A DNA stretch of 64,000 nt from Paraburkholderia ginsengiterrae (lineage in GTDB: Bacteria; Pseudomonadota; Gammaproteobacteria; Burkholderiales; Burkholderiaceae). The notes beneath the pieces were generated by a model that had not been told where the DNA came from, ran no database searches, and worked only from the letters and a program-made list of their open reading frames with translations. Shown here piece by piece: positions 1 to 64,000 of this stretch. Where the stretch lies: NCBI RefSeq assembly GCF_001645125.1, contig NZ_LXKA01000044.1, positions 101,450 to 165,449 of the forward strand, in the 5' to 3' direction. Position 1 is the first letter of the stretch; each line of letters starts with the position of its first letter. The position numbers and the translations under genes are program-made.

Positions 1-1107
1 GCCAGTAATGCACGCAATCCGATCGATGACACGGCGCCCGAAAGATCACGCCCGCGCGTGATGATGTGCCCTTTCACCAACCCCACGAATCGCTATATAA
101 AGATCCAGAAGGATCTCTATAGCTCGATCGGTTACGACGTCGTGCCGCTTTCCATCAAGGGGTTGCTCAAAGGCGGTTTTCTACAACTGTTCAAACCAAG
201 CAACATCCTTGCTTTTCATTGGCTTGAGTACCGGCCATTCAAGCGGGACAAAGGCACGGCCCGCCTGAGCTTGACGGGGACGCTGCTATTCGCGTTCTAC
301 TGCACACTCATGTTGATCGCGCGGGCGAAGGTCGTCTATTTCATACACGATCACGCTGTCCACGATACGGTTGGCTTCAACAGACGCTTATCGATGCGGA
401 TTATTGCGCTCGTTCGTCGCCTCGCGGACTTCCGCGTAGTCCATGCCCCGGATTTCCAGGCCCAGTACAACGCACAATATCTGCCGCACCCACTCTATTG
501 GGACGTGCCGGGACAGGCGCCTGCCACACCGAAGGAACACGGTGCGAAGCCGCTGTTTTCATTGCTCGGCGTGATTCGCCCATACAAGCAGATTGACGCT
601 CTGCTCGATGTCTGGCCGAGCGAGTGCGCGCTGTCTATCGCCGGGCACGGCACGCAAGCTTACCTTGCGACCCTGAACGAAATCATCGACAAACGAGCTC
701 TCCGGAACGTCGTGCGACTGGACGCCAGGTTCCTGTCCGACGCGGAGTTCGCGCAAAGCATTGCCGATAGCGACGTGCTGATTCTGCCGCACACCGCCGA
801 CTCGATGCTGGTAAGCGGCGCGTTCTTCGAGGCCATCGGACGCGTGCCTTTGCTGATCTCGCGCGCGACACCGTTCATGGTGTCGGCAGCCAGGAAGTTC
901 GACAACGTCGTGCTGTTCGACGACATCGCTGAGCTCCCCAGGGTTGTTCGATCGATTAGCAAATCGTGGCCGGCGATTGTGCGCAACTCAGGCAATCTGG
1001 CTATCGATGAGTTCGGCTGGAATGCCTGTCGACGCCGCTACGGGCAGTTCTTTGAAGCCGTTGAGGGTCACCGCCGCGATTCGGTCGAGAAACCGGTTGT
1101 TTGGTAA
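1..1107 (+). CDS. Glycosyltransferase, GT-B-like (5' end outside the window)
   Basis: The reading frame is open from base 1, so the gene probably begins upstream; the first in-frame starts (GTG/ATG at 58-66) fall just before a conserved-looking CPFTNPTNRYIKIQ stretch. The visible protein has the two-domain look of a GT-B glycosyltransferase. An N-terminal half carries a hydrophobic segment (LTGTLLFAFYCTLMLIARA), which suggests membrane association. A C-terminal half has the nucleotide-sugar-domain pattern LFSLLGVIRPYKQID followed by SDVLILPHT and GAFFEAIGR. It is likely to add a sugar to a lipid-linked exopolysaccharide precursor at the inner membrane; donor and acceptor cannot be read from the sequence. 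It is followed on the same strand by a propeller protein and then by a convergent secreted glycosidase, which supports a polysaccharide cluster. Confident on the fold, low on specificity. Confidence 0.75.
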   Translation, partial: ASNARNPIDDTAPERSRPRVMMCPFTNPTNRYIKIQKDLYSSIGYDVVPLSIKGLLKGGFLQLFKPSNILAFHWLEYRPFKRDKGTARLSLTGTLLFAFYCTLMLIARAKVVYFIHDHAVHDTVGFNRRLSMRIIALVRRLADFRVVHAPDFQAQYNAQYLPHPLYWDVPGQAPATPKEHGAKPLFSLLGVIRPYKQIDALLDVWPSECALSIAGHGTQAYLATLNEIIDKRALRNVVRLDARFLSDAEFAQSIADSDVLILPHTADSMLVSGAFFEAIGRVPLLISRATPFMVSAARKFDNVVLFDDIAELPRVVRSISKSWPAIVRNSGNLAIDEFGWNACRRRYGQFFEAVEGHRRDSVEKPVVW

Positions 1108-1201
1108 AGGCCCGGCAGACGTCGCGTGGCGACCGTCATCTCCGCAAAGTCACCCGAATTATTTCAGCCTCAGTAAAACTCTGCCCAGGAGAAAGACCTG
1201 C

Positions 1202-2143
1202 ATGCCCACTTCACAACTGGTTCCGGTACGGCTCAAGGCTTTCCTGTATAGGTATGTCACCGAGCGTCCTACGGAAGATATCCTGTTCCATACACTTCGC
1301 CCAAAGTTTGTCTCAATGAAGATTCCGGGTGAATACCGCCCCTGTAATCCAACATTGTGTTTTGATGGAACTGGATATGCCATCGTTGTCAGATCGGTTA
1401 ACTATGAGCTCATGGAGAGCGGCGGAGTGAAGCTGCATGGTGAAGGCTACGACACCATTAACTATATTGGCAATTTATCCACGAACCTGAATGTTCTGAA
1501 CATGGCCTCTCTGGAAGACGCTGCTTTCAGGAATGTACCCGGTAGGTCGGGCGATGGATTCGAAGACTTGCGAACCTTCTTCTGGAAGGACGATTTGTGG
1601 AGTCTGGGCAGTGCGCGCAGCAACTCGGGCGACATCAACACAATGGCTCTTCAGAAGCTGTCTGGTCAACGCGTCGTGGAAAGTTACCTGATCGAGTCGC
1701 CAGTTGGTTCAAGCCGCGAGAAGAACTGGATGCCTTTCGTGTCCGACGGGAAACTCATGGCCGTACACACAATGAATCCATTGACGATTGTGGAGATCAG
1801 TGAGAATGGTGCGAAGGTGTCGCTTCGGAAGCCTTTGAAGGTACCGAAGGATTTGCTGGGATCATCCCAGTTAGTCGAATGGAAGAACGGCTGGCTGTGC
1901 GTCGTACACGAGCGGAGCCGAGGCAAGAAACATCTTTATAAGCACAGGTTTGTCTATTTTGACCCGATCTGGGATGCTGTGCTTTCTGAACCGTTTTACT
2001 GGAAGGAATATGGCGTCGAGTTCTGCTGCGGATTAGCAGTTCACGATGGAACCGTCGCGGTCGGGTTTGGCGTCAATGACTCGGAGGCGATCATCGCCCA
2101 GTTCAATGAGGCTGATATCGAGCGGATGTTGGAATGGAGTTGA
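1202..2143 (+). CDS. GH130/GH43-like beta-propeller protein (GINT1-N-like), polysaccharide cluster
   Basis: 313 residues from the ATG at 1202, which has an AGGAGA ribosome-binding site 9 nt upstream; the frame is open further upstream but overlaps the glycosyltransferase, so this start is preferred. The protein has repeated blade-like strands and motifs typical of five-bladed propellers related to GH130/GH43 and to the N-terminal domain of glucosamine inositolphosphorylceramide transferase-like proteins. These are GFEDLRTFFWKDDLW, EKNWMPFV, SSQLVEWKNGWLCVVHE and the closing GVEFCCGLAV. In bacteria such proteins usually lie in exopolysaccharide or lipopolysaccharide clusters. Whether this one is a phosphorylase, a glycosidase or only a sugar-binding partner is not visible. 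It has no signal peptide, so it is probably cytoplasmic. It lies 94 bp after the glycosyltransferase, likely the same transcript. Confidence 0.6.
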   Translation: MPTSQLVPVRLKAFLYRYVTERPTEDILFHTLRPKFVSMKIPGEYRPCNPTLCFDGTGYAIVVRSVNYELMESGGVKLHGEGYDTINYIGNLSTNLNVLNMASLEDAAFRNVPGRSGDGFEDLRTFFWKDDLWSLGSARSNSGDINTMALQKLSGQRVVESYLIESPVGSSREKNWMPFVSDGKLMAVHTMNPLTIVEISENGAKVSLRKPLKVPKDLLGSSQLVEWKNGWLCVVHERSRGKKHLYKHRFVYFDPIWDAVLSEPFYWKEYGVEFCCGLAVHDGTVAVGFGVNDSEAIIAQFNEADIERMLEWS

Positions 2144-2184
2144 AGGTTGAGCGCTTTAGGCGGCCACGCTTGAGATGCACAGCG

Positions 2185-2218
2185 CCGGTCTCCTCTTAGG
2201 CGTTAAAGAGGAGACCGG
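2185..2218. terminator. Bidirectional hairpin terminator between convergent genes
   Basis: A perfect 12-bp stem (2185-2196 with 2207-2218) closes a 10-nt loop. It sits between the stop of the propeller gene (+) and the stop of the lipoprotein glycosidase (-). There is no long T-run on either side, so termination efficiency is uncertain. Confidence 0.6.
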
Positions 2219-2273
2219 GTTCACAATCCAGTCAGACGCCTGCCGGCTCGATTGTGCGGCCCGGTTGTCCGGC

Positions 2274-3833
2274 TTAGTTATCCGGATTGCCGGAGGTGAA
2301 AGTCGTAAACGCACTGTACGACGGATTGATTGGCGAGCCGTTCATCATAATGCCGAAAGTATCGTTGCCACTATCAAGCACGTAGTACATCACCGACTGT
2401 ATGTTGTGGGTCTTTCTCGCTTGATAGAACTGACCCAGTTGCGTCGTGATGTAATTTGCCCGATAGGTTTCGGCCTGTTCCGGGCCCGTATTCCACTCGG
2501 TAATGATGAAAGGCACGCCGTATCGGGCCTTGCAGTACGTTGGCAGATCGAAGCCCGGACCCGCGCCATCGGTGCCGATGTTGAAGATATCGCCGTAGAC
2601 TTCGTAATTGTGCCAGGTCGTGACATCCCAGCGAACCTTGGAATAGCCGCTGCTTCCGTCAGGTTGCGTACCCTCCCACAACGCGTCGGCTGCGCCGACA
2701 TCGTTCACGCAGAAGTTGATGCCGCACTTCGCTGAAGACTGAACCGATTTCACCCCGTCGATCATGCCGCGCATCACGCCCCGCATGACCGGCCAGTTTG
2801 TATTGTTGAAGTCGAGCGCCTTCGTTCCTGCGTTGGTGGAATCCAGAATGATGGCGCCATCGCGCGTCAGCTCGTTGCCGCACTCATAGATGCTCACGCC
2901 ATATGACATCAACGCACCTGCAACCGCTGAGCCCGCCGAATAGCCGGCGCTGTAGGCGGCAGACTCACCGCTGAAGAGTTTGCCGCTGCTGTCGTAGAGC
3001 CCCTGGTTAATCAATACGAGCAGCTTGATTCCAGCCGACTGGAAAGCTTGTGCCAGCTTGGCGACTGCATTGATCTGGGTGGGATCGGACGTGCAGCCGA
3101 CACGATAGCTGGTGCAGCCCATCGCCTTCAGAATCGTGACCAGTTGCGTCGGCGAGTAGGTATAGTCGTAGTGCCCGTTGATACCGTAGAAGCTACCGGT
3201 GGTCGGCGCAACGGCGATACGCGGATCGGAGCACGCCAGCCATTGGGCGGGGACCTCCGCATTCGCGTAGAACTGACCACTCGTGTTGCAGTGATAGACC
3301 TTGCCGCCGTACCAGAGTACGAGCGACACGTTGAAGTTGATGCCGACGACAGTGCCGTTCTTGTAAACGACGCCGTTCACGAGCGTCCATTTCGAGCCCG
3401 CTTTATCCAGAATGTACGGCGCTGAAGGCAGAGTGGTGCCGTCCGCGGAAACGCTGCCCTGTCGCGGATCGATGCAACTCACCCATGTCGAGTTGCTCCA
3501 TTGGTAGAACTTACCCGCCGTGTTCTCGTGATAGATGCTGCCGTTGTACCACAGCACGAGCGCCACATTGTAGTTGTTGCCTGCTTGCGCTCCGTTCTGA
3601 TACAGCACCCCGCCCGACACCGTCCATACGGCACCCGAGCTGTCAGTAATCGAAGCTGCCGGCGGTATTGTCGTGCCGCTGGCGGATGCGGCGCTTGCGC
3701 GTGCCGTCGCTTGTGCGGCAGCAGATCCAGGCGTCCCGTTGCTGCCACCTTCCGAGCCTCCACCGCAGGCGCTCAAAAGATAACTTCCCCCGAGGGCCGC
3801 CAGGCCACCAATAAATTGACGTCGTCTTACCAT
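2274..3833 (-). CDS. Tat-exported lipoprotein glycoside hydrolase (GH5/GH39-like TIM barrel)
   Basis: 519 residues. The N-terminus reads MVRRRQFIGG, a twin-arginine-like signal, and continues to a lipobox LLSAC with C23, so it should be an exported lipoprotein. A low-complexity Gly/Ala/Ser linker follows. Two repeats of about 65 residues come next (roughly 60-125 and 138-206), each with W-x-V/L-x-x-G-V-x-Y-x-N-G and LVLWYxGxxYH, probably carbohydrate-binding. The last 300 residues look like a clan GH-A barrel. A candidate acid/base Glu is in YECGNELTR (E321) and a candidate nucleophile in IITEWN (E446). The likely role is cutting or trimming the polysaccharide made by the adjacent cluster. 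GH family and substrate cannot be fixed by eye. Confidence 0.75.
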   Translation of the reverse strand: MVRRRQFIGGLAALGGSYLLSACGGGSEGGSNGTPGSAAAQATARASAASASGTTIPPAASITDSSGAVWTVSGGVLYQNGAQAGNNYNVALVLWYNGSIYHENTAGKFYQWSNSTWVSCIDPRQGSVSADGTTLPSAPYILDKAGSKWTLVNGVVYKNGTVVGINFNVSLVLWYGGKVYHCNTSGQFYANAEVPAQWLACSDPRIAVAPTTGSFYGINGHYDYTYSPTQLVTILKAMGCTSYRVGCTSDPTQINAVAKLAQAFQSAGIKLLVLINQGLYDSSGKLFSGESAAYSAGYSAGSAVAGALMSYGVSIYECGNELTRDGAIILDSTNAGTKALDFNNTNWPVMRGVMRGMIDGVKSVQSSAKCGINFCVNDVGAADALWEGTQPDGSSGYSKVRWDVTTWHNYEVYGDIFNIGTDGAGPGFDLPTYCKARYGVPFIITEWNTGPEQAETYRANYITTQLGQFYQARKTHNIQSVMYYVLDSGNDTFGIMMNGSPINPSYSAFTTFTSGNPDN

Positions 3834-4837
3834 GGCAAATAATTTCCCGCTGTCGATAGAAAATACAGATATTGGGTTTTAAAGTCTTCGAGTGAGCACG
3901 CGCCTATAGACAACCCTGGTTGTTTTGCTATCCTAATTATTAGAAGAAGATCTTCTTCATATCCTGGATGCAGCTCAAAGCCTGATTAAATGGTGCGAGG
4001 TGAAACCTGATCTGATGTGACAGTCCTGCGGACGAGCGTTACCGATCGCGACCGCGAGCTGGTCTGCGCGTCCTACTGCTTTTAGCCGATGGGAAACAAC
4101 GTGGCTGGGATGCCCACTGCTGCTCAAAGCGCTCTCACCACGTAATGCGCTAACGTTTCAGCAGACAAATAAACTTTCTGCCGCCACCCGCAATTTCTTC
4201 CGCGCACTCGTCGTGACCGGGGTAAATCGTACCCGGAATACCTGCTCTATCCCACAAGAAATAGTACTTTTCAGACAAATAGTAAGAATATTTCTAATAA
4301 TTCGCCGCATCAACAAGATCCCCTCTTTCTCATGATGATCAGAGGATTGGATGATCGCCAACTTTCTTACTTCGACCCTAAGAAACGTTCGTATTTTGTG
4401 TGGCGAGTTCGAGGGCGCCAGCAAGTCGCGGACAATGCACCACTCACGAGAGCGTCGTCGCTTACGCTTCGATAACAACCGTGATAGAAAAGACGCAAAT
4501 TTTTCCTGATGAGAGAACCGCCAGTTGAGAAGTTCAAGCAGCACTTTCACCAGAAATATTTACTTCGTATTGCAGAACAACTTTCTATTGCCCGACGCGA
4601 CATCTCATGCTCAAGAATGAGCTGCAATCAAGCTGTCACAGTTCACAGGGGGCCAGACCGGGCGTTACGAATATATTCCGCATTCGTGTGGATCCGGGCA
4701 TCCGGCAAGTAAAATTGACCGTTGTTTCGTATCGCGCTACGCTGCCGTTGCAGCTCAACCTGCTTCCAATCTCTGAAGCACTTACGCGGGGCGGCCTCGC
4801 AAGCACGATCCGCTTATGCAGGAATCGGTACCCGGCC
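3834..4837. other. Divergent intergenic region, AT-rich
   Basis: About 1 kb between the divergent glycosidase and PAS-LuxR genes. It contains a 16-bp palindrome (3943-3958) and a 130-codon minus-strand frame (4158-4550) that encodes a very basic sequence with no recognisable domain or convincing ribosome-binding site; I do not call it a gene. Local AT content is higher than in the neighbours, as expected for promoter DNA. Confidence 0.5.
3943..3958. promoter_or_regulatory. 16-bp perfect palindrome, candidate operator
   Basis: GAAGAAGATCTTCTTC reads identically on both strands and lies about 110 bp upstream of the glycosidase start. The position suits a regulator site for that gene; which protein binds is unknown. 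Confidence 0.35.
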
Positions 4838-5440
4838 ATGAAAAGCGAACCCATCGAAAATCTTGTCATCACGGCCGCGGATTATTCGCCCGACGCAATC
4901 TTCCTCGTGAGTGAGCGGGGACGCATACGCCATGCCAGTGCCGCGTGCGAGGATATCTTCGGCTACGCACCGGGTGACTTCGTCGATCAGTTCATCATCG
5001 ATTTCGTCGTACCGGCCGATCAGGACGCCACGCGCCTCGAAGCGAAAGAGGTATTGGCAGGGCGCAAGCGAGTAGGCTTTGAGAACCGGTATCGGCATAA
5101 AAATGGGAGCGACGTCTACGTCACGTGGTCAGCGCATTGGCTCGCGCACGAACGATTGCGCGTCGGCGTAGCCCGCGACGTGACCGAATTCCGTCGGCGA
5201 GAGGCCTCGCCCGCAGCACTGCTGTCCATCCTTGCCCCTCACGAACGCAAAGTGGTTGAACTGCTGCTGACCGAGGCCACTGAGAAACAGATCGCCGAGC
5301 GGCTCGGTCTCGCCGCGTCGACGACTCATTCCTATATCACCGGGATTTTCCGCAAATACGGCGTGCGGGGACGTGCAGGTTTGATGAGCCTTTGGCTCAA
5401 GCATCTTTCTGGCGGTATCGCCCAATCTGGCGACAGGTAG
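4838..5440 (+). CDS. PAS-domain LuxR-type transcriptional regulator
   Basis: 200 residues from the ATG at 4838; the open frame runs back to 4607, but the upstream translation has no domain character. Residues about 10-125 form a PAS sensor domain (YSPDAIFLVSERGRIRHAS, then FGYAPGDF and a PAC-like RYRHKNGSDVYVTW). Residues about 135-190 form a LuxR/FixJ-type helix-turn-helix (LAPHERKVVELLL, EKQIAERLGLAASTTHSYI). There is no receiver domain or membrane segment, so the ligand or redox signal is probably sensed in the cytoplasm. It is divergent from the secreted glycosidase, which makes that gene or the polysaccharide cluster a plausible target; this is inference. Confidence 0.8.
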   Translation: MKSEPIENLVITAADYSPDAIFLVSERGRIRHASAACEDIFGYAPGDFVDQFIIDFVVPADQDATRLEAKEVLAGRKRVGFENRYRHKNGSDVYVTWSAHWLAHERLRVGVARDVTEFRRREASPAALLSILAPHERKVVELLLTEATEKQIAERLGLAASTTHSYITGIFRKYGVRGRAGLMSLWLKHLSGGIAQSGDR

Positions 5441-5732
5441 GCGCGACTGATTCCGCGCGGAAGGATCGCGCGCGCGAGGCGCACCCGCTAGCCACGCGAG
5501 TACGCCTTGTGGAATGTTTTTTCACGCAGAGCCCGTCGGTTTTTTACTCGTATTCCGGGCTTTTGTTGGGTTCTCTCAGGTTTCCGGCTATTTGAACTAT
5601 CGCGGCCCGGCAAATCGCTTACGCCCTTGGCGACGCAGTCAAGCCCATATATTGAAACCGATGCTACCCGAAACAGCGCACGCAACGCACCCTACTAATC
5701 AGAGGGGTGATGAGCTGCCCACAGTGCCTGCG

Positions 5733-6386
5733 CTACATCATGATGAATCCGTGCCGCATGCCCAGCATGACTGCTTCCGTGCGGCTGGTTGCGCCCAGCT
5801 TGCCGAAAATCGAGGAGAGGTGGAATTTCACGGTGTTCTCGGAGATGACGAGTTGGCGCGCAATATCCTTATTGCCAAGCCCTTCGGCAAGCATTGTCAG
5901 TACTTCGATCTCGCGTGGCGTCAGGGCTTCGACGTGCACCGCGGATTCCATCGAGCGAGACGGCTTGTTCCCGGCCAGCAGCCTCGCAAACATCTCCGGT
6001 GGCAATACGCACAGACCCGCAACTGCGGCTTCGATCGCGGCGACAATTTCACCATCCGTCGCGTCGCGCGGCAGAATCGCCATGACGTTGCCCGGCAACG
6101 CCTCATGGGTCCAGTCGTTGTCCGCCTCGTCGGTCAACAGAACGAGCGCGGGCGGCGCTTGATCGGCATCGAATCCGCACCCGAGCGGCTCGCCCGCCTC
6201 CGGCTCCAGGTCGATCACGATCACATCGGGCAACGAACCAGCAAGGCAGCGGGCAAGCGTGTCACCGTCGGCCGCACTGCCTGCGATCCCGAGTGCCGGA
6301 GTCGCGTCGACAAGCGCTTGCAAGCGTGCGCGCACCTGCGGCGCATCGGCGATTACGGCGACCCGGATCGGGCTCGTGCGTGCCAT
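5733..6386 (-). CDS. NarL/FixJ-family response regulator
   Basis: 217 residues from the ATG at 6386 (MARTSPIRVAVIAD); a longer frame to 6452 would overlap the upstream protease gene. The N-terminal half is a receiver domain with the candidate phosphoacceptor Asp in VIVIDLEPE, although the normal acidic pair after the first strand is weak (VIADAPQVRA). The C-terminal half is a LuxR-type helix-turn-helix (LTPREIEVLTMLAEG, NKDIARQLVISENTVKFHL). It is the last gene of a minus-strand mscS - protease - regulator run, 34 bp after the protease. No histidine kinase is adjacent, so the partner must lie elsewhere. Confidence 0.85.
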   Translation of the reverse strand: MARTSPIRVAVIADAPQVRARLQALVDATPALGIAGSAADGDTLARCLAGSLPDVIVIDLEPEAGEPLGCGFDADQAPPALVLLTDEADNDWTHEALPGNVMAILPRDATDGEIVAAIEAAVAGLCVLPPEMFARLLAGNKPSRSMESAVHVEALTPREIEVLTMLAEGLGNKDIARQLVISENTVKFHLSSIFGKLGATSRTEAVMLGMRHGFIMM

Positions 6387-6420
6387 CTGTCCACCCGACG
6401 CTTGACTGGTTACCCTAACC

Positions 6421-7359
6421 TCACCGGCACGCGTTCCGTTGCGGGCGTTCACCGAGAATAACGGCGCACTCCTGACGCTCCCCGCCGCGAATCAGCGTGA
6501 TTTTCAACGGCTGTCCGACGCGCTCGGCACTCAGCACCGCGTGCAGGTCGTCGAAGTCCCGGCATGGTTCGTCATTCATTGCGATCAGCACGTCGCCAAT
6601 CAGTATGCCGGCCTTTTCCGCTGGACCATTCGTTGCGAGCGAAACGATCAGCAAGCCGCGATCGGACGATAACGCCATTTTCTTGATCCACGCTTCCGAC
6701 AGTTCCACGGGCTGCGTGCCGACGCCGAGGTAGCCGCGCGACACGTGTCCTTTGGTCAGCAGCTCGTCGGTGACGCGCGCCACGGTTGTTGCGGGAATCA
6801 GCATGCCGGCGCCACGCGCGAGCGCCGAGGTGCAGATGCCCACGACCTGTCCGCGCATATCCGCGAGCGCCGCACCCGAGAAACCCGGACGCAGGCCGCC
6901 GTCGAGCCGCACGAATGCATCCAGTTGCCCGCCCCGCCACGTGCGCCAGGGACCGCCGACGGCGCCGACCACGCCGAAGTCCGCACTGGCGCCGAGCCCA
7001 TCAGCCCGCGCGACCGCGAGCACCAGATGGCCTGCCTTGAGCGAGCCGGCATCGCCGGACTCGACCGGATCGATCTCGATGCCGTCCAGTTTGAGCACGG
7101 CGAGGTCAGTACCCGTGTCCTGCCCCGCGAGAACCGCCGCGACGGTCCGGTTATCGGACAGCGTCACCTTGATCCCGTCTTCATGTCTGAGCGTGTGCGC
7201 CGCCGTCACGACGACGCCATGCCGCCAGATTACCCCACTCGAAGGAAGGCGACGGCGGCCGTGCACCGCGACGACGCGCTGCCCCACGCGCTCGACGATG
7301 CCCGCCAGGTTATCGGAAAGGTCCAGCAAAGGATTTCCGCTGGAGGTTGAGGTTTCCAT
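6421..7359 (-). CDS. Trypsin-like serine protease with PDZ domain (HtrA/DegP-like)
   Basis: 312 residues from the ATG at 7359, preceded by AGGAGA at good spacing; longer upstream reading lacks domain character. The protease domain shows the catalytic triad: H55 in VVVTAAHTL, D85 in GTDLAVLKL and S161 in RPGFSGAAL. A PDZ domain occupies about residues 215-300 (GYLGVGTQPVEL, GLLIVSLATNGPAEKAGILIGD). Unlike DegP/DegQ it shows no clear signal peptide or membrane anchor, so it may act in the cytoplasm or be exported by an unusual route. It is in a run with a mechanosensitive channel and a response regulator, which suggests an envelope or osmotic stress function. Confidence 0.85.
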   Translation of the reverse strand: METSTSSGNPLLDLSDNLAGIVERVGQRVVAVHGRRRLPSSGVIWRHGVVVTAAHTLRHEDGIKVTLSDNRTVAAVLAGQDTGTDLAVLKLDGIEIDPVESGDAGSLKAGHLVLAVARADGLGASADFGVVGAVGGPWRTWRGGQLDAFVRLDGGLRPGFSGAALADMRGQVVGICTSALARGAGMLIPATTVARVTDELLTKGHVSRGYLGVGTQPVELSEAWIKKMALSSDRGLLIVSLATNGPAEKAGILIGDVLIAMNDEPCRDFDDLHAVLSAERVGQPLKITLIRGGERQECAVILGERPQRNACR

Positions 7360-7499
7360 GTGATTTCTCCTGCCAGTTGAAACGCGCGAGGTTTGTGCAT
7401 CGCGTCCATGTGGTCGCGATGCTTCGCCAGCAAAGTGCCGGCAAGCGCATTCAGAATGACAGGATGACAACAGGCGCGCACCACCCGAACGGGTAGTCC

Positions 7500-8309
7500 C
7501 TAAGCCGCCACCGGACAACCGGCCTGTTCGAGCGCCGTCTGCGCGTGCTCGTGAAGGTCGTCGCTGGCAAGCGACGCATCCGGCGTACGCACCCATGCGG
7601 CGATGCGCAAAGTGGCGCCGCCGTTGTCCAGATAGTCCGCAACGGTGACGACAGGCGCGAGCGTCGAACCGCTGAGAACACGCGGCTCGTCGGCGACCAT
7701 TTTCTTCAATTCTCCGATCGCCGCATCGACGTCCTTGCGCTGGGCGAGCCCGACTTCGACCTCGATGCGCTCGGTGCCGCCGCTGCTGTAGTTGATGACC
7801 GGATTGCTCCAGATCTGGCTGTTCGGTACGAACACGGCATTGCCGTCGCCACGTTCGATGCGCGTAGTGAAAAGACCCACTTCACGCACAATGCCCGCAG
7901 CCGCCCCGCTGCCCTCGATTACATCGCCGACGCGAAATGGCCGCAGCATCAGCAGCATCATGCCGGCCGCGATATTTTGCAACGTACCTTGCAAGGCGAG
8001 GCCGATCGCGAGGCCGGCCGCGCCGAGCACGGCCAACACACTCGCTGTCGCGATGCCGACTTCGCTGAGTGCCGCGACGAAGACCAGCACTCGCACGGCC
8101 CATGTACTCATTGCCGCCAGCATCGGTGCCAGCGTGGGATCGGCATGCGTGCGTGCAAGCGCTCTGGCGAACAGCCCGCCGACGCGATTCGAAACCCACC
8201 AGCCGACGATCAGGATCAGCGCAGCGAGCGCAATGTGAATGACGTCGTTCGTCAACGTAACGAGCAACGACGGCTGAAAGTGCAACAGACGGGCAAAGAG
8301 GTCGTTCAT
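7500..8309 (-). CDS. Small-conductance mechanosensitive channel, MscS family
   Basis: 269 residues, the usual length for a short MscS. Three membrane segments occupy about residues 20-130. The third is the Gly/Ala-rich pore helix (VLAVLGAAGLAIGLALQGTLQNIAAGMML), followed by the conserved RPFRVGD turn into the cytoplasmic beta domain, which includes FTTRIERGDGNAVFVPNSQIWSNPVINYS. It should release solutes on hypo-osmotic shock from the inner membrane. It is the first gene of the minus-strand run leading to the protease and response regulator, with a 140-bp gap to the protease. Confidence 0.92.
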   Translation of the reverse strand: MNDLFARLLHFQPSLLVTLTNDVIHIALAALILIVGWWVSNRVGGLFARALARTHADPTLAPMLAAMSTWAVRVLVFVAALSEVGIATASVLAVLGAAGLAIGLALQGTLQNIAAGMMLLMLRPFRVGDVIEGSGAAAGIVREVGLFTTRIERGDGNAVFVPNSQIWSNPVINYSSGGTERIEVEVGLAQRKDVDAAIGELKKMVADEPRVLSGSTLAPVVTVADYLDNGGATLRIAAWVRTPDASLASDDLHEHAQTALEQAGCPVAA

Positions 8310-8538
8310 TGTTCGTATTCACTCCGTTGTGCGGGAACAGGTTCTCCTGGCACAAAGCAGCAGGATACGTTCCCGCCTTTTCGTGCCGTTGTGGCGGCAC
8401 GTTACTTGCTGGCTTCATTGCATGTCGCAAGGAAAGGACCAGGCGACCGTACGAAGCAATGTCTGGCTCGACGCTGCGCACTAACTAGCGCCAAACCACG
8501 TCGAAGAAACGTCAGACACGTTCCGGTTGGGAGGAATC

Positions 8539-9315
8539 ATGCAGAAGCACTTTGTCATCCGGGTCATCGCAGGAGGTGTCTGTCTGACAGCGTTCTCCGG
8601 CACGGCTTTCGCGCAGGTCCAGGCCTATACGAATGCGCCCGTGGACGTCTACGCCGGTCCCGCACCGGATTACCCGGTCGTAGCAGAGGTGCCGGAAGGC
8701 GTGTCCCTCTCGGTGATGGGCTGCGTCGAGGGCTACACCTGGTGCGACGTCGCGGCGCCCGATTTGCGCGGATGGGTCTACGGCGGGAGTCTCAGCTATC
8801 CGTATCAGGGCGCGAATGTTCCGGTCATGACCTACGGCGTGCAGATTGGGCTGCCTGTGGTCGTGTTTTCGATCGATTCCTACTGGGGCCACTATTATCG
8901 TGGCCGCCCGTGGTACCACGATGCGCCGCGCTGGGCGAATCACCCGCCACCCGTGCGTGAAGGCCCCCCGCCCGCTCGCGGCGACGCCGGTCGACCACCG
9001 CCGCCACCGCCCGGTCGTGAGCCTGCGTATGGACGCGCTCCGGAAACGCCCGCGGAGCGTGGCGGTGCTCCCCAGCCCGGCGTGAATCGTCCGATGGGGC
9101 AGCCACCGCAGCGCGGCGGTCTTCAGCAACAGGTTCCGCCTCAAGCCCGACCGCCGTCGCAACCTGGTTTTCAGCCAGGGCAAGGTCCGGCTCACGTGAC
9201 GGAAGCACCGCCGCCACACGGTGGCAATCCACAGCCCCAGCAGCGCGGCGGAGAAGCACGCGGAGGAGAAGCACACGGCAGCAATGAACGCGAGAACCAT
9301 CCGGACAACCATTAG
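8539..9315 (+). CDS. Secreted SH3-like domain protein with Pro/Gly-rich tail
   Basis: 258 residues from the ATG at 8539, with GGGAGG just upstream. A signal peptide (VIAGGVCLTAFSGTAFAQ) is followed by a bacterial SH3 domain at about 28-90 (VDVYAGPAPDYPVVAEV, CVEGYTWCDV, LRGWVYGGSL). A YWGHYYRGRPWY stretch is next, then more than 110 residues rich in Pro, Gly, Arg and Gln and probably disordered. Such proteins are periplasmic or cell-wall associated in beta-proteobacteria; the precise role is unknown. It is transcribed divergently from mscS across 229 bp. Confidence 0.8.
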   Translation: MQKHFVIRVIAGGVCLTAFSGTAFAQVQAYTNAPVDVYAGPAPDYPVVAEVPEGVSLSVMGCVEGYTWCDVAAPDLRGWVYGGSLSYPYQGANVPVMTYGVQIGLPVVVFSIDSYWGHYYRGRPWYHDAPRWANHPPPVREGPPPARGDAGRPPPPPPGREPAYGRAPETPAERGGAPQPGVNRPMGQPPQRGGLQQQVPPQARPPSQPGFQPGQGPAHVTEAPPPHGGNPQPQQRGGEARGGEAHGSNERENHPDNH

Positions 9316-10017
9316 GCTGTGCTGGTACGCGCTTGCATCGCTAACATAAGCAGTGCTTGGCATATTGATCACGTTTTTTCACAGGCCTTGCTGCGACCAA
9401 ATCCGTCCGAACAATCGGGGATGTCAGCGGAAAGCGGGGGACTTCAAGAGAAGCTGAGGCGCCCGGAAATCCCAATTGGATTAGGGTTCAAGCGGTGCGA
9501 ATGAAACGCTTAGGAAGATAGTGGAAGGATCCGCGTAACTATATCCAAGCACGTGCCGATATGACGCTGCACGATGATTTGAGAGGCTGACACCATCAGC
9601 GATAACGGAATGGGATATGACATGGACTAGTCGGCACGACAATTCTTGGCACTTATCGGTTAGCAGGGATTCTTTCAGAATAGTCCTACGCGATGGAGGC
9701 ACGGCTGGCACTCTCACGCGATTCGACGTACGCCTTGCGCACCCGCGCGTTCGTAGTTTGTTTGGAACAAGTGACACAAAAATCGTCCCAAATGGTGGGC
9801 CGGATGCATCGGGTTGCGACCCGTCACTTTGCTCCGCGAAGCCGGGCCCGGACAAAGCGGCGCGCGGATGCGTCGATTCGGTCTCGACCAGTGGCTGGCG
9901 TGGGATAAAAAAGCTAATTGAGGTTTATGCAAAGCCTGAATCTACAAGCACGACTCTGCGTTCACCACCGCCATCACCCAGACTGGTGTTGATGGCGAAC
10001 GAAAATTTTGGGAAGTT
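9316..10017. other. Intergenic, no supported gene
   Basis: About 700 bp. Open frames exist on both strands but none has a recognisable domain, a good ribosome-binding site or neighbour-like codon use. It may carry the promoter of the downstream SDR gene; no clear hairpin or repeat was seen. Confidence 0.5.
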
Positions 10018-10728
10018 ATGAACACGTCAAAGAAAGTTGTCGTTGTTACCGGCGCATCCCAAGGCATCGGCGCGGAAGTCGTCAGGGCATTTCGAAAGCT
10101 CGACTACCGAATTGTCGCGACGTCACGTTCAATCAAGCCGTCAGACGACGCAAATATTGTGACCATAGCGGGTGATATCGGTGACCCTTCAACTGCGAGG
10201 CGTGTTATCTCCGAAGGTATAGCGCGATTCGGCCGGATCGATACGCTAGTGAACAACGCCGGCATTTACATCGGTAAACCATTCACCGAACACACCGCGG
10301 AAGATTACGCTGCGGTGACGAATGTGAACATTGCCGGTTTCTATCACATTACGCAACTCGCCATCGCCGAAATGGAAAAGCATTCGAGTGGCCACGTGGT
10401 AAGCGTCACATCCGGCATCGACCAGAACGCGATCAGTGGTGTTTACTCGGTTCTAGCTGCTCTGACAAAAGGTGGACAGAATGCCGCCACAAAGTCGCTT
10501 GCCATTGAATACGCGAAGAAGGGCATTCGCGTGAATGCCGTCGCGCCGGGGATTATCAAAACGCCCATGCACGCGCCGGAAACTCACCAGGCCTTGGGGG
10601 CTTTTCATCCCATTGGACGTATGGGCGAGACAAGTGATATTGCCAACGCCATTCTGTACCTCGACTCGGCACCGTTCGTCACTGGAGAGATCCTGCACGT
10701 TGACGGCGGACAAAGTGCAGGTCGCTAA
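10018..10728 (+). CDS. Short-chain dehydrogenase/reductase with atypical active site
   Basis: 236 residues with a classical SDR Rossmann core: TGASQGIG near the N-terminus, NNAGIYIG mid-protein, and the C-terminal APFVTGEILHVDGGQSAG. The active-site region is unusual. The lysine that aligns by spacing to the SLAIEY helix is in ALTKGG, and four residues before it, where Tyr is expected, there is Ala. A Tyr lies eight residues before the Lys (VYSVLAALTK). Related Burkholderia SDRs appear to share this pattern, so it may be a subfamily trait. The substrate is unknown. An Ohr-type gene follows after about 400 bp and a LysR gene further on. Confidence 0.8.
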   Translation: MNTSKKVVVVTGASQGIGAEVVRAFRKLDYRIVATSRSIKPSDDANIVTIAGDIGDPSTARRVISEGIARFGRIDTLVNNAGIYIGKPFTEHTAEDYAAVTNVNIAGFYHITQLAIAEMEKHSSGHVVSVTSGIDQNAISGVYSVLAALTKGGQNAATKSLAIEYAKKGIRVNAVAPGIIKTPMHAPETHQALGAFHPIGRMGETSDIANAILYLDSAPFVTGEILHVDGGQSAGR

Positions 10729-11134
10729 GATCTGTACCAGCAATGCTCCTCGCACTTCCGAGGCATGCTGTACGACGCAGGGTGCTTTCATCGGAGTGAC
10801 ATAGAAACGTGGCATCAGCCTCTCTTCGCTCTCATTAGAGGCTACCCCGATTTCATCCGTATACTGGGATTGGCGTCAAAATGGAAACATTACGAGTCTA
10901 TCGACGGGTCTACCCTCCCGCTCCGCGCCCATCTACTATTGTTATCGACTCCGGGGTCCTCCGCCGTCTCATCATGAAACACCTTTGCAGGCTCACAGGT
11001 TCGAATAGATAACGCCACCTCGCCACCATTTGAGGCGGATGCTGTTCTGAACATTATCCAAACCCGGCAACGCAAGCTTCGACCAATGGATGACGGACAG
11101 TCGAAATGTGAGTCACAGATGTCGAGAATACATC
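10729..11134. other. Intergenic, nothing recognised
   Basis: About 400 bp between the SDR and Ohr genes. Short frames here have no recognisable product; the region probably holds the Ohr promoter. I saw no clear terminator. Confidence 0.4.
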
Positions 11135-11635
11135 ATGGATAGCAAGAAACTGGAGCCGCCCCCGCTGTCTCTCCTCGACAAGTATCGCGGCCGGGAGTTC
11201 GATCCGCTGTACACAACGACTGTCGCCGTTTCCGGCGGCGAGACAGGGCACGGCCGTGCGTCAGGCGTAGTTCGATCAGATGACGGAAAACTTGTTCTGG
11301 ATTTGAGATTGCCCAATGAACTCGGCGGACCGGGTACCGGGACCAACCCCGAGCAATTGTTCGCCGCAAGCTTTGCAGCCTGCTTTCACGGAGTGCTGAA
11401 CCTGCTCGGACATCGCGCTGCGATGGAGATCAACGATGCGATTGTGGAAGTGCAGGTTTCATTCGGTCGTGATCCTATCGACGGAGGCTATGGGTTAGTC
11501 ATTGAAGTTCGGGTTCGCATACCGGGAATTGAGCGACGCGTGGTTGAAGAGTTGGTTCGAAACGCAGAGCGCATATGTCCGTATGCAAAAATGGCCAAAC
11601 ATGGGGCTATCAGTATCGCGACCATTGTTGACTGA
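11135..11635 (+). CDS. Organic hydroperoxide resistance protein, Ohr/OsmC family
   Basis: 166 residues from the ATG at 11135; an ATG 45 nt upstream in the same frame is less likely. The family's two redox cysteines are present: C83 in SFAACFHG and C148 in ICPYAKM. So is the Ohr-style NPEQLFAASFAACF core and a conserved Arg region. The enzyme reduces organic peroxides in the cytoplasm with lipoylated or dithiol partners. The N-terminal extension of about 20 residues before the first strand is slightly longer than in many Ohr proteins. It is normally regulated by OhrR; no MarR gene is next to it, and a LysR gene lies 630 bp downstream. Confidence 0.85.
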   Translation: MDSKKLEPPPLSLLDKYRGREFDPLYTTTVAVSGGETGHGRASGVVRSDDGKLVLDLRLPNELGGPGTGTNPEQLFAASFAACFHGVLNLLGHRAAMEINDAIVEVQVSFGRDPIDGGYGLVIEVRVRIPGIERRVVEELVRNAERICPYAKMAKHGAISIATIVD

Positions 11636-12267
11636 CCACGCCCATTTCGCACCAACTCGATCGGATATGGCTGATCAACGCGGCATCAAATCGCCCTTCA
11701 ACATGCTTTCCCTCACGCATCTATCCGTGGGACCTGCTTGCCTATCGCCATGGCTAACGCGGATTTTTGCCGCACGCAAACTGCCCGGAGCGCTGCTCCA
11801 GAATTCGAAGGAATACTACTGACAGCTCAAATCGATGTATGAGGACCTCGCCCATTCGTAGGTACAAAGCCAGTCATTTGTTAAATGTTCTTTCCCATAC
11901 CCAAGGCATAAATTTGTAGTCACGCGAACATCTTGCCGTGCCCACCAGAATGGCCTCCTGTTTCACGTAATGCGTGGCATCCACCAGCAATGATTACGGT
12001 GGCGTATTTCCAACCGCTTTGCGGGACCTGTTGGAACAAAGGAGTGAGTTGGTGGAGGCGACCATGTCTGACAACGCTGAGATCGCGCATGCGTTGTAGC
12101 AGAGCAATGCGGCTCCAAAGACCTGGTTATGCAGAAAGAGCCAGCAGTCCTGCTTGTCGATTTCAGAATCAGTTGGAAGAAACACCTGGAACGCATGTGG
12201 CGGCACTAGGGATGCCGCAGTGAAACGGAACCCGAGTCGCCTTGGAATTCTCTTTTGGGATCGCAAA
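11636..12267. other. Intergenic, nothing recognised
   Basis: About 630 bp before the LysR gene. The LysR frame is open back to 12154, but the extra residues have no helix-turn-helix character. No repeat, RNA or other gene could be supported. Confidence 0.4.
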
Positions 12268-13305
12268 ATGAATCAATCGGACACATCGGAACGCTGCTTT
12301 CGCCTCGGTTTGCCGAATCGCGCCGACGCGCTGTCCACAAGCATCGCCGCGAGCTACGCGGGCATCATGGCATTCATGGCGGTGGCGACCGAGGGGAGTT
12401 TCGCCAAGGCTGGCGAACGTCTGGGCGTGGGCAGATCGGCCGTGAGCCGGAACGTCCAGAAGCTGGAAATGCAATTGAGTACACGGCTGTTTCTGCGCAC
12501 GACGCGCAGCACGCAGTTGACCCGCGAAGGCGAGCGGTTCTTCGAGAACTGTCATCAGGGTGTCACGCACATCGCTGAAGCCATGAACGATATGCTCGAG
12601 CTTCGCGAGGGGCCACCACGTGGCCTGGTCCGCATCAGCTCGACGGTGGGCTTCGGCAGGAAGGTGGTGGCGCCGTTGCTGGAAAAGTTCATGAGGGCCT
12701 TTCCCGATATCGCCGTCGATCTGCTGCTCGAAGACCGGCCGATGGACTTTGCCTCCGAGCAGATCGACGTGGCGTTCCGCTGTGGACGTATCGAGGATTC
12801 CAGCATCATCGCCAAGCAGTTGATTCCGATGCAGATGGCACTCTGCGCCGCACCATCCTACGTGGAAGCGCACGGCCTGCCGAATACGCTGGACGAACTG
12901 TGCCAGCACGACTGCATCAACTTTCGCTGCCCCAGCGGCCGGGTGTTCGAATGGGAGTTCAAGGTCGATGGCCGTGTGCGGAAATACCTGCCCACAGCCC
13001 GCCTCACCCTGAACGATGCCGACCTCGTTCTGCATGCGGTTCTACAAGGCTCCGGCATTGCGCAGTTGGCCGGCTATCAGATCCGCGATCACATTGCGGC
13101 CAAAGAACTCGTCGTGGCATTGGCAAGGCACGTGCCTGACGATGGTGGCCACTATATCTGCTACCTGAGCCGGCAGCACTTGCCGACGCGCATTCGCGTC
13201 TTCATCGACTTTATGACCGAGCAGATCCGCGCGCTCAATCTGAATTGCTTGACCGGATTCAACGCGGAGGCAGGCGGTTCGTTGGCAGCGGGGATGGTGG
13301 CATGA
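12268..13305 (+). CDS. LysR-family transcriptional regulator
   Basis: 345 residues from the ATG at 12268. The N-terminal helix-turn-helix is clear (AVATEGSFAKAGERLGVGRSAVSRNVQKLE, residues about 38-70), followed by the long linker helix and a periplasmic-binding-protein-like effector domain (RISSTVGFGRKVVAPLLEKF, VDLLLEDRPMDFASEQIDVAFR). The final 20 or so residues are low in homology signal. It is close in sequence to the truncated LysR at 14749-15189, which shares the SYAG..F.AV...GSFA.AG.RLG.GRS.VSRNVQKLE pattern. The target is probably the upstream SDR/Ohr genes or a lost neighbour. Confidence 0.88.
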   Translation: MNQSDTSERCFRLGLPNRADALSTSIAASYAGIMAFMAVATEGSFAKAGERLGVGRSAVSRNVQKLEMQLSTRLFLRTTRSTQLTREGERFFENCHQGVTHIAEAMNDMLELREGPPRGLVRISSTVGFGRKVVAPLLEKFMRAFPDIAVDLLLEDRPMDFASEQIDVAFRCGRIEDSSIIAKQLIPMQMALCAAPSYVEAHGLPNTLDELCQHDCINFRCPSGRVFEWEFKVDGRVRKYLPTARLTLNDADLVLHAVLQGSGIAQLAGYQIRDHIAAKELVVALARHVPDDGGHYICYLSRQHLPTRIRVFIDFMTEQIRALNLNCLTGFNAEAGGSLAAGMVA

Positions 13306-13461
13306 TTCTGCGGCGGGACATCGAGGTGCCCCGCCCTATGCGTCTGTATGATTGGGGGGCTGACCGCATCAAGTCGTATCATCGTAAAAATTGTCTTGGC
13401 TTTACGCGAGGCCGCGCGATGCCAAGGCTAACTCAAACAGTGGCTACTATTCCGCCTTCGC

Positions 13462-13860
13462 TCAGTTTTCCATGAAAGTCTCCTGCACCACTACCGAAAG
13501 GATCATCGCCATCGCGTTAGCGGGTGTTGGCCGACGGGAAGGTTTGTATACTTCATCGCCGCGCCGGATCAATCTTCCGCTGATTGCGCATATGCCCTGG
13601 TGTCTCGCGATGCCGGCGCGCCACACTTGATCCCCATAGAAACAAAAGGTCGGATCGCTCCACGCGACTACGGCTGTAGTTGCTGTCGGACGGTCGATCA
13701 CGCGGACTGACGCGCCGCGTAACAGATGCCCTGGCCCCGCCAATACACGAGCTGGCATACCAGTCGCAACTGGTCGTGTTAAGTGAGCCAAGCTATTTAC
13801 ATCCAGTGTTAGCAAACTGATTGTTTGTAACCACGGATCATCAGATCGAGTATGCATCAT
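13462..13860 (-). CDS. DUF3331 domain protein
   Basis: 132 residues. The protein matches the pattern I know for DUF3331, a Burkholderiaceae-restricted family: VRVIDRPTATTAVVAWSDP, followed by CFYGDQVWR and a conserved GICAISGRLIRRGDEVYKP. Function is unknown; the C-x-x-S and R-x-G-D segments resemble a small beta-rich fold. It is a lone gene between a LysR (+) and a TetR (-), and its start was chosen as the first Met of the frame. Confidence 0.65.
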   Translation of the reverse strand: MMHTRSDDPWLQTISLLTLDVNSLAHLTRPVATGMPARVLAGPGHLLRGASVRVIDRPTATTAVVAWSDPTFCFYGDQVWRAGIARHQGICAISGRLIRRGDEVYKPSRRPTPANAMAMILSVVVQETFMEN

Positions 13861-13995
13861 GAACCCACGTTTCTATAGGAGCGCCCCAGTCCATATCGCA
13901 ACATGCCGCACTCTGTAGCACGGCACTGCGCGCCGTGGCGGCTGTCACCACTCCACTGATGGCAATCGCGATCAGCAGCGCGAGACAGGCGTAGC

Positions 13996-14712
13996 TCAAT
14001 TGAGCCGCGCGCAGGTAGTGCTTTGTTCCAGCACGGCACTGGCCTCACGCATTTCAATCCCGCATGTGTCAGGGGGTGAATGTTCCAAAGCTACTGATGA
14101 AATATAAGAGCGGCACATCGTCACAAATTGCTCACGAAGACGCTGCATGAGGTGGTCGGACGCACGCTGCTCGAAGGCAAGCCGTATCGATCCGACTAAC
14201 GTCGAGGTCAGCATGAACGCAACGACAGGCAATTGTTCAATCTCAAAGCGGCTCGAACTCCCCAGCATGGCGACTGTGGCCGACTCTATCCGCCGAAAAG
14301 TCTCATTCACAAGATCTCTGGTATCCAGCTCCGGCCAAATCAGGTAGAACGCCTTGGTCTCCAGATCCCGCCCTGTCGATGTCGTAAAGAACGAGTCGAC
14401 AAAGCCGACCACCATTCGATCGAGCGAATTTTTATGAAGCCCGAAACACGCGGTTTCGACAGCACTTGCAACTCGCTGCAGATGTCGCTGAGCAAAAGCG
14501 TAAAGAAGCGACTCTTTGTTTGCGTAGTACTGGTAGAGGGTACCGACAGAAAATCCAGCGCGATCCGCCACTCGCGTAGTGGTCAGCCTCTTCGGCCCGT
14601 CCTGCAAAATGACCTGCATTGCCGCCTCTAACACCATGTCGAGCGTGCTTGCAGAGCGAGCCTGACTCGGTACCTTTCTTGGATGCGATACGCTCGCCTT
14701 TCTCCGACTCAT
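13996..14712 (-). CDS. TetR-family transcriptional regulator
   Basis: 238 residues from the ATG at 14712 (MSRRKASVSH); a start 7 codons earlier is also possible. The TetR helix-turn-helix is plain at about residues 20-70 (MVLEAAMQVILQDG, TTTRVADRAGFSVGTLYQYYANKESLL). The C-terminal ligand domain is all-helical and specific to this protein. It probably represses a nearby metabolic or efflux gene; no divergent target is adjacent, and the gene upstream is a truncated LysR on the same strand. Confidence 0.88.
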   Translation of the reverse strand: MSRRKASVSHPRKVPSQARSASTLDMVLEAAMQVILQDGPKRLTTTRVADRAGFSVGTLYQYYANKESLLYAFAQRHLQRVASAVETACFGLHKNSLDRMVVGFVDSFFTTSTGRDLETKAFYLIWPELDTRDLVNETFRRIESATVAMLGSSSRFEIEQLPVVAFMLTSTLVGSIRLAFEQRASDHLMQRLREQFVTMCRSYISSVALEHSPPDTCGIEMREASAVLEQSTTCARLN

Positions 14713-14748
14713 CTGCCGTGCCTCTGGACACAATCAAACATCAACTCA

Positions 14749-15189
14749 CTACTCAGAGCGACCTCCGCGCCGTGCCATTACTGGAAAATATAGCTCTTGC
14801 AGCGCGCTTTTTTCACGGGAAGACACGTCGCCCCGAATCCACGCCCGCGTCATTGGCGAGCATTCGCCCATTAGGCAAAAAAAGACTGCACTTTCAACAC
14901 AGTCGTAGAGGAATTGTCCCTCACTCGTCAACGACATGCTCCGCTTCGTTCGTAGAAAGAGACGCGTGTCGAGCTGCGCCTCGAGTTTCTGCACGTTGCG
15001 GCTAACGGAGGAGCGACCAATTCCAAGTCGATCACCCGCCCGAGCAAAACTGCCCGCGTCGACAACAGCCAGAAAAGAGACAACACCGGCATAACTGCTC
15101 GCCAAACTCCCTGCGATCAGATCATGGGCGCCGCTCGCGGCGAAGCGTGGTAGGTAGTCTGTCATGGTGGCGCGAGTCGTGATGGTCAT
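14749..15189 (-). pseudogene. Truncated LysR regulator (DNA-binding domain only)
   Basis: The frame encodes 146 residues. The first 100 are a clear LysR DNA-binding domain (AVVDAGSFARAGDRLGIGRSSVSRNVQKLE, DTRLFLRTKRS). After YDCVESAVFF the sequence changes to about 45 residues with no LysR character and stops, so the whole effector-binding domain is missing. The similarity to the complete LysR at 12268-13305 suggests an old duplication followed by deletion. It could still bind DNA as a short protein, but a decayed gene is the simpler reading. Confidence 0.65.
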
Positions 15190-15344
15190 ACTGATTAGAC
15201 GTACAGGCGCTGCGATTCGTGACGGTGTCCACCATTCTTCCGCGGCAATGAACCGGTGCGCATCGCGCCTGAACTCTGACGATCATTCAGGTATGCAGAT
15301 GGACCTGCCCATGCGCCGACTCAAGTAAAGGGGTCGCTGCCCAC

Positions 15345-15839
15345 TCAGCTGAGACTTTCCTCCTCCGGACCAAATGCCTTGTCAAGACCAAAAGCCTTGT
15401 CGAACGAGCCGGGGACCGGCTTGAACGCGACGTTCGCGCGGTTCCATGCGTTAATGGCCATCACTTCGAACGTGAGGTCCGACAGTTCCTTCTCGGAAAA
15501 CTGGGCACGCACGTTCTCGTAAATATCATCGGGCACACCATGCTCAGGAAGCTTGGTCAACACCTCCGCCCAGGCAAGCGCGGCGCGCTCTCGAGCTGTA
15601 AAGAGCGTGGACTCGCGCCACGCCACAAGATGATGGATGCGCAGCTCGCGCTCGCCGCGAATACGCGCTTCCTTCACATGCATATCCAGACAAAATCCAC
15701 AGCCATTGAGCTGCGATGCGCGGATTAACACGAGGCCACGGATTGACTCTTCGATTGTGCTCTCCTTCAGTAGCTCGCCAAGCTCAACGAGTTTCTTGAC
15801 CAATGGCAGTGACTGCTGAAAGTAATTGATGCGCTGCAT
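15345..15839 (-). CDS. Carboxymuconolactone decarboxylase/AhpD-family protein
   Basis: 164 residues from the ATG at 15839, which has GGAGAAG upstream. It carries the AhpD-like redox motif in LNGCGFCLDMHVKEAR, where CxxC plus a downstream His form a peroxidase-like centre. The rest is the all-helical fold (WRESTLFTARERAALAWAE, FSEKELSDLTFEVMAINAWNR). It is very similar over its whole length to the protein at 28664-29143. These proteins reduce peroxides or act on reactive electrophiles. It follows the ECF41-type sigma gene after 187 bp, a context typical of ECF41 target genes, and has its own conserved upstream block (15893-15945). Confidence 0.88.
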   Translation of the reverse strand: MQRINYFQQSLPLVKKLVELGELLKESTIEESIRGLVLIRASQLNGCGFCLDMHVKEARIRGERELRIHHLVAWRESTLFTARERAALAWAEVLTKLPEHGVPDDIYENVRAQFSEKELSDLTFEVMAINAWNRANVAFKPVPGSFDKAFGLDKAFGPEEESLS

Positions 15840-15892
15840 GAAAACTTCTCCGGCCAACGATATGCGAACACCCGGATATGCAGGTGCGACTG

Positions 15893-15945
15893 GCGGCAAT
15901 GAGCCGCATGAACTTATCGTAGATGCGTGCGGTGTATCACGGTAG
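15893..15945 (-). promoter_or_regulatory. Conserved 53-nt block upstream of CMD gene (copy A)
   Basis: Read on the minus strand this region holds, in order, CTACCGTG, 13 nt, ATCTACGATA, 2 nt, TTCATGCGGC, 3 nt and TTGCCGC, ending 53 nt before the ATG. The same elements with identical spacing occur at 28560-28612 upstream of the paralogous gene. The intervening bases differ, so selection on the elements is likely. Candidate promoter and/or operator. Confidence 0.6.
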
Positions 15946-16026
15946 ATACGTGTGCGAACTCACAGTGTTGTCCTCGATGCACCAATTGCCGGACCTACGT
16001 CACCCGCCGAGTGGAGTGATTGGTGT

Positions 16027-16908
16027 TCAGCCCTTCAGAAGTGCCGCGGCGATGCGTGCAAGCTTGTCTGGGTTGCGCTGTACATGGATATGGACCATGT
16101 GCGCACCGTCCGTTTCGAACGATGTTGCCGATTCGAGTTTGTCTTCAATAAAACGCAGCAGAGCCCATTGACCGTTTAGCATCACCAATTTGACGCACTG
16201 TCTTCCGCGATAACGTAGCGACCACGCATAGAACAGTTGTGCGATACGCCGACCGCCCGCCATCGGTCTCGGCAAGCTAGGGACCCTACCACCGCCGTCC
16301 CCAACCAGCATTGCGTCTTCAGCCAGCAACGCGTTGATTGCGGGAAAGTCGCCTCGCTCCATTGCCTGGACGAACATACGAAGTAAGTGAAGATGCGTCT
16401 CGTGTGGTACCACTTGACGTGGCCGTTCGTCTCGTAGCTGCGCCTTCGCACGGCTTACCAGTTTGCGGCAAGCCGTCTCCGTCTTGCCGATCGCTCGTGC
16501 GACCTCATCATAGTCCGTATCGAATATCTCGCGCAGCAGGAATGCTGCCCGTGCTTCCGGCGTAAGCCGCTCGAGCAGCATCAAGAAGGCCACTGAAACA
16601 TCATCGGAACGCTCCACGGCACCCTCTGGCGTCGCTCCGAATTCCGTCATTTGAGGTTCTGGCACCCATATGCTCGCGTAGCGTTCGCGTTGAATTTTCG
16701 CCTCACGCAGACGGTCAATCGAGATTCTCGTCGTAACCGAGACGAGCCACGCCTCTGGGTTATCGATTGCTTCACGGGCTGTCGTATGCCAACGCAACCA
16801 AACGTCCTGCACGATATCTTCCGCCTCGGCAACGGACCCTAGCATTCGATATGCAATTTTATGCAATCGCGGGCGAAGACAATTAAACGTACCTGCATCG
16901 TCGTCCAT
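16027..16908 (-). CDS. ECF41-type RNA polymerase sigma factor (SigJ-like, with SnoaL-like C-terminus)
   Basis: 293 residues from the ATG at 16908; an alternative start 10 codons upstream is possible. Region 2 is RLHKIAYRMLGSVAEAEDIVQDVWLRW and region 4 is LTPEARAAFLLREIFDTDYDEVARAIGKTETACRKLVSRAKAQL. A SnoaL-like C-terminal domain of about 110 residues follows. It contains the two motifs that mark ECF41: GDGGGR and NPDKLA, plus WVPEPQ between the sigma regions. In this group the C-terminal extension replaces the anti-sigma factor and both inhibits and supports activity. ECF41 genes commonly sit beside carboxymuconolactone decarboxylases, oxidoreductases or epimerases, and here CMD-family genes lie on both sides. 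Gap to the upstream DedA-rhodanese gene is 30 bp. Confidence 0.9.
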   Translation of the reverse strand: MDDDAGTFNCLRPRLHKIAYRMLGSVAEAEDIVQDVWLRWHTTAREAIDNPEAWLVSVTTRISIDRLREAKIQRERYASIWVPEPQMTEFGATPEGAVERSDDVSVAFLMLLERLTPEARAAFLLREIFDTDYDEVARAIGKTETACRKLVSRAKAQLRDERPRQVVPHETHLHLLRMFVQAMERGDFPAINALLAEDAMLVGDGGGRVPSLPRPMAGGRRIAQLFYAWSLRYRGRQCVKLVMLNGQWALLRFIEDKLESATSFETDGAHMVHIHVQRNPDKLARIAAALLKG

Positions 16909-16938
16909 GAATAGACCTTCCCTCGTCGACGCTGCCAA

Positions 16939-17943
16939 TTAATGTGCGAAGAACTGCATCCCTTCTCCACTTGCGGCAGCGTGATTCGCCGCTACCGCCG
17001 GATCGACGCCGAAGCCTGCCGCGCGCCATGCACCGATGCCACCAGAAAGCGGCAATGCAAGCTTGACGCCAGCCTGTCGCAACCGCTTGGCCATCCAGGC
17101 CGCAGACACGTCATTCGGGCATGAACAATAGATAACGAGTGTCCGATTCGTCCCATAATGCTCGACAATCTGCTGTATGTTCCGTTCGTCGGCAAGCACT
17201 GCGCCAGGAACGACAAATGGATCGAGTATTCTTCGCTCGGCTGAGCGGATATCGAACACGACAGGCCGCGAACTGCTCGCCAGCAGGGCATGCAACTCGC
17301 CCACGCTAATTCGCACCTTCTCGAGCGCTTTTTCCAACAGAACTCTCCGGCAACACCGATACAAAACGTAAAGCACTAGAGCGATGCCAATCGCAATCAA
17401 GGTACTCCAGCCAAAATGGGCGATCAGTGAGAAAACCACGTCGATCTGTGACGCAAATGTCGCACCGATAGCCAACCCTACTGACGCCCATAGCGCAACG
17501 CCGGCACAATCGCACAAGATAAAGGACCGCAACCTTACAGCCATTGCACCGCACAGCGGCACGGCAACGAGCGACAGACCGGGCAAGAACCGCGCAACGA
17601 GCAGCACGCGGACTCCCCAGCGTCCAAAGAACCGTTCTGTCTTCCTGACGCACGTGTCACGCGACAACGACAATTTGCAAACAATATGAAGAGTGCTTTC
17701 GCCGTACCGCTTACCGCCTTGAAACCAGACCATGTCGCCTGGAACCCCGCCAATCGTAGCGGCGCCTACTGTCGTTGCGAAATGCACCAACGTAAGCGAC
17801 GAGCCATGTGTGGTAAGTGCGATGCCTGCGCCAACCGTAATCAATGTCGGTATAGCAGGCAATGGCAGACCAAGCGAAGAACCAACCACATTCAGGAATA
17901 CGACCAACATTCCGTACCGCGCAATCATTTCATGCGACAACAT
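16939..17943 (-). CDS. DedA-family membrane protein fused to a rhodanese domain
   Basis: 334 residues. The first 200 are a DedA/SNARE-associated membrane domain with several hydrophobic segments and the family's GxxPGDMVWFQGGKRYG and FGRWGVRVLLVARFLPGLS motifs. Residues about 212-312 form a rhodanese domain (VVFDIRSAERRI, then the active-site loop with C273 in LVIYCSCPND, and LSGGIGAWRAAGF). DedA proteins have been linked to lipid scrambling and membrane homeostasis; rhodaneses carry persulfide sulfur. The fusion suggests membrane-linked sulfur or redox chemistry. It lies between a CMD-family gene and the ECF41 sigma gene on the same strand. Confidence 0.88.
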   Translation of the reverse strand: MLSHEMIARYGMLVVFLNVVGSSLGLPLPAIPTLITVGAGIALTTHGSSLTLVHFATTVGAATIGGVPGDMVWFQGGKRYGESTLHIVCKLSLSRDTCVRKTERFFGRWGVRVLLVARFLPGLSLVAVPLCGAMAVRLRSFILCDCAGVALWASVGLAIGATFASQIDVVFSLIAHFGWSTLIAIGIALVLYVLYRCCRRVLLEKALEKVRISVGELHALLASSSRPVVFDIRSAERRILDPFVVPGAVLADERNIQQIVEHYGTNRTLVIYCSCPNDVSAAWMAKRLRQAGVKLALPLSGGIGAWRAAGFGVDPAVAANHAAASGEGMQFFAH

Positions 17944-17986
17944 GATGCTCTCCTGCTGGATTACGTGTAACCATCATGAAGATCGT

Positions 17987-18544
17987 TCATCGCTTCTCCC
18001 GAATCGAACTGACCGACACAGAGTCAGCACTGGTCGGCATCCCAACGGTGCAGCAACGAAGAACGTCATCGCCCGACCACAATTCATTGCCATTCCAGTA
18101 CATAAACAAAGCGGCGATCTGTGCGTCGCTAAAGTAGTCTTGCAAGGCCAGCCACACCGCGTCCGGAACGGACAGCCGGAATACACCCGCAAGATGTTCC
18201 GCCCAGGACAGCACCGCTTCCTCACACGGAGAGAACACACCAGACCGGCGCCATGCTCCGACATGTTCCTCCTTCGCCATCGAAACCCCTACGGAACGGG
18301 CGCGGCACAGATAATGCCGGACGCACAGAAGACAGCCGTTGATCTGCGAGGCGCGCAAATCAAGAAGCGCGATGAGGTGCTCGTCAAGCGTGCTGCTTGC
18401 CCCTGCTTCGAAACACGCTACATTCACCAACGCCGCTGCGTGAGGAATCAGCCGAGCGAAGTCCTTATACGCCCGACATGAAGTGTATGAAGTTACCCTC
18501 TCGTACGCTTCACCGAATCTGACCGTTTCCATTCTGACTCGCAT
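17987..18544 (-). CDS. AhpD/carboxymuconolactone decarboxylase-family protein (divergent paralogue)
   Basis: 185 residues from the ATG at 18544 (MRVRMETVRF); starts at 18532 or 18607 are also possible. The redox motif is in QINGCLLCVRHYLCRAR, and the helical pattern of the family follows (WRRSGVFSPCEEAVLSWAEHLAG). It is clearly more distant from the CMD proteins at 15345 and 28664 than those two are from each other. It is the first gene of a likely three-gene unit with the DedA-rhodanese fusion (43-bp gap) and the ECF41 sigma factor, so it is either a target or a partner of that sigma system. Confidence 0.82.
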   Translation of the reverse strand: MRVRMETVRFGEAYERVTSYTSCRAYKDFARLIPHAAALVNVACFEAGASSTLDEHLIALLDLRASQINGCLLCVRHYLCRARSVGVSMAKEEHVGAWRRSGVFSPCEEAVLSWAEHLAGVFRLSVPDAVWLALQDYFSDAQIAALFMYWNGNELWSGDDVLRCCTVGMPTSADSVSVSSIREKR

Positions 18545-18640
18545 TAGCTCGGCGTTATGTGGTGGTCGAGGCAAGGATGATTGATTCACGTTTCCCTGAC
18601 CAACCAAAATAGAATGACCCGTGGTGAGATTCTTTATGCG

Positions 18641-19912
18641 CTACTTCGCGCCCATCAGTTTTCCCTCTGACGCTCCTTTGGATTGCTGACTAGCATCTTT
18701 GTCCGGATCGTCCGTTTCGCTAAGCTCCTGCCGATAGCGGTGAACGTCCCGGGTAACGAAGCCAATCTCCCGGCTGGGAATATCGAACCATTCCGGGTGT
18801 TCAAACGAACGTCGGATATCCTCGAGGCCGCTCTCCCAATGCTCGCGCATCGTAGCTTTGCTGAACTCATAGTCCTTGTAATGTCCCTCGAATGTCTTGT
18901 TCTTGTAGATCAGGTGGACGACGTTTACAGCGCTCCCGTCCGCAACTTTCCGTGCCTCGCGAATTAACGGGTGGACGAACTGGATCTTTTCAGGAATGTG
19001 CTCGAGCAGCACCTTTATCATTTGCGCGTGTTTTTGCCTCTGTGACATGAAGGCAGTGATCGCCCTGGTACGGCTCGAATACTGAATATCTTTGGTTCGT
19101 TCACTGACGTCCAGAAGATCGCCTGGCAGTTTGCCTCGCGAACTCCACAGATCAACCTGGAAAACGAGCGTGTCCTTATGCTGACTCTCTCTGATAATCT
19201 CAGTAAGTGGAGTATTTGAAACCAGCCCGCCGTCCCAGTAGAACTCTCCATCGATCTCGACAGCTGGAAAACCTGGCGGCAGAGCACCCGATGCAATGAA
19301 ATGCTCCGGAGCCAGCCGCATTGTCGAATTGTCGAAGTAGACGAGATTTCCCGTTCGCACATTGACTGCCCCAACGGACACACGAATGTCTCCGTTATTA
19401 ACGCGATCGAAGTTTGCATACTTCAGGAGCGTTTCGCGTAATGCCGAGGTGTCGTAGTAGCTGACCTGATCGGGGCGTTCTTTTCCGTGCGTCGCGAATG
19501 ACAATTGCATGCGTGGGGAAAAAAATCCTTCCTGACCTTCCAGCAAGGTACGCGTTGCAGACCATGCGCTCAACCATTTGCGCCCGATGTCTTCCACCTC
19601 AGGCCAAACCGGAATGCCCGCAGCAGTTTGCGAGAAGAAGGTCGCCGGCTGACTGATCGTATTCCAGAAGCCGCGCAGCGCATCGACACGGTCCGCAGGC
19701 GCGTTGCCTGCGATAATCGCCGTGTTCAATGCACCGATGGATATCCCGGAAATGCGGGTCGGTTCGATACCAGACTCTGCCAGCCCCTCATATACACCGG
19801 CCTGATATGAGCCCAACGCCCCTCCCCCCTGGAGCACTAATCCGATTTCGTCATATGAGGGGAGCTTCAGGTGCTGGGGCTTCTGCAGCTTGTTACGCCG
19901 GCTCGCATTCAT
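18641..19912 (-). CDS. Patatin-like phospholipase
   Basis: 423 residues from the ATG at 19912 (MNASRRN); the frame runs 10 codons further but would overlap the upstream bdh stop. The patatin catalytic dyad is visible: S58 in GISIGAL and D227 in WDGGLVSN, with the oxyanion Gly-rich loop LQGGGALGSYQAG at 28-39. Length and the C-terminal DUF3734-like part fit bacterial patatins found with beta-hydroxybutyrate genes. It lies 10 bp after bdh in an adc - bdh - patatin operon. The association suggests a role in polyhydroxybutyrate or short acyl ester turnover, though phospholipase activity is the generic family annotation. A close paralogue is at 62369-63622. Confidence 0.88.
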   Translation of the reverse strand: MNASRRNKLQKPQHLKLPSYDEIGLVLQGGGALGSYQAGVYEGLAESGIEPTRISGISIGALNTAIIAGNAPADRVDALRGFWNTISQPATFFSQTAAGIPVWPEVEDIGRKWLSAWSATRTLLEGQEGFFSPRMQLSFATHGKERPDQVSYYDTSALRETLLKYANFDRVNNGDIRVSVGAVNVRTGNLVYFDNSTMRLAPEHFIASGALPPGFPAVEIDGEFYWDGGLVSNTPLTEIIRESQHKDTLVFQVDLWSSRGKLPGDLLDVSERTKDIQYSSRTRAITAFMSQRQKHAQMIKVLLEHIPEKIQFVHPLIREARKVADGSAVNVVHLIYKNKTFEGHYKDYEFSKATMREHWESGLEDIRRSFEHPEWFDIPSREIGFVTRDVHRYRQELSETDDPDKDASQQSKGASEGKLMGAK

Positions 19913-19922
19913 TCTCGTCTCC

Positions 19923-20705
19923 TTACTGCATGAACCAGCCATGGCTGACTACGACGGATTGCCCGGTAAGCGCACTCGACTCGAAGCCTGCCAGGAATGC
20001 AACCGTGTTGGCAACGTCCGCAACCGAAGTGAATTCGCCATTGACGGTGTCCTTCAACATCACATCTTTCACAACCGCCTGCTCGGAAATTCCCAATGCT
20101 TTCGCCTGCTCGGGGATCTGTTTGTCAACCAGTGGCGTTCTGACGAATCCCGGACATACGACATTTGCCCGCACACCACGCGGACCGCCTTCCTTCGCGA
20201 CAACACGGGCGAGGCCGAGAAGCCCGTGTTTGGCCGTCACATAGGCTGACTTGAGTTGCGACGCTTCGTGCGAGTGAACGGAGCCCATGTAGATCACCGC
20301 TCCACCTTTATTGGACGCGTACATATACTTGAGAGCGGCCTTGGTAGTGAGAAACGCACCGTCGAGATGAATTGCCAGCATCCTCTTCCAGTCCGCGAAT
20401 GCATAATCTTCGATCCGGTTGACGATCTGAATGCCCGCATTCGAAACGAGAACGTCGATACCTCCTAGCCGGCTCACCGTTTCGGCGACACCTGCGTTGA
20501 CTGTTTCTTCGCTGGTCACGTCCATCGCGACGGCAATTGCATTGCCACCGGCGGCGACGATATCTTCTGCGACCCTCTGGGCATTCGCCAGATTCAGATC
20601 TGCAATCACGACCATTGCGCCGTCTGTTGCGAGCTTGCGCGCACACTGTTCACCGATGCCGCTTGCCGCACCCGTAACAAGCGCGACCTTATCATTGAGT
20701 GACAT
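19923..20705 (-). CDS. 3-hydroxybutyrate dehydrogenase (SDR)
   Basis: 260 residues, standard for the family. The NAD-binding motif is [12 protein letters not shown], with NAGIQIV in the middle. The active site Y-x3-K is in [12 protein letters not shown], and the C-terminal signature [18 protein letters not shown] is the typical ending of D-3-hydroxybutyrate dehydrogenase (TGQ..V.SHGW..Q). It oxidises 3-hydroxybutyrate to acetoacetate with NAD. The neighbours are acetoacetate decarboxylase (17 bp upstream) and patatin (10 bp downstream), so the operon can convert 3-hydroxybutyrate to acetone. The gene symbol bdhA/hbdH is commonly used for this product. Confidence 0.9.
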
Positions 20706-20722
20706 AACCTCTCCGTATTGGC

Positions 20723-21502
20723 TTACTGGTTAACTGCGAGTTTCAACGACTCGGCCGAAACGAGGTAGTCATACACCACCTCGCCGACATCGAGTGTGAG
20801 ATTTGCAATGACGTGACGCGCGCCAATAATCTTGCGAACAGGAAGATCCGCGACCGATGCAAGAGCGTGCGGATGCAGTTCGAGCGCTGCGGGACCTTCC
20901 CACGCCCCGATAACATCTACATCGCGTAGAAAGAAGCGGACCAGTTCGCAGATTCTCAAGGAGCCGTCGACATGCGGAATGACTTTGAGAAGGTAATTGG
21001 GCGTACCGGCCAGCTTGCGACATTCGGCGGTCGTGTCCAATGCACGATACTTGTAGCCCATCGTCCCGGTCGCGACACGATGCGTCCCGTAGTCGAGCGT
21101 GCCAAGCAGTGTGTCCTTGCCATCGACGCATAGCCTCGGCGAAGCAAGTTTCTTTGGAAACCCCCAGATTTCCCGTCCACCTGCGATGGGACCTTCATCG
21201 TCGAGATACATCGAATGCGTGAAATTGGCGTGATTTCCATCCGAATCCAGAACCGAGATGACCTGCCCGCTTTCCGTGTAGTCACCAAATCCCGAAGAAT
21301 CAGGCATACGAATGAACTCGTAATGAACGATCGCCTTGTTGACCGTTAGTGGTTCTGGAACGACGGCCTTAAGTGCATCCATATCCGTCTCATACGAGAT
21401 GATGAAATACTCCCGATTTATGAAACGAAAGGGCGGGCGCGGATAAGCAGGATTGTGCACCGGCATCGCAAAAGCGCTCTTGCGGATATCGTCTTCTGTC
21501 AT
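20723..21502 (-). CDS. adc: Acetoacetate decarboxylase
   Basis: 259 residues, close to the family length. N-terminal [23 protein letters not shown] is characteristic, and the Schiff-base lysine is expected in the [12 protein letters not shown] segment. It decarboxylates acetoacetate to acetone and CO2 in the cytoplasm. It is the first gene of the adc - bdh - patatin operon on the minus strand. The promoter is likely in the 290 bp upstream. A deletion-damaged second copy of this operon lies at 62369-63776, where only the first 33 codons of adc remain. Confidence 0.92.
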
Positions 21503-21794
21503 GTATCAATTCCCGGTTGATAGGGCGCTGCGTAAGAAGCATCCCAATTTTTCCTCTGTCGCGGCCAACGAAGTTCGCGCGCGCAACAAGGTGAAGACTG
21601 CTATAGGATTTCGCAGGATTCTACGGTGTCGTGTCTTCTATCTTTGTCGCAGGTAGATTTAGCGGTCACCGTCAAGACATATCGTAGGCTTAGTCTTCGA
21701 ACTGCAGTAGCCCTGCAGAGGAACTCAGCGTGTTGCCGGGGTAGCAACAATCAACGACGCAGGCAGATACGTTCGAATGGTTTGTCATTTTGTA

Positions 21795-22598
21795 CTACTT
21801 CGACAAACGCAGCGCTTTCGAAAGCACCATGCCTCGCTGCGGGCTAATCAGCCATACCGCCGTGATAGCAACGTATAACCGGGAGGTTCTTGTCGTGATA
21901 TCAGTCGGTTCGTCATCCGTAGGATCGCTATGATCGATCCGGTCGCTGAAATAGGGAGGCACCAGATTCCCCATAATGGCAATCGCGAAGTCTCCATTCG
22001 CTTCGGCGTACACCTCCGGTGAAAGAATCACGCGTCCGTGAACAGTGGTTTTCCTATTTTTTTTTGCATCGATTTCAATTATTTCGATATTCTGAATAAA
22101 CCCCTTGGACCTCGCTTCTGGCGCGACGACAAGTCTTCGACCACTTGGTCCGCGAATCGTCTTTCGCAGGACGATACCTGCGGGATCGTCGCCGGACAGA
22201 TCGACGTTTACCGTCAACTGGTGTTTCTCTGCGTTGTACCGTATCCCGTACGGGACGGCCACAACAAAAGTCAAATCTCGAGAGAGGTCAGCGCCCATCA
22301 AGTCGGAATCGGAGTTCCGTTGACTTGTAGGGCTATGTATCAGACCCAGGACACGGTCGCCTAGTGAAGGTGCGCCAGTAGGTGTGCTCCGATTTACCAT
22401 CCGATCTCGGATAGAAACTGGGTCGTCACCCAAGAAAGGATGCGCTGACGAAGAATTTGCAACTTCAGAATCTTTAGTTTCCGCCGCACGGGTCACCACT
22501 GCCGCATTTGCCTGCGCTCCCGCTTCAGCCAGTATAAATACACATGCGATAGCGCACGTGGCTTTGGATAAGATTCGTTTTGGTTTTAGATGAAACAC
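21795..22598 (-). CDS. Hypothetical secreted protein
   Basis: 267 residues. The N-terminus has a basic start (MFHLKPKRILSK) and a hydrophobic segment ending in an Ala-rich site (AEAGAQANAA), so it is probably exported. The mature part has a beta-rich middle (LTVNVDLSGDDPAGIVLRKT, GRRLVVAPEARSKGFIQNIEIIEI) and a hydrophobic C-terminal stretch (LYVAITAVWLI). I do not recognise a family. Base composition is slightly more AT-rich than the neighbours. It is a single gene, 68 bp after the bestrophin gene on the same strand, so co-transcription is possible. Confidence 0.6.
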   Translation of the reverse strand: MFHLKPKRILSKATCAIACVFILAEAGAQANAAVVTRAAETKDSEVANSSSAHPFLGDDPVSIRDRMVNRSTPTGAPSLGDRVLGLIHSPTSQRNSDSDLMGADLSRDLTFVVAVPYGIRYNAEKHQLTVNVDLSGDDPAGIVLRKTIRGPSGRRLVVAPEARSKGFIQNIEIIEIDAKKNRKTTVHGRVILSPEVYAEANGDFAIAIMGNLVPPYFSDRIDHSDPTDDEPTDITTRTSRLYVAITAVWLISPQRGMVLSKALRLSK

Positions 22599-22666
22599 GA
22601 AAATACTCCTCGCACTCCAGCAGCGGCTCGCGCAAGACCGTTCTGGCTCGATTCGGATATTCCAGA

Positions 22667-23674
22667 CTAAAGCACGACGATAGCCGCCTGGTCCGGCATA
22701 GGAGGCATTTCGGCATCACCAAGCATGTCCCGCAACTCGCGTTCGATAGTCCGGCAGAGCATTGAAATCGGCACATCGTTGGCACCCCCTTCAAACGGGT
22801 TCTCAGTGCTTTCCCCAACCTGCTCAAGCGAGGTGTACATCCACGAGACCATGACGCTAAAAGGGACGACGAGCCAAACCATGTTGCCGTGCATGAGACC
22901 CGTTACGCTGTCGTTCAGCTTATTGAATTCCTGCAGTAGGCCAAAAGGAAAAAGCAGGCAAAAGAACCGCACGAATAGCATATTAATTGTCGCGTACTGG
23001 CGCGGGTAAGGAAAGTTCTTGAGCCGCTCAGCGCTACCTTGCAGATCAATCAACTCCCGGAGTGTCCTTTCCAGTTCCATGTAGAAGCTGCCGTTAATCT
23101 TCCCGGAGGCGAGCAACCGGCTGATAGCCGCACCTTGCAAACTTAGAACCTGCGTGGGTTTGCTTAAACTCGAAAGCACCTGCGTGGCTTCCGTCGATGG
23201 CAGATACAAGGGCAGCAGATCCTGAAGCTCAATTTCGCGCTCAGGAATGCTATAGAAGCGTTGGTATTCGGCATTGAATGGTTTATCGGTGCTTTCCCAG
23301 ATTCGCGGTTCCCTGAGCTCATAGCGTAAGGTCGTGAGCCACGCCAAATGGCGGTGCACCAGTTCTTTTGACACTTGCAGATCTACGGGGAAATCCCGGG
23401 CAACAATGCCCCAGAGCCGACTCGCACTCAGGATCGACGTCCAGATATGCTGCGCTTCCATTGCGCGATTGTATGTCTGGGCGTTTTTGAAGCCCACGAT
23501 GAACGATGTAGCCGTTCCGAGCAGGACAACGACGGTGAGCGGCACGGATAGCCAGGTTAGACCCAGCGTTTTATAAAGAAAAACGGGCACCGATCCACAG
23601 ATGAGAAGCCCGTAGATCTGCCTCCTGGTCCAGAACAGGAACTCGGAGAATTTGTATGATTTTCCTAGATGCAT
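22667..23674 (-). CDS. Bestrophin-family anion channel
   Basis: 335 residues, typical for bacterial bestrophins (UPF0187). The conserved features are the basic start followed by WTRRQIYGLLICGSVPVFLY, LGTATSFIVGFKNAQTYNRAMEA with the R-W/E pore region, and RLKNFPYPRQYATINMLFVRF, then a long hydrophobic C-terminal pair. It probably forms a pentameric chloride-like channel in the inner membrane. It is followed on the same strand by a hypothetical secreted protein. No calcium-binding acidic cluster can be judged by eye. Confidence 0.88.
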   Translation of the reverse strand: MHLGKSYKFSEFLFWTRRQIYGLLICGSVPVFLYKTLGLTWLSVPLTVVVLLGTATSFIVGFKNAQTYNRAMEAQHIWTSILSASRLWGIVARDFPVDLQVSKELVHRHLAWLTTLRYELREPRIWESTDKPFNAEYQRFYSIPEREIELQDLLPLYLPSTEATQVLSSLSKPTQVLSLQGAAISRLLASGKINGSFYMELERTLRELIDLQGSAERLKNFPYPRQYATINMLFVRFFCLLFPFGLLQEFNKLNDSVTGLMHGNMVWLVVPFSVMVSWMYTSLEQVGESTENPFEGGANDVPISMLCRTIERELRDMLGDAEMPPMPDQAAIVVL

Positions 23675-23769
23675 GACGAATATTCGCGCAAGAAAATTAC
23701 TGGATTTAGCGTGATCAACCTTATTTAAATTTGAACCACTGCGAAGACAAGCGGCAGGCTACAAAGATC

Positions 23770-25323
23770 TCAATGCGCACCTGCCGCCGCACCAACTTCG
23801 CCTTTGTGAGGCTTGGTCATCCAGATCAGCGGAATGATCGCGATGAAGCTCATTGAAGAAAGCCAGAAGATATCGTTCAGTCCGAGCATCGCGGCCTGCA
23901 TATTCAGAGAATGCTCGAAGAACACCACCGCCTGCTCTGTGCTGCCACCGAGCGTCGTATGAAGCGTCGCGATGGCGTTCGTATAGCTGGGGTTGTTCAC
24001 GCCTGACTGTTCAGCGAGTTGCGCATGGTGCAGGATCGTCCGGTCGTTCCAGCCTGTCGTGATCAACGACGTGCCGACACCTCCCGCGAACACGCGCACG
24101 AAGTTGGACAAACCGGCGGCCGCCGGAATCCTGTCGGGTGACAAGCCCGACAGGATGATCGCGGTAAGCGGCGTAAAAAAGAGCGCCATGGGGATGCCTT
24201 GCAGCAACGTCGGCAGAATCAGCGTCCATTGATCGACGTCCGTCGTGTACCGCGAACGCATGAAGAACACGCCTGCAAAGCCGAGGAACGCGAGCGTCGC
24301 GAGCACACGTGCATCGGACTTCGGGATGATCTTTGCCATTACAGGCGCTAACAGGACGGCGAAGATACCCAGCGGCGCCGTCACGAGACCAGCGTCCACG
24401 GAACGATAGCCGAGATAGCCCTGAATCCACTGCGGCAGGACCACGAGGTTCGAAAAGAACACCGCATATGCGATCGAGATCGCAATTGTTCCGCCGCGGA
24501 AGTTGCGTTGTGCAAAAAGACGAAGATCAACGATTGGGTTCTTCTCCGTGAACTCCCAGATCAGGAAGAAAAAGAAGCTGATGGCGGCGATGGCGGTGAG
24601 CGTGCAGATTACGGGCGAGTTGAACCAGTCGAGATCCTTGCCCTTGTCCAGCATGATCTGTAGCGACGCAACCCAGACGATCAGCGACAGCAGCCCGACC
24701 TTGTCGATGGGGAGTTTGCGCGTTGCGGAATCGCGGTCGCGATAAATGATCCATGTCACACCGGCGGCAAACAGGCCCACTGGAATGTTGATGTAGAAAA
24801 TCCACGACCAGCTATAACTGTCGGTAATCCAGCCACCTAGCGCAGGACCCGCAATCGGCCCAACCGTCGCCGTCATCGCCCACAGCGACAGCGCCGTCGA
24901 ACTTTTTTCCTTCGGATACGAACCAAGCAGAATGGCCTGCGAGAGCGGAATCAGCGGACCCGCGACGGCGCCTTGCAGCACGCGTGCAGCGAGTAGCACG
25001 ATCAGATTCGGCGCGACGCCACACAGCCACGACGAAAACACGAATAACAGGATCGCGGCCACGAACAGCCTGATCTGGCCGAGGCGCTGCGTAAGCCAGC
25101 CTGTCAGCGGTATGGCGACGGCATTTGCCGCCGAGAACAGTGTGATCACCCAGGTGCCTTCGTCAACGGATACGCCGAGGTTGCCTGAAATCGTTGGAAT
25201 CGCAACGTTGGCAATGGATGAATCGAGCACATTCATGAACGTCGCGAGCGCGACTGCGAGTGTCGCGAGGACCAGCTTTCCACCGGTCAGCGGTGGCGGT
25301 GCAAGTTGCGTCGAGGAATTCAT
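23770..25323 (-). CDS. emrB: MFS multidrug efflux pump, DHA2 family (EmrB-like)
   Basis: 517 residues with 14 expected membrane segments. Motifs include LDSSIANVAIPTI at the first helix, GWLTQRLGQIRLF (motif A), ARVLQGAVAGPLIPLSQAIL and motif C GPIAGPALGGWI. It pumps hydrophobic drugs or organic acids with proton antiport. It is the third gene of a NodT - EmrA - EmrB operon (91-bp gap to emrA) and should act with them as a tripartite system spanning both membranes. The C-terminus ends in HKGEVGAAAGAH, a tail with no evident function. Confidence 0.92.
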   Translation of the reverse strand: MNSSTQLAPPPLTGGKLVLATLAVALATFMNVLDSSIANVAIPTISGNLGVSVDEGTWVITLFSAANAVAIPLTGWLTQRLGQIRLFVAAILLFVFSSWLCGVAPNLIVLLAARVLQGAVAGPLIPLSQAILLGSYPKEKSSTALSLWAMTATVGPIAGPALGGWITDSYSWSWIFYINIPVGLFAAGVTWIIYRDRDSATRKLPIDKVGLLSLIVWVASLQIMLDKGKDLDWFNSPVICTLTAIAAISFFFFLIWEFTEKNPIVDLRLFAQRNFRGGTIAISIAYAVFFSNLVVLPQWIQGYLGYRSVDAGLVTAPLGIFAVLLAPVMAKIIPKSDARVLATLAFLGFAGVFFMRSRYTTDVDQWTLILPTLLQGIPMALFFTPLTAIILSGLSPDRIPAAAGLSNFVRVFAGGVGTSLITTGWNDRTILHHAQLAEQSGVNNPSYTNAIATLHTTLGGSTEQAVVFFEHSLNMQAAMLGLNDIFWLSSMSFIAIIPLIWMTKPHKGEVGAAAGAH

Positions 25324-25414
25324 GTCTGTTCCACTCTGATGTTTTAGTCAGGCTCGGCGTATTTATCTGGTTCTCAGCATGCGCCCGGACGGTGCGCTTT
25401 CCCCGGATTGCGAT

Positions 25415-26728
25415 CTAGCCTGCGCGCCGTTTAGTGTCGTTCTTATCGCTCGTGTCGCGCTTCGTGGAAGGCATCAACGATGCGACGCTTCCTGCGGGCT
25501 CCGCAAGCGAGGGGACGATATTCCGCGCGATGATATTCGCGATCTCGGCATCTGCCTGTGCCCCGTATTCCGCAAACACGTTCGTGTGATACGCCGTGTT
25601 TATGGCCGCGCCGAGCTGCGGTCCCGTGTTATCGCGCGTATCCACTTCGACTTCCATCGAAAGGCCGATACGCAGGGGATGTGCGTCGAGTTCTTTCTGA
25701 TCGAGCTGGATACGAGCGGGCAACCGCTGCACGATCTTGATCCAGTTGCCCGTCGCGTTCTGCGCGGGCAACGTCGCGAACGCACTGCCTGTGCCCGCGG
25801 AAAAACCGACGACGCGACCGTGATACTTAACCTTGTCGCCGTATACATCGGCGGTGAGTTCAACGGGTTGGCCAATGCGCATGTTGCGCAACTGGCTTTC
25901 CTTGTAGTTCGCGTCGACCCACACGCCGTCGAGCGGTACGATTGCCATCAGCGGCGTGCCCGGCGATACACGCTGGCCGACTTGTACCGAGCGTTTCGCA
26001 ACGTAGCCGGTGACGGGCGCGGGCAACGCATTGCGCGCGTACGCAAGATACGCATCACGCACCTTCGATGCGGCGGCAAGCACGTTTGGGTGCTGCTCGA
26101 TCGTCGTGCGATCGGTCAACGCCCGGTTGGCTTCGGCCTGTTGACGCGCGGCGTTGAGCGCGGCCTGTGCGGCCATCACGGTATCGCGGGCATGCGCGAT
26201 ATCTTCTGCCGACACAGCGCCCGTCCCTGCGACGGCCTGGCGGCGACGCAGGTCGTCCTGCGCGCGAACCAGATCGGACTGCTTCTGCGCGACGTTCGCG
26301 GCATAGAAATCGTTGTTCACGTATAGACTGCTCACCTGCCGCACGGTCTGGCCCAAGGTCGCTTCAGCGTTGCCGAGCGCAACTTTCGCGTCGGCGTTGT
26401 CGAGCGTGACGACAGGGTCGCCGGCACGCACGATCTGAGTGTCGTCGGCATTCACGGCGACAACGGTACCGGTCACCTGTGGCGTCAGTTGCACGAGATT
26501 GCCGCTGACGTATGCGTCATCGGTTGATTCGTAGTAACGCCCATAAGTCATGTAGTACGCACCATAGCCGGCCGCCGACACGACGACAGCTACGCCGAGC
26601 AGCGCGAGCAGTGCTTTGCGCTTGTGTGTTTCGGGGGCGTTTTCAACAGATGCTGTTGTCGGTGTTGCGTCACGTTTTGCACTCGCCGCGTGGGCTCCCT
26701 GATGCTCTGTTGTGTCGATTTCGCTCAC
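25415..26728 (-). CDS. emrA: Membrane fusion (adaptor) protein, HlyD/EmrA family
   Basis: 437 residues from the GTG at 26728 (VSEIDTTEHQG), which has GGAG 9-12 nt upstream; the longer frame overlaps nodT and looks non-coding. One N-terminal membrane segment (ALLALLGVAVVVSAAGYGAYYM) is followed by the biotinyl-lipoyl-like half (YVSGNLVQLTPQVTGTVVAV), a coiled hairpin (about 120-220) and the second half with beta-barrel (NALPAPVTGYVAKRSVQVGQRV, GVWVDANYKESQLRNM). It connects EmrB to the outer-membrane NodT protein across the periplasm. The end of the protein is Lys/Asp rich. Confidence 0.9.
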   Translation of the reverse strand: MSEIDTTEHQGAHAASAKRDATPTTASVENAPETHKRKALLALLGVAVVVSAAGYGAYYMTYGRYYESTDDAYVSGNLVQLTPQVTGTVVAVNADDTQIVRAGDPVVTLDNADAKVALGNAEATLGQTVRQVSSLYVNNDFYAANVAQKQSDLVRAQDDLRRRQAVAGTGAVSAEDIAHARDTVMAAQAALNAARQQAEANRALTDRTTIEQHPNVLAAASKVRDAYLAYARNALPAPVTGYVAKRSVQVGQRVSPGTPLMAIVPLDGVWVDANYKESQLRNMRIGQPVELTADVYGDKVKYHGRVVGFSAGTGSAFATLPAQNATGNWIKIVQRLPARIQLDQKELDAHPLRIGLSMEVEVDTRDNTGPQLGAAINTAYHTNVFAEYGAQADAEIANIIARNIVPSLAEPAGSVASLMPSTKRDTSDKNDTKRRAG

Positions 26729-26762
26729 TTCAATTCTCCAGGCAGATTCGGTAGATAACAGC

Positions 26763-28280
26763 TCAGCGTGCGGCGACGACCGGCGTGCCAGTTGGGGACG
26801 CATCGGCGCGAGGTGCCACCGGGGAGCTCGCGCTCGACGCATCGATGAAACCGCCGCCCAGCGCCGAGGCCAGCGCAATCTGCTGATCGCGCCGATTCAT
26901 GCGCAAATTCGCAACCGCCTGATCAGCGGAAAGCGCGCTGACGTCAGCGTTCAACACGGTCAGTTGATTCGTGAGGCCGGCCTTGTACTGCACGAGCGCA
27001 AGCTCGTCGGCTTTGCGAGCGGCGATCTGTGCGATCTGTGCATCGGCAAGCTGCGCATCCGTCGAACGCACTTCCGCGAGTTGCGTCGCAACTTCGCTCA
27101 GTGCAGTCACGAGCGTCTGGTTGTACGTCGCGACGGCATAATCGAACTCGGCGTAACGGCCCTTGAGCTGCGCACGCAATTCGCCTGCGTCGAAAATAGG
27201 CAGATGAATCGCCGGACCGATCGATGCCGTGCGGCTCGCCGCCGTCAAGAAGCGGCCGAAGCCGAAAGCGTCGAGCCCAATCGCCGCACTCAGGTTGATG
27301 TCGGGATAGAACTCTGCCTTAGCTTCCTTCACATCGTGCGTCATCGCGTCGACGCGCCAGCGCGCGGCGACGATTTCGGGACGGCGACTCACGAGATCGA
27401 CGGGCAAGTTGTCAGGCAAGCGCACCTCGTCACCCGTCCCGAGTGTTGGGCGGGCGATCTGCAAACCACGGTCGGGGCCTGCGCCGAGCAGCGCGGCTAT
27501 CTGATAGCGGATCGTGAGAATCTGTCCGTCGAGCAGCCTCAGGGACGAGCGGCTCGTCGCTAGATTGGCCTGAGCGACTTTGCGCTCGACCTCCGTATCC
27601 AGGCCTGTCGCAATCCGGCCTGCCGTAATGCGCTCGATCCGCTCACGCTGCGTGGTTTCCTCTTGCGCGATGTCGCGCAGTACGAACAGGCGCGCAAGCT
27701 GGTTGTACGTGCGTGCAATCGATGTGGTCAGCGTCAGCTTGATGAATTCCTCGTCGGCCTTGCTTGCCTGATACTGCGAAATTGCCGCTTTTAGCGTTTC
27801 GCGGTTCTTGCCCCACAGATCGAGATCATAAGAAGCACTCAATATGCCTTTGTTTTCCGTCAGCCATGCGCCACCGAACGGAGGCGGCACGAACGTTGTA
27901 TTCGAGAATTGTTGACGCGTAAGCGAATAGCTCGCGTCAACACGCGGAATCGTGCTCGCTCTCGCCGCTTCGCTGTATGCCGAGGCAGCCACCACGCGGG
28001 CGCGCGCCTGGTCGAGCGTCGGGCTGCCCTTCAACGCTTCGTCGATCAGTGCTTTCAGTTGCGCATCGCCGAACTGGTCGGACCAATTGGTGGCAGGCCA
28101 ATAACCTTGTTCGGCGGGAAGGCTTTGCTGTGCCGCGAACTGCTGCGGCTCGGCCGTTCTCGCGTCGTTGTGGATGCCGGCATAGTTCACGCACGCAGTC
28201 AGCGCCGCCGCGAACAACATCGGCACGCCTGGTTTCATCCCGCCGACTACACGGTATCGGGCATTGGACTTAATGCTCAT
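26763..28280 (-). CDS. Outer-membrane efflux lipoprotein, NodT family
   Basis: 505 residues from the ATG at 28280; starts at 28295 or 28238 are alternatives. The signal ends in a lipobox (AAALTAC), so the mature protein is likely lipid-anchored. The two OEP repeats are visible (LDQARARVVAASAYSEAARAS and DAMTHDVKEAKAEFYPDINLSAAIG), with the typical SLALSRRPEIVAAR-like turn seen here as LVSRRPEIVAARW. It forms the outer-membrane duct for the EmrAB pump. It is the first gene of the operon and is transcribed away from the CMD - cupin - NDH operon, with 383 bp between starts. Confidence 0.9.
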   Translation of the reverse strand: MSIKSNARYRVVGGMKPGVPMLFAAALTACVNYAGIHNDARTAEPQQFAAQQSLPAEQGYWPATNWSDQFGDAQLKALIDEALKGSPTLDQARARVVAASAYSEAARASTIPRVDASYSLTRQQFSNTTFVPPPFGGAWLTENKGILSASYDLDLWGKNRETLKAAISQYQASKADEEFIKLTLTTSIARTYNQLARLFVLRDIAQEETTQRERIERITAGRIATGLDTEVERKVAQANLATSRSSLRLLDGQILTIRYQIAALLGAGPDRGLQIARPTLGTGDEVRLPDNLPVDLVSRRPEIVAARWRVDAMTHDVKEAKAEFYPDINLSAAIGLDAFGFGRFLTAASRTASIGPAIHLPIFDAGELRAQLKGRYAEFDYAVATYNQTLVTALSEVATQLAEVRSTDAQLADAQIAQIAARKADELALVQYKAGLTNQLTVLNADVSALSADQAVANLRMNRRDQQIALASALGGGFIDASSASSPVAPRADASPTGTPVVAAR

Positions 28281-28350
28281 TTTCGGCACCATCAAATAGT
28301 TGCGTAAATGGATTCAATGGTGCGGAATGATAGGTGCCGAACCCCTACCT

Positions 28351-28360
28351 CGGTAGATAC
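28351..28360. promoter_or_regulatory. CGGTAGATAC motif in efflux promoter region
   Basis: This 10-mer, preceded by CTACCT so that CTACC and GGTAG form a small inverted repeat, lies about 70 bp upstream of the nodT start. The same 10-mer occurs at 15940-15949, overlapping the conserved CMD upstream block. A shared regulator is possible but the motif is short. Confidence 0.25.
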
Positions 28361-28559
28361 TTATCAGGACACTCACCGTTTCCGCGCCGGCACCAGTAGG
28401 CGCAAACACAGCAATACCTGGTAAGTCAGCGGGGTGAGCCGATCTCTGCTCCGCGAAATGCAGCATCTTGCGAAGACAAAGAGCTATTTGACTGGCCCGC
28501 ACGCGGCCGCTCGCTTCGATTGGTGCTAAAGGGGCAACACCGTGAGCCCGTTTGCGCCG

Positions 28560-28612
28560 CTACCGTGCCACGTTGCGTCGATCTACGATACCTTCATGCG
28601 GCCTGTTGCCGC
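28560..28612 (+). promoter_or_regulatory. Conserved 53-nt block upstream of CMD gene (copy B)
   Basis: It holds CTACCGTG (28560), ATCTACGATA (28581), TTCATGCGGC (28593) and TTGCCGC (28606), matching copy A at 15893-15945 element by element with the same spacers and ending 51 nt before the ATG. Candidate promoter and/or operator shared by the paralogous genes. Confidence 0.6.
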
Positions 28613-28663
28613 TAACGGCTTCCGCTCAGTGCGGGTATTTACCGTCGTAGTCAGGAGATATTC

Positions 28664-29143
28664 ATGACGCAGCGTATTAACTATATCCAGCAATCGCCGG
28701 AACTCTTCAAAAAGTTCGTTGAATTTGGCAACCAGCTGAAGGACTGTGCAATCGAAGAATCGATCCGCGATCTCGTTGCGCTTCGGGCTTCTCAACTCAA
28801 TGGCTGCAGCTTTTGCGTCGACATGCATGTTAAGGAAGCACGCTTGCACGGCGAGCGCGAACTGCGGCTCCACCATGTCGCAGCCTGGCGCGAATCAACG
28901 CTCTTCTCGGCGCGTGAGCGCGCCGCACTTGTATGGACCGAATCCCTGACCAGGCTTACTGAGCATGGTGTTTCCGACGAGACCTACCAGCATGTGCGCA
29001 CCCAATTCTCGGAGAAAGAGCTATCCGACCTGACATTCGAAGTAATGGCCATCAACGGCTGGAATCGCGCGAGCATCGCATTCAGGTCTGTGCCGGGTTC
29101 GGCTGACAAAGCATTCGGCCTCGACAAGGCGAACCTCGCCTGA
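28664..29143 (+). CDS. Carboxymuconolactone decarboxylase/AhpD-family protein
   Basis: 159 residues from the ATG at 28664, with CAGGAGA upstream. The redox motif is in LNGCSFCVDMHVKEAR, with the same helical pattern as the paralogue at 15345-15839 (WRESTLFSARERAALVWTE, FSEKELSDLTFEVMAINGWNR). It is the first gene of a probable CMD - cupin - NDH-2-like operon. The likely role is detoxifying peroxides or reactive organic compounds. The shared upstream block with the ECF41-linked paralogue suggests common control. Confidence 0.9.
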   Translation: MTQRINYIQQSPELFKKFVEFGNQLKDCAIEESIRDLVALRASQLNGCSFCVDMHVKEARLHGERELRLHHVAAWRESTLFSARERAALVWTESLTRLTEHGVSDETYQHVRTQFSEKELSDLTFEVMAINGWNRASIAFRSVPGSADKAFGLDKANLA

Positions 29144-29199
29144 ATGGTCCGGATTTCCGTTCTTGTTCATCGTCCCGCTTGCGGGCCGCATTACCTGGA

Positions 29200-29616
29200 A
29201 TGCACATCATGTTTTGCCTGAAGAACACCGCAATCGCATTATTTGCCGTCGCAGGCATGTTTGTCGGCACAGCTCGCGCCGCGGCTCCCGAAGCCGCCGT
29301 CACCCCGCTCTTCACACAGCCGCTTAACGATTATCCGGGCAAGGAAGCCCTGATGATCACCGTGACTTATCCGCCCGGTGCCGTCGACCCCGTCCATCGG
29401 CATCACGCGCACGCCTTTATTTATGTGCTGCAGGGTTCGATAGTGATGCAGGTAAAGGGCGGCAAGGAAGTTACGCTAACACCTGGACAGACGTTCTATG
29501 AGGGTCCGGACGACATACACACGGTCGGACGTAACGCAAGCCAGACCGAGCCTGCGAAGTTCATCGTGCTTCTTCTGAAGGACAAGGGTGCGCCTGTTCT
29601 CGTGCCTGAGACGTAA
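29200..29616 (+). CDS. Secreted cupin-domain protein
   Basis: 138 residues from the ATG at 29200; the ATG at 29209 is equally plausible. A signal peptide (TAIALFAVAGMFVGTARA) precedes a single cupin fold. Cupin motif 1 is seen in PGAVDPVHRHHAHAFIYVLQG, with the metal-binding His cluster HRHHAH, and motif 2 in GQTFYEGPDDIHTV. The protein is probably periplasmic and metal-binding; family members of this type are often found with CMD genes. It sits 56 bp after the CMD gene and 112 bp before the flavoprotein gene. Confidence 0.82.
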   Translation: MHIMFCLKNTAIALFAVAGMFVGTARAAAPEAAVTPLFTQPLNDYPGKEALMITVTYPPGAVDPVHRHHAHAFIYVLQGSIVMQVKGGKEVTLTPGQTFYEGPDDIHTVGRNASQTEPAKFIVLLLKDKGAPVLVPET

Positions 29617-29728
29617 GCATATTTTTTCGGCAACGCTTTCGTCGCGTGGCGGCGCCGGCAGGGTGTCGTTTGTCGCGAATTCGGTATCTGTCGTCGAACT
29701 CTCAATTTACTAACAGAAGGCAACAATC

Positions 29729-30937
29729 ATGTCGCAGAAGATCCTGATAGTGGGTGCCGGCTTTGCCGGGGTATGGGGTGCGCTAGGCGCAGCTCGCGTA
29801 CTCGACGCTGCGAGCATATCGCCCAGCGACGTTGAAATCACCCTGATTTCACCGAAACCGGAGTTGCAGATCCGTCCGCGGCTATACGAAAGCGAGCCGC
29901 AGCGTATGGCCGCACCGCTGTTGCCACTGCTCGAAGCCGTTGGTGTGAAATATCTCGAGGGTATTGTTAGCGAGATTTCCGTTCATGACAAAAACGTGAT
30001 CGTGGTGGGAGCAAATGGTCAACAGCGCACGCTCGCGTATGACCGGCTGCTGCTGACAAGCGGCAGCAAACTGAACAGACCGCCTGTTCCGGGACTCGTG
30101 GAATATGCCTTCTCTGTCGATTGCATTGAAGATGCCATCGTGCTCGAACGTCACCTGGAACAACTGACGAAACTGCCGGATTCGCGCGCACGCAACACGG
30201 TTGTCGTAGTGGGCTGTGGCTTTACCGGTATCGAGGTCGGAACAGAGTTGCCTCAGCGAATGCGCAAGATGTTTGGCCCCGATGCCGCAATCAGGGTCGT
30301 CGTAGTCGGCTCCCAGCCCGAAATCGGTCCCGATCTCGGACCTAATCCTCGTCCGTTCGTATCTCAAGCGTTCGACTCCCTGGGCGTCGAGGCGGTACTT
30401 GGATCTGGCGTGGTGTCGATCGATGCCGACGGGGTTCTGACTGCGTCGGGAGGCCGCATTGAAGCCAAGACGGTGATCTGGGCGGGAGGTATGCGTGCCA
30501 GCTCACTGGTTGCGCAAGTTTCCTCGCGTCTAGATCCACTGGGCCGCGTCGAAGCAGCATTGGATCTTCGCGTGGCAGAAGCACCCGGTGTATTCGTGGC
30601 GGGGGATGTGGCGCGAGCGCTGTGCGACGATAACGGGCGCTACGCATTGATGTCCTGTCAGCACGCAATCGTGATGGGGCAATTCGGCGGACACAACGTA
30701 GCCGCCGATCTGATCGGTGTTCCGACCTTGGAATATAAGCAGCCGTTCTACGCTACTTGCCTGGACCTTGGCGAATGGGGCGCCATCTATTCGGAAGGCT
30801 GGGATCGGCAGATCAAACTGACGAGCGCCGAAGGGAAAGCGCGTAAGCAGATTATCAACACGCAGTGGATCTATCCGCCGGCGCCGAATCGCACCGAGGC
30901 ATTGGCGGCAGGCAACCCACAAGCTTCCTACGGCTAA
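29729..30937 (+). CDS. NAD(P)/FAD-dependent oxidoreductase, NDH-2-like
   Basis: 402 residues. It has an N-terminal FAD Rossmann motif (ILIVGAGFAGVWGA), a second dinucleotide motif (NTVVVVGCGFTGIEVGTEL) and the flavin-contacting C-terminal APGVFVAGDVA. The Leu/Arg-rich region QIRPRLYE and the C-terminal QWIYPPAPNR fit membrane-associated NADH:quinone oxidoreductases of the type II family. It could supply electrons to quinones or act on a quinone-like electrophile, which fits CMD and cupin neighbours and the divergent efflux pump. The exact acceptor is inference. Confidence 0.82.
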   Translation: MSQKILIVGAGFAGVWGALGAARVLDAASISPSDVEITLISPKPELQIRPRLYESEPQRMAAPLLPLLEAVGVKYLEGIVSEISVHDKNVIVVGANGQQRTLAYDRLLLTSGSKLNRPPVPGLVEYAFSVDCIEDAIVLERHLEQLTKLPDSRARNTVVVVGCGFTGIEVGTELPQRMRKMFGPDAAIRVVVVGSQPEIGPDLGPNPRPFVSQAFDSLGVEAVLGSGVVSIDADGVLTASGGRIEAKTVIWAGGMRASSLVAQVSSRLDPLGRVEAALDLRVAEAPGVFVAGDVARALCDDNGRYALMSCQHAIVMGQFGGHNVAADLIGVPTLEYKQPFYATCLDLGEWGAIYSEGWDRQIKLTSAEGKARKQIINTQWIYPPAPNRTEALAAGNPQASYG

Positions 30938-31128
30938 CCAGCGGGCACAGCCCGAGCGGCTGCACTGGCAGGATAAATCCGGCACGTGCGGCAGCGGCGG
31001 TAAACGTTTTCAACAGAAGATCGCGCGCTGCTGCCGCACTAAATGGCCCGGTCGATTCCCATTTTCTTGGCTCTGCCAACCTGACGGTGCACTGGGTATC
31101 GTGAACGTTGATCCTCGTGGAGACGCTC

Positions 31129-31587
31129 ATGGTAACCTCGCTTCGCTTCGTTCATCTCGACACACCCGATTCGCTGTTGCCCGCATTCAACGTTATGCGG
31201 CAATTGCGCCCGCATCTGACGGACGCCCGCTCGTTTGCCGCTCAAGTGGCCACGCAGCAGGCTGAAGGCTATCGTCTGCTCTGCGCGTCCGGAGCGGACC
31301 GCGTCGTCGGCCTCGCCGGGTATCGAAAATTGACCAATCTGCTGTACGGCAGCTTCGTGTATGTCGACGATCTGGTTGTAGATAGCACGCTGCAGCGTGA
31401 CGGCGTCGGCACGCAACTGCTCGACGCCGTTCGGCAGATTGCACGCGAAGCCGGTTGCTCGCAATTCGTGCTCGATACTGGCCTGCACATGCCACTTGCG
31501 CAACGTTTCTATTTTCGTAGTGGCCTTCTCGCTCGGGGCATGCATTTCGTAGAACAGATCGCCCCCGTTCAAATCCCCGTGAGCTAA
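31129..31587 (+). CDS. GNAT-family N-acetyltransferase
   Basis: 152 residues from the ATG at 31129, with GGAG 8-11 nt upstream. The acetyl-CoA-binding segment is YVDDLVVDSTLQRDGVGTQLLDAV, with the R/Q-x-x-G-x-G-x-x motif seen as QRDGVGT. The following helix and LAQRFYFRSGL complete the fold. The substrate is unknown. It is convergent with the MocR gene and their stops are 50 bp apart. Confidence 0.85.
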   Translation: MVTSLRFVHLDTPDSLLPAFNVMRQLRPHLTDARSFAAQVATQQAEGYRLLCASGADRVVGLAGYRKLTNLLYGSFVYVDDLVVDSTLQRDGVGTQLLDAVRQIAREAGCSQFVLDTGLHMPLAQRFYFRSGLLARGMHFVEQIAPVQIPVS

Positions 31588-31636
31588 CGTCATGAACATT
31601 TTCCGACCAATGCAAAGCACGGCAGCGCCAAGCGCG

Positions 31637-33166
31637 TCAGCCGTCCAGACATTTGCGCAACGTTAGTGCGAGACGGCCTGCTTCACGCGCATCGGCGATG
31701 TTTGCGAAGCCGATCACGAGGCCGCGAAGCGTACGTCGCCCGTGAACATTCGCGTACCAGATCGAGAGTGGCAACACCGCGAGCCCCGCCTCACGGGCAC
31801 GGGCGGCGACGGCAACGTCGTCGACCGGACCATCGGGTCCTTCGGTGAATTGCACCGCGAACTGGATTCCACCGGGCGGCAAATCGACAATCAGCCGTTC
31901 CCCAAACGCCTGCTCCAGCGCGTGTACGATCAACATGCGCCGCTCGGCGTACAACGTACGCATCCGCTTTAAATGCCGCGCAAAGTGTCCCTGCTCGATG
32001 AAATCCGCCACAGCAGCCTGCAGGAGAGTTGGCGAGCCGGCATTCATGCTGCACGCGACCCGTCCGACACGTTCGACGGCGCGTTCCGGCACCACAACAT
32101 ACGCAAGCCGCAACCCGGGAAACATTACCTTGCTGAACGTGCCGCAATAGATCACACGGTCGTACCGGTCGAGGCTTTTCAAAGCTGGAAGAGGCCGCCC
32201 AAGATAACGGAACTCGCTGTCGTAGTCGTCTTCGATGATCCAGCGGGATGCTTTCTCTGCCCAATCGAGCAGCGCCAAACGTCTTGCAAGGGACAACGTG
32301 TGCCCGAGCGGGCTCTGATGCGAGGGAGTGACTAGTGCGAAGCGCGCCTCCGGGTCCAGTTGTATGCCCCGCTCGACGTCGATCCCTTCGCTATCCACCG
32401 GCACCGGCACGAGCTGTATACCGGTCTCGGCCAGAAAGCTGCGCGCCAGCAGATAGCCGGGATCCTCGTACCACACGTGATCGTTCGGACGCGCAAGGCC
32501 ACGCAACACCAGTTCGAGCGCCGCGCGATAGCCGCTGGTGACGAATACCTGTTCCGGCAAGCAGGCCACACCGCGCGACAGCCCGAGATACGTGGCGATG
32601 TGTTCTCGCAGCGGCAGGTAGCCCGCCGGATTCGGATACGCGAGCACCGCGCGTTCAGCGCCGCGTGCGCGATGTGACACGAGCCGGTTCCATACCTTGA
32701 GCGGAAACGCGTCGAGCGCCGGCAGACCCGGTTGCAACGGCCGCGGTTCGCCGCTCATGGCGACGGCAATAGCGAGCGGACGCGGCGCAGGTTGTCCGCT
32801 GCACGACGCGTCCGCCGTTTTCGGGCTACCCGCTTCGACAAACTTCGGCCGACCGTCCGTGTCCTGCAGACCTTGTCCCCGCGACGAGTGCGTCACTGAT
32901 AACGGCAGCGACGCCGATACGAACGTGCCCGCCGCGCCGCGCATCTGCAAATAGCCCTCGTCAACGAGGATCGTGTAGGCCAGTTCGACTGTGCCGCGCG
33001 CCGTGTTCAGTTGCGTGGCGAGGCCGCGGAGCGCGGGCACACGATCGCCGGGCCGCAGATGCCCGGCGGCGATCGCCGTTCTGAAGCGCTCGCAGATTTG
33101 CAGGTAGATCGGCAACTGTTGCTGCCGGTCGATTTCGATGGTCAACGCGGGTGTCGATACGGGCAT
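31637..33166 (-). CDS. MocR/PdxR-type regulator (GntR domain plus aminotransferase domain)
   Basis: 509 residues. The N-terminal GntR winged helix is at about 15-80 (LPIYLQICERFRTAIAAGHL, LRGLATQLNTARGTVELAY). A linker of about 70 residues leads to a class-I aminotransferase fold with IIEDDYDSEFRY and the PLP lysine in YCGTFSKVMFPGLRLAY. It binds PLP or an amino-acid aldimine as effector. It is transcribed divergently from the NmrA-like gene (189 bp between starts), which is therefore a likely target, and its own promoter is a likely autoregulatory site. Confidence 0.88.
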   Translation of the reverse strand: MPVSTPALTIEIDRQQQLPIYLQICERFRTAIAAGHLRPGDRVPALRGLATQLNTARGTVELAYTILVDEGYLQMRGAAGTFVSASLPLSVTHSSRGQGLQDTDGRPKFVEAGSPKTADASCSGQPAPRPLAIAVAMSGEPRPLQPGLPALDAFPLKVWNRLVSHRARGAERAVLAYPNPAGYLPLREHIATYLGLSRGVACLPEQVFVTSGYRAALELVLRGLARPNDHVWYEDPGYLLARSFLAETGIQLVPVPVDSEGIDVERGIQLDPEARFALVTPSHQSPLGHTLSLARRLALLDWAEKASRWIIEDDYDSEFRYLGRPLPALKSLDRYDRVIYCGTFSKVMFPGLRLAYVVVPERAVERVGRVACSMNAGSPTLLQAAVADFIEQGHFARHLKRMRTLYAERRMLIVHALEQAFGERLIVDLPPGGIQFAVQFTEGPDGPVDDVAVAARAREAGLAVLPLSIWYANVHGRRTLRGLVIGFANIADAREAGRLALTLRKCLDG

Positions 33167-33354
33167 GGCGGGTTTACGGAATAGGGATCAGAACCAGCAT
33201 GGCCTGGTAGGCTCGCCAGATCTTGGCACTTATCGATGGGACACGATTGCGCCACTATAGCCTCACGCGATGCGATGGATGCCAACAATTTCGCGCAATG
33301 CGACACCCGCCAGGCACCCGCACGTTCAACTTCTTTTCGTCTGGAGAATTTGCC

Positions 33355-34107
33355 ATGAAGATCGTCGTAATCGGTGGTTCCGGCCTGATTGGCTCGCGTG
33401 TGGTCACACTGCTCAGCGAGGCGGGTCATGAGGCGCTAGCAGCATCGCCGCGTACCGGCGTGAACGCCGTGACGGGCGAGGGCCTGAGCAATGCGCTGAT
33501 GGGCGCGGACGTCGTAGTGGATGTGGCAAACGCGCCGTCATGGGAGCCGCAGGCGGTGCTCGACTTCTTCCGCACCTCGGCGCGCAACCTCGGTAAGGCC
33601 GAAGTGGCCGCGGGGGTACGCCATCACGTCGCGCTATCAATCGTTGGCTGCGACCGCACGTCGGAGAATGCATACTTCGTGGCCAAGGTTGCGCAGGAAG
33701 ACGCAATCGAAGCGGCGGGCGTTCCGTACACGATCGTCCGTGCGACTCAGTTCATGGAGTTCATTGGCGGCATCGCTGATTTCGGCACTGACAATGGCAC
33801 CGTGCGCATCGGCGACGGGTTGTTTCAGCCGATCGCCGCGGACGACGTCGCGGCGCTCCTCGTGCAGGCCGCACTCGCGACTCCACTGAGTGCCACGGTC
33901 GACATTGCCGGACCGGATCGCGCGCCCTTTGCGGAAATCGTCGCGCGTTACCTGAAGTCGGTAGGCGACGCACGCCAGGTAGTAACGGATCGCGACGCAC
34001 GGTATTACGGTGGCCAGGTCGAGCAACTGTCGCTTGTGCCGCTTGGCGACGCACGGATCGGCCGCGTCAGTCTCGATCAATGGCTGGCACGGGCCAACAA
34101 GGGTTGA
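33355..34107 (+). CDS. NAD(P)-binding NmrA/SDR-like protein
   Basis: 250 residues from the ATG at 33355, with CTGGAGAA upstream. The N-terminal motif is IVVIGGSGLIGSRVV, an extended-SDR Rossmann fingerprint. It lacks a Tyr-x3-Lys active site in a clear form, which is usual for NmrA-like proteins that bind NAD(P) as sensors or act as quinone or azo reductases. Conserved VALSIVGCDRTSENAYFVAKVAQED, a typical subfamily segment, is present. It is divergent from a MocR regulator, which likely controls it. Confidence 0.8.
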   Translation: MKIVVIGGSGLIGSRVVTLLSEAGHEALAASPRTGVNAVTGEGLSNALMGADVVVDVANAPSWEPQAVLDFFRTSARNLGKAEVAAGVRHHVALSIVGCDRTSENAYFVAKVAQEDAIEAAGVPYTIVRATQFMEFIGGIADFGTDNGTVRIGDGLFQPIAADDVAALLVQAALATPLSATVDIAGPDRAPFAEIVARYLKSVGDARQVVTDRDARYYGGQVEQLSLVPLGDARIGRVSLDQWLARANKG

Positions 34108-34246
34108 TCGCAGGTCTATGGTCGGGTTGACAATGTCAGAGTGGCCAAGCAACCCGGCCTGCAAACCATCGAAACGCCATCATCGCAAAAGCCTACAACC
34201 GGGCGTAGCTGTCTCGCATCCAGCACATATGGCTGCTAGATTTCGA

Positions 34247-34891
34247 TTACCCGTTGCCTGAGTGTTGGCCACCAGAATCCAACTCCATCGCCAGACTGCC
34301 AAGGACGAGGGCCTGGTCTATCGGAACCGGTTGAAATTCAGGGGATTCGACAACGGTGCTTCCCTGCGGGCTCGCTTCCTTTTGGAACTGCTCCAGTCTC
34401 GCCTTCATCTGATCCGCAAATTCAGAAGTGGCAAAGGGATTTGGCAGGCTATCCTCGAATTCCTGCGCTGACACGGAACCATCTCCGTTCTCGTCCATAG
34501 CCTTGTACAGCGCTATCGCCTGCGCATTCGTCCCACCGCCGGCAACCACTTGTTGCTTAAGTTCGGAAAACGAAATTGTACCGTCGCCGTCTTTATCCGT
34601 CTCGACCATGACCTCATGCTTGTAGAGAGACACGTATGATCCGTACGTAAGTGTCATTCCTTTTTTTGCGAATTCGCTGGCAGCTGCCGCACTCTCTTTC
34701 ACTATCTCGGCATCTGCTTGCGCATCTTTCGCTGACGCACTTTGCGCGTCCTTGATCACATTCATCCCAGCTCCGGCATTGGCCGACGGATGCCCGCTGC
34801 TCCCTGCCATCGAAAACTGCTGCTGTGTCTTCTTCGCTTCCTGATTGACGAAGTTTGAGTAAAACGACGACAACGGCGGCATGACGTTCAT
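34247..34891 (-). CDS. EF-hand calcium-binding protein
   Basis: 214 residues from the ATG at 34891, with GGAG upstream; the frame extends 15 codons more but with a poorer start. Two canonical EF-hand loops are present: DKDGDGTISFSE (99-110) and DENGDGSVSAQE (133-144). The N-terminal 90 residues are Ala/Lys/Gln rich and probably helical, and the C-terminal 60 residues are rich in Glu, Gln and Pro. There is no signal peptide. It is next to an unknown gene and an orphan flgE, so a link to a flagellum-like or secretion structure is possible but unproven. Confidence 0.8.
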   Translation of the reverse strand: MNVMPPLSSFYSNFVNQEAKKTQQQFSMAGSSGHPSANAGAGMNVIKDAQSASAKDAQADAEIVKESAAAASEFAKKGMTLTYGSYVSLYKHEVMVETDKDGDGTISFSELKQQVVAGGGTNAQAIALYKAMDENGDGSVSAQEFEDSLPNPFATSEFADQMKARLEQFQKEASPQGSTVVESPEFQPVPIDQALVLGSLAMELDSGGQHSGNG

Positions 34892-35311
34892 AGATTTCTC
34901 CAATAACTGGAAAATTAACAACGGCTTTTCCCACATCGACAGCTGCGTGCCAGCTTAGCGACGCTGTCCGGCCATGTCCACTGAAACCGCAGTGCATTAG
35001 CCATCCAGCAGCAGACAAAAGAAATTCCATTCACTTTCTTTTCCGTAAAGAACTCATCGGGAAGTCCCACCCGCCAAAGACGAGCGCGCGAGCGATTCTT
35101 GGGAATATGGGCTACCCGGTCAAACATTCAGGTTTTCAGCCGACTTAATGAACTCTCATCGGCTTTCGCTGTAATAGCATAGCGGCACACTGAGTTCAAA
35201 CAAGCGGTTCGAACGTGAATGTATCCAAAGGCATCGCACAAGATCTGTGGCTGGCAAGGCTTAACAGTACTACGCAAACCAAATGGTTCGTCTTCACCGA
35301 ACGAGAGATCC
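34892..35311. other. Divergent intergenic region
   Basis: About 420 bp between the EF-hand gene (-) and the unknown gene (+). It is AT-rich relative to the coding parts, consistent with two divergent promoters. The open frame of the next gene extends back to 35219, but the extra residues show no conservation clue. Confidence 0.4.
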
Positions 35312-35926
35312 ATGTGTGCAACTGAAAGCGCCGAGTTCATCGCGCAGTCGCGTGTCAGCGCTACCCATGCGGAACAAGGCATACGCGTGCAATTTTTCCC
35401 TGCTTCCGACAGTGAAGCCGATTCCAATTGGACCGTCGGCGGATCTCATCCCATCAAGCTCATCGGTTCGACATCTGCCACGTCCACATGGCACGGCTTC
35501 GACACACGTCCGATCAGCGTGGACCGATGGAACGTCGATTTCAGCGGTCCGTGCTTCGAGTCGGATACAGAGCCTGGCGACGGAATTATCGAGACACTCG
35601 TGGTATCTGTCACGACCATCGCACCGTCCAGTTATCCGATAAAGACAACCGGCTATCTATACGACGGACATAGCGGGTGCCATCTCGGGTTGCTGGACTT
35701 GAGATATTTCGGAATGGATTTGCCAAGGACTTTGAGTTTTTCTCTCGGCGAGCACCGCTTTCCGATGTCAACACAAATTGAAATCCGCTTTGGTGTCGAT
35801 GGTGGTGGGTCACCACTTATTCTTCGCCCGCCAACAATAACTAGCGTCGGAATTCTTTTGACGGAACGCCGAAGCCGCTTGACAGAGTCTCCGCTAGACG
35901 AAGTTCCCCCTATTTTGATGAGGTGA
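35312..35926 (+). CDS. Hypothetical protein upstream of orphan flgE
   Basis: 204 residues from the ATG at 35312. I do not recognise a family. The sequence is rich in Ser, Thr, Gly and hydrophobic beta-type residues (HPIKLIGSTSATSTWHGF, GYLYDGHSGCHLGLLDL, TLSFSLGEHRFPMSTQIEI) and lacks a signal peptide or membrane segment. The stop is 3 bp before the flgE start, so the two are probably translationally coupled. That tight coupling suggests joint function with FlgE, for example as a chaperone or capping protein, but this is speculation. Confidence 0.65.
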   Translation: MCATESAEFIAQSRVSATHAEQGIRVQFFPASDSEADSNWTVGGSHPIKLIGSTSATSTWHGFDTRPISVDRWNVDFSGPCFESDTEPGDGIIETLVVSVTTIAPSSYPIKTTGYLYDGHSGCHLGLLDLRYFGMDLPRTLSFSLGEHRFPMSTQIEIRFGVDGGGSPLILRPPTITSVGILLTERRSRLTESPLDEVPPILMR

Positions 35927-35929
35927 CCC

Positions 35930-37162
35930 ATGAGCTATCAAACTGGTCTTAGCGGCCTTTCCGCAGCTTCGACGGACCTTGATGTAATCGGAAATAACAT
36001 TGCCAATGCGAACACCGTTGGGTTCAAAAGCTCAACGGCACAGTTCGCGGACTTGTATGCGAACGCCGTCGTAGGTGCGGCAAACAATCAGGTTGGCATC
36101 GGCACTCGTCTATCCACCGTTCAACAGAACTTCAGCAACGGCACCTTCACGACGACTGATCAGCCGCTTGACATTGCAATAAACGGAAACGGGTTTTTTC
36201 AGCTTTCCAACAACGGCGCCCTGGTCTACTCACGCAATGGTGTATTCCATCTCGACAAAAGCGGCGCCATTGAGAATGCCCATGGACTGCAATTGATGGG
36301 CTATACAGCGGGGCCGAATGGAAAAATAAACACCGGCAGTGTGGGACCAATTACCATCCCGTCTGCTAACTTGCCGCCTACGGCAACAAAGACAATCTCT
36401 GCGGCGTTCAACCTTAACTCTCAGGATCCAGTTCCGGCGAATGCGTTCAATCCGTCGAATTCCACGAGTTATAGCTATAGCCAGCCAATGCAAATCTATG
36501 ATTCGCTGGGTGGAACGCAATCCGTTACCGTTTACTTTGTAAAAAAAGCAACCGGTTCATACGATGTCTACGGAACCAGTGGAAATCCGCCCACACCTGT
36601 CGGCCCCAACCCTACGGGAAACATCGGCAACATAACGTTCGATTCGTCAGGCCGTTTGACATCACCGAATGCATCAGCTCTTGCGTTTACCATTCCCAAC
36701 GCCGCGGATAACGGCGCTACAAGCCAGAATTTGACGCTGGACTTGACTGGCACAACACAATATGGCGACAAGAATGGGGTGACCGAGCTGCTACCGGACG
36801 GCAACAGCTCAGGGCAGTTGACTGCGTTCTCCGTCGGCCAGGACGGCACCTTGACCGGAACTTATTCTAACGGCGCCACGCTTGCCCTCGGTCAAGTTGT
36901 TCTCGCGACCTTCAGCAATCCAAACGGTCTCGCGAATATGGGAAACAACCTCTACGCTCAAACTGGGGATTCCGGATCGGCGCAGATATCAAGCCCTGGC
37001 TCGACCAATCACGGAGTTCTTCTTGGTGGAGAAACAGAAAACTCGAACGTCGACTTGACGCATCAGCTGGTCGATCTGATTACTGCGCAGCGAAACTACC
37101 AGGCGAACGCACAGACAATTAAGACCCAACAAACGGTAGATCAAACGCTCATTAACATTTAA
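35930..37162 (+). CDS. flgE: Flagellar hook protein FlgE-like (orphan)
   Basis: 410 residues, normal for FlgE. The conserved hook N-terminus is SYQTGLSGLSAASTDLDVIGNNIANANTVGFK, the Dc domain segment is FTTTDQPLDIAINGNGFFQL, and the C-terminus is NVDLTHQLVDLITAQRNYQANAQTIKTQ. The central part is Ser/Thr/Asn rich, as in hook D2 domains. No other flagellar basal-body gene is in this window, so this copy is away from the main flagellar cluster. Its tight coupling to an unknown 204-residue protein and the EF-hand gene next door set it apart from a normal fla operon. Confidence 0.85.
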   Translation: MSYQTGLSGLSAASTDLDVIGNNIANANTVGFKSSTAQFADLYANAVVGAANNQVGIGTRLSTVQQNFSNGTFTTTDQPLDIAINGNGFFQLSNNGALVYSRNGVFHLDKSGAIENAHGLQLMGYTAGPNGKINTGSVGPITIPSANLPPTATKTISAAFNLNSQDPVPANAFNPSNSTSYSYSQPMQIYDSLGGTQSVTVYFVKKATGSYDVYGTSGNPPTPVGPNPTGNIGNITFDSSGRLTSPNASALAFTIPNAADNGATSQNLTLDLTGTTQYGDKNGVTELLPDGNSSGQLTAFSVGQDGTLTGTYSNGATLALGQVVLATFSNPNGLANMGNNLYAQTGDSGSAQISSPGSTNHGVLLGGETENSNVDLTHQLVDLITAQRNYQANAQTIKTQQTVDQTLINI

Positions 37163-37253
37163 TTTACTGATCACCGAAGTCGTTGCTGCGTGAAGATGAC
37201 CCGCTGCCAACACGGGTGGGTCACCTCCGCTACCAAGGCCTGAGTGGCATCTT

Positions 37254-37289
37254 CTTACGTTAACGGAACTATTGTTCCGTTGACGTAAG
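37254..37289. terminator. Strong hairpin terminator between flgE and PEBP-like gene
   Basis: A 16-bp stem with one G-T pair (37254-37269 with 37274-37289) and a four-base loop. It lies between the two convergent genes. There is no clear T-run, so it may act by structure on both sides. Confidence 0.7.
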
Positions 37290-37352
37290 GGGCGGGCGAC
37301 CTCGCTACCGAATGAGCGGCCATCGATAGCCGAGATCGCACCACCAACATGT

Positions 37353-37925
37353 TCAGTCTGCTGCACGACGGTACCTGGCCACATACTTCGCCTGTGCAAT
37401 GATTTTTCCGTGCATCTGATAGGCGACGACCGCTGGACTTGCCGCCGGCGCCACATCGATTTGGGCTACGTCCAGGGCGGATGCCGTGACGATATATCGA
37501 TGCAACTCCCCTTGAGGCGGACATGGTCCACCGTATCTGGATTCGCCAAAATCTGTCAATGCCTCGACCGCACCTGCTGGTAAAAGCTTCGGATTGCCAG
37601 ATGCTCCCTTTTCTAGCGATGACTCTGAAGGTGGAATATTCGCGACCTGCCAATGGGTCCAACCGAGGCCACCGGTTGGTGCATCAGGGTCGAAAATCGT
37701 TACGACGATACTCTTGGTTCCGCGTGGGACGTGAGTCCATGAAATACGCGGTGAAACGTTGTTGCCGTGGCAGCCGAAGCCCCCATACACCTGCTCATTC
37801 GAAAAATGTCCCTGGTTCAGGTCATCGACTTTGATAGTGAACGGCTCCGCTCTAGCTACCGTTGGCACGATGACTAGCGCCACGGCATAGCAGAGCGCTG
37901 CCTGCATAAGTTTCTTTGAACTCAC
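37353..37925 (-). CDS. YbhB/YbcL-family (PEBP-like) secreted protein
   Basis: 190 residues from the GTG at 37925, with GGAG at 6 nt, giving a signal peptide KKLMQAALCYAVALVIVPTVARA. The PEBP core is plain: GCHGNNVSPRISWTHVP, VVTIFDPDAPTGGLGWTHWQVANIP, and YGGPCPPQGELHRYIVTASALDV. The family resembles the phosphatidylethanolamine-binding proteins and Raf kinase inhibitors; bacterial members are periplasmic or cytoplasmic with mostly unknown roles. It is convergent with flgE. Confidence 0.88.
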   Translation of the reverse strand: MSSKKLMQAALCYAVALVIVPTVARAEPFTIKVDDLNQGHFSNEQVYGGFGCHGNNVSPRISWTHVPRGTKSIVVTIFDPDAPTGGLGWTHWQVANIPPSESSLEKGASGNPKLLPAGAVEALTDFGESRYGGPCPPQGELHRYIVTASALDVAQIDVAPAASPAVVAYQMHGKIIAQAKYVARYRRAAD

Positions 37926-38621
37926 GGTGTACTCCGTTAGACGAGGGAAGGTTTGCTCAGCGCTATCAACGGTATCGATTTGCGACTCGACCCGGAAGGC
38001 ATATTCACGAATCACCGCGTTGCCTTCGCTGCAACATCGGCGAAACGCCATCCTTTCTTATCGGTATGGGAGTAGCTATCCATCCGTCGTCACTCAATGA
38101 GTGACTAACGCCGACCCGGACTCCACGTTCACCTATGGAAACAAGGCGGCACAAAGGACGTTTGAATACACATGGCACGAGCAAGCCCGCATCGAAATAG
38201 ACTGCCCTGACATCAACGCAGCCTGACGCATCATCCGGACACCTTGCATGGGTGAAGAATCATGTTGCCGACGGCAAGCCCATGCGCGGCGTGATTGTGG
38301 CGCGCGAGATTGGGCAAAAACTTGCGCTACGCGATGCTGGCTGCCCCGTTACCAACTTCTGTTCGTCGTCGATCAGCCCGCCACCATTGGCGCGCTGCCC
38401 GCGGCAGTTGCACGTGATGAAGGTGTTCTCGTGCCCGCGAAAAATTAATCGATGCACGGATAAGGTGCCCATTTGGAATATAGGAGTGCGCGCCATCACC
38501 GGAGCGGGGCGCAAATTCCGCTGGCAGCGCAGCAAAGTGACGACTTCGGTGTGGCACGTTTCTCGCTAGACAAGCAGGGCATGGAGCCGGCGCATCATCC
38601 GGTTTAGCACACAATCTGGAA
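37926..38621. other. Intergenic with a small decayed remnant
   Basis: About 700 bp before the riboswitch. At about 38234-38340 the + strand reads a LAWVKNHVADGKPMRGVIVA fragment that resembles NucS/DUF91-type nuclease domains, then changes frame. I see no other gene. It probably also holds the promoter for the guanidine operon. Confidence 0.4.
38234..38340 (+). pseudogene. Possible NucS/DUF91-like nuclease remnant
   Basis: Reading one frame gives LAWVKNHVADGKPMRGVIVA then REIGQKLA; shifting by one after the A-run gives LRYAMLAAP, which continues the expected family pattern. The fragment is short and without start or stop context, so only a weak call is possible. Confidence 0.3.
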
Positions 38622-38720
38622 ATGGATGGCTAGGGTTCCGGCCTGCTTCACGCAGGTGCTGGTCCGAGAGCTGTCGACCTCAGGCGAGGTTACACGGCGG
38701 GACAAAAGCCCGGGAGAGAA
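38622..38720 (+). promoter_or_regulatory. Guanidine-I riboswitch (ykkC RNA)
   Basis: The conserved ykkC blocks occur in order: CTAGGGTTCCG (38630), GGTCCGAGAG (38661), ACACGGCGG (38692) and GACAAAAGCCCGGGAGA (38701). They are separated by short hairpin arms (GCCTGCTTCACGCAGG near 38641 and GACCTCAGGCGAGGT near 38676). This is the known aptamer that binds guanidinium and turns on downstream genes. It lies about 57 nt before the first ABC-transporter start; the expression platform (38721-38776) contains GC-rich sequence that could form a terminator or hide the ribosome-binding site. It fixes the operon's ligand as guanidine. Confidence 0.93.
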
Positions 38721-38776
38721 CGCGATGTTTGCGCTGCTCCCTGCCGTCGCTAACCGTCCCTTCCGAGGTCAACCTC

Positions 38777-39847
38777 ATGCGCAAGCTCGTTCGCTTTCTT
38801 GGCATCGCCGCCGTCTCTCTCGCCACCTTCGCCTCCACTTCCGCGTTTGCCGCGGGCCGTACCGACTTCAAGGTTTGCTGGACCATCTACGCTGGCTGGA
38901 TGCCGTGGGGGCAAGCCAAAACCCAGGGCATCGTCTCGAAGTGGGCCAAAAAATATGGCATTAACGTCGATGTCGTCCAACTGAACGACTACGTCGAATC
39001 CATCAATCAGTACACCGCCGGCAAGTTCGATGGCTGCGCGATGACCAATATGGACGCGCTGACCATTCCTGCTTCGGGCGGCGTGGATTCGACGGCGCTC
39101 ATCGTCAGCGATTATTCGAACGGCAACGACGGCGTGCTCATCAAGGGCAAGGGCAAGCAGATCGCCGACCTGAAGGGCCAGCAGATCAATCTGGTCCAGT
39201 TCTCCGTATCGCACTACCTGCTGGCACGCGCCCTTGAAAGCGCGCATATGAGCGAGCGCGACCTCAAGGTGGTGAACACATCCGATGCCGATATCTCCGG
39301 TGCGTTCGCCACGCCTGCCGTCCACAACGCGGTGACGTGGAATCCGATGCTTGCCGATCTGAAAGCACAGCCGAACGTGACCGAGGTCTTCGACTCGAGC
39401 AAGATTCCTGGCGAAATCATGGACATGATGGTTGTCAACACCAAGACCCTGAACGACAACCCGGCACTTGGCAAGGCGCTGACGGGCGCATGGTTCGAGA
39501 TGGTCGCGCTGATGCGGGCCAATAACGCCGACAGCACCGCAGCGCTCACAGCAATGGCGAAGGCGTCGGGCACGGATCTCGCCGGCTTCAAGGGCCAATT
39601 GTCGACCACCGCGCTGTTCTACACGCCGCAGGCCGCGCTCGAGTTCGTCACCGGCCCCGACATGCCGAAGATCATGACGCGCGTCGCCAAGTTCTCCTTC
39701 GATCACGGTCTGCTCGGTCAAGACGCAAAGAGCGCGGACGTGGTCGGCATGGCGTTCGACAAGGGTGTCGTGATCGGCAACCGGAGCAACGTCAAGCTGC
39801 GCTTCGATCCGACCTACGTGGGAATGGCCGCTGCCGGCAAGCTCTGA
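38777..39847 (+). CDS. ABC transporter substrate-binding protein, guanidine operon (annotated as urea type)
   Basis: 356 residues from the ATG at 38777. The signal peptide is MRKLVRFLGIAAVSLATFAS ending at AFA. The mature protein belongs to the TauA/SsuA/NMT1-like group (VCWTIYAGWMPWGQAK, ESINQYTAGKFDGCAMTNMDAL, DDPALGKALTGAW-like segment seen as NDNPALGKALTGAW). It binds the imported compound in the periplasm and delivers it to the permease. It is 34 bp before the permease and directly behind the guanidine-I riboswitch, so guanidine or a related guanidino compound is the probable ligand. Confidence 0.85.
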   Translation: MRKLVRFLGIAAVSLATFASTSAFAAGRTDFKVCWTIYAGWMPWGQAKTQGIVSKWAKKYGINVDVVQLNDYVESINQYTAGKFDGCAMTNMDALTIPASGGVDSTALIVSDYSNGNDGVLIKGKGKQIADLKGQQINLVQFSVSHYLLARALESAHMSERDLKVVNTSDADISGAFATPAVHNAVTWNPMLADLKAQPNVTEVFDSSKIPGEIMDMMVVNTKTLNDNPALGKALTGAWFEMVALMRANNADSTAALTAMAKASGTDLAGFKGQLSTTALFYTPQAALEFVTGPDMPKIMTRVAKFSFDHGLLGQDAKSADVVGMAFDKGVVIGNRSNVKLRFDPTYVGMAAAGKL

Positions 39848-39881
39848 TCTGGACAACCCGCATTTCATAAGGCAGGCATCC

Positions 39882-40697
39882 ATGCGACTCATCAATCGAT
39901 ATCCCAGCCGCAGTGGCGGCTTGATGCTGCTGTTGCTGCCGTTCATTGTGCTGATGGCGGTGTATTTCACGGGATCGTCGCTGCGGCTCAAGGTCAATCC
40001 TGATGACAAGCTGCTGCCGAGTGCGACACAAATGAGCGCGGCCATCGAGAAGGTCGCTTTCAACGAGGACAAGCGCACGGGCGAGTATCTGCTATGGGCC
40101 GACACGGTATCGAGCTTGAGACGGCTCGGTATTGGCCTCGTGGTGAGTGCCGTGATTGCGCTGGTGGCGGCCATCGCGACGGGCTCGTTTCCGCTCGTCA
40201 GCGCAACCTTGTCACCGTTCATTACCGTGGTGTCGATGATTCCACCGCTCGCGGTGCTGCCTATCCTGTTTATCGTGTTCGGGCTCGACGAGCTTTCAAA
40301 GGTCGTGCTGATCGTGGTGGGTATTACGCCAATGATCATTCGCGATCTGCACTCGCGTGCCCGCGAGATTCCGGCCGAGTTGTGGATCAAGGCGCAGACG
40401 CTTGGCGCGACCAGCTGGACACTGATCCTGCGTCTCGTGCTGCCGCAATTGCTGCCGCGTCTGCTGGTGGCGATGCGTCTGTCGCTCGGCGCGGCGTGGC
40501 TGTTTCTGATCGCGGCGGAAGCCATCGCATCGACAGACGGCCTCGGCTATCGCATCTTTCTCGTGCGCCGCTACCTCGCGATGGACGTGATCCTGCCTTA
40601 CGTAGCGTGGATCACACTGCTCGCGTGGCTCACCGACGAACTGCTGCGACGTCTTACGCAATGGTCGTTCCCGTGGTACGGCGGAGGCGCGCGATGA
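39882..40697 (+). CDS. ABC transporter permease, guanidine operon
   Basis: 271 residues with about six membrane segments, beginning LMLLLLPFIVLMAVYF. The ABC permease EAA-type loop is seen in ELWIKAQTLGATSWTLILRLVLPQLLPRLL. It resembles SsuC/TauC-type permeases. The stop overlaps the start of the ATPase gene (ATGA at 40694-40697), so the two are translationally coupled. The partner binding protein is 34 bp upstream. Confidence 0.9.
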   Translation: MRLINRYPSRSGGLMLLLLPFIVLMAVYFTGSSLRLKVNPDDKLLPSATQMSAAIEKVAFNEDKRTGEYLLWADTVSSLRRLGIGLVVSAVIALVAAIATGSFPLVSATLSPFITVVSMIPPLAVLPILFIVFGLDELSKVVLIVVGITPMIIRDLHSRAREIPAELWIKAQTLGATSWTLILRLVLPQLLPRLLVAMRLSLGAAWLFLIAAEAIASTDGLGYRIFLVRRYLAMDVILPYVAWITLLAWLTDELLRRLTQWSFPWYGGGAR

Positions 40698-41485
40698 TCG
40701 AGATTCGCAACGTCTGGAAGAAATACGGCGATCAGGTCGTGCTCGAGCGATTGAACCTGCGCGTCGAGGAAGGCGAGTTCTGTTCGATGATCGGCGCATC
40801 GGGGTGTGGCAAGTCCACCTTCCTGCGGCTGCTGCTCGGTCAGGAGCGCGCCACGCGGGGCGAGATTCTGCTCGATGGCAAGCCGTTCCCGGGCGAACCC
40901 GACGCGCATCGCGGCGTGGTGTTTCAACGCTATTCCGTGTTCGAGCACCTGAGTGTGACCGGCAACGTGATGCTTGGCCTTGAATTGCCTCGCGCGAAGT
41001 TCACGGGCCGCCTGTTCGGTGCGCAGCGACGTGCGGCGCGTGACGAAGCCGTTGCGATGCTTGAGCGTGTCGGACTCGGCGCGGCGTTGGACAAATATCC
41101 GCAGCAGCTTTCGGGTGGCATGCAGCAGCGGCTGGCGATCGCTCAGGCGCTCATGACGAAGCCACGCGTGTTGCTGCTCGATGAGCCGTTCGGCGCGCTC
41201 GACCCGGGCATCCGCAAGGAGATGCACGACCTGCTGCTGGGCCTGTGGCGCGAATCGAAACTGACGATCTTCATGGTCACGCATGACCTGAAGGAAGGCT
41301 TCACGCTCGGCAGCCGCGTCCTCGTATTCGACAAGGTCCGTGTCGATCCTCAAGCGCCAGGCGCCTATGGCGCGCGCATCACTTACAACATTCCGCTCGA
41401 CCATAGCCGCGATTCCGCATCGTCCATCCATATGGCTCGAGCCGTGGTGGAAGGCGCGTCGCGTGTCGACGCGGTTTCAGCCTAA
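40694..41485 (+). CDS. ABC transporter ATP-binding protein, guanidine operon
   Basis: 263 residues from the ATG at 40694, overlapping the permease stop. It has Walker A GASGCGKST, the signature LSGGMQQR, Walker B VLLLDEPFGALD and the H-loop in FMVTHDLKEG. It energises uptake by the adjacent permease. It is about 16 bp ahead of the first DUF1989 gene, so the transport and catabolic genes form one transcript behind the riboswitch. Confidence 0.92.
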   Translation: MIEIRNVWKKYGDQVVLERLNLRVEEGEFCSMIGASGCGKSTFLRLLLGQERATRGEILLDGKPFPGEPDAHRGVVFQRYSVFEHLSVTGNVMLGLELPRAKFTGRLFGAQRRAARDEAVAMLERVGLGAALDKYPQQLSGGMQQRLAIAQALMTKPRVLLLDEPFGALDPGIRKEMHDLLLGLWRESKLTIFMVTHDLKEGFTLGSRVLVFDKVRVDPQAPGAYGARITYNIPLDHSRDSASSIHMARAVVEGASRVDAVSA

Positions 41486-41501
41486 CGGGAATCTGAACAA
41501 C

Positions 41502-42206
41502 ATGGATTTGCTACTCGAAGAAACCATCCCCGGCGGCGGCCATGCATCGCTTATCGTCAAGCGCGGCCAGTCGTTGCGTATCACCGACATCCGCGGCGGC
41601 GCAAACGTCAGTGTGATGCTGATCAACGCAGGCGAGAAGAGCGAACGGCTCAATCTCCCCGACACGCTGAAGTGCCAGCACACGGCGAAACTCACTGCCG
41701 GTCATTGCCTGTACTCCGACATGGGCCGCGTGCTCGCCGCGATCGTCGCGGACACCTGCGGCTGGCACGACAGCATCGGCGGCGTATCGAACGCGCAAGA
41801 AGTACACGAACGCTACGGCACGGGCCGCTATCAGGAACTGCGCAACGCGTTCTATCGCAATGGCACCGACAACCTGCTCGTCGAGATGGGCAAATGGGGG
41901 CTTGGCATATCGGATCTGCTGATGACGCTCAACCTGTTTAGCCGCGTTCAAGTCGCCGACACCGGCGAGTTGAGTTTCGTGCCCGGCAATTCAAAGGCCG
42001 GCGACTACGTCGACCTGTATGCGCCGATGAACACGCTCGTGGTACTCACCGCGATCCAGCATCCGCTTGATCCGAATCCTGAATACGCGCCCAAGCCGGT
42101 CAAGCTGGCATTGAGCCACGCGCAGCGCGACGTTGCCGACGTTTGCCTAACCTCGTGCGAGGAAAACGTGCGCGGTTTTATCAACACCGATCGTCTCTTT
42201 CTTTGA
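41502..42206 (+). CDS. DUF1989 protein, carboxyguanidine deiminase subunit (UAAP1 type)
   Basis: 234 residues from the ATG at 41502; the longer frame would overlap the ATPase gene. The DUF1989 core is present (GGGHASLIVKRGQSLRITDIRGGANVSVMLINA, and the likely metal-site Cys/His in DTCGWHDSIGG), with a second conserved cysteine toward the end (ADVCLTSCEENVRGFI). Formerly called urea amidolyase-associated protein 1. Two such proteins form carboxyguanidine deiminase (CgdAB), which turns carboxyguanidine into allophanate and ammonia. The riboswitch and the following carboxylase and hydrolase support this over a urea role. Confidence 0.85.
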   Translation: MDLLLEETIPGGGHASLIVKRGQSLRITDIRGGANVSVMLINAGEKSERLNLPDTLKCQHTAKLTAGHCLYSDMGRVLAAIVADTCGWHDSIGGVSNAQEVHERYGTGRYQELRNAFYRNGTDNLLVEMGKWGLGISDLLMTLNLFSRVQVADTGELSFVPGNSKAGDYVDLYAPMNTLVVLTAIQHPLDPNPEYAPKPVKLALSHAQRDVADVCLTSCEENVRGFINTDRLFL

Positions 42207-42221
42207 GCGGAGCCCGACACG

Positions 42222-42863
42222 ATGACAACGACGCTTACCGTCAGCGATAAACGCCCCGAACACGCGATCTTTCGCGAGACACTCGCGGCCGGTGAACCGT
42301 GGCTGCACGAACTGAAATTCGGGCAGACGCTGCGCATTCTCGACCTGGAAGGCAATCAGGCCGTAGATACGCTGTTCTACAGCCTCGTAGACACGCGGGA
42401 GCGGTTCGACCCGCAACGCACATTGCGCCGCCAGAAAAGCCTGTATCTGACGACGGGCACCGTGCTGTATTCGAACCTCGGCAATCCGATGCTGACGATC
42501 GTCGCCGATACCTGCGGACGTCACGATACGCTCGGCGGCGCTTGCGCGCAGGAGAGCAACACCGTGCGCTACGCGCTGGAAAAGCGCTACATGCATAGCT
42601 GCCGCGACAACTACCTGCGTGCGTGTGCGCACGACGGACGTCTGTCCAAGCAGGATATTGGCGCGAACATCAACTTCTTCATGAACGTGCCGGTAACGCC
42701 CGAAGGAGGACTGACATTCGAAGATGGCATCTCGGCGGCGGGCAAGTATGTCGAATTGCGCGCGGAAATGGATGTGATCGTGCTGATCTCCAACTGCCCC
42801 CAGTTGAACAATCCGTGCAACGCCTATAACCCGACACCCGCGGAGCTGCTGATATGGAACTGA
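42222..42863 (+). CDS. DUF1989 protein, carboxyguanidine deiminase subunit (UAAP2 type)
   Basis: 213 residues, a second DUF1989 protein with [20 protein letters not shown] and the likely metal-site cysteine region [16 protein letters not shown], plus [23 protein letters not shown]. It starts 15 bp after the first subunit and precedes the carboxylase by 175 bp. With the previous protein it is expected to form carboxyguanidine deiminase. It lacks a signal peptide and acts in the cytoplasm. Confidence 0.85.
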
Positions 42864-43038
42864 AGCGTATCCGCGACTGGTTTTACTTCGTCATGCTGGT
42901 TCGCTCCGGACGAATCTGCATCCGCACACACGAAGAATTGACCCACGCGGATCGCTGACACGGACCTCTGCCGCGGACGACCGCGGCATGCAATTCCCAC
43001 GTGGCGGGACGACCCGCCCATGAATCCAGTCCCCTCTC

Positions 43039-46000
43039 ATGTTCGAGAAAATCCTGATCGCCAATCGCGGCGCTATCGCGTGCCGCATCCTTAGAACGCT
43101 GCGTGAACTCGATGTGACCGGTGTTGCCGTCTATGCGGAAGCGGATCGCGCGAGCCTTCATGTGAGCGAGGCGCCCATCGCGCACGGTCTCGGCGAAGGT
43201 CCGGCCTCTGCCACCTACCTCGACACGGAAAAGATCCTCGAGATCGCCCACCGGGAAAACGTCCAGGCCATCCATCCGGGCTACGGGTTCCTCTCGGAGA
43301 ACGCGGCTTTCGGCGAAGCGTGCGAAGCGGCGGGCATCGCGTTCATCGGTCCGACGCCCGCGCAATTGCGCGCTTTTGGCCTGAAGCACACGGCCCGTGA
43401 AATTGCGGCGCGCGAGGGCGTGCCGATGCTCACGGGCACGGGCTTGCTCGACGACCTCCCCGCAGCGCTCGATGCGGCGTCGTCGATCGGCTATCCGGTG
43501 ATGCTGAAGAGCACGGCGGGCGGCGGCGGGATCGGCATGCGGGTGTGCTGGAACACTGAGGAGCTGAGCGCGCATTTCGAGGTGGTCAAGCGCCTCGGCC
43601 AGAACAACTTTAGCGATGCGGGCGTGTTCCTCGAAAAGTACATCGAGCGGGCGCGGCATCTGGAGGTGCAGGTCTTCGGCGACGGCCGCGGCGATGCGAT
43701 CGCTCTCGGCGTGCGCGACTGCTCAGTGCAGCGGCGCAACCAGAAGGTGCTCGAAGAGACACCCGCACCCAATCTGCCGGACGGCATCCCGGCCGCCCTG
43801 TGCGACGCCGCGGTGAAGCTCGTGAAGGCGGTGAATTACCGCTCGGTCGGCACGGTGGAATTCGTCTACGATACCGCCGCGCAGCAGTTTTATTTCCTCG
43901 AGGTGAATACACGTCTTCAGGTCGAGCATGGTGTCACCGAGCAGGTCTGGGGCGTGGACCTGGTGCGCTGGATGATCGAACTGGCGGCGGGCACGCTCGC
44001 ACCGTTGCAGGAACTCGCGGCGCAGCTCGAGCCTCAGGGGCACGCGATTCAGGCTCGCCTCTATGCCGAAGACCCAGGGCGCGATTTCAAGCCGAGCCCA
44101 GGCTTGCTGACCGATGTCGCGTTTGCGCACGCGGACGGCCGTGCGCTGCGCATCGATACGTGGATCGAAGCGGGCAGCGAAGTGCCGCCTTATTTCGACC
44201 CGATGCTGGCGAAGCTAATCGCATGGTCGCCGACACGTGACGCGGCGCGTCGGGCGCTCACCAATGCGTTGCAGGACACTCGCATCTATGGCGTGGAGAC
44301 AAACCGCGACTACCTGTGCCAGGTGCTCGGCGATCACCCGTTTGCTTCAGGGGAGCCATGGACGCGCTGCCTCGAAGGTCTCAAGTATCGCGCAGGCACG
44401 GTCGAAGTCGTCAGCGGCGGTACCCTGACCACCGTGCAGGACTACCCTGGGCGCCTGGGCTACTGGGCGGTCGGCATACCGCCGTCCGGTCCAATGGACG
44501 ACCGCGCGCTGCGTCTCGGCAACCGGCTTCTCGGTAGCGGTGCGGACGCTGCCGCGCTCGAATTGACGATGAGCGGCCCGACCTTGCGCTTTAACGCGGA
44601 CGCCGTCGTCGCCGTGACGGGTGCGACACTGCCCGTGCTTCTCGACGGTATCGAACAGCCGTTGAACACGGCCCTCTTTGTCGCCGCCGGTTCGACACTT
44701 GCGCTCGGCACGATTCGCGGTGCCGGCGCGCGTGCCTACCTGTGTGTGCGCGGTGGCTTCGACGTGGCGTTGTATCTCGGCAGCCGCAGCACATTTACGC
44801 TTGGCCAGTTCGGCGGACATGGAGGGCGGGCACTGCGTGCGGGCGACGTGTTACATCTTCATCCGCTGGAAGACAGGCGTGTGGGTGCCATGATCGCCAA
44901 CGTTCCCGCGCTGGAGAGCGTGCGTACGCTGCGTGTGATCTATGGGCCGCACGGCGCGCCGGAATACTTCAGCCCGCGCTATATCGAGCAGTTCTTCGAC
45001 ACCGAATGGGAGATCCATTTCAATTCGAGCCGCACCGGCGTGCGTCTGATCGGACCAAAACCGGAGTGGTCACGCGAGGACGGCGGCGAGGCCGGTCTGC
45101 ATCCGTCGAACATTCACGACAACCCGTACGCGGTTGGTGCGGTTGACTTCACCGGCGACATGCCTGTCATACTTGGCCCCGATGGTCCGAGCCTTGGCGG
45201 CTTCGTTTGCCCAGTGACGGTCATCGAAGCGGATCTCTGGCAAATCGGGCAGTTGAAGGCCGGTGACAAGGTGCGATTCGTGCCGGTGCGGATCGATGAG
45301 GCGCGTGATGCGGCGCGCCAGCGTCTGCGTGAATTGCAGACGCTCGAATTCGAGGGGAGACCGGCATTGCCGAAGGCCGCGGCGCTCACCTCGCCAATCG
45401 TCCTCGATACCGGCACGGATCGTGAACGGCTCGTTGCGCGTGTGTCCGGCGACACGCATCTGCTGCTCGAAATCGGTCCTACGGAACTCGATCTGGTATT
45501 GCGTTTCCGCGGGCATGCGCTGATGCAGACGCTCGAAGCGATGGCGCTGCCCGGCGTGATCGACTTGACACCCGGCATCCGCTCGTTGCAGATCCACTAT
45601 CAACCTGAAAGCCTGACGCTTCCGCAGTTGCTCGAGATAGTCGGGAGAGCATGGCAGGACGTTCTGCTGCAGAAGGATCTGCGCGCGCCCTCGCGGATCG
45701 TGCATCTGCCGCTGTCGTGGGACGATCCCGCGTGCCGGCTCGCGATCGACAAATACATGACCACGGTGCGCAAGGATGCGCCGTGGTGTCCGAGCAATCT
45801 CGAGTTTATCCGCCGCATCAACGACCTCGATTCGATCGACGCCGTCAAACAGATCGTGTTCGATGCCAGCTATCTCGTGATGGGGCTTGGCGATGTGTAT
45901 CTCGGCGCGCCGGTCGCCACGCCGCTCGATCCGCGCCATCGGCTGGTGACGACCAAATACAATCCGGCCCGCACGTGGACGGCGGAGAACTCGGTCGGCA

Positions 46001-46638
46001 TCGGCGGAGCGTATCTGTGCGTGTATGGGATGGAGGGGCCGGGTGGCTATCAATTCGTCGGCCGCACGCTGCAGATGTGGAACCGCTATCGCGAGGTCGC
46101 GGATTTTGCGGGGCGGCCATACCTGTTGCGCTTCTTCGATCAGATCCGCTTCTACGAAGTCCCCGCCGCCGAACTGCTGCGCATCCGTGCAAACTTTCCG
46201 CTCGGACGCTATCCGTTGAAGATCGAGGAGACCGAGTTGTCGCTGGCGGACTACGAGGCGTTTCTCACGCGCGAATCCGCCGGCATCCGGCAATTCCGCG
46301 CACGCCAGCAAGCCGCGTTTCAGGCCGAACGCGAGCGTTGGCGCGAAGCGGGTACGGCAGCGGAAAGCTTCGATGCGCCGCCCGCGGAGTGCACGGAACT
46401 TGCGCCGCTGAAAGACGGCGACGTAGCGGTAGACAGCGAGATTGCCGGCAGCCTCTGGCAAGTACGGGTGGCGTCTGGCGACACGGTCGCGGAGGGCGAC
46501 GTACTGCTTATCATCGAGTCGATGAAAATGGAGATCTCCGTGTGCGCGCCGTGTGCGGGAACCGTCGGTGAAATTTACGTGGCGCCGGGTTCTCCCGTGC
46601 TCGCGGGGCAGCGTGTTGCCGTCATCGAACGTCTTTGA
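43039..46638 (+). CDS. Biotin-dependent carboxylase: guanidine carboxylase (annotated as urea carboxylase)
   Basis: 1199 residues, the usual length. Domains in order: biotin carboxylase (1 to about 450, with [28 protein letters not shown] and the [16 protein letters not shown] segment); a KipA/AHS2-type domain (about 460-760, [24 protein letters not shown]); a KipI/AHS1-type domain (about 790-1050, with [18 protein letters not shown] and [16 protein letters not shown]); and a C-terminal biotinyl domain with ESMKMEI (K1163). The reaction is ATP- and bicarbonate-dependent carboxylation of guanidine to carboxyguanidine, or of urea to allophanate in urea-type enzymes. The riboswitch and CgdAB neighbours favour guanidine. 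A residue to check lies in [10 protein letters not shown] near residue 929, in the region known to separate the two specificities. Confidence 0.9.
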   Translation: [1199 protein letters not shown]

Positions 46639-46657
46639 TTGTCGAGGAAAGAACCCC

Positions 46658-48463
46658 ATGTATTCATTCGATCTGCGCCTGCCGACGCTGCGCGCCGCTT
46701 ACCGTGCCGGGGCGCTTACGCCGCGCAAGCTGATTGGCGAGTTGTTGGCGAAAGCCGCCGCACTGAATTCCGAGTTTCATCTGTTCATCCACCTTTTGAG
46801 CGAAACGGAACTTGCGCCGTATCTGGACTGGCTGGAAACACAGGATATCGAAGCACTGCCGCTCTACGGCATTCCGTTCGCGATCAAGGACAACATCGAT
46901 CTGGCCGCTATTCCGACGACAGCTGCCTGTCCCGCGTTCGCCTATACGCCCACAGAGTCCGCGACGCTCGTCGCGCAGTTGATCGCGCTAGGCGCCGTGC
47001 CGCTCGGCAAGACCAATCTCGACCAGTTCGCCACTGGGCTGAACGGCACGCGTTCGCCGTACGGCAAGTGCCGCAACAGCGCGCATCCCGAGTATCCGTC
47101 GGGTGGCTCGAGTGCGGGGTCGTCGCTGGCCGTCGCGCTGGGTGTCGCGAGCTTTGCGCTGGGCACCGACACTGCGGGCTCCGGGCGCGTGCCGGCGGCG
47201 CTAAACAACCTCGTGGGACTCAAGCCGACCAAAGGTCTTCTGTCCACCGCCGGCGTCGTGCCGGCCTGCCGCACGCTCGATTGCGTGACGTACTTCACGG
47301 CGACCGCGCGCGAAGCCAGCGAACTGCTGGCGCTCACCGCGCAAGCCGATCCTCGCGATGCATACAGCCGCAAGAACCCGCAATGGAACGACGCACGTGC
47401 GTTCGGCACGCTGAGCAAATTCCGGTTCGGCGTGCCGTCGCAACTCGAATTCGCAGGCTGCGCGGAAAGTCCCATGTTGTTTTCGAATGCTCGCGCAATG
47501 CTCGAAGCGGCGGGCGGCGAGGCTGTCGAAATCGACTTCGCGCCATTCGTCGAGGCGGCGAAGCTGCTTTACGAAGGCCCTTGGGTCGCGGAGCGCTACA
47601 GCGTCGTGGGCGAACTGGTGGAGGCGAACCCGGCGGCCGTGTTGCCGGTCATTCGCGACGTGCTGGCGAAGGCGCCGGGCGCTACCGCCGTCGAACTCTT
47701 TCGCGCGCAATACCGCCTGCAGGCATTGAAGGCCACCTGCGACGCTGTGCTCGAATCGCTCGACTTCGTTCTCACGCCGACTTATCCGCGTCCCGTCACG
47801 CTCGCGGAGCTGGAGCGCGACCCCATTGGGCCGAACTCGTTGCTCGGCTACTACACCAACTTCATGAATCTGCTCGACTATGCAGCGGTTGCAACGCCGA
47901 CCGCGTTCATGACGAATGGCTTGCCGTGGGGCGTGACCGTGTTTGGCCGCGCATTCACGGATCAGTATCTGCTGAGCGTAGCGGACGCGTTGCAACGGAT
48001 GAGCGGAATCGAATGTGTCGGAGGCAGCAGGCTGGACGCGGGCGGCTCACCTTCGGCAGCTCATGATCGCGTACGCATCGCGGTATGCGGCGCGCACATG
48101 CAAGGTTTACTGCTCAATCGCGACCTGGTTTGCCGCGGCGCGCGTCTCGTAGAGGCGACGCAAACTGCGCTGCACTATCGCTTGTCTGCGCTGGCAGCTG
48201 CACCGGACGGCACGAGGCGGCCCGGCATGTGGCGGGTGTCCGGCGGCGGCACGGCGATCGCAGTCGAGGTCTGGGAGATGCCCAGTCTGGAACTGGGCTC
48301 GTTCATCACAACCGTTCCCTCGCCGCTAGCGCTGGGGAAGGTCCAACTGGCGAACGGCACGTGGGTGACCGGCTTTGTTTGCGAGCCGTATGGTCTGGAG
48401 GCCGGGACCGACATCACGAGGTTTGGCGGCTGGCGAGCATGGCTCGCTAGTGAGCACAATTGA
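46658..48463 (+). CDS. Allophanate hydrolase
   Basis: 601 residues from the ATG at 46658; the frame is open further upstream but overlaps the carboxylase. The amidase signature triad is visible: K77 in FAIKDNID, cis-Ser in GGSSAGSS (151-152) and the nucleophile S175 in [11 protein letters not shown]-terminal extension of about 150 residues (from about 450 on) matches the allophanate hydrolase extra domain with [16 protein letters not shown]. It breaks allophanate to two ammonia and two CO2. It is 19 bp after the carboxylase and ends the guanidine operon. The common symbol is atzF or a related name; I leave the symbol blank because synteny fits the guanidine pathway. Confidence 0.92.
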
Positions 48464-48472
48464 CGCGCACGT

Positions 48473-48679
48473 TGGCCAGATGCGCGAGCATGTGCAAGCG
48501 GCTTCCATGGCGTTCAAGAAGGCCCTGACATTGACACGGCCGTTGTGGTCTGGAAGCGTTCGGCGCGCGGCGTGTAGTTCGTAGAACTGTCGCCGGGCAT
48601 GCGCGCAGCAGGCTGCTTCGGCTACCTGCACGGTTTCGTAAATCGCCAGGTATCCGCCGTAGGCATCGGCCTGCAGCTA
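48473..48679 (-). mobile_element. IS66 transposase (TnpC) fragment
   Basis: On the minus strand this reads [20 protein letters not shown] then [19 protein letters not shown], a typical internal TnpC segment, followed by unrelated residues. No ends, start or stop of an intact element are present. The fragment joins the integrase remnant at about 48680, so an old insertion or deletion fused the two. Confidence 0.75.
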
Positions 48680-48680
48680 C

Positions 48681-48881
48681 CGTCGCCCGTACAACATGCA
48701 ACACAGCTACGCGACGGCGAAGCTGATGGCGGGCATGACGCCGGCGTTCTGTGCAAGGCAATTCGGGCACAGCGTGGAGATGTTCCTCAACACGTGCTCG
48801 AAATGGATCGATGGGGGCAGAATGGCCTGGGAAATGGCACGGCTGGAAGCTTCGCTTACTTCCCCACAACGCCCCCCATAG
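48681..48881 (+). pseudogene. Tyrosine recombinase (phage integrase) C-terminal remnant
   Basis: The frame reads RRPYNMQHSYATAKLMAGMT, continues with FCARQFGHSVEMFL and ends TCSKWIDGG. This is the end of a P4-like integrase, with the conserved RxxxT and HxxxxH/GHS elements. The catalytic Tyr position, normally TYSKW or similar, is Cys here, and the N-terminal part is absent. It lies 43 bp from a tRNA 3' fragment, the normal arrangement at an island end. Confidence 0.75.
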
Positions 48882-48923
48882 AAGGGGAAACGCCGACAAG
48901 TCTATGATTTAGTGGGGACTTTT

Positions 48924-48985
48924 TGGTGGGCCGGGTGGGAGTCGAACCCACGGTGTCCTTTCGGAGGCGGATTATGAGTCCTCGC
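48924..48985 (-). pseudogene. tRNA 3' fragment (anticodon CAT-like), likely att site
   Basis: On the minus strand this reads from an anticodon-arm segment (GGACTCATAATCC) through a long variable arm to a good T arm (GTGGGTTCGACTCCCAC) and CCGGCCCACCA. The 5' half (acceptor and D arm) is absent upstream. The variable arm looks longer than usual for a CAT tRNA, so identity is uncertain. Best read as the tRNA-derived attachment-site copy left by an integrated element. Confidence 0.6.
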
Positions 48986-49008
48986 GAGAATACAAAAAAA
49001 TCAATGGG

Positions 49009-49266
49009 TTACGCCACTTTCATTTCCTCAATCAGGCTGGTTTCACGCCTCGGAAAGCCTTGCAATTCAAGGAACGCGTATCGATTTGCGGAAATGCCAT
49101 GACCCCACGCCGCAGCTTGCCCGGATAGCGCTCCGTCCGTCACATCCCGTCTCGCTGACGCCGTTCGAGATGCCCATGCGGGCATATCAATGGTGAGCGA
49201 GGAAACGGTAAGCATCCAATCTGCACCGTCGCGAATTACGTTGACGCGCGAGAGGATCGGCTGCAT
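49009..49266 (-). CDS. Hypothetical small protein beside the tRNA fragment
   Basis: 85 residues (MQPILSRVNVIRDGADWMLT...). I do not recognise a family and there is no good ribosome-binding site. It could be a small island-borne gene, as often lies beside integrases, or a chance frame. Confidence 0.3.
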   Translation of the reverse strand: MQPILSRVNVIRDGADWMLTVSSLTIDMPAWASRTASARRDVTDGALSGQAAAWGHGISANRYAFLELQGFPRRETSLIEEMKVA

Positions 49267-49386
49267 ACAGAGCGGACCGCGACGAATTGCGGTCCGTGCT
49301 TACCACGCATTGCACGAATCTGCTGCTGTTTCCGATTCCTGGGTGGCCGGATGATGGGTGCATTCCAAACCAACAGGAGCAGCGCC

Positions 49387-49590
49387 ATGGAATTCCTCCG
49401 ACTCGTCCGCATCGTTCTTTCCAGCTTCTTCGGCGTGCGCAAGAGTGCGTCGCATGAGGCGGACTTCGCCAACGTGAACTTTGTCCTGCTGCCGTTCGTG
49501 GCCGTGTTCATGGCTGTAGTCATCGGCGCGATCATATTCGGCTTTGTGCACCTGGTCGCGGACTCGACGAGCGCAATGCAGGGCTTCTGA
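49387..49590 (+). CDS. DUF2970 membrane protein
   Basis: 67 residues from the ATG at 49387, with CAGGAG upstream. The DUF2970 pattern is clear: EFLRLVRIVLSSFFGVRKSASHEADF followed by a single membrane helix (LLPFVAVFMAVVIGAIIFGFVHLV). Function is unknown; the family is common in beta-proteobacteria and is likely inner-membrane. It is an ordinary small gene inside a decayed region. Confidence 0.75.
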   Translation: MEFLRLVRIVLSSFFGVRKSASHEADFANVNFVLLPFVAVFMAVVIGAIIFGFVHLVADSTSAMQGF

Positions 49591-49683
49591 TTCGCGGTTC
49601 GCTGCATTGGCCGTGCAACCCGGCTGCTATTGGTGTGTATGGCTTAAGAGCAACGGGCTCATCACGGTCGCACTGAACATAAA

Positions 49684-51111
49684 TCAGATTGATGTGTGTA
49701 CTGCCGGGTCATCGAGAATCTCGGCAAGGGCGCATATGGCCCCATCAATCTTGACGCTCCAGGGATGCCCAAAGTTGATCCGGACGCAATTCTGAAATGC
49801 GCGCCTGGCGGAAAAGATCGGACCGGGCGCGATGCTGATGCCACGGCCGATCGCGAGCCGGTGCAGCGCCATTGCATCGACCGCGTCCGGCAACTGCAGC
49901 CATAGGAAGTAACCGCCCGAGGGCGTCACCCATCGGACCTCACGCGGCAGGTAACGCCGCAAAGCCGCCTCCATGGCTGCACGTTGCGTCTGCATCGCAG
50001 CGTGCAGCTTGCGCAGATGGCGGTCGAACCCGCCGTGCTCCAGGTAGTCCGCAATGCCCGCCTGCGCAGGGGTGCTGGCCGAGAGCGTCGTCATCAGTTT
50101 GAGCCGCTGCACGCGATCCGCGAAGCGTCCAGCGGACACCCAACCGATACGATAACCCGGTGCAAGCGTCTTCGAAAACGAACTGCAGTGCATGACCAGT
50201 CCGTTGCTATCGAAGGCTTTCGCAGGTAGTGGCCGATCACGGCTGAAGTGCAGCTCCTGATAAACGTCGTCCTCGATCAGTGGTACGTCGCGCGCTGCAA
50301 GCATGTCAACGAGCGACTTCTTTTTTTCGTCGGAAAGGGTGACGCCGGTCGGATTCTGGAAATTGGTCATGAACCAGCATGCGCGAATCGGATGCTTGTC
50401 GAGCGCAGCGGCGAGCGCGGCGAGGTCTAGGCCTGTGACCGGATGGACCGGAATCTCGACCGCGCGCAGATCGAGCCGCTCAATGGCCTGCAAGGCCGCG
50501 TAGAAGCCCGGCGACTCGACCGCGACGACGTCGCCCGGACGCGTGACGGCCATCAGACACAGATTGAGCGCCTCCAGCGCGCCGTTGGTAACGACGATCT
50601 CCTCGGGGGGGATCGACACGCCGGTGGCCACATAGCGCAACGCGATCTGGCGGCGAAGATGGTCGTTGCCGGGCGGCAGATCCACGACCGTGCTCCATGG
50701 GCTGAGCGCGCGCGTGCCTTGGGTCAGCGATTTGAGCAGGCGAGCTGAAGGGAACAACAGTGGTGACGGGAACGCCGAGCCGAGCGGCACGATGTCTGGA
50801 TGCTTCGTGGCATCGAGCACGGAAAACACCAGATCGCTGATGTCGACCTTCGTGGAATCGGCAAGGGGCATGTCCTGATGCGACGGCACCTGTTTGACCG
50901 CCGCACCGGGCGTCACGAAGTAGCCCGCGCGCTCTTCGGCGCGGATCAGCCCCCACTCTTCGAGCAGATAGTACGCGCGGAATACCGTCGACTGACTGAC
51001 ACCGCGCTGCGCGATGATCTGCCGGAGCGACGGCAGCCGGGAGCCGATCGGAATCTGCCCAGACCGGATGCCATCAGCGATGGAGTTGGCGAGAACCTCG
51101 TAGCGTTTCAT
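49684..51111 (-). CDS. MocR-type regulator (GntR domain plus aminotransferase domain)
   Basis: 475 residues. The GntR winged helix is at about 5-70 (RYEVLANSIADGIRSGQIPIG, SLRQIIAQRGVSQSTVFRAYYLLEEWG). The aminotransferase part shows LIEDDVYQELHFSRD and the PLP lysine in HCSSFSKTLAPGYRIGWV. It senses an amine or amino acid through PLP. No divergent catabolic gene is beside it; the upstream side is an IS1182-type remnant, so its original partner may have been lost. Confidence 0.88.
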   Translation of the reverse strand: MKRYEVLANSIADGIRSGQIPIGSRLPSLRQIIAQRGVSQSTVFRAYYLLEEWGLIRAEERAGYFVTPGAAVKQVPSHQDMPLADSTKVDISDLVFSVLDATKHPDIVPLGSAFPSPLLFPSARLLKSLTQGTRALSPWSTVVDLPPGNDHLRRQIALRYVATGVSIPPEEIVVTNGALEALNLCLMAVTRPGDVVAVESPGFYAALQAIERLDLRAVEIPVHPVTGLDLAALAAALDKHPIRACWFMTNFQNPTGVTLSDEKKKSLVDMLAARDVPLIEDDVYQELHFSRDRPLPAKAFDSNGLVMHCSSFSKTLAPGYRIGWVSAGRFADRVQRLKLMTTLSASTPAQAGIADYLEHGGFDRHLRKLHAAMQTQRAAMEAALRRYLPREVRWVTPSGGYFLWLQLPDAVDAMALHRLAIGRGISIAPGPIFSARRAFQNCVRINFGHPWSVKIDGAICALAEILDDPAVHTSI

Positions 51112-51212
51112 GATGGGTTTTGTTCGAATGTTTATCCCATGTTAGGTCGCCGTCGCCGGACGTCGTGCAATGTTCTGTCGCATATGACGACCCGGCGAAG
51201 CTGTCAAAACGC

Positions 51213-51530
51213 TGTCAGTGGTAATGCAATTCGGCGTGGTCTGTTTTTCCCCGAAACACGCGATATCCGAGCAAAGTGTACGCGAGAGAGCCGCTGGTGA
51301 AGTTGCGATCATGCGCGTTGACTGCCTTGAACTTGCTGCCGTCAATGGCCACGCTCGCCTGAGCAAGCAGATCCAACCGGCGGCACAGCACCACAAACTG
51401 CCGGCAAACGTTGCGTATGGGCTGGCCGTTATCTCGTCTGAAGTCGGCACAATCTTGAAGTCAGGCGCCAGGCGTCCTGTCAGCCACATCAGTTCGATGT
51501 TGCGCTGACATTCCCGCTCAACGTGAAACG
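51213..51530 (-). mobile_element. IS1182-family transposase remnant (frameshifted)
   Basis: On the minus strand one frame reads ECQRNIELMWLTGRLAPDFK, and the next frame continues ADFRRDNGQPIRNVCRQF, then VAIDGSKFKAVNAHDRNFT. Together they match the middle of an IS1182/DUF772-type transposase. The frame change in the middle and the missing ends show a dead copy. Confidence 0.7.
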
Positions 51531-51657
51531 CAGCAACGCGGCAACGCGGGTCGTAGCAGTTCTCCTTGTCTCGATACTATACCGGTGGACTACTGATCGC
51601 CCTTCCCGGGCTTATCACCGGTGGCATAAGTCTGCGCATCGAATCGTCCAGAGTTCC

Positions 51658-52071
51658 TTACCGCGAAGGAACCTCTTCGGCCACCCCTTCCTCCTCGTCC
51701 GCCTGGTCGTCCGGTATGACAGCCGGCGCGGCGTCGTTCAGAAGCAGCGTCTCCGCGTCGGGAGCCTGCTCGTAGACGGCCACGCCCATGTCATTGAAGG
51801 TGCTGACAATGGTTTCGATGGCAGCGGTTTGCGCGAAGTTGTCCGGCAGGTGATCGTTGATTTCCGCGTGGGTCAGGAAACCGCGCTCCTTGCCCAACTG
51901 AATCAGGGCGCGCATCTGGCGCTGCCGTTCTTCATCCTGCAGTGCCGTCGATGCGGCGTCCATCAGCACGACGCCGGCCGCGGCGTTGCCCTTCGATGCG
52001 CGACGGGCCGGGGACTTGCGCGCGGATGCGGTCGTGTCTGGCCCTGAAGCGTCCCGATCAAAACTTGCCAT
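51658..52071 (-). pseudogene. RpoD sigma factor fragment, region 1.1 only
   Basis: 137 residues with an ATG at 52071 and GGAGG upstream. Residues about 47-108 match sigma-70 region 1.1: RQRQMRALIQLGKERGFLTH, followed by AEINDHLPDN, MGVAVYEQAPDAETLLLND and the acidic DDQADEEEGVAEE. In full RpoD the next part is LSTVDSEFGRTTDPVRMYMREMG with regions 1.2-4; here the frame ends at VPSR, so no promoter-binding region exists. The IS1182-type remnant 130 bp downstream may have caused the cut. A short free region-1.1 protein could still interact with RNA polymerase. Confidence 0.75.
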
Positions 52072-52595
52072 ACGTCCTCCTCAACAGGTTTGCGCGGCGA
52101 TGGCGAGACAAGGCCACAGGCATGGCGGCCTGCGCGCCACGAACAGGATCACGGCTTGGGGCGCAGACGACTTGCAAGGATCGCAACGAGCAAAGAACGC
52201 GGCCCGCTCACACGGGCGGCCCGGTTCGAAACTGCGCACAAAACGCGCGACTTTTGATGCCAACAGAAATTGCTGCGTTGCACCAATGATCCGCCGCCTG
52301 TCCGCATTCCGCTCGATGACAGCGCCTTGTCGTGAGCCCTGAACAACCAGTTGACACCGTATCCGCTCCGGATCGGAACTCGCCGGTCGCAATCCGGCAT
52401 GAAAATTGTGCTTGCTGCTTTGCACAAATTCGCCATACTGTTCAGCTACAGAACGAAGCGCGGTACGCAAAGCGCCCGGACGGCAGCATGGTGGAGACGG
52501 TTGCGGCCGCTGCCCGCTCGTCGATGGCGAGCTGTGTAGGCAGTGTGCCCGAAGAAGCGATGAACCTTGGTCGCTGAACCCCGGAGGCGGACGAC
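52072..52595. other. Intergenic, no supported gene
   Basis: About 520 bp between the divergent RpoD fragment and the next small gene. Open frames on both strands lack domains; an 81-codon + frame ending at 52577 has no good start signal. I saw no repeat or RNA. Confidence 0.4.
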
Positions 52596-52898
52596 ATGCT
52601 GACTTTGGCCGAATTGCAAAGCACGCTGCAAATCGAGTACGAACTGCAGCTCGAAGCGATGGACGAGCAGGCGTTGCGTGCGCTGCTCGCGGATCCGATT
52701 GCACTGAACCCACTGGTGCCGGCATATATGAGCTTTGCGGAGGGGCGCCGGATAGCGGAAGCCACGCTTGAACAACTGCTCGCGCGCAAGCCGCCGAGCG
52801 GCGAACCAGTCATTCCGCATAAGGCCGAGCCCCTGTGGGCGCAGTGGTTCAAACCGTTCTGGACGCCGCTGCTCTTCGGGGGGCGCAAGGGCGAGTGA
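52596..52898 (+). CDS. Hypothetical small protein
   Basis: 100 residues with GGAGG upstream (CGGAGGCGGACGAC before the ATG). The sequence is Leu/Ala/Glu rich and probably helical for the first 70 residues (LTLAELQSTLQIEYELQLEAMDEQALRALL), followed by a Pro/Trp-rich end (WAQWFKPFWTPLLFGG). I do not recognise a family. The good ribosome-binding site supports a real gene. Confidence 0.5.
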   Translation: MLTLAELQSTLQIEYELQLEAMDEQALRALLADPIALNPLVPAYMSFAEGRRIAEATLEQLLARKPPSGEPVIPHKAEPLWAQWFKPFWTPLLFGGRKGE

Positions 52899-53725
52899 GG
52901 GCGCTCGCGCCGACGCAATCAATGGGCTAACGCGCTAACAGGCGCCGTTGCCGGCCGATCCGTTCTCGCACGCCGCGAACCGATAGCGCCCGAGATGATC
53001 GATGCCCGATTCCGATAGCCACACCTCGGCAAGCCGCCCCATCAGTCAACACTCAGATCTACTGCACTGGTCCCCCAACATTTATGGATCTCATCGAGCG
53101 CCAGGCGCGCGACTGGGTGTATCCGGCAAATATCCAAAAAATCGTCCTAGGTGTCAGAAAAAATTCATAGTCGCGTCTTTTCTAATACGCGCTCTGATGC
53201 TGATCTGTGTTTCGTATTGCAGGTACACGATGACAAAGATCCGCATGCGAAAGAAGGCAAGGTCCAGTGCCATCCAGTCCGCGTCAATTTGTGCAAGACC
53301 CCGTGACTCAAGTCGTCAGGTCCCTCTGCCCGCCAGGATCAGCAATCACCACGTCAAAATTTTCAGAATCTCGTGTATTTAGAAGGTCGAACAGATTTGC
53401 GATGCAAAGGCTGCCCGTCGGATAAGGATGCGCTGGAATCATCTCATCGCGCACGAAAGGTGCGCTTCGCCGCGCTCACCACACTCGCAGATCACGTTTT
53501 GCTCCCTTGACCGGGATCGATGTTACTCAGCGCACTTCTGTCGAAGTCACGTATGTTATTGGTGCCGGACAGACGTGAGCTGGTGCTGATGAATCTCGGT
53601 AGAATGACCAGGACACGCGTCGCGTGTGTCGAAAGTCAGTCACGTTGATCCGATGCTTCTCATCTGGCAAGAATAGGCGACCGGGGTGGTTTGCATGCCC
53701 TCACCGGATCCTGTTAAACGCCTGT
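52899..53725. other. Gene-poor region, nothing recognised
   Basis: About 830 bp, partly AT-rich. Frames present are short and lack recognisable products. No hairpin, tandem repeat or tRNA stands out. Confidence 0.4.
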
Positions 53726-53926
53726 CTACGCTTCAACAATGGTCACGTCATAGTCTTCATCGACGAAAGCGACAAGAAACTCTTCAGGCATCAGCCACGA
53801 ATCAACGCTTACCGTCTTCGTATCAATATCAACGTTGACCTTCGCGTCGACGTCGACGGTCTTCATCGCATGTTCAATAGTTAAAATATCGTCAGAGCGA
53901 ATTTCATCTTTCACTGCGAATTTCAC
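53726..53926 (-). CDS. HMA-fold-like small protein lacking the CxxC metal site
   Basis: 66 residues from the GTG at 53926, with GGAG upstream. The pattern follows copper-chaperone HMA proteins (a first strand, then a helix with VDAKVNVDIDTKTVSVDS, then a helix and last strand EEFLVAFVDEDYDVTIVEA), but where MxCxxC is expected it reads IRSDDILTIEH, with no cysteines at all. The protein is very acidic. It may be a repurposed fold or a false similarity. Confidence 0.55.
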   Translation of the reverse strand: MKFAVKDEIRSDDILTIEHAMKTVDVDAKVNVDIDTKTVSVDSWLMPEEFLVAFVDEDYDVTIVEA

Positions 53927-54768
53927 TTGTCACTTCTCCAGTAGATAACGGTTGAATATCGGCTTCAACGCCGATCGGGCCGACGGCTCCGATATAGGCA
54001 AATGTAGGCGCATTGACTCAGGTTTCGAATACCCGCACTGGACAAACAGTCTTGCGCAGCGAGAACAAATCGAAAATCAGGCTGCAGGGCTTGCTGGGCC
54101 GCCTTGTGCAGCGGTCGTAGGTGGATCGGGGCCAGGAAAAGCGCGAGACCGGAAGGATGACCGCTCATTCTCACGACGTCGTGCCTGGAGCGTGGCTTCC
54201 TGGTGGGAAACGAATTCGTGATTTCATTCCAGTCAAAGACGACTGACCGCGAAGCGTTACTCACATCGGAGCAGATGTACTACGCTGTCTCGGGGCTATG
54301 GTCGAGCGGACCGACACAGAACCGCGTCATCCTCAGCCAGCGCCCTGGGTACGGCCTCGCGCAAGAAATCCATGAGGTCCGCTCGGAATCGACTACTTTC
54401 ACATAGATACATCCCGTTAGGGAATTCGTTGACGCGGTACCTCGCCAACCTCTCTCGCTGTATGTTCGCAGACTCTGATGCACCGCGTTAACCTGGACTC
54501 TGCAACCAGAATGTTTGTGCGTCGAACACATTCACCCGGCCTACGGTGATCCTGGACCCGCCGTTCGAATGACGGGTTTGTGGGAGGGGCGAGCGGCTAC
54601 AATTGGCCCGTCCGCCGCCTTTCGTGGCGTCAGCTCCTTTCTCATACCCGGACCCAGATGACTGACGTGCCCGCGCGTTCGGCAACAGTGACATATTCAA
54701 TGTGCGACCGGCAACACCTTGCCTGGTAAGGCTTGACGGCGATCCGGTCGCCCGACGCGCTCGCGCGA
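53927..54768. other. Gene-poor region, nothing recognised
   Basis: About 840 bp. Several frames of 60-90 codons exist but none shows a domain or clear start signal. It may be decayed island sequence. Confidence 0.4.
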
Positions 54769-55122
54769 TTACTGGCCGCCCTCCGTGCGAATCGTCAAAT
54801 GGTTGTCGACGGAAGTGACGCCCGCAACGCCCTTCGCGACGGTCGCTGCGTGATCAATCTGCGACGCGTCAGGCACGGTGCCTGCCAGCGACACAGCGCC
54901 GTTACGCGCGCGCACCGTCACATTGGCAACATCGATCCCCCCAGCCTTCGCGAGCGCGGCACGCACTTTCTTGCCCAAAGCGCGGTTTTCCGCCTTGACC
55001 GACTTCGCGGTCGGTGCGGCGGGCGCCATTGCGCCGGCTTCGCTGGACTGCGCATAGGCGTTGACTGAAGCCAGGACAATCAGCGCGCAGCTCGCTAACT
55101 TGATTGTTTTGATTGCGTCCAT
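54769..55122 (-). CDS. BON-domain secreted protein
   Basis: 117 residues from the ATG at 55122, with AGGAG upstream. A signal peptide (TIKLASCALIVLASVNAYAQ) is followed by an Ala-rich linker and one BON domain at about 48-112 (NRALGKKVRAALAKAGGIDVANVTVRARNGAVSLAGTV, SQIDHAATVAKGVAGVTSVDN). BON proteins are periplasmic and associate with membranes under osmotic or other stress. It is a single gene. Confidence 0.85.
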   Translation of the reverse strand: MDAIKTIKLASCALIVLASVNAYAQSSEAGAMAPAAPTAKSVKAENRALGKKVRAALAKAGGIDVANVTVRARNGAVSLAGTVPDASQIDHAATVAKGVAGVTSVDNHLTIRTEGGQ

Positions 55123-55614
55123 AAACGATCTCCTATGACGGCCTCTAATAAAGCCACTACTCCACATCGGTGCTGCCGGGTTTCCCGACATTCTGAGGAA
55201 CTGTTCTGCGGTCGAAGCGATATGTTGGGCAGACTACGGGGATAGGGAGAAGCTCCTGGCAATCCTCACCGGTGTGCTGAACAATACGATACCTTGAAAC
55301 GTGCGGCTGTGCACGGCAGCCCTAAGCGGGTTACCTCGACGTCCTGGCGAGGAAACTGGCTATGCGTTCTCGATCCGATGCACGTTGCCATGCCTGACTA
55401 CGACATCATTTGTGCAGTTCGTTGCGGCTCGTAAATGATCGGGATGAGACGGACGCATTTGCGTGAACCACTGCGCGATCGAGTGCGTATCGTCAATCGC
55501 GGTCGTCAGCCTCTCGCTAACATGGCTCAGCGGCCCCCCGTCGCCGACTTAACGGGTCGCGCAAGCAGGTCCATTGAATGACATCGGCAGAGTCATGAGA
55601 CCAGGGTCATGAGG
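55123..55614. other. Intergenic, nothing recognised
   Basis: About 490 bp between the BON gene and usp, both on the minus strand. It probably contains the BON promoter; I saw no gene or strong hairpin. Confidence 0.4.
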
Positions 55615-56073
55615 TTAGTCCTTGTCCCGGGTTTCGATCAGTACCGCACAACGCGACCGCTCGATGACTTCTCCGCAGGTCGACGGGTTGGCCCAGCGGC
55701 GTAGCCGTGACAAATGGTGATGTCCCATCACAATGACCTCCGCAGTTAGCAGCCGGGCCTGTTCGATGACGACGTCGGCCGGAGGATTTCCCGCGCAGAG
55801 GTGCTGTTCCACCTTGAGATTCCGGTCGGCAAGCTGTGCGGCTGCGGCAGCCAGGACGGATTGTGCGAAAGATGTCTGCGCGTGTGCGGGCGGATAGGTT
55901 AGGCCATCGGGCGCGACACCGCTTTCGTCACCGGGAGGCAAAAAGTAGGATGGGTCGACAACGCATAGAAGGTGTACGGTTGCCGTACCTGGCGCCGCCA
56001 CGCGGCTGGCCAGGTCGATGACGTGGACACTCTGGGGTGAGCCGTCCAGCGGAACGAGGAGGATATTGAACAT
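55615..56073 (-). CDS. Universal stress protein, UspA family
   Basis: 152 residues. Family features are the N-terminal ILLVPLDGSPQSVHVIDLA, the VIVMGHHHLSRLRRW segment in place of the usual ATP-binding G-x2-G-x9-G-S/T, and the C-terminal ERSRCAVLIETRD. The full nucleotide-binding GxxGxxxxxxxxxG(S/T) is not clean, so it may be of the non-ATP-binding type. It has an overlapping open frame upstream (55899-56318). Confidence 0.85.
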   Translation of the reverse strand: MFNILLVPLDGSPQSVHVIDLASRVAAPGTATVHLLCVVDPSYFLPPGDESGVAPDGLTYPPAHAQTSFAQSVLAAAAAQLADRNLKVEQHLCAGNPPADVVIEQARLLTAEVIVMGHHHLSRLRRWANPSTCGEVIERSRCAVLIETRDKD

Positions 56074-56318
56074 GGTTGGAGATCCCCTTCGAAGATCGGA
56101 TTGACATGCAGGCTGTCATCGTCGCCAGGAAGCGTGTCGGGCCGGTAGTTGCCGGGATCCTCAAACTGGTTCAGCCAACGGTAGAACTCTTGCACGACGC
56201 CGGTCGTCCCGAGGCGCGCCCCCACGACAAGCGCGGCCACCTGCGACTGCCCACCAAGCGCGTCATGCCACGCTTTGCGCAGCACGGAAAGCTTGTCCTC
56301 CCAGCCCACGAGCTCCAT
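55899..56318 (-). CDS. Possible hypothetical protein overlapping usp
   Basis: 139 residues from the ATG at 56318 (MELVGWEDKLSVLRKAWHDALGG...). It overlaps the usp start by 175 bp in another frame, which is unusual. The first 80 residues look protein-like (LVVGARLGTTGVVQEFYRWLNQFEDPG), so either a short gene with a shifted end precedes usp or this is a chance frame. No family recognised. Confidence 0.3.
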   Translation of the reverse strand: MELVGWEDKLSVLRKAWHDALGGQSQVAALVVGARLGTTGVVQEFYRWLNQFEDPGNYRPDTLPGDDDSLHVNPIFEGDLQPCSISSSFRWTAHPRVSTSSTWPAAWRRQVRQPYTFYALSTHPTFCLPVTKAVSRPMA

Positions 56319-57026
56319 AAAAGGCTCTCGGTATCTGGCGAAAACGCAATATGTACATTGCAGAATGTGCAAGTGCCCTGTCAAGTACACGATCGAGTGA
56401 ATCGGAAAAACTATGCATGTCGCCGGTTGAATTGAGCATTGGCTGAAACGCACGTGCCCGGGCAACGAGGACTACCAGGGTGTCACACTAGACCGTCTAT
56501 CGCAGCACGTCGTCCGCTACGAGTTGCGCAGCGGTCCTGTTGTCAAACACCGGAAGCGGGTCGCCCCGGTACCGCCGATGAACCTTCGCCCGCAACAGTG
56601 CGCGTTGACTGATTGTTGGCAATCTGGGAGGCTGTGCCGAATGGCTGAATGTGGCGGTGATTCTGCTCGCTTCCCAGGCCCTTGGTGCAAAGACCCTTGG
56701 ACAAGCGAGACAGGCGTGCGAAAGCAGGCGACTGGGCAAACGCCTGGTCTCCTCTGTGCAATGGATGGGGTTGCCATGCGCCCAGGGACCCGGCTCTGGC
56801 AAGCTGTCCATGTACCGCCTAACCGACCACCCGCCACCCGGGCAGCCTGACAAAAGCCCCGTCGTCGGGTCTGTGCTGACCTGCCATCACCCATTGGCAG
56901 GTTTTTGCTAACAGTGAATTTGAAAATTAGGTATTTACCCTGATTCCCGCTCTCTCTAGACTGTATTCAACGGCTGCAGACAAACGTGTTTGTAGCTCCG
57001 CAGAAAACAATCTGGAGGTAGTCATC
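56319..57026. other. Intergenic, no supported gene
   Basis: About 700 bp. Overlapping frames at 56497-56912 read on both strands without a recognisable domain. It may be a decayed mobile or coding fragment. Confidence 0.4.
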
Positions 57027-57347
57027 ATGAACTCGCTCATCAAAGCTGTTGCTGTTGCCCTCGTTATCGCCGCTCCGGTCGCTTCGTTCGCGCAGTCGAA
57101 CCAACCCGTGACCCGTGCACAGGTACGTGCCGAACTCGTGCAACTGGAAAAGGCCGGTTATAACCCGTCTGCAAGTGACAACACAACCTACCCGGTGCAG
57201 CTTCAGGCTGCAGAGGCTCGCGTAGCTGCGCAAAACGGCACGGCGCAGGCTGCAACCAGTGACGTCGGTGGGGTCGCCAACGGCGCTTCACAGTCGGGTC
57301 GCCCTGAAGTCGCTGCGGGCGCGAAGTCGATTTACTTCGGTCGCTAA
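57027..57347 (+). CDS. DUF4148 secreted protein
   Basis: 106 residues with GGAGG upstream. A signal peptide (LIKAVAVALVIAAPVASFAQ) leads to the DUF4148 core VTRAQVRAELVQLEKAGYNPSASDNTTYPVQLQAAEARVAAQNG. This is a Burkholderiaceae-rich family of small secreted proteins of unknown role. It is a lone gene, and its promoter is in the AT-rich stretch just upstream. Confidence 0.88.
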   Translation: MNSLIKAVAVALVIAAPVASFAQSNQPVTRAQVRAELVQLEKAGYNPSASDNTTYPVQLQAAEARVAAQNGTAQAATSDVGGVANGASQSGRPEVAAGAKSIYFGR

Positions 57348-57644
57348 ACCGTCAGGCTGGCGGTCCACCCGGCCTCGATGCATTGCAATGCGGACGCGCT
57401 GAACGCCGGCGCGCCGGCTCTTATCAAACTGCGTTGCCATCGGGATCACATCAACTGGCGGGCAGGTGTCACATCCGTCTTTCCGCCCCTCGGACTCTGA
57501 CGGCTAGATCTGACCAGGCAGTTGTTGCTGTTGCCGCAACGCAGTGTAGAAATGGTCAAGGTCTGGCATTGCGGTATCGACGTTCTGTCTCCGGCGGTAG
57601 GCAACCATGATGTTTGTCACAGCCTTCCAGGAATAGAGCCAACC

Positions 57645-57800
57645 ATGGTCGAGACGATTGTCGGTGTCGCTATAGGACTCCCGGTTCTGGTCGTTGCCGT
57701 TGTTTTTGCTGCCGGACTCTATCGACAGGAACATCTGCGCAATCGCGCGATCAGGTCGATAAGCGATCGTTTGTACGATCTCGCTCGATCCAGGGATTGA
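57645..57800 (+). CDS. Small single-span membrane protein
   Basis: 51 residues from the ATG at 57645: one hydrophobic helix (IVGVAIGLPVLVVAVVFAAGLY) and a basic tail. A weak AGGA lies upstream. No family recognised; small membrane proteins of this kind are often missed. Confidence 0.4.
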   Translation: MVETIVGVAIGLPVLVVAVVFAAGLYRQEHLRNRAIRSISDRLYDLARSRD

Positions 57801-57888
57801 AGATGCGTCGGGTGGCCGTTGGCAAGTCCGCGCGACGTGCCCCGCCAAAGCCCTGCGGCCTGATCGCGCGGACTCTCTTCGCACCTGG

Positions 57889-58203
57889 CTATGTCATGGG
57901 ATCGATCGGAGAGGGAGGCGTACCTTGTGCCTCTATCGCGTTGTCCGCCTGCAAACACAAATCTTCCCAGTGAGCGGCGACGATCTGTACGCCGACCGGG
58001 ACTGAACCAACAAGGTTCGTAGAAACAGTCAATCCCGGCAATCCCATGGCCGGCAGTGCTCTCAACGTGAGTTGCGCTTCCCACACACGCTGGAAAGCCG
58101 CGTCGCCCTGCAAGTCAAGCCCGTCAGGGAAAGGCAGTTCAGCCGAAACCCGCAGCAACAGCACCGGATACCAGGCGAGGAATAGACGCCATTGACGCGT
58201 CAA
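57889..58203 (-). pseudogene. Amidase C-terminal remnant
   Basis: The minus-strand frame matches the end of an amidase-signature enzyme (DGLDLQGDAAFQRVWEAQLT, then ALPAMGLPGLTVSTNLVG, then PVGVQIVAAHWEDLCL). The catalytic Ser-Ser-Lys part is absent, so this is a leftover C-terminus. The true 5' part is not upstream. Confidence 0.65.
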
Positions 58204-58956
58204 GGTTGAAGGGCGTCTTTCGGCGTTCCTCTGTCGGCAAACGGAATTCGTTGGACTAGCGCACAGCTACCTAGACTCGAAAGCACAGAATTGACTGGAC
58301 TGCCGGGAAAGCGCGGAAATCGAAGGACTGCCGCGCGGCGCAGTTGGCTCCCGGCAACGTGCCGATGAGGCTTTGTTCAGAGAGGGCGAGGGGGGCTTGA
58401 CGACCGAGGCCGCGTGAAAACGCAAAAGCACTCAGTTTTCGGGTGTCGCTTTACTCTTCCCGAGTTGCCGCCAGGCCAATATGGCGCGATCTGAAGGGGC
58501 GAATTTTTAGAACGCCGCATCCAGCGCGCGTTTTCACACGGCGACCGTGAGCCGCCGTTCGGACTTTTGCCACAGCACCGACCGCTTCCGAAGTACAACG
58601 ACCGTTCTTTCTTCTGTTTCGTGAGTCGGTCGGCCATTGCGGACAAGCTCGCCTGACGCATGGTTGACTGAAGGGAACAATTGAATTGCCACGGGCGATG
58701 ATGTTTTCGCGTCAAAACTCGCCCAGAATTGAATACACCCCCGACGGCCCGCAAACAACCCTTGACGGACGAACGTCGCCTCGACCAAAGGACGGTTGCT
58801 CCCGAGGTTCAACGGACATTTGATCCGCCAATTCGGCTGCTCGAGCTTTTTCGAAAGTAGTCTTTTTGAACGGATGCCTTCGACAAGTTACGGATTCGAA
58901 AGTAACTTCCTGGGGCGATGTTCTATACCCTGGTTAAACGCCAACGGAGCAGGAAA
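58204..58956. other. Intergenic, nothing firmly recognised
   Basis: About 750 bp before the carbonic anhydrase. It has stop-poor frames on the minus strand with low-complexity content but no domain. The look is reminiscent of dispersed non-coding repeats in related genomes; I could not verify this. Confidence 0.35.
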
Positions 58957-59538
58957 ATGGGCAAGTTCAGCGATTACGAGTACAGGAACCTACCCGGGTT
59001 CGATATGAAGACCTTCGAGGGAGCGAACCAGGCTATCCCGATGAAGACACTTGTGATCCACTGCCTTGACCCTCGGGCGGTCGAAATCCCACGGGCCGTC
59101 GCCGACTATTTTGGCGACGAGGTCTACCCGGGAGAAATCATCATCGACGAAAATGGCACTCGAGTTGGATCCACGCGAACACTGTTTGCCGCGACCAACG
59201 CGGGTGGACGCGCCACCTTCGCTCTAGCGTCCGTGGCGGCGATGGATTATCTATTTGATGTCAAAAGAGTCGTTGTAGTTCACCACTCGTTCTGCGGTAC
59301 GACGACCCTGACGCCGGAGCTGATGATCGAGGAGTTTCATGATCATCATCACGCTGATATCTCGACGTTGTTTGATCGCGATAGCCTCGCCATCATGGAT
59401 TTCGAGGAGTCGCTCAACTATGATATCAAGTTGCTTCGTTCGAGCCCGGCAGTGCCGAAGCACGTCAAGCTCTACGGCTTCTTCTACGAAATCAGTTCCG
59501 GCAAGTTGACCGAAGTGGTGCGGGACATTCCTGCATAG
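58957..59538 (+). CDS. Beta-class carbonic anhydrase
   Basis: 193 residues from the ATG at 58957, preceded by GGAGCAGG; a start 13 codons upstream is weaker. The zinc ligands are in the expected order: C36 with D38 and R40 in HCLDPR, and H110 and C113 in HHSFCGT. The enzyme hydrates CO2 to bicarbonate. The protein lies beside mmsA, whose reaction releases CO2, but the two need not be linked. It sits at the edge of the decayed region. Confidence 0.85.
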   Translation: MGKFSDYEYRNLPGFDMKTFEGANQAIPMKTLVIHCLDPRAVEIPRAVADYFGDEVYPGEIIIDENGTRVGSTRTLFAATNAGGRATFALASVAAMDYLFDVKRVVVVHHSFCGTTTLTPELMIEEFHDHHHADISTLFDRDSLAIMDFEESLNYDIKLLRSSPAVPKHVKLYGFFYEISSGKLTEVVRDIPA

Positions 59539-59886
59539 ATCGCGGTGTGAACGAGTAAATGCGGCGGTGCGACGGGTCCTCGACGAAGCGGCCCTGTGCT
59601 TTCGGATCGACTGCGATCGCGCGGGTACATTCGTTGTACTGGCCATCTTTATTCTTATCATCGGCCCTCCCGGGGTTTTGCACAAGTTGACGCGGACTGG
59701 ATGGCACTGAAGGGTAGCACCGGACGCGGCCAGTCACGTCGCAACGAATTCGGTTTTTCCGTTCATGCAACAACGAATCCCATTTTCGACCGCCGCTGCG
59801 CTCGACATGATGCGGCGCGGAGCCTACGCTGCGTGAGATGGATACATGGCGCCGGCGGCACCGCATCCCTCAATAGGAGCAACTGT
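59539..59886. other. Intergenic, nothing recognised
   Basis: About 350 bp. The mmsA frame stays open back to 59596, but its upstream residues are not family-like; the region probably holds the mmsA promoter. Confidence 0.4.
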
Positions 59887-61413
59887 ATGAGCGACGCAAA
59901 TCAAGGTGACACGCGCGTGCGCGAGCTAGGTCATTTCATCGACGGTCAACGCGTCGATGGCGTGAGCGGGCGGTTCGGCGACGTATTCGATCCGGTGCAA
60001 GGCCGGGTCGCGGCCCGCGTGCCATTCGCAAACGCGGCTGACGTTGCCGTCGCTGTCGCGGCTGCGAAAGCCGCGTTCCCGGCCTGGAGCGAGACCGCGC
60101 CGCTGAAGCGCGCGCGTCTGCTGTTCAGGTTCAAGCAGTTGCTTGACGAGCATCAGGACGAACTTGCCGAGCTCGTTGCGCGCGACCACGGCAAGTTGTT
60201 TTCGGACGCGAAGGGCGAGGTGCTGCGCGGTATCGAAGTCGTCGAATTCGCGTGCGGCATTCCGAACCTGCTTAAGACCGATTTCACCGATCAGATCGGC
60301 GGCGACATCGACAGCTGGAATTTGCGTCAGCCGCTCGGCGTGGCCGCGGGCGTCACGCCCTTCAATTTCCCGATGATGGTGCCGTGCTGGATGTTCGTGA
60401 TGGCGGCCGCATGCGGTAACACGTTCGTGCTCAAGCCCTCTGAGCGCACACCGTCGCCATCGATCCGGTTGGCCGAACTGTTCATCGAGGCGGGCGTGCC
60501 CAAAGGTGTGTTCAATGTCGTGCATGGCAACAAGGACGCCGTGGATGCGCTGATCGAGCACCCCGATGTGGCCGCGATATCTGTCGTCGCTTCGACGCCG
60601 ACGGCCGAATACATCTATGGCGAAGGCGCAAAGCGTGGCAAGCGCGTGCAGGCGCTGGGCAGCGCAAAGAACCATGCGATCGTCATGCCTGATGCCAACC
60701 TCGATCAAACCATCGATGCGTTGATTGGCTCGGCGTATGGCTCGGCAGGCGAGCGCTGCATGGCGACCTCAGTCGTGGTGGCGGTAGGACGTACTGGCGA
60801 CGAGGTGGTCGAGCGTCTCATACCGCGCGTGCGCTCGCTCAGGATCGGTGGCAGCCTGGAGCCCGATCTGGACATGGGGCCGCTCGTCACTGCTGCGCAT
60901 CGCGCCAAGGTGTTTGGCTATATCGATGCGGGTGTCGCAGCAGGTGCCCGGCTCGTCGTCGATGGTCGCGGGCATACCGTGTCCGGTCACGAGGAGGGTT
61001 TCTTTCTCGGCGGCTCGCTCTTTGACAATGTGAAGCCTGAGATGAGCATCTATCGGGAAGAGATTTTCGGGCCGGTGCTTTCGGTTGTTCGCGTGCCTGA
61101 CCTTGCAAGTGCGATTGCACTCGTCAACGCGCACGAACTGGGGAACTGTGTATCGCTATTCACAACCGATGGCGGTTCGGCGCGCGTATTCTCCCGGCAG
61201 ATTCGCGTGGGCATGGTGGGCATCAATGTGGCGGCGCCCGCGCCGTCGGCGTGGCATTCGTTCGGGGGCTGGAAGCGATCGCTGTTCGGCGATCATCACC
61301 AGTACGGCCAGGAAGCCGTGCGCTTTTTCACGCGCTACAAGAGCGTCATGCAGCGGTGGCCCGACAGCATCGCCAAAGGTGCGGAGTTCACGATGCCCGT
61401 GGCCGGGGCCTGA
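59887..61413 (+). CDS. mmsA: Methylmalonate-semialdehyde dehydrogenase (CoA-acylating)
   Basis: 508 residues from the ATG at 59887, with TAGGAG upstream; the open frame before it is not conserved in appearance. Motifs: [32 protein letters not shown] in the cofactor domain, and the catalytic cysteine C291 in [11 protein letters not shown], with the mmsA-style ending [28 protein letters not shown]. It converts methylmalonate semialdehyde or malonate semialdehyde to propionyl-CoA or acetyl-CoA in valine and inositol breakdown. No other pathway gene lies beside it. Confidence 0.92.
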
Positions 61414-61479
61414 TGGTTGCTGCGAGCACGCCGGTTGCGTGCTCGCCAACCGATGAAGGCGCGCCGCCATTCCCTTGCT

Positions 61480-62004
61480 TCAAGCGCCTGGAGTGGATCT
61501 GCACGGCGGCACCACGTGCTCCCGAAGGCATTGCAAAACTGGGTCATGAAATGCCCGGTAGATCACAAATGCCATCCACAGCGCCAGCACGCCGAAGCTC
61601 CACCATTGCAGAAATATTCCCCATCCCCAAATGAGCGTCCCAAACGCCGAAAGCGTTAGCCCGCGCTTGGCATCCAGGATGTCGCTCAAAACTTTACCAG
61701 GCTTGAATCCGGCGTCCTCCTTTGTGTCGGCGACAACCAGATCCGTCACGGTGTGTTCAATATAGCGGCGCGATGCTATCAAAAGGCCGATGATTGTTAT
61801 TATCGATCCGGACCGTTCAAACAGATGCCAATTTGATGAGGTCTGCGCAAGGTAAGCGCATATGATCGCCGGACAAACTGTCAGCAAAATTATTGCGAGG
61901 CTGCGGACAATGAAGTCCCATGGCATCCGCGAGGTTCCCTGGTGAGTGTCGCACTTCGCGCAGGTCAAGGGCGCCTGCGCGCGCGGGTTGGTCGGCGGAT
62001 TCAT
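61480..62004 (-). CDS. Hypothetical membrane protein
   Basis: 174 residues. It has about three hydrophobic segments (SLAIILLTVCPAIICAYLA, SGSIITIIGLLIASRR, FGTLIWGWGIFLQWWSFGVLALWMAFVIY) and an N-terminal CxxC (TCAKCDTH), possibly metal-binding. I do not recognise a family. It is convergent with mmsA. Confidence 0.6.
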   Translation of the reverse strand: MNPPTNPRAQAPLTCAKCDTHQGTSRMPWDFIVRSLAIILLTVCPAIICAYLAQTSSNWHLFERSGSIITIIGLLIASRRYIEHTVTDLVVADTKEDAGFKPGKVLSDILDAKRGLTLSAFGTLIWGWGIFLQWWSFGVLALWMAFVIYRAFHDPVLQCLREHVVPPCRSTPGA

Positions 62005-62336
62005 GTTGCGGCCTTTAGTCTGAAATCGAACTTCCTGCCAGTCATCGACATTTATCTGACATGTCTGATAATTGGGTTAAAAAAACCCCGCTTCCACCAT
62101 TGAGCAGTTTGCAAGGGAGGCTGCTCAAGGGCCCGAAGTCAGACTTCAGTTCGTAGCGGGTGTGGCTACTATCTCCGCGCAGGCGACCAAGGTCCACACT
62201 GCCGTGGTTACAACACTTGTGACGGTCAGGAACAGTGCCTAACCTCAACTACGTGGCCACTTTTTCGTGCCTCCTGCATCAAGCTTCAGATGCCTGTGTT
62301 TGTTCCGATCACTACACTCTCGAATCGAATGTAGCC
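62005..62336. other. Intergenic, nothing recognised
   Basis: About 330 bp between the membrane-protein start and the patatin-side terminator. No gene or strong structure was seen. Confidence 0.4.
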
Positions 62337-62369
62337 AAAGGGGACCGCTTGCGCCCGATCGGTCCCTTT
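62337..62369 (-). terminator. Hairpin terminator after patatin paralogue
   Basis: A stem of about 10 bp (AAAGGGGACCG side with CGGTCCCTTT side) closes a 12-nt loop and starts at the stop codon of the patatin gene. Suits intrinsic termination of that minus-strand transcript. Confidence 0.6.
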
Positions 62370-63622
62370 CAAGCGGCGATTTTTTGTTCCACTCCAAGGG
62401 GCAAGACAGGCGTGTCACGATCAGATTGCAGCACGAAGCCAGGCCGGCGATGCACGTCATGCGTCACGAAACCCTCTTCGCGGCTCGGCACATCGAACCA
62501 CTCCCGATGGGCAAACGAATCGCGGATGTCTTCGAGACCGCTTTCCCAATGCTCGTGCATCGTGTCGATGCTGAACTCGAAATCCTTGTAATGCCCTTCA
62601 TACGGCTTGTTCTTGTAGATTAAGTGCACCACATTGATCGCGCTGCCGTCGGCCGCTTCTTCAGCGAGACGGAAAAGCGGATCGGTCCTGCGCAGATCGG
62701 GCGGAACATGCGCGAGCAGCTCATTGATGAACCGCGCATGTTTCTGACGATCCGCCAGCAAGCTGGTAATCGCCCGTGTGCGGCTTGAGTACTGGATGTC
62801 TTTGACACGTCCCGACACATCGAGGAAGTCCCCCGGCGCACGGCCTCTCGCGCTCCACAGGTCGACCTGAAACACTAGTGCATCCTTGTGCTCGGTGTCG
62901 CGAAGCACCTCGGTCAGCGGCGTATTGGAAACGAGGCCGCCGTCCCAGTAGTACTCGCCGTCGATCTCAACCGCCGGAAAGCCCGGCGGCAAGGCACCCG
63001 ACGCCATGAAATGCTCCGGTTTCAGGCGCATTTTCGTGTTGTCGAAGTACACCAGATTGCCGGTCCGTACGTTCACCGCGCCTACGGAAACACGGATGTC
63101 CCCATCGTTGATCCGATCGAAATCGGCGAACTTCAACAGCGTTTGCTTCAGTACGGCCGTCTCGTAGTAACTGACCAGGTTGGGAGTTTGCTTGCCGAAA
63201 CCTGCCATCGGCAAGGGAAAACGCGGCGAGAAAAAGCCCGGCTGGCCCTCAGTCAACGCGCGGCCGGCTGCCCAAAAGCTTGCCCACTTGCGTGACAGGT
63301 CGTGCATTCCAGGGCCCGGAAGCGTCCATGCACCCAGACCACCCACCCAGTCGCGCGGATGGCAGATCGAATTCCAGAATCCGCGTAACGCTTCCACGCG
63401 TTTCTCCGGCGCATTGCCGGCAATGATCGCCGTGTTCAGCGCGCCGATCGAAACGCCGGCGATCCAGTTCGGGTGCAATCCGGCCTCGGCCAGGCCCTCG
63501 TAGACGCCTGCCTGGTAAGACCCGAGCGCACCACCGCCCTGAAGCACCAGGGCAGTTTCGTCGTAGCGTGGCAGCACGAATGCATCCGGCTGCAGGTTAG
63601 TTTTGTTTGTGCTGTTACGCAT
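62369..63622 (-). CDS. Patatin-like phospholipase (paralogue)
   Basis: 417 residues. It shares the layout of the patatin at 18641-19912: oxyanion loop LQGGGALGSYQAG, nucleophile S58 in AGVSIGAL, and the DGG aspartate in WDGGLVSN. The C-terminal blocks FDRINDGDIRVSVGAVNVRTGN and YKNKPYEGHYKDFEFS are nearly the same as in the paralogue. It starts 10 bp after the adc-bdh fusion stop, the same gap as in the intact operon. It is probably still functional. Confidence 0.88.
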   Translation of the reverse strand: MRNSTNKTNLQPDAFVLPRYDETALVLQGGGALGSYQAGVYEGLAEAGLHPNWIAGVSIGALNTAIIAGNAPEKRVEALRGFWNSICHPRDWVGGLGAWTLPGPGMHDLSRKWASFWAAGRALTEGQPGFFSPRFPLPMAGFGKQTPNLVSYYETAVLKQTLLKFADFDRINDGDIRVSVGAVNVRTGNLVYFDNTKMRLKPEHFMASGALPPGFPAVEIDGEYYWDGGLVSNTPLTEVLRDTEHKDALVFQVDLWSARGRAPGDFLDVSGRVKDIQYSSRTRAITSLLADRQKHARFINELLAHVPPDLRRTDPLFRLAEEAADGSAINVVHLIYKNKPYEGHYKDFEFSIDTMHEHWESGLEDIRDSFAHREWFDVPSREEGFVTHDVHRRPGFVLQSDRDTPVLPLGVEQKIAA

Positions 63623-63632
63623 ATTTGACTCC

Positions 63633-63776
63633 TTATTGCATCGCCCAGCCGTGGCTGAGGATTACAGACTGGCCGGTAAAGTATTCCCGATTGATCAAGC
63701 GGTACGGCGGGCGGGGATAGGCTTGATTGTGAACACGCATTGCAAAGGCGTCGTCGCGGATCGAAGTGAGGTTCAT
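63633..63776 (-). pseudogene. In-frame adc-bdh deletion fusion (47 codons)
   Basis: The 47-codon frame begins like acetoacetate decarboxylase (MNLTSIRDDAFAMRVHNQAY... to INREYF, 33 residues) and ends like 3-hydroxybutyrate dehydrogenase (TGQSVILSHGWAMQ, 14 residues). The join is at REYF/TGQS. In the intact operon these segments are separated by more than 1.4 kb. The product can have neither enzyme activity. The start, stop and 10-bp gap to patatin match the intact operon, so this is the scar of one internal in-frame deletion. Confidence 0.88.
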
Positions 63777-64000
63777 ATGGTTTCCTTTACAAGCATCGGC
63801 GCATGTCGCGTTGATCGAATAGTAGAGGCAATGTGCACGCGGCAGCAGGTGTTATTCCTCAACACACTGTTAGTCTTACTGTGTCACATAATTAGTTGCG
63901 CAGTTTGTTGCCGTACAGGAAGAGTGCCATCGTTGCATGAGCCGTTGTCCAAGCAGGATACGCAACGTTGTAATGGAATCAGGAACGTGGCGTTGTGCGC
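63777..64000. other. Upstream region of the damaged operon
   Basis: About 220 bp to the window edge. It probably holds the promoter for the adc-bdh-patatin remnant operon. It is not recognisably similar to the 290 bp upstream of the intact adc. Confidence 0.35.

Follow-up and report, generated by a model that had tools for sequence, protein, structure and literature searches.

How did a 47-codon reading frame that opens as adc (acetoacetate decarboxylase) and closes as bdh (3-hydroxybutyrate dehydrogenase) come to lie just before a patatin gene, and was its frame kept for the sake of that gene? The frame is found at the edge of the analysed stretch of 64,000 nucleotides from Paraburkholderia ginsengiterrae (hereafter the window), which forms the terminal part of contig C35; 224 bp lie between the start of the fusion ORF and the contig end. 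Patatin begins with an ATG at 63622, 10 bp past the stop of the fusion ORF. The coordinates of the features are collected in Table 1.

Table 1. Features of the fusion locus and of the intact paralogous operon in the window
Feature	Coordinates	Strand	Basis or remark
adc'-'bdh fusion ORF, 47 codons, ATG to TAA	63633..63776	(-)	ORF list, alignment
adc start, codons 1-33	63678..63776	(-)	alignment
bdh end: final 14 codons, then stop	63636..63677	(-)	alignment
10-bp spacer containing GGAG	63623..63632	(-)	between fusion stop and patatin ATG
Intact patatin-like phospholipase (predicted), 417 aa, Pfam Patatin + DUF3734	62369..63622	(-)	Pfam
Remaining native 5' region, 97 bp, IS end to fusion ATG	63777..63873	(-)	alignment
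IS701-family element end	63874..64000	(-)	similarity to IS701 copies; contig ends inside
Intact paralogous operon adc-bdh-patatin	18641..21502	(-)	adc 259, bdh 260, patatin 433 aa

By aligning the window with plasmid NZ_CP051517.1 of Paraburkholderia aromaticivorans AR20-38, the origin of both parts of the frame can be traced. The plasmid has the same gene order and the same 10-bp bdh-patatin spacing, and its DNA is 88-89% identical to the window on both sides of the join: 88.9% over 99 nt on the adc side, and 87.6% over 1310 nt from 63677 onward, across the bdh 3' end and patatin. Unlike in the window, its adc (264 aa) and bdh (260 aa) are complete, and its upstream neighbour, approximately 0.5 kb from adc, is an IclR-type regulator instead of an IS. 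A single base separates the two alignment blocks at the join. In addition, residues 1-33 of the AR20-38 adc product were matched at the fusion locus by tblastn (E=7.8e-13), so this match is not due to chance. The claim of the initial annotation that 33 adc residues are fused in frame to the last 14 residues of bdh is thus confirmed. The junction is placed at 63677/63678 with an uncertainty of 1-2 nt, and the two-piece match to relatives breaks at 63677-63679. In ten loci with adc and bdh present (including a copy on contig C328 of the same genome, and one locus, L007, with a frameshifted adc), the anchors of the join are 1430-1478 nt apart; this spacing gives a deletion of approximately 1.45 kb, and the earlier figure of about 1.4 kb holds. 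The two ends of the deletion have only 0-2 nt in common, which points to an illegitimate join and rules out recombination between repeats. Similarly, an IS-mediated deletion was rejected, because the IS701 end sits 97 bp upstream of the fusion start, away from the join. Both ends of the join are homologous to their respective genes, adc and bdh, and stand in one frame, as expected for an operon deletion scar. Judged by these alignments, the fusion is confirmed as a real in-frame deletion scar within the adc-bdh-patatin operon; as first proposed, it is a scar of operon reduction in which the start, the stop and the 10-bp spacing were retained.

The join itself appears private to this genome. 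When 145 genomes, its own included, were searched with 63560-63876, 100 gave a match, and among the matches listed no genome other than its own spans the join; in the other genomes the listed matches stop there, within a few bases. Where both halves occur elsewhere, they are about 1.5 kb apart, nearer to each other in loci that lack bdh, or in other gene copies. A degenerate pattern laid over the join had 0 matches in the genome contig collection, from which the own record was possibly left out, and the 47-residue fusion peptide has no Pfam match.

The same genome holds other copies of the operon. The paralogue in the window had been named as the reference for the fusion locus. It is indeed intact, and its patatin likewise starts (at the aligned ATG) 10 bp after bdh, as had been stated; as a reference, it is a distant paralogue, with a patatin 67% identical to the protein of the fusion locus and an adc 80% identical to that of AR20-38. 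Nearer references are AR20-38 and the copy on C328, in which adc and bdh are full length and patatin is 87% identical to that of the fusion locus. Further adc and patatin homologues are found elsewhere in the genome. Four adc-like matches were obtained in total, the stub being one of them; of the 100 bdh-like matches listed, the three that exceed 45% identity each cover the full length. No stray remnant of the deleted adc/bdh piece was found in the genome. In general, the adc-bdh-patatin operon is redundant in this genome, and the fusion locus is an accessory copy of it.

Upstream of the fusion, the native sequence gives way to the end of an IS701-family element, which, like the near copy on C328, is new relative to the initial annotation. 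The element was assigned from its similarity to annotated copies, its terminal inverted repeat and a 4-bp target site. Its end matches 11 Paraburkholderia plasmid records, with an IS701 transposase annotated under the match in 6 of the 11 rows. The ends of the P. fungorum copy (L060) are inverted repeats (20/25) flanked by CTAT on both sides; its transposase lies upstream and reads outward in the direction corresponding to the operon and, by comparison, that of the window element would also read toward the operon. The IS701 family follows the target rule YTAR, and TTAG at 63870-63873 is the likely target. The last 127 bases of the window recur without a difference at the end of contig C386, and TTAG and CTAA adjoin the two copies of this IS701 end. 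The IS701 transposase had 0 matches in the own assembly, and the contig ends before the gene; such an absence is expected for a collapsed repeat and is uninformative. In two relatives (L055 and L059), homology starts at 63872, two bases past the IS end at 63874; the others align only from nearer the adc start codon. With the IS701 end only 97 bp away, the fusion copy is cut off from the native region further upstream. The window reads AGGAA ahead of the adc start, where 7 of 8 aligned loci read AGGAG, and a promoter scan of 62200-64000 found 0 sigma-70-like promoters (0.5 expected).

The gene that follows the stub looks functional. Its Pfam Patatin and DUF3734 domains are full and score above both cut-offs (E 1.8e-27 and 3.4e-34), and its translation contains GGG, GxSxG and DGG, which we take to be the patatin motifs. 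The spacer provides patatin with a GGAG of its own, presumably a Shine-Dalgarno-like motif. The fold at the patatin start (single minimum-energy structures) has a value of -24.6 in the window, compared to -20.7 to -29.1 in seven loci, and is no outlier by eye. Downstream of patatin, a 174-aa ORF at 61480-62004(-) has no Pfam match.

Substitutions were compared separately in the adc stub (32 codons), the bdh tail (14 codons) and patatin (417 codons), against 19 loci with the whole operon, the C328 copy included; the counts are small, and part of the window branch predates the deletion. The adc stub has 6 nonsynonymous (N) and 1 synonymous (S) private changes, compared to 6 N and 16 S summed over the 19 loci (p=0.011). 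Its mean pN to the others is 0.090 (lowest pair 0.081), approximately eight times that among the relatives (0.011, highest pair 0.075), while its pS of 0.271 compares to 0.328. In the bdh tail, the private changes are 1 N and 3 S. In patatin, pN is 0.064 compared to 0.053 among relatives and pS 0.385 compared to 0.395; its private changes, 20 N and 14 S, include a larger synonymous part than neutrality would give (one-sided p=0.018). The N:S ratio of these changes lies slightly above that of the 19 loci (163:189 summed, p=0.21), which leaves room for some relaxation. When scaled to the number of nonsynonymous sites, change in the adc stub is approximately four times that in patatin on this lineage (6/74 vs 20/955, p=0.008). 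The contrast is significant only for the adc part alone and for this per-site rate: with the bdh tail included, the N:S of the stub is 7:4 compared to about 10:20 in the 19 loci (p=0.15, non-significant), and it does not differ from that of patatin on the same lineage (p=1.0). As far as these few changes indicate, the adc remnant is a piece that has lost constraint, and patatin, on similarly small counts, is probably still constrained.

To place the scar among its relatives, patatin was searched (E<=1e-150) in 145 genomes, giving 89 loci in 72 genomes; a locus with a broken patatin (L069) was added, and the resulting 90 genus loci were classed by tblastn. Adc, bdh and patatin are all carried by 81 of the 90. 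The remaining nine comprise one locus cut by a contig end (L080), six with adc and patatin but without bdh, the broken patatin, and the window. The intact operon that the initial annotation proposed to look for in relatives was therefore found, annotated whole in AR20-38 and complete at most genus loci. A family sample of 399 genomes, in which the own genus is partly included, yielded 47 adc/patatin rows outside the genus when paired by distance; 45 were full-size (799-870 nt) and two were reduced (G160, G234). Unpaired patatin rows (a second copy on G435:C4, G469, G330:C138) and unpaired adc rows (G186, G283:C49, G330:C60, G330:C353) were read as loci, except for G330:C60. In two genera from which 33 loci were fetched, 31 have a full bdh, one is that of G234 and one is cut by a contig end.

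Several reduced loci resemble the window. L126 (G101:C2:1071400-1076000) is a second operon copy, whose bdh is an in-frame 19-codon ORF and whose adc is frameshifted near its end. In L075 (G113), bdh is reduced to an in-frame 33-codon ORF ahead of patatin, and in L153 (G234:C1:2747000-2750800) a 54-codon ORF runs from the bdh start to the bdh end through an unmatched middle; the original bdh stop is lost there, and the ORF ends just inside patatin. As in the window, what is left of bdh at these three loci is a short in-frame ORF immediately ahead of a full-length patatin; unlike in the window, adc is kept (frameshifted in L126) and the stub derives from bdh at either end. The trees place these three loci and the window as separate events. 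In L073 and L077, patatin near codon 15 is joined to bdh codons 1-8; in L072 and L074, the adc frame terminates 8 nt inside patatin; and in L152 (G160), bdh is without trace, so that its loss there is inferred from absence. In the trees (FastTree, midpoint-rooted, support not printed), L072-L075 and L077 form one clade beside the complete L071, and the other reduced loci stand apart; the members of the clade were accordingly counted as one loss and not as independent ones. With this grouping, loss of bdh with retention of patatin appears to have occurred in five lineages: the window, the L072-L075/L077 clade, G101, G234 and G160.

Patatin has also been lost. It is broken at L069; at L158 its match stops at residue 173; at L157 there is no patatin in the fetched 4.5 kb; and in L151 (G063:C133:9400-14600) bdh 1-123 is joined in frame to patatin 246-412, giving a 301-codon ORF. 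Adc is kept at all four loci, of which the trees include only L069. This implies that patatin is not specially spared, and the notion that it always is was dropped. The five bdh losses and four patatin losses came from patatin-led and adc-led queries, respectively, and allow no comparison of rates. The proposal that patatin was kept here for a reason of its own is disfavored by these four loci and by the intact copies of all three genes in this genome.

Other irregular loci were seen in the same survey. Ten adc loci (L141-L150), 84-86% identical to the AR20-38 adc, have no bdh or patatin in the stretch fetched. In L155 (G469:C1:3376500-3381900), adc is without its first 169 residues and has other sequence upstream, and bdh and patatin are kept. 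On plasmid pNK81 of Caballeronia sp. NK8 (L007/L154), adc pieces 1-98 and 77-248 overlap in different frames, which suggests an adc frameshift.

The probable explanation of the fusion locus is the decay of a redundant copy. A single deletion with almost no microhomology fused adc codon 33 in frame with the 14 final codons of bdh, and an IS701-family element ends 97 bp upstream of the fusion start. The stub, apparently free of constraint, would yield no enzyme. Transcription, if any, would come from the IS side or from a surviving promoter; ribosomes would translate the stub and stop 10 bp ahead of patatin, which would be translated from its own GGAG, perhaps aided by termination-reinitiation coupling. 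An assembly artefact, i.e., a chimeric join, might be suspected from the closeness of the contig end, but it is very improbable: a repeat with an exact overlap is the usual place for an assembler to stop, and the 127-bp exact overlap with C386 indicates that the IS701 repeat, and not the join, ended C35. Moreover, the join ends share almost no bases, the missing part was not found elsewhere in the genome, and the stub has private substitutions of its own. That the 47-residue peptide is a selected new small protein is scarcely credible; the frame is open and its bdh-derived tail has changed little in protein, but the adc-derived part has changed mostly nonsynonymously, and the lack of a Pfam match, of any other genome among the matches listed and of any pattern match speaks against it. 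More serious is purely neutral decay, in which the frame survived by a one-in-three chance and patatin is intact because too little time has passed. The redundant copies, the upstream region cut by IS701, the change from AGGAG to AGGAA and the like N:S of stub and patatin agree with it, but the fourfold per-site excess of the stub and 417 patatin codons without a stop do not, and its chances seem somewhat short of even.

A different alternative is that selection held the frame, since patatin output would need upstream translation, by coupling or by avoidance of Rho polarity, and out-of-frame deletions would be purged. Counting one scar per lineage with coding sequence on both sides (the window, L126 with 19 codons, L075 with 33, L153 with 54, and L151), 5 of 5 are in frame, for which the chance is (1/3)^5=0.004, or 0.012 for 4 of 4 without L151; the pattern was noticed post hoc and the scars are few. 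In L126 and L075, as in the window, 10-11 bp still separate the stop from the patatin start. In the available part of PMC12548453, coupling is described as working best where the intergenic distance is small, and polarity as a consequence of lost upstream translation. Against this, L075 and L153 hold unmatched filler, so that only their net frame is known; the L153 frame lost its stop and ends inside patatin; and the frame of L151 cannot have served a working patatin, which lacks residues 1-245 there. In the window, had the join been displaced by one base, the frame would still end 39 bp ahead of patatin, and a displacement by two bases would carry it beyond the patatin start, so the frame matters only moderately. 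With the patatin GGAG also considered, the earlier suggestion that the frame was retained to let translation continue to patatin is not borne out, and selection on the frame is unlikely.

Under decay of a redundant copy, translation coupling from the stub into patatin is still plausible from the sequence, the 10-bp stop-to-start distance being short, as in coupled gene pairs. The trpE-trpD and galT-galK pairs, as far as PMC12548453 was available, likewise have a short stop-to-start distance and a Shine-Dalgarno-like motif for the downstream gene; the window differs in that its upstream cistron is a decayed stub and in that its coupling is putative. PMC5158114 contains all three gene names; its available portions mention the proteins in Rhodanobacter and Myxococcus but do not present them as an operon. 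Our literature search found no paper on DUF3734 and no description of the adc-bdh-patatin operon or of such scars, including in the accessible parts of PMC12548453 and PMC5789663, though one may still exist in print.

As a rule, operon decay is deduced from what is missing; at this locus the cut, its frame and what became of each remaining piece are legible, and relatives offer parallel cases. Seen by itself, the window locus is an ordinary loss of genes from a redundant copy. The reduction of the same operon in several relatives with in-frame stubs forms a parallel pattern that is mildly suggestive. The broader proposal, that the Burkholderiaceae adc-bdh-patatin operon is repeatedly eroded in its middle and that in-frame stubs keep their start, stop and spacing for ribosome-dependent translation of patatin, as leader-like mini-ORFs, is speculative and quite doubtful at present. 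Should a larger survey confirm the frame bias, these scars would offer a natural test of how strongly operon decay is constrained by translation coupling.
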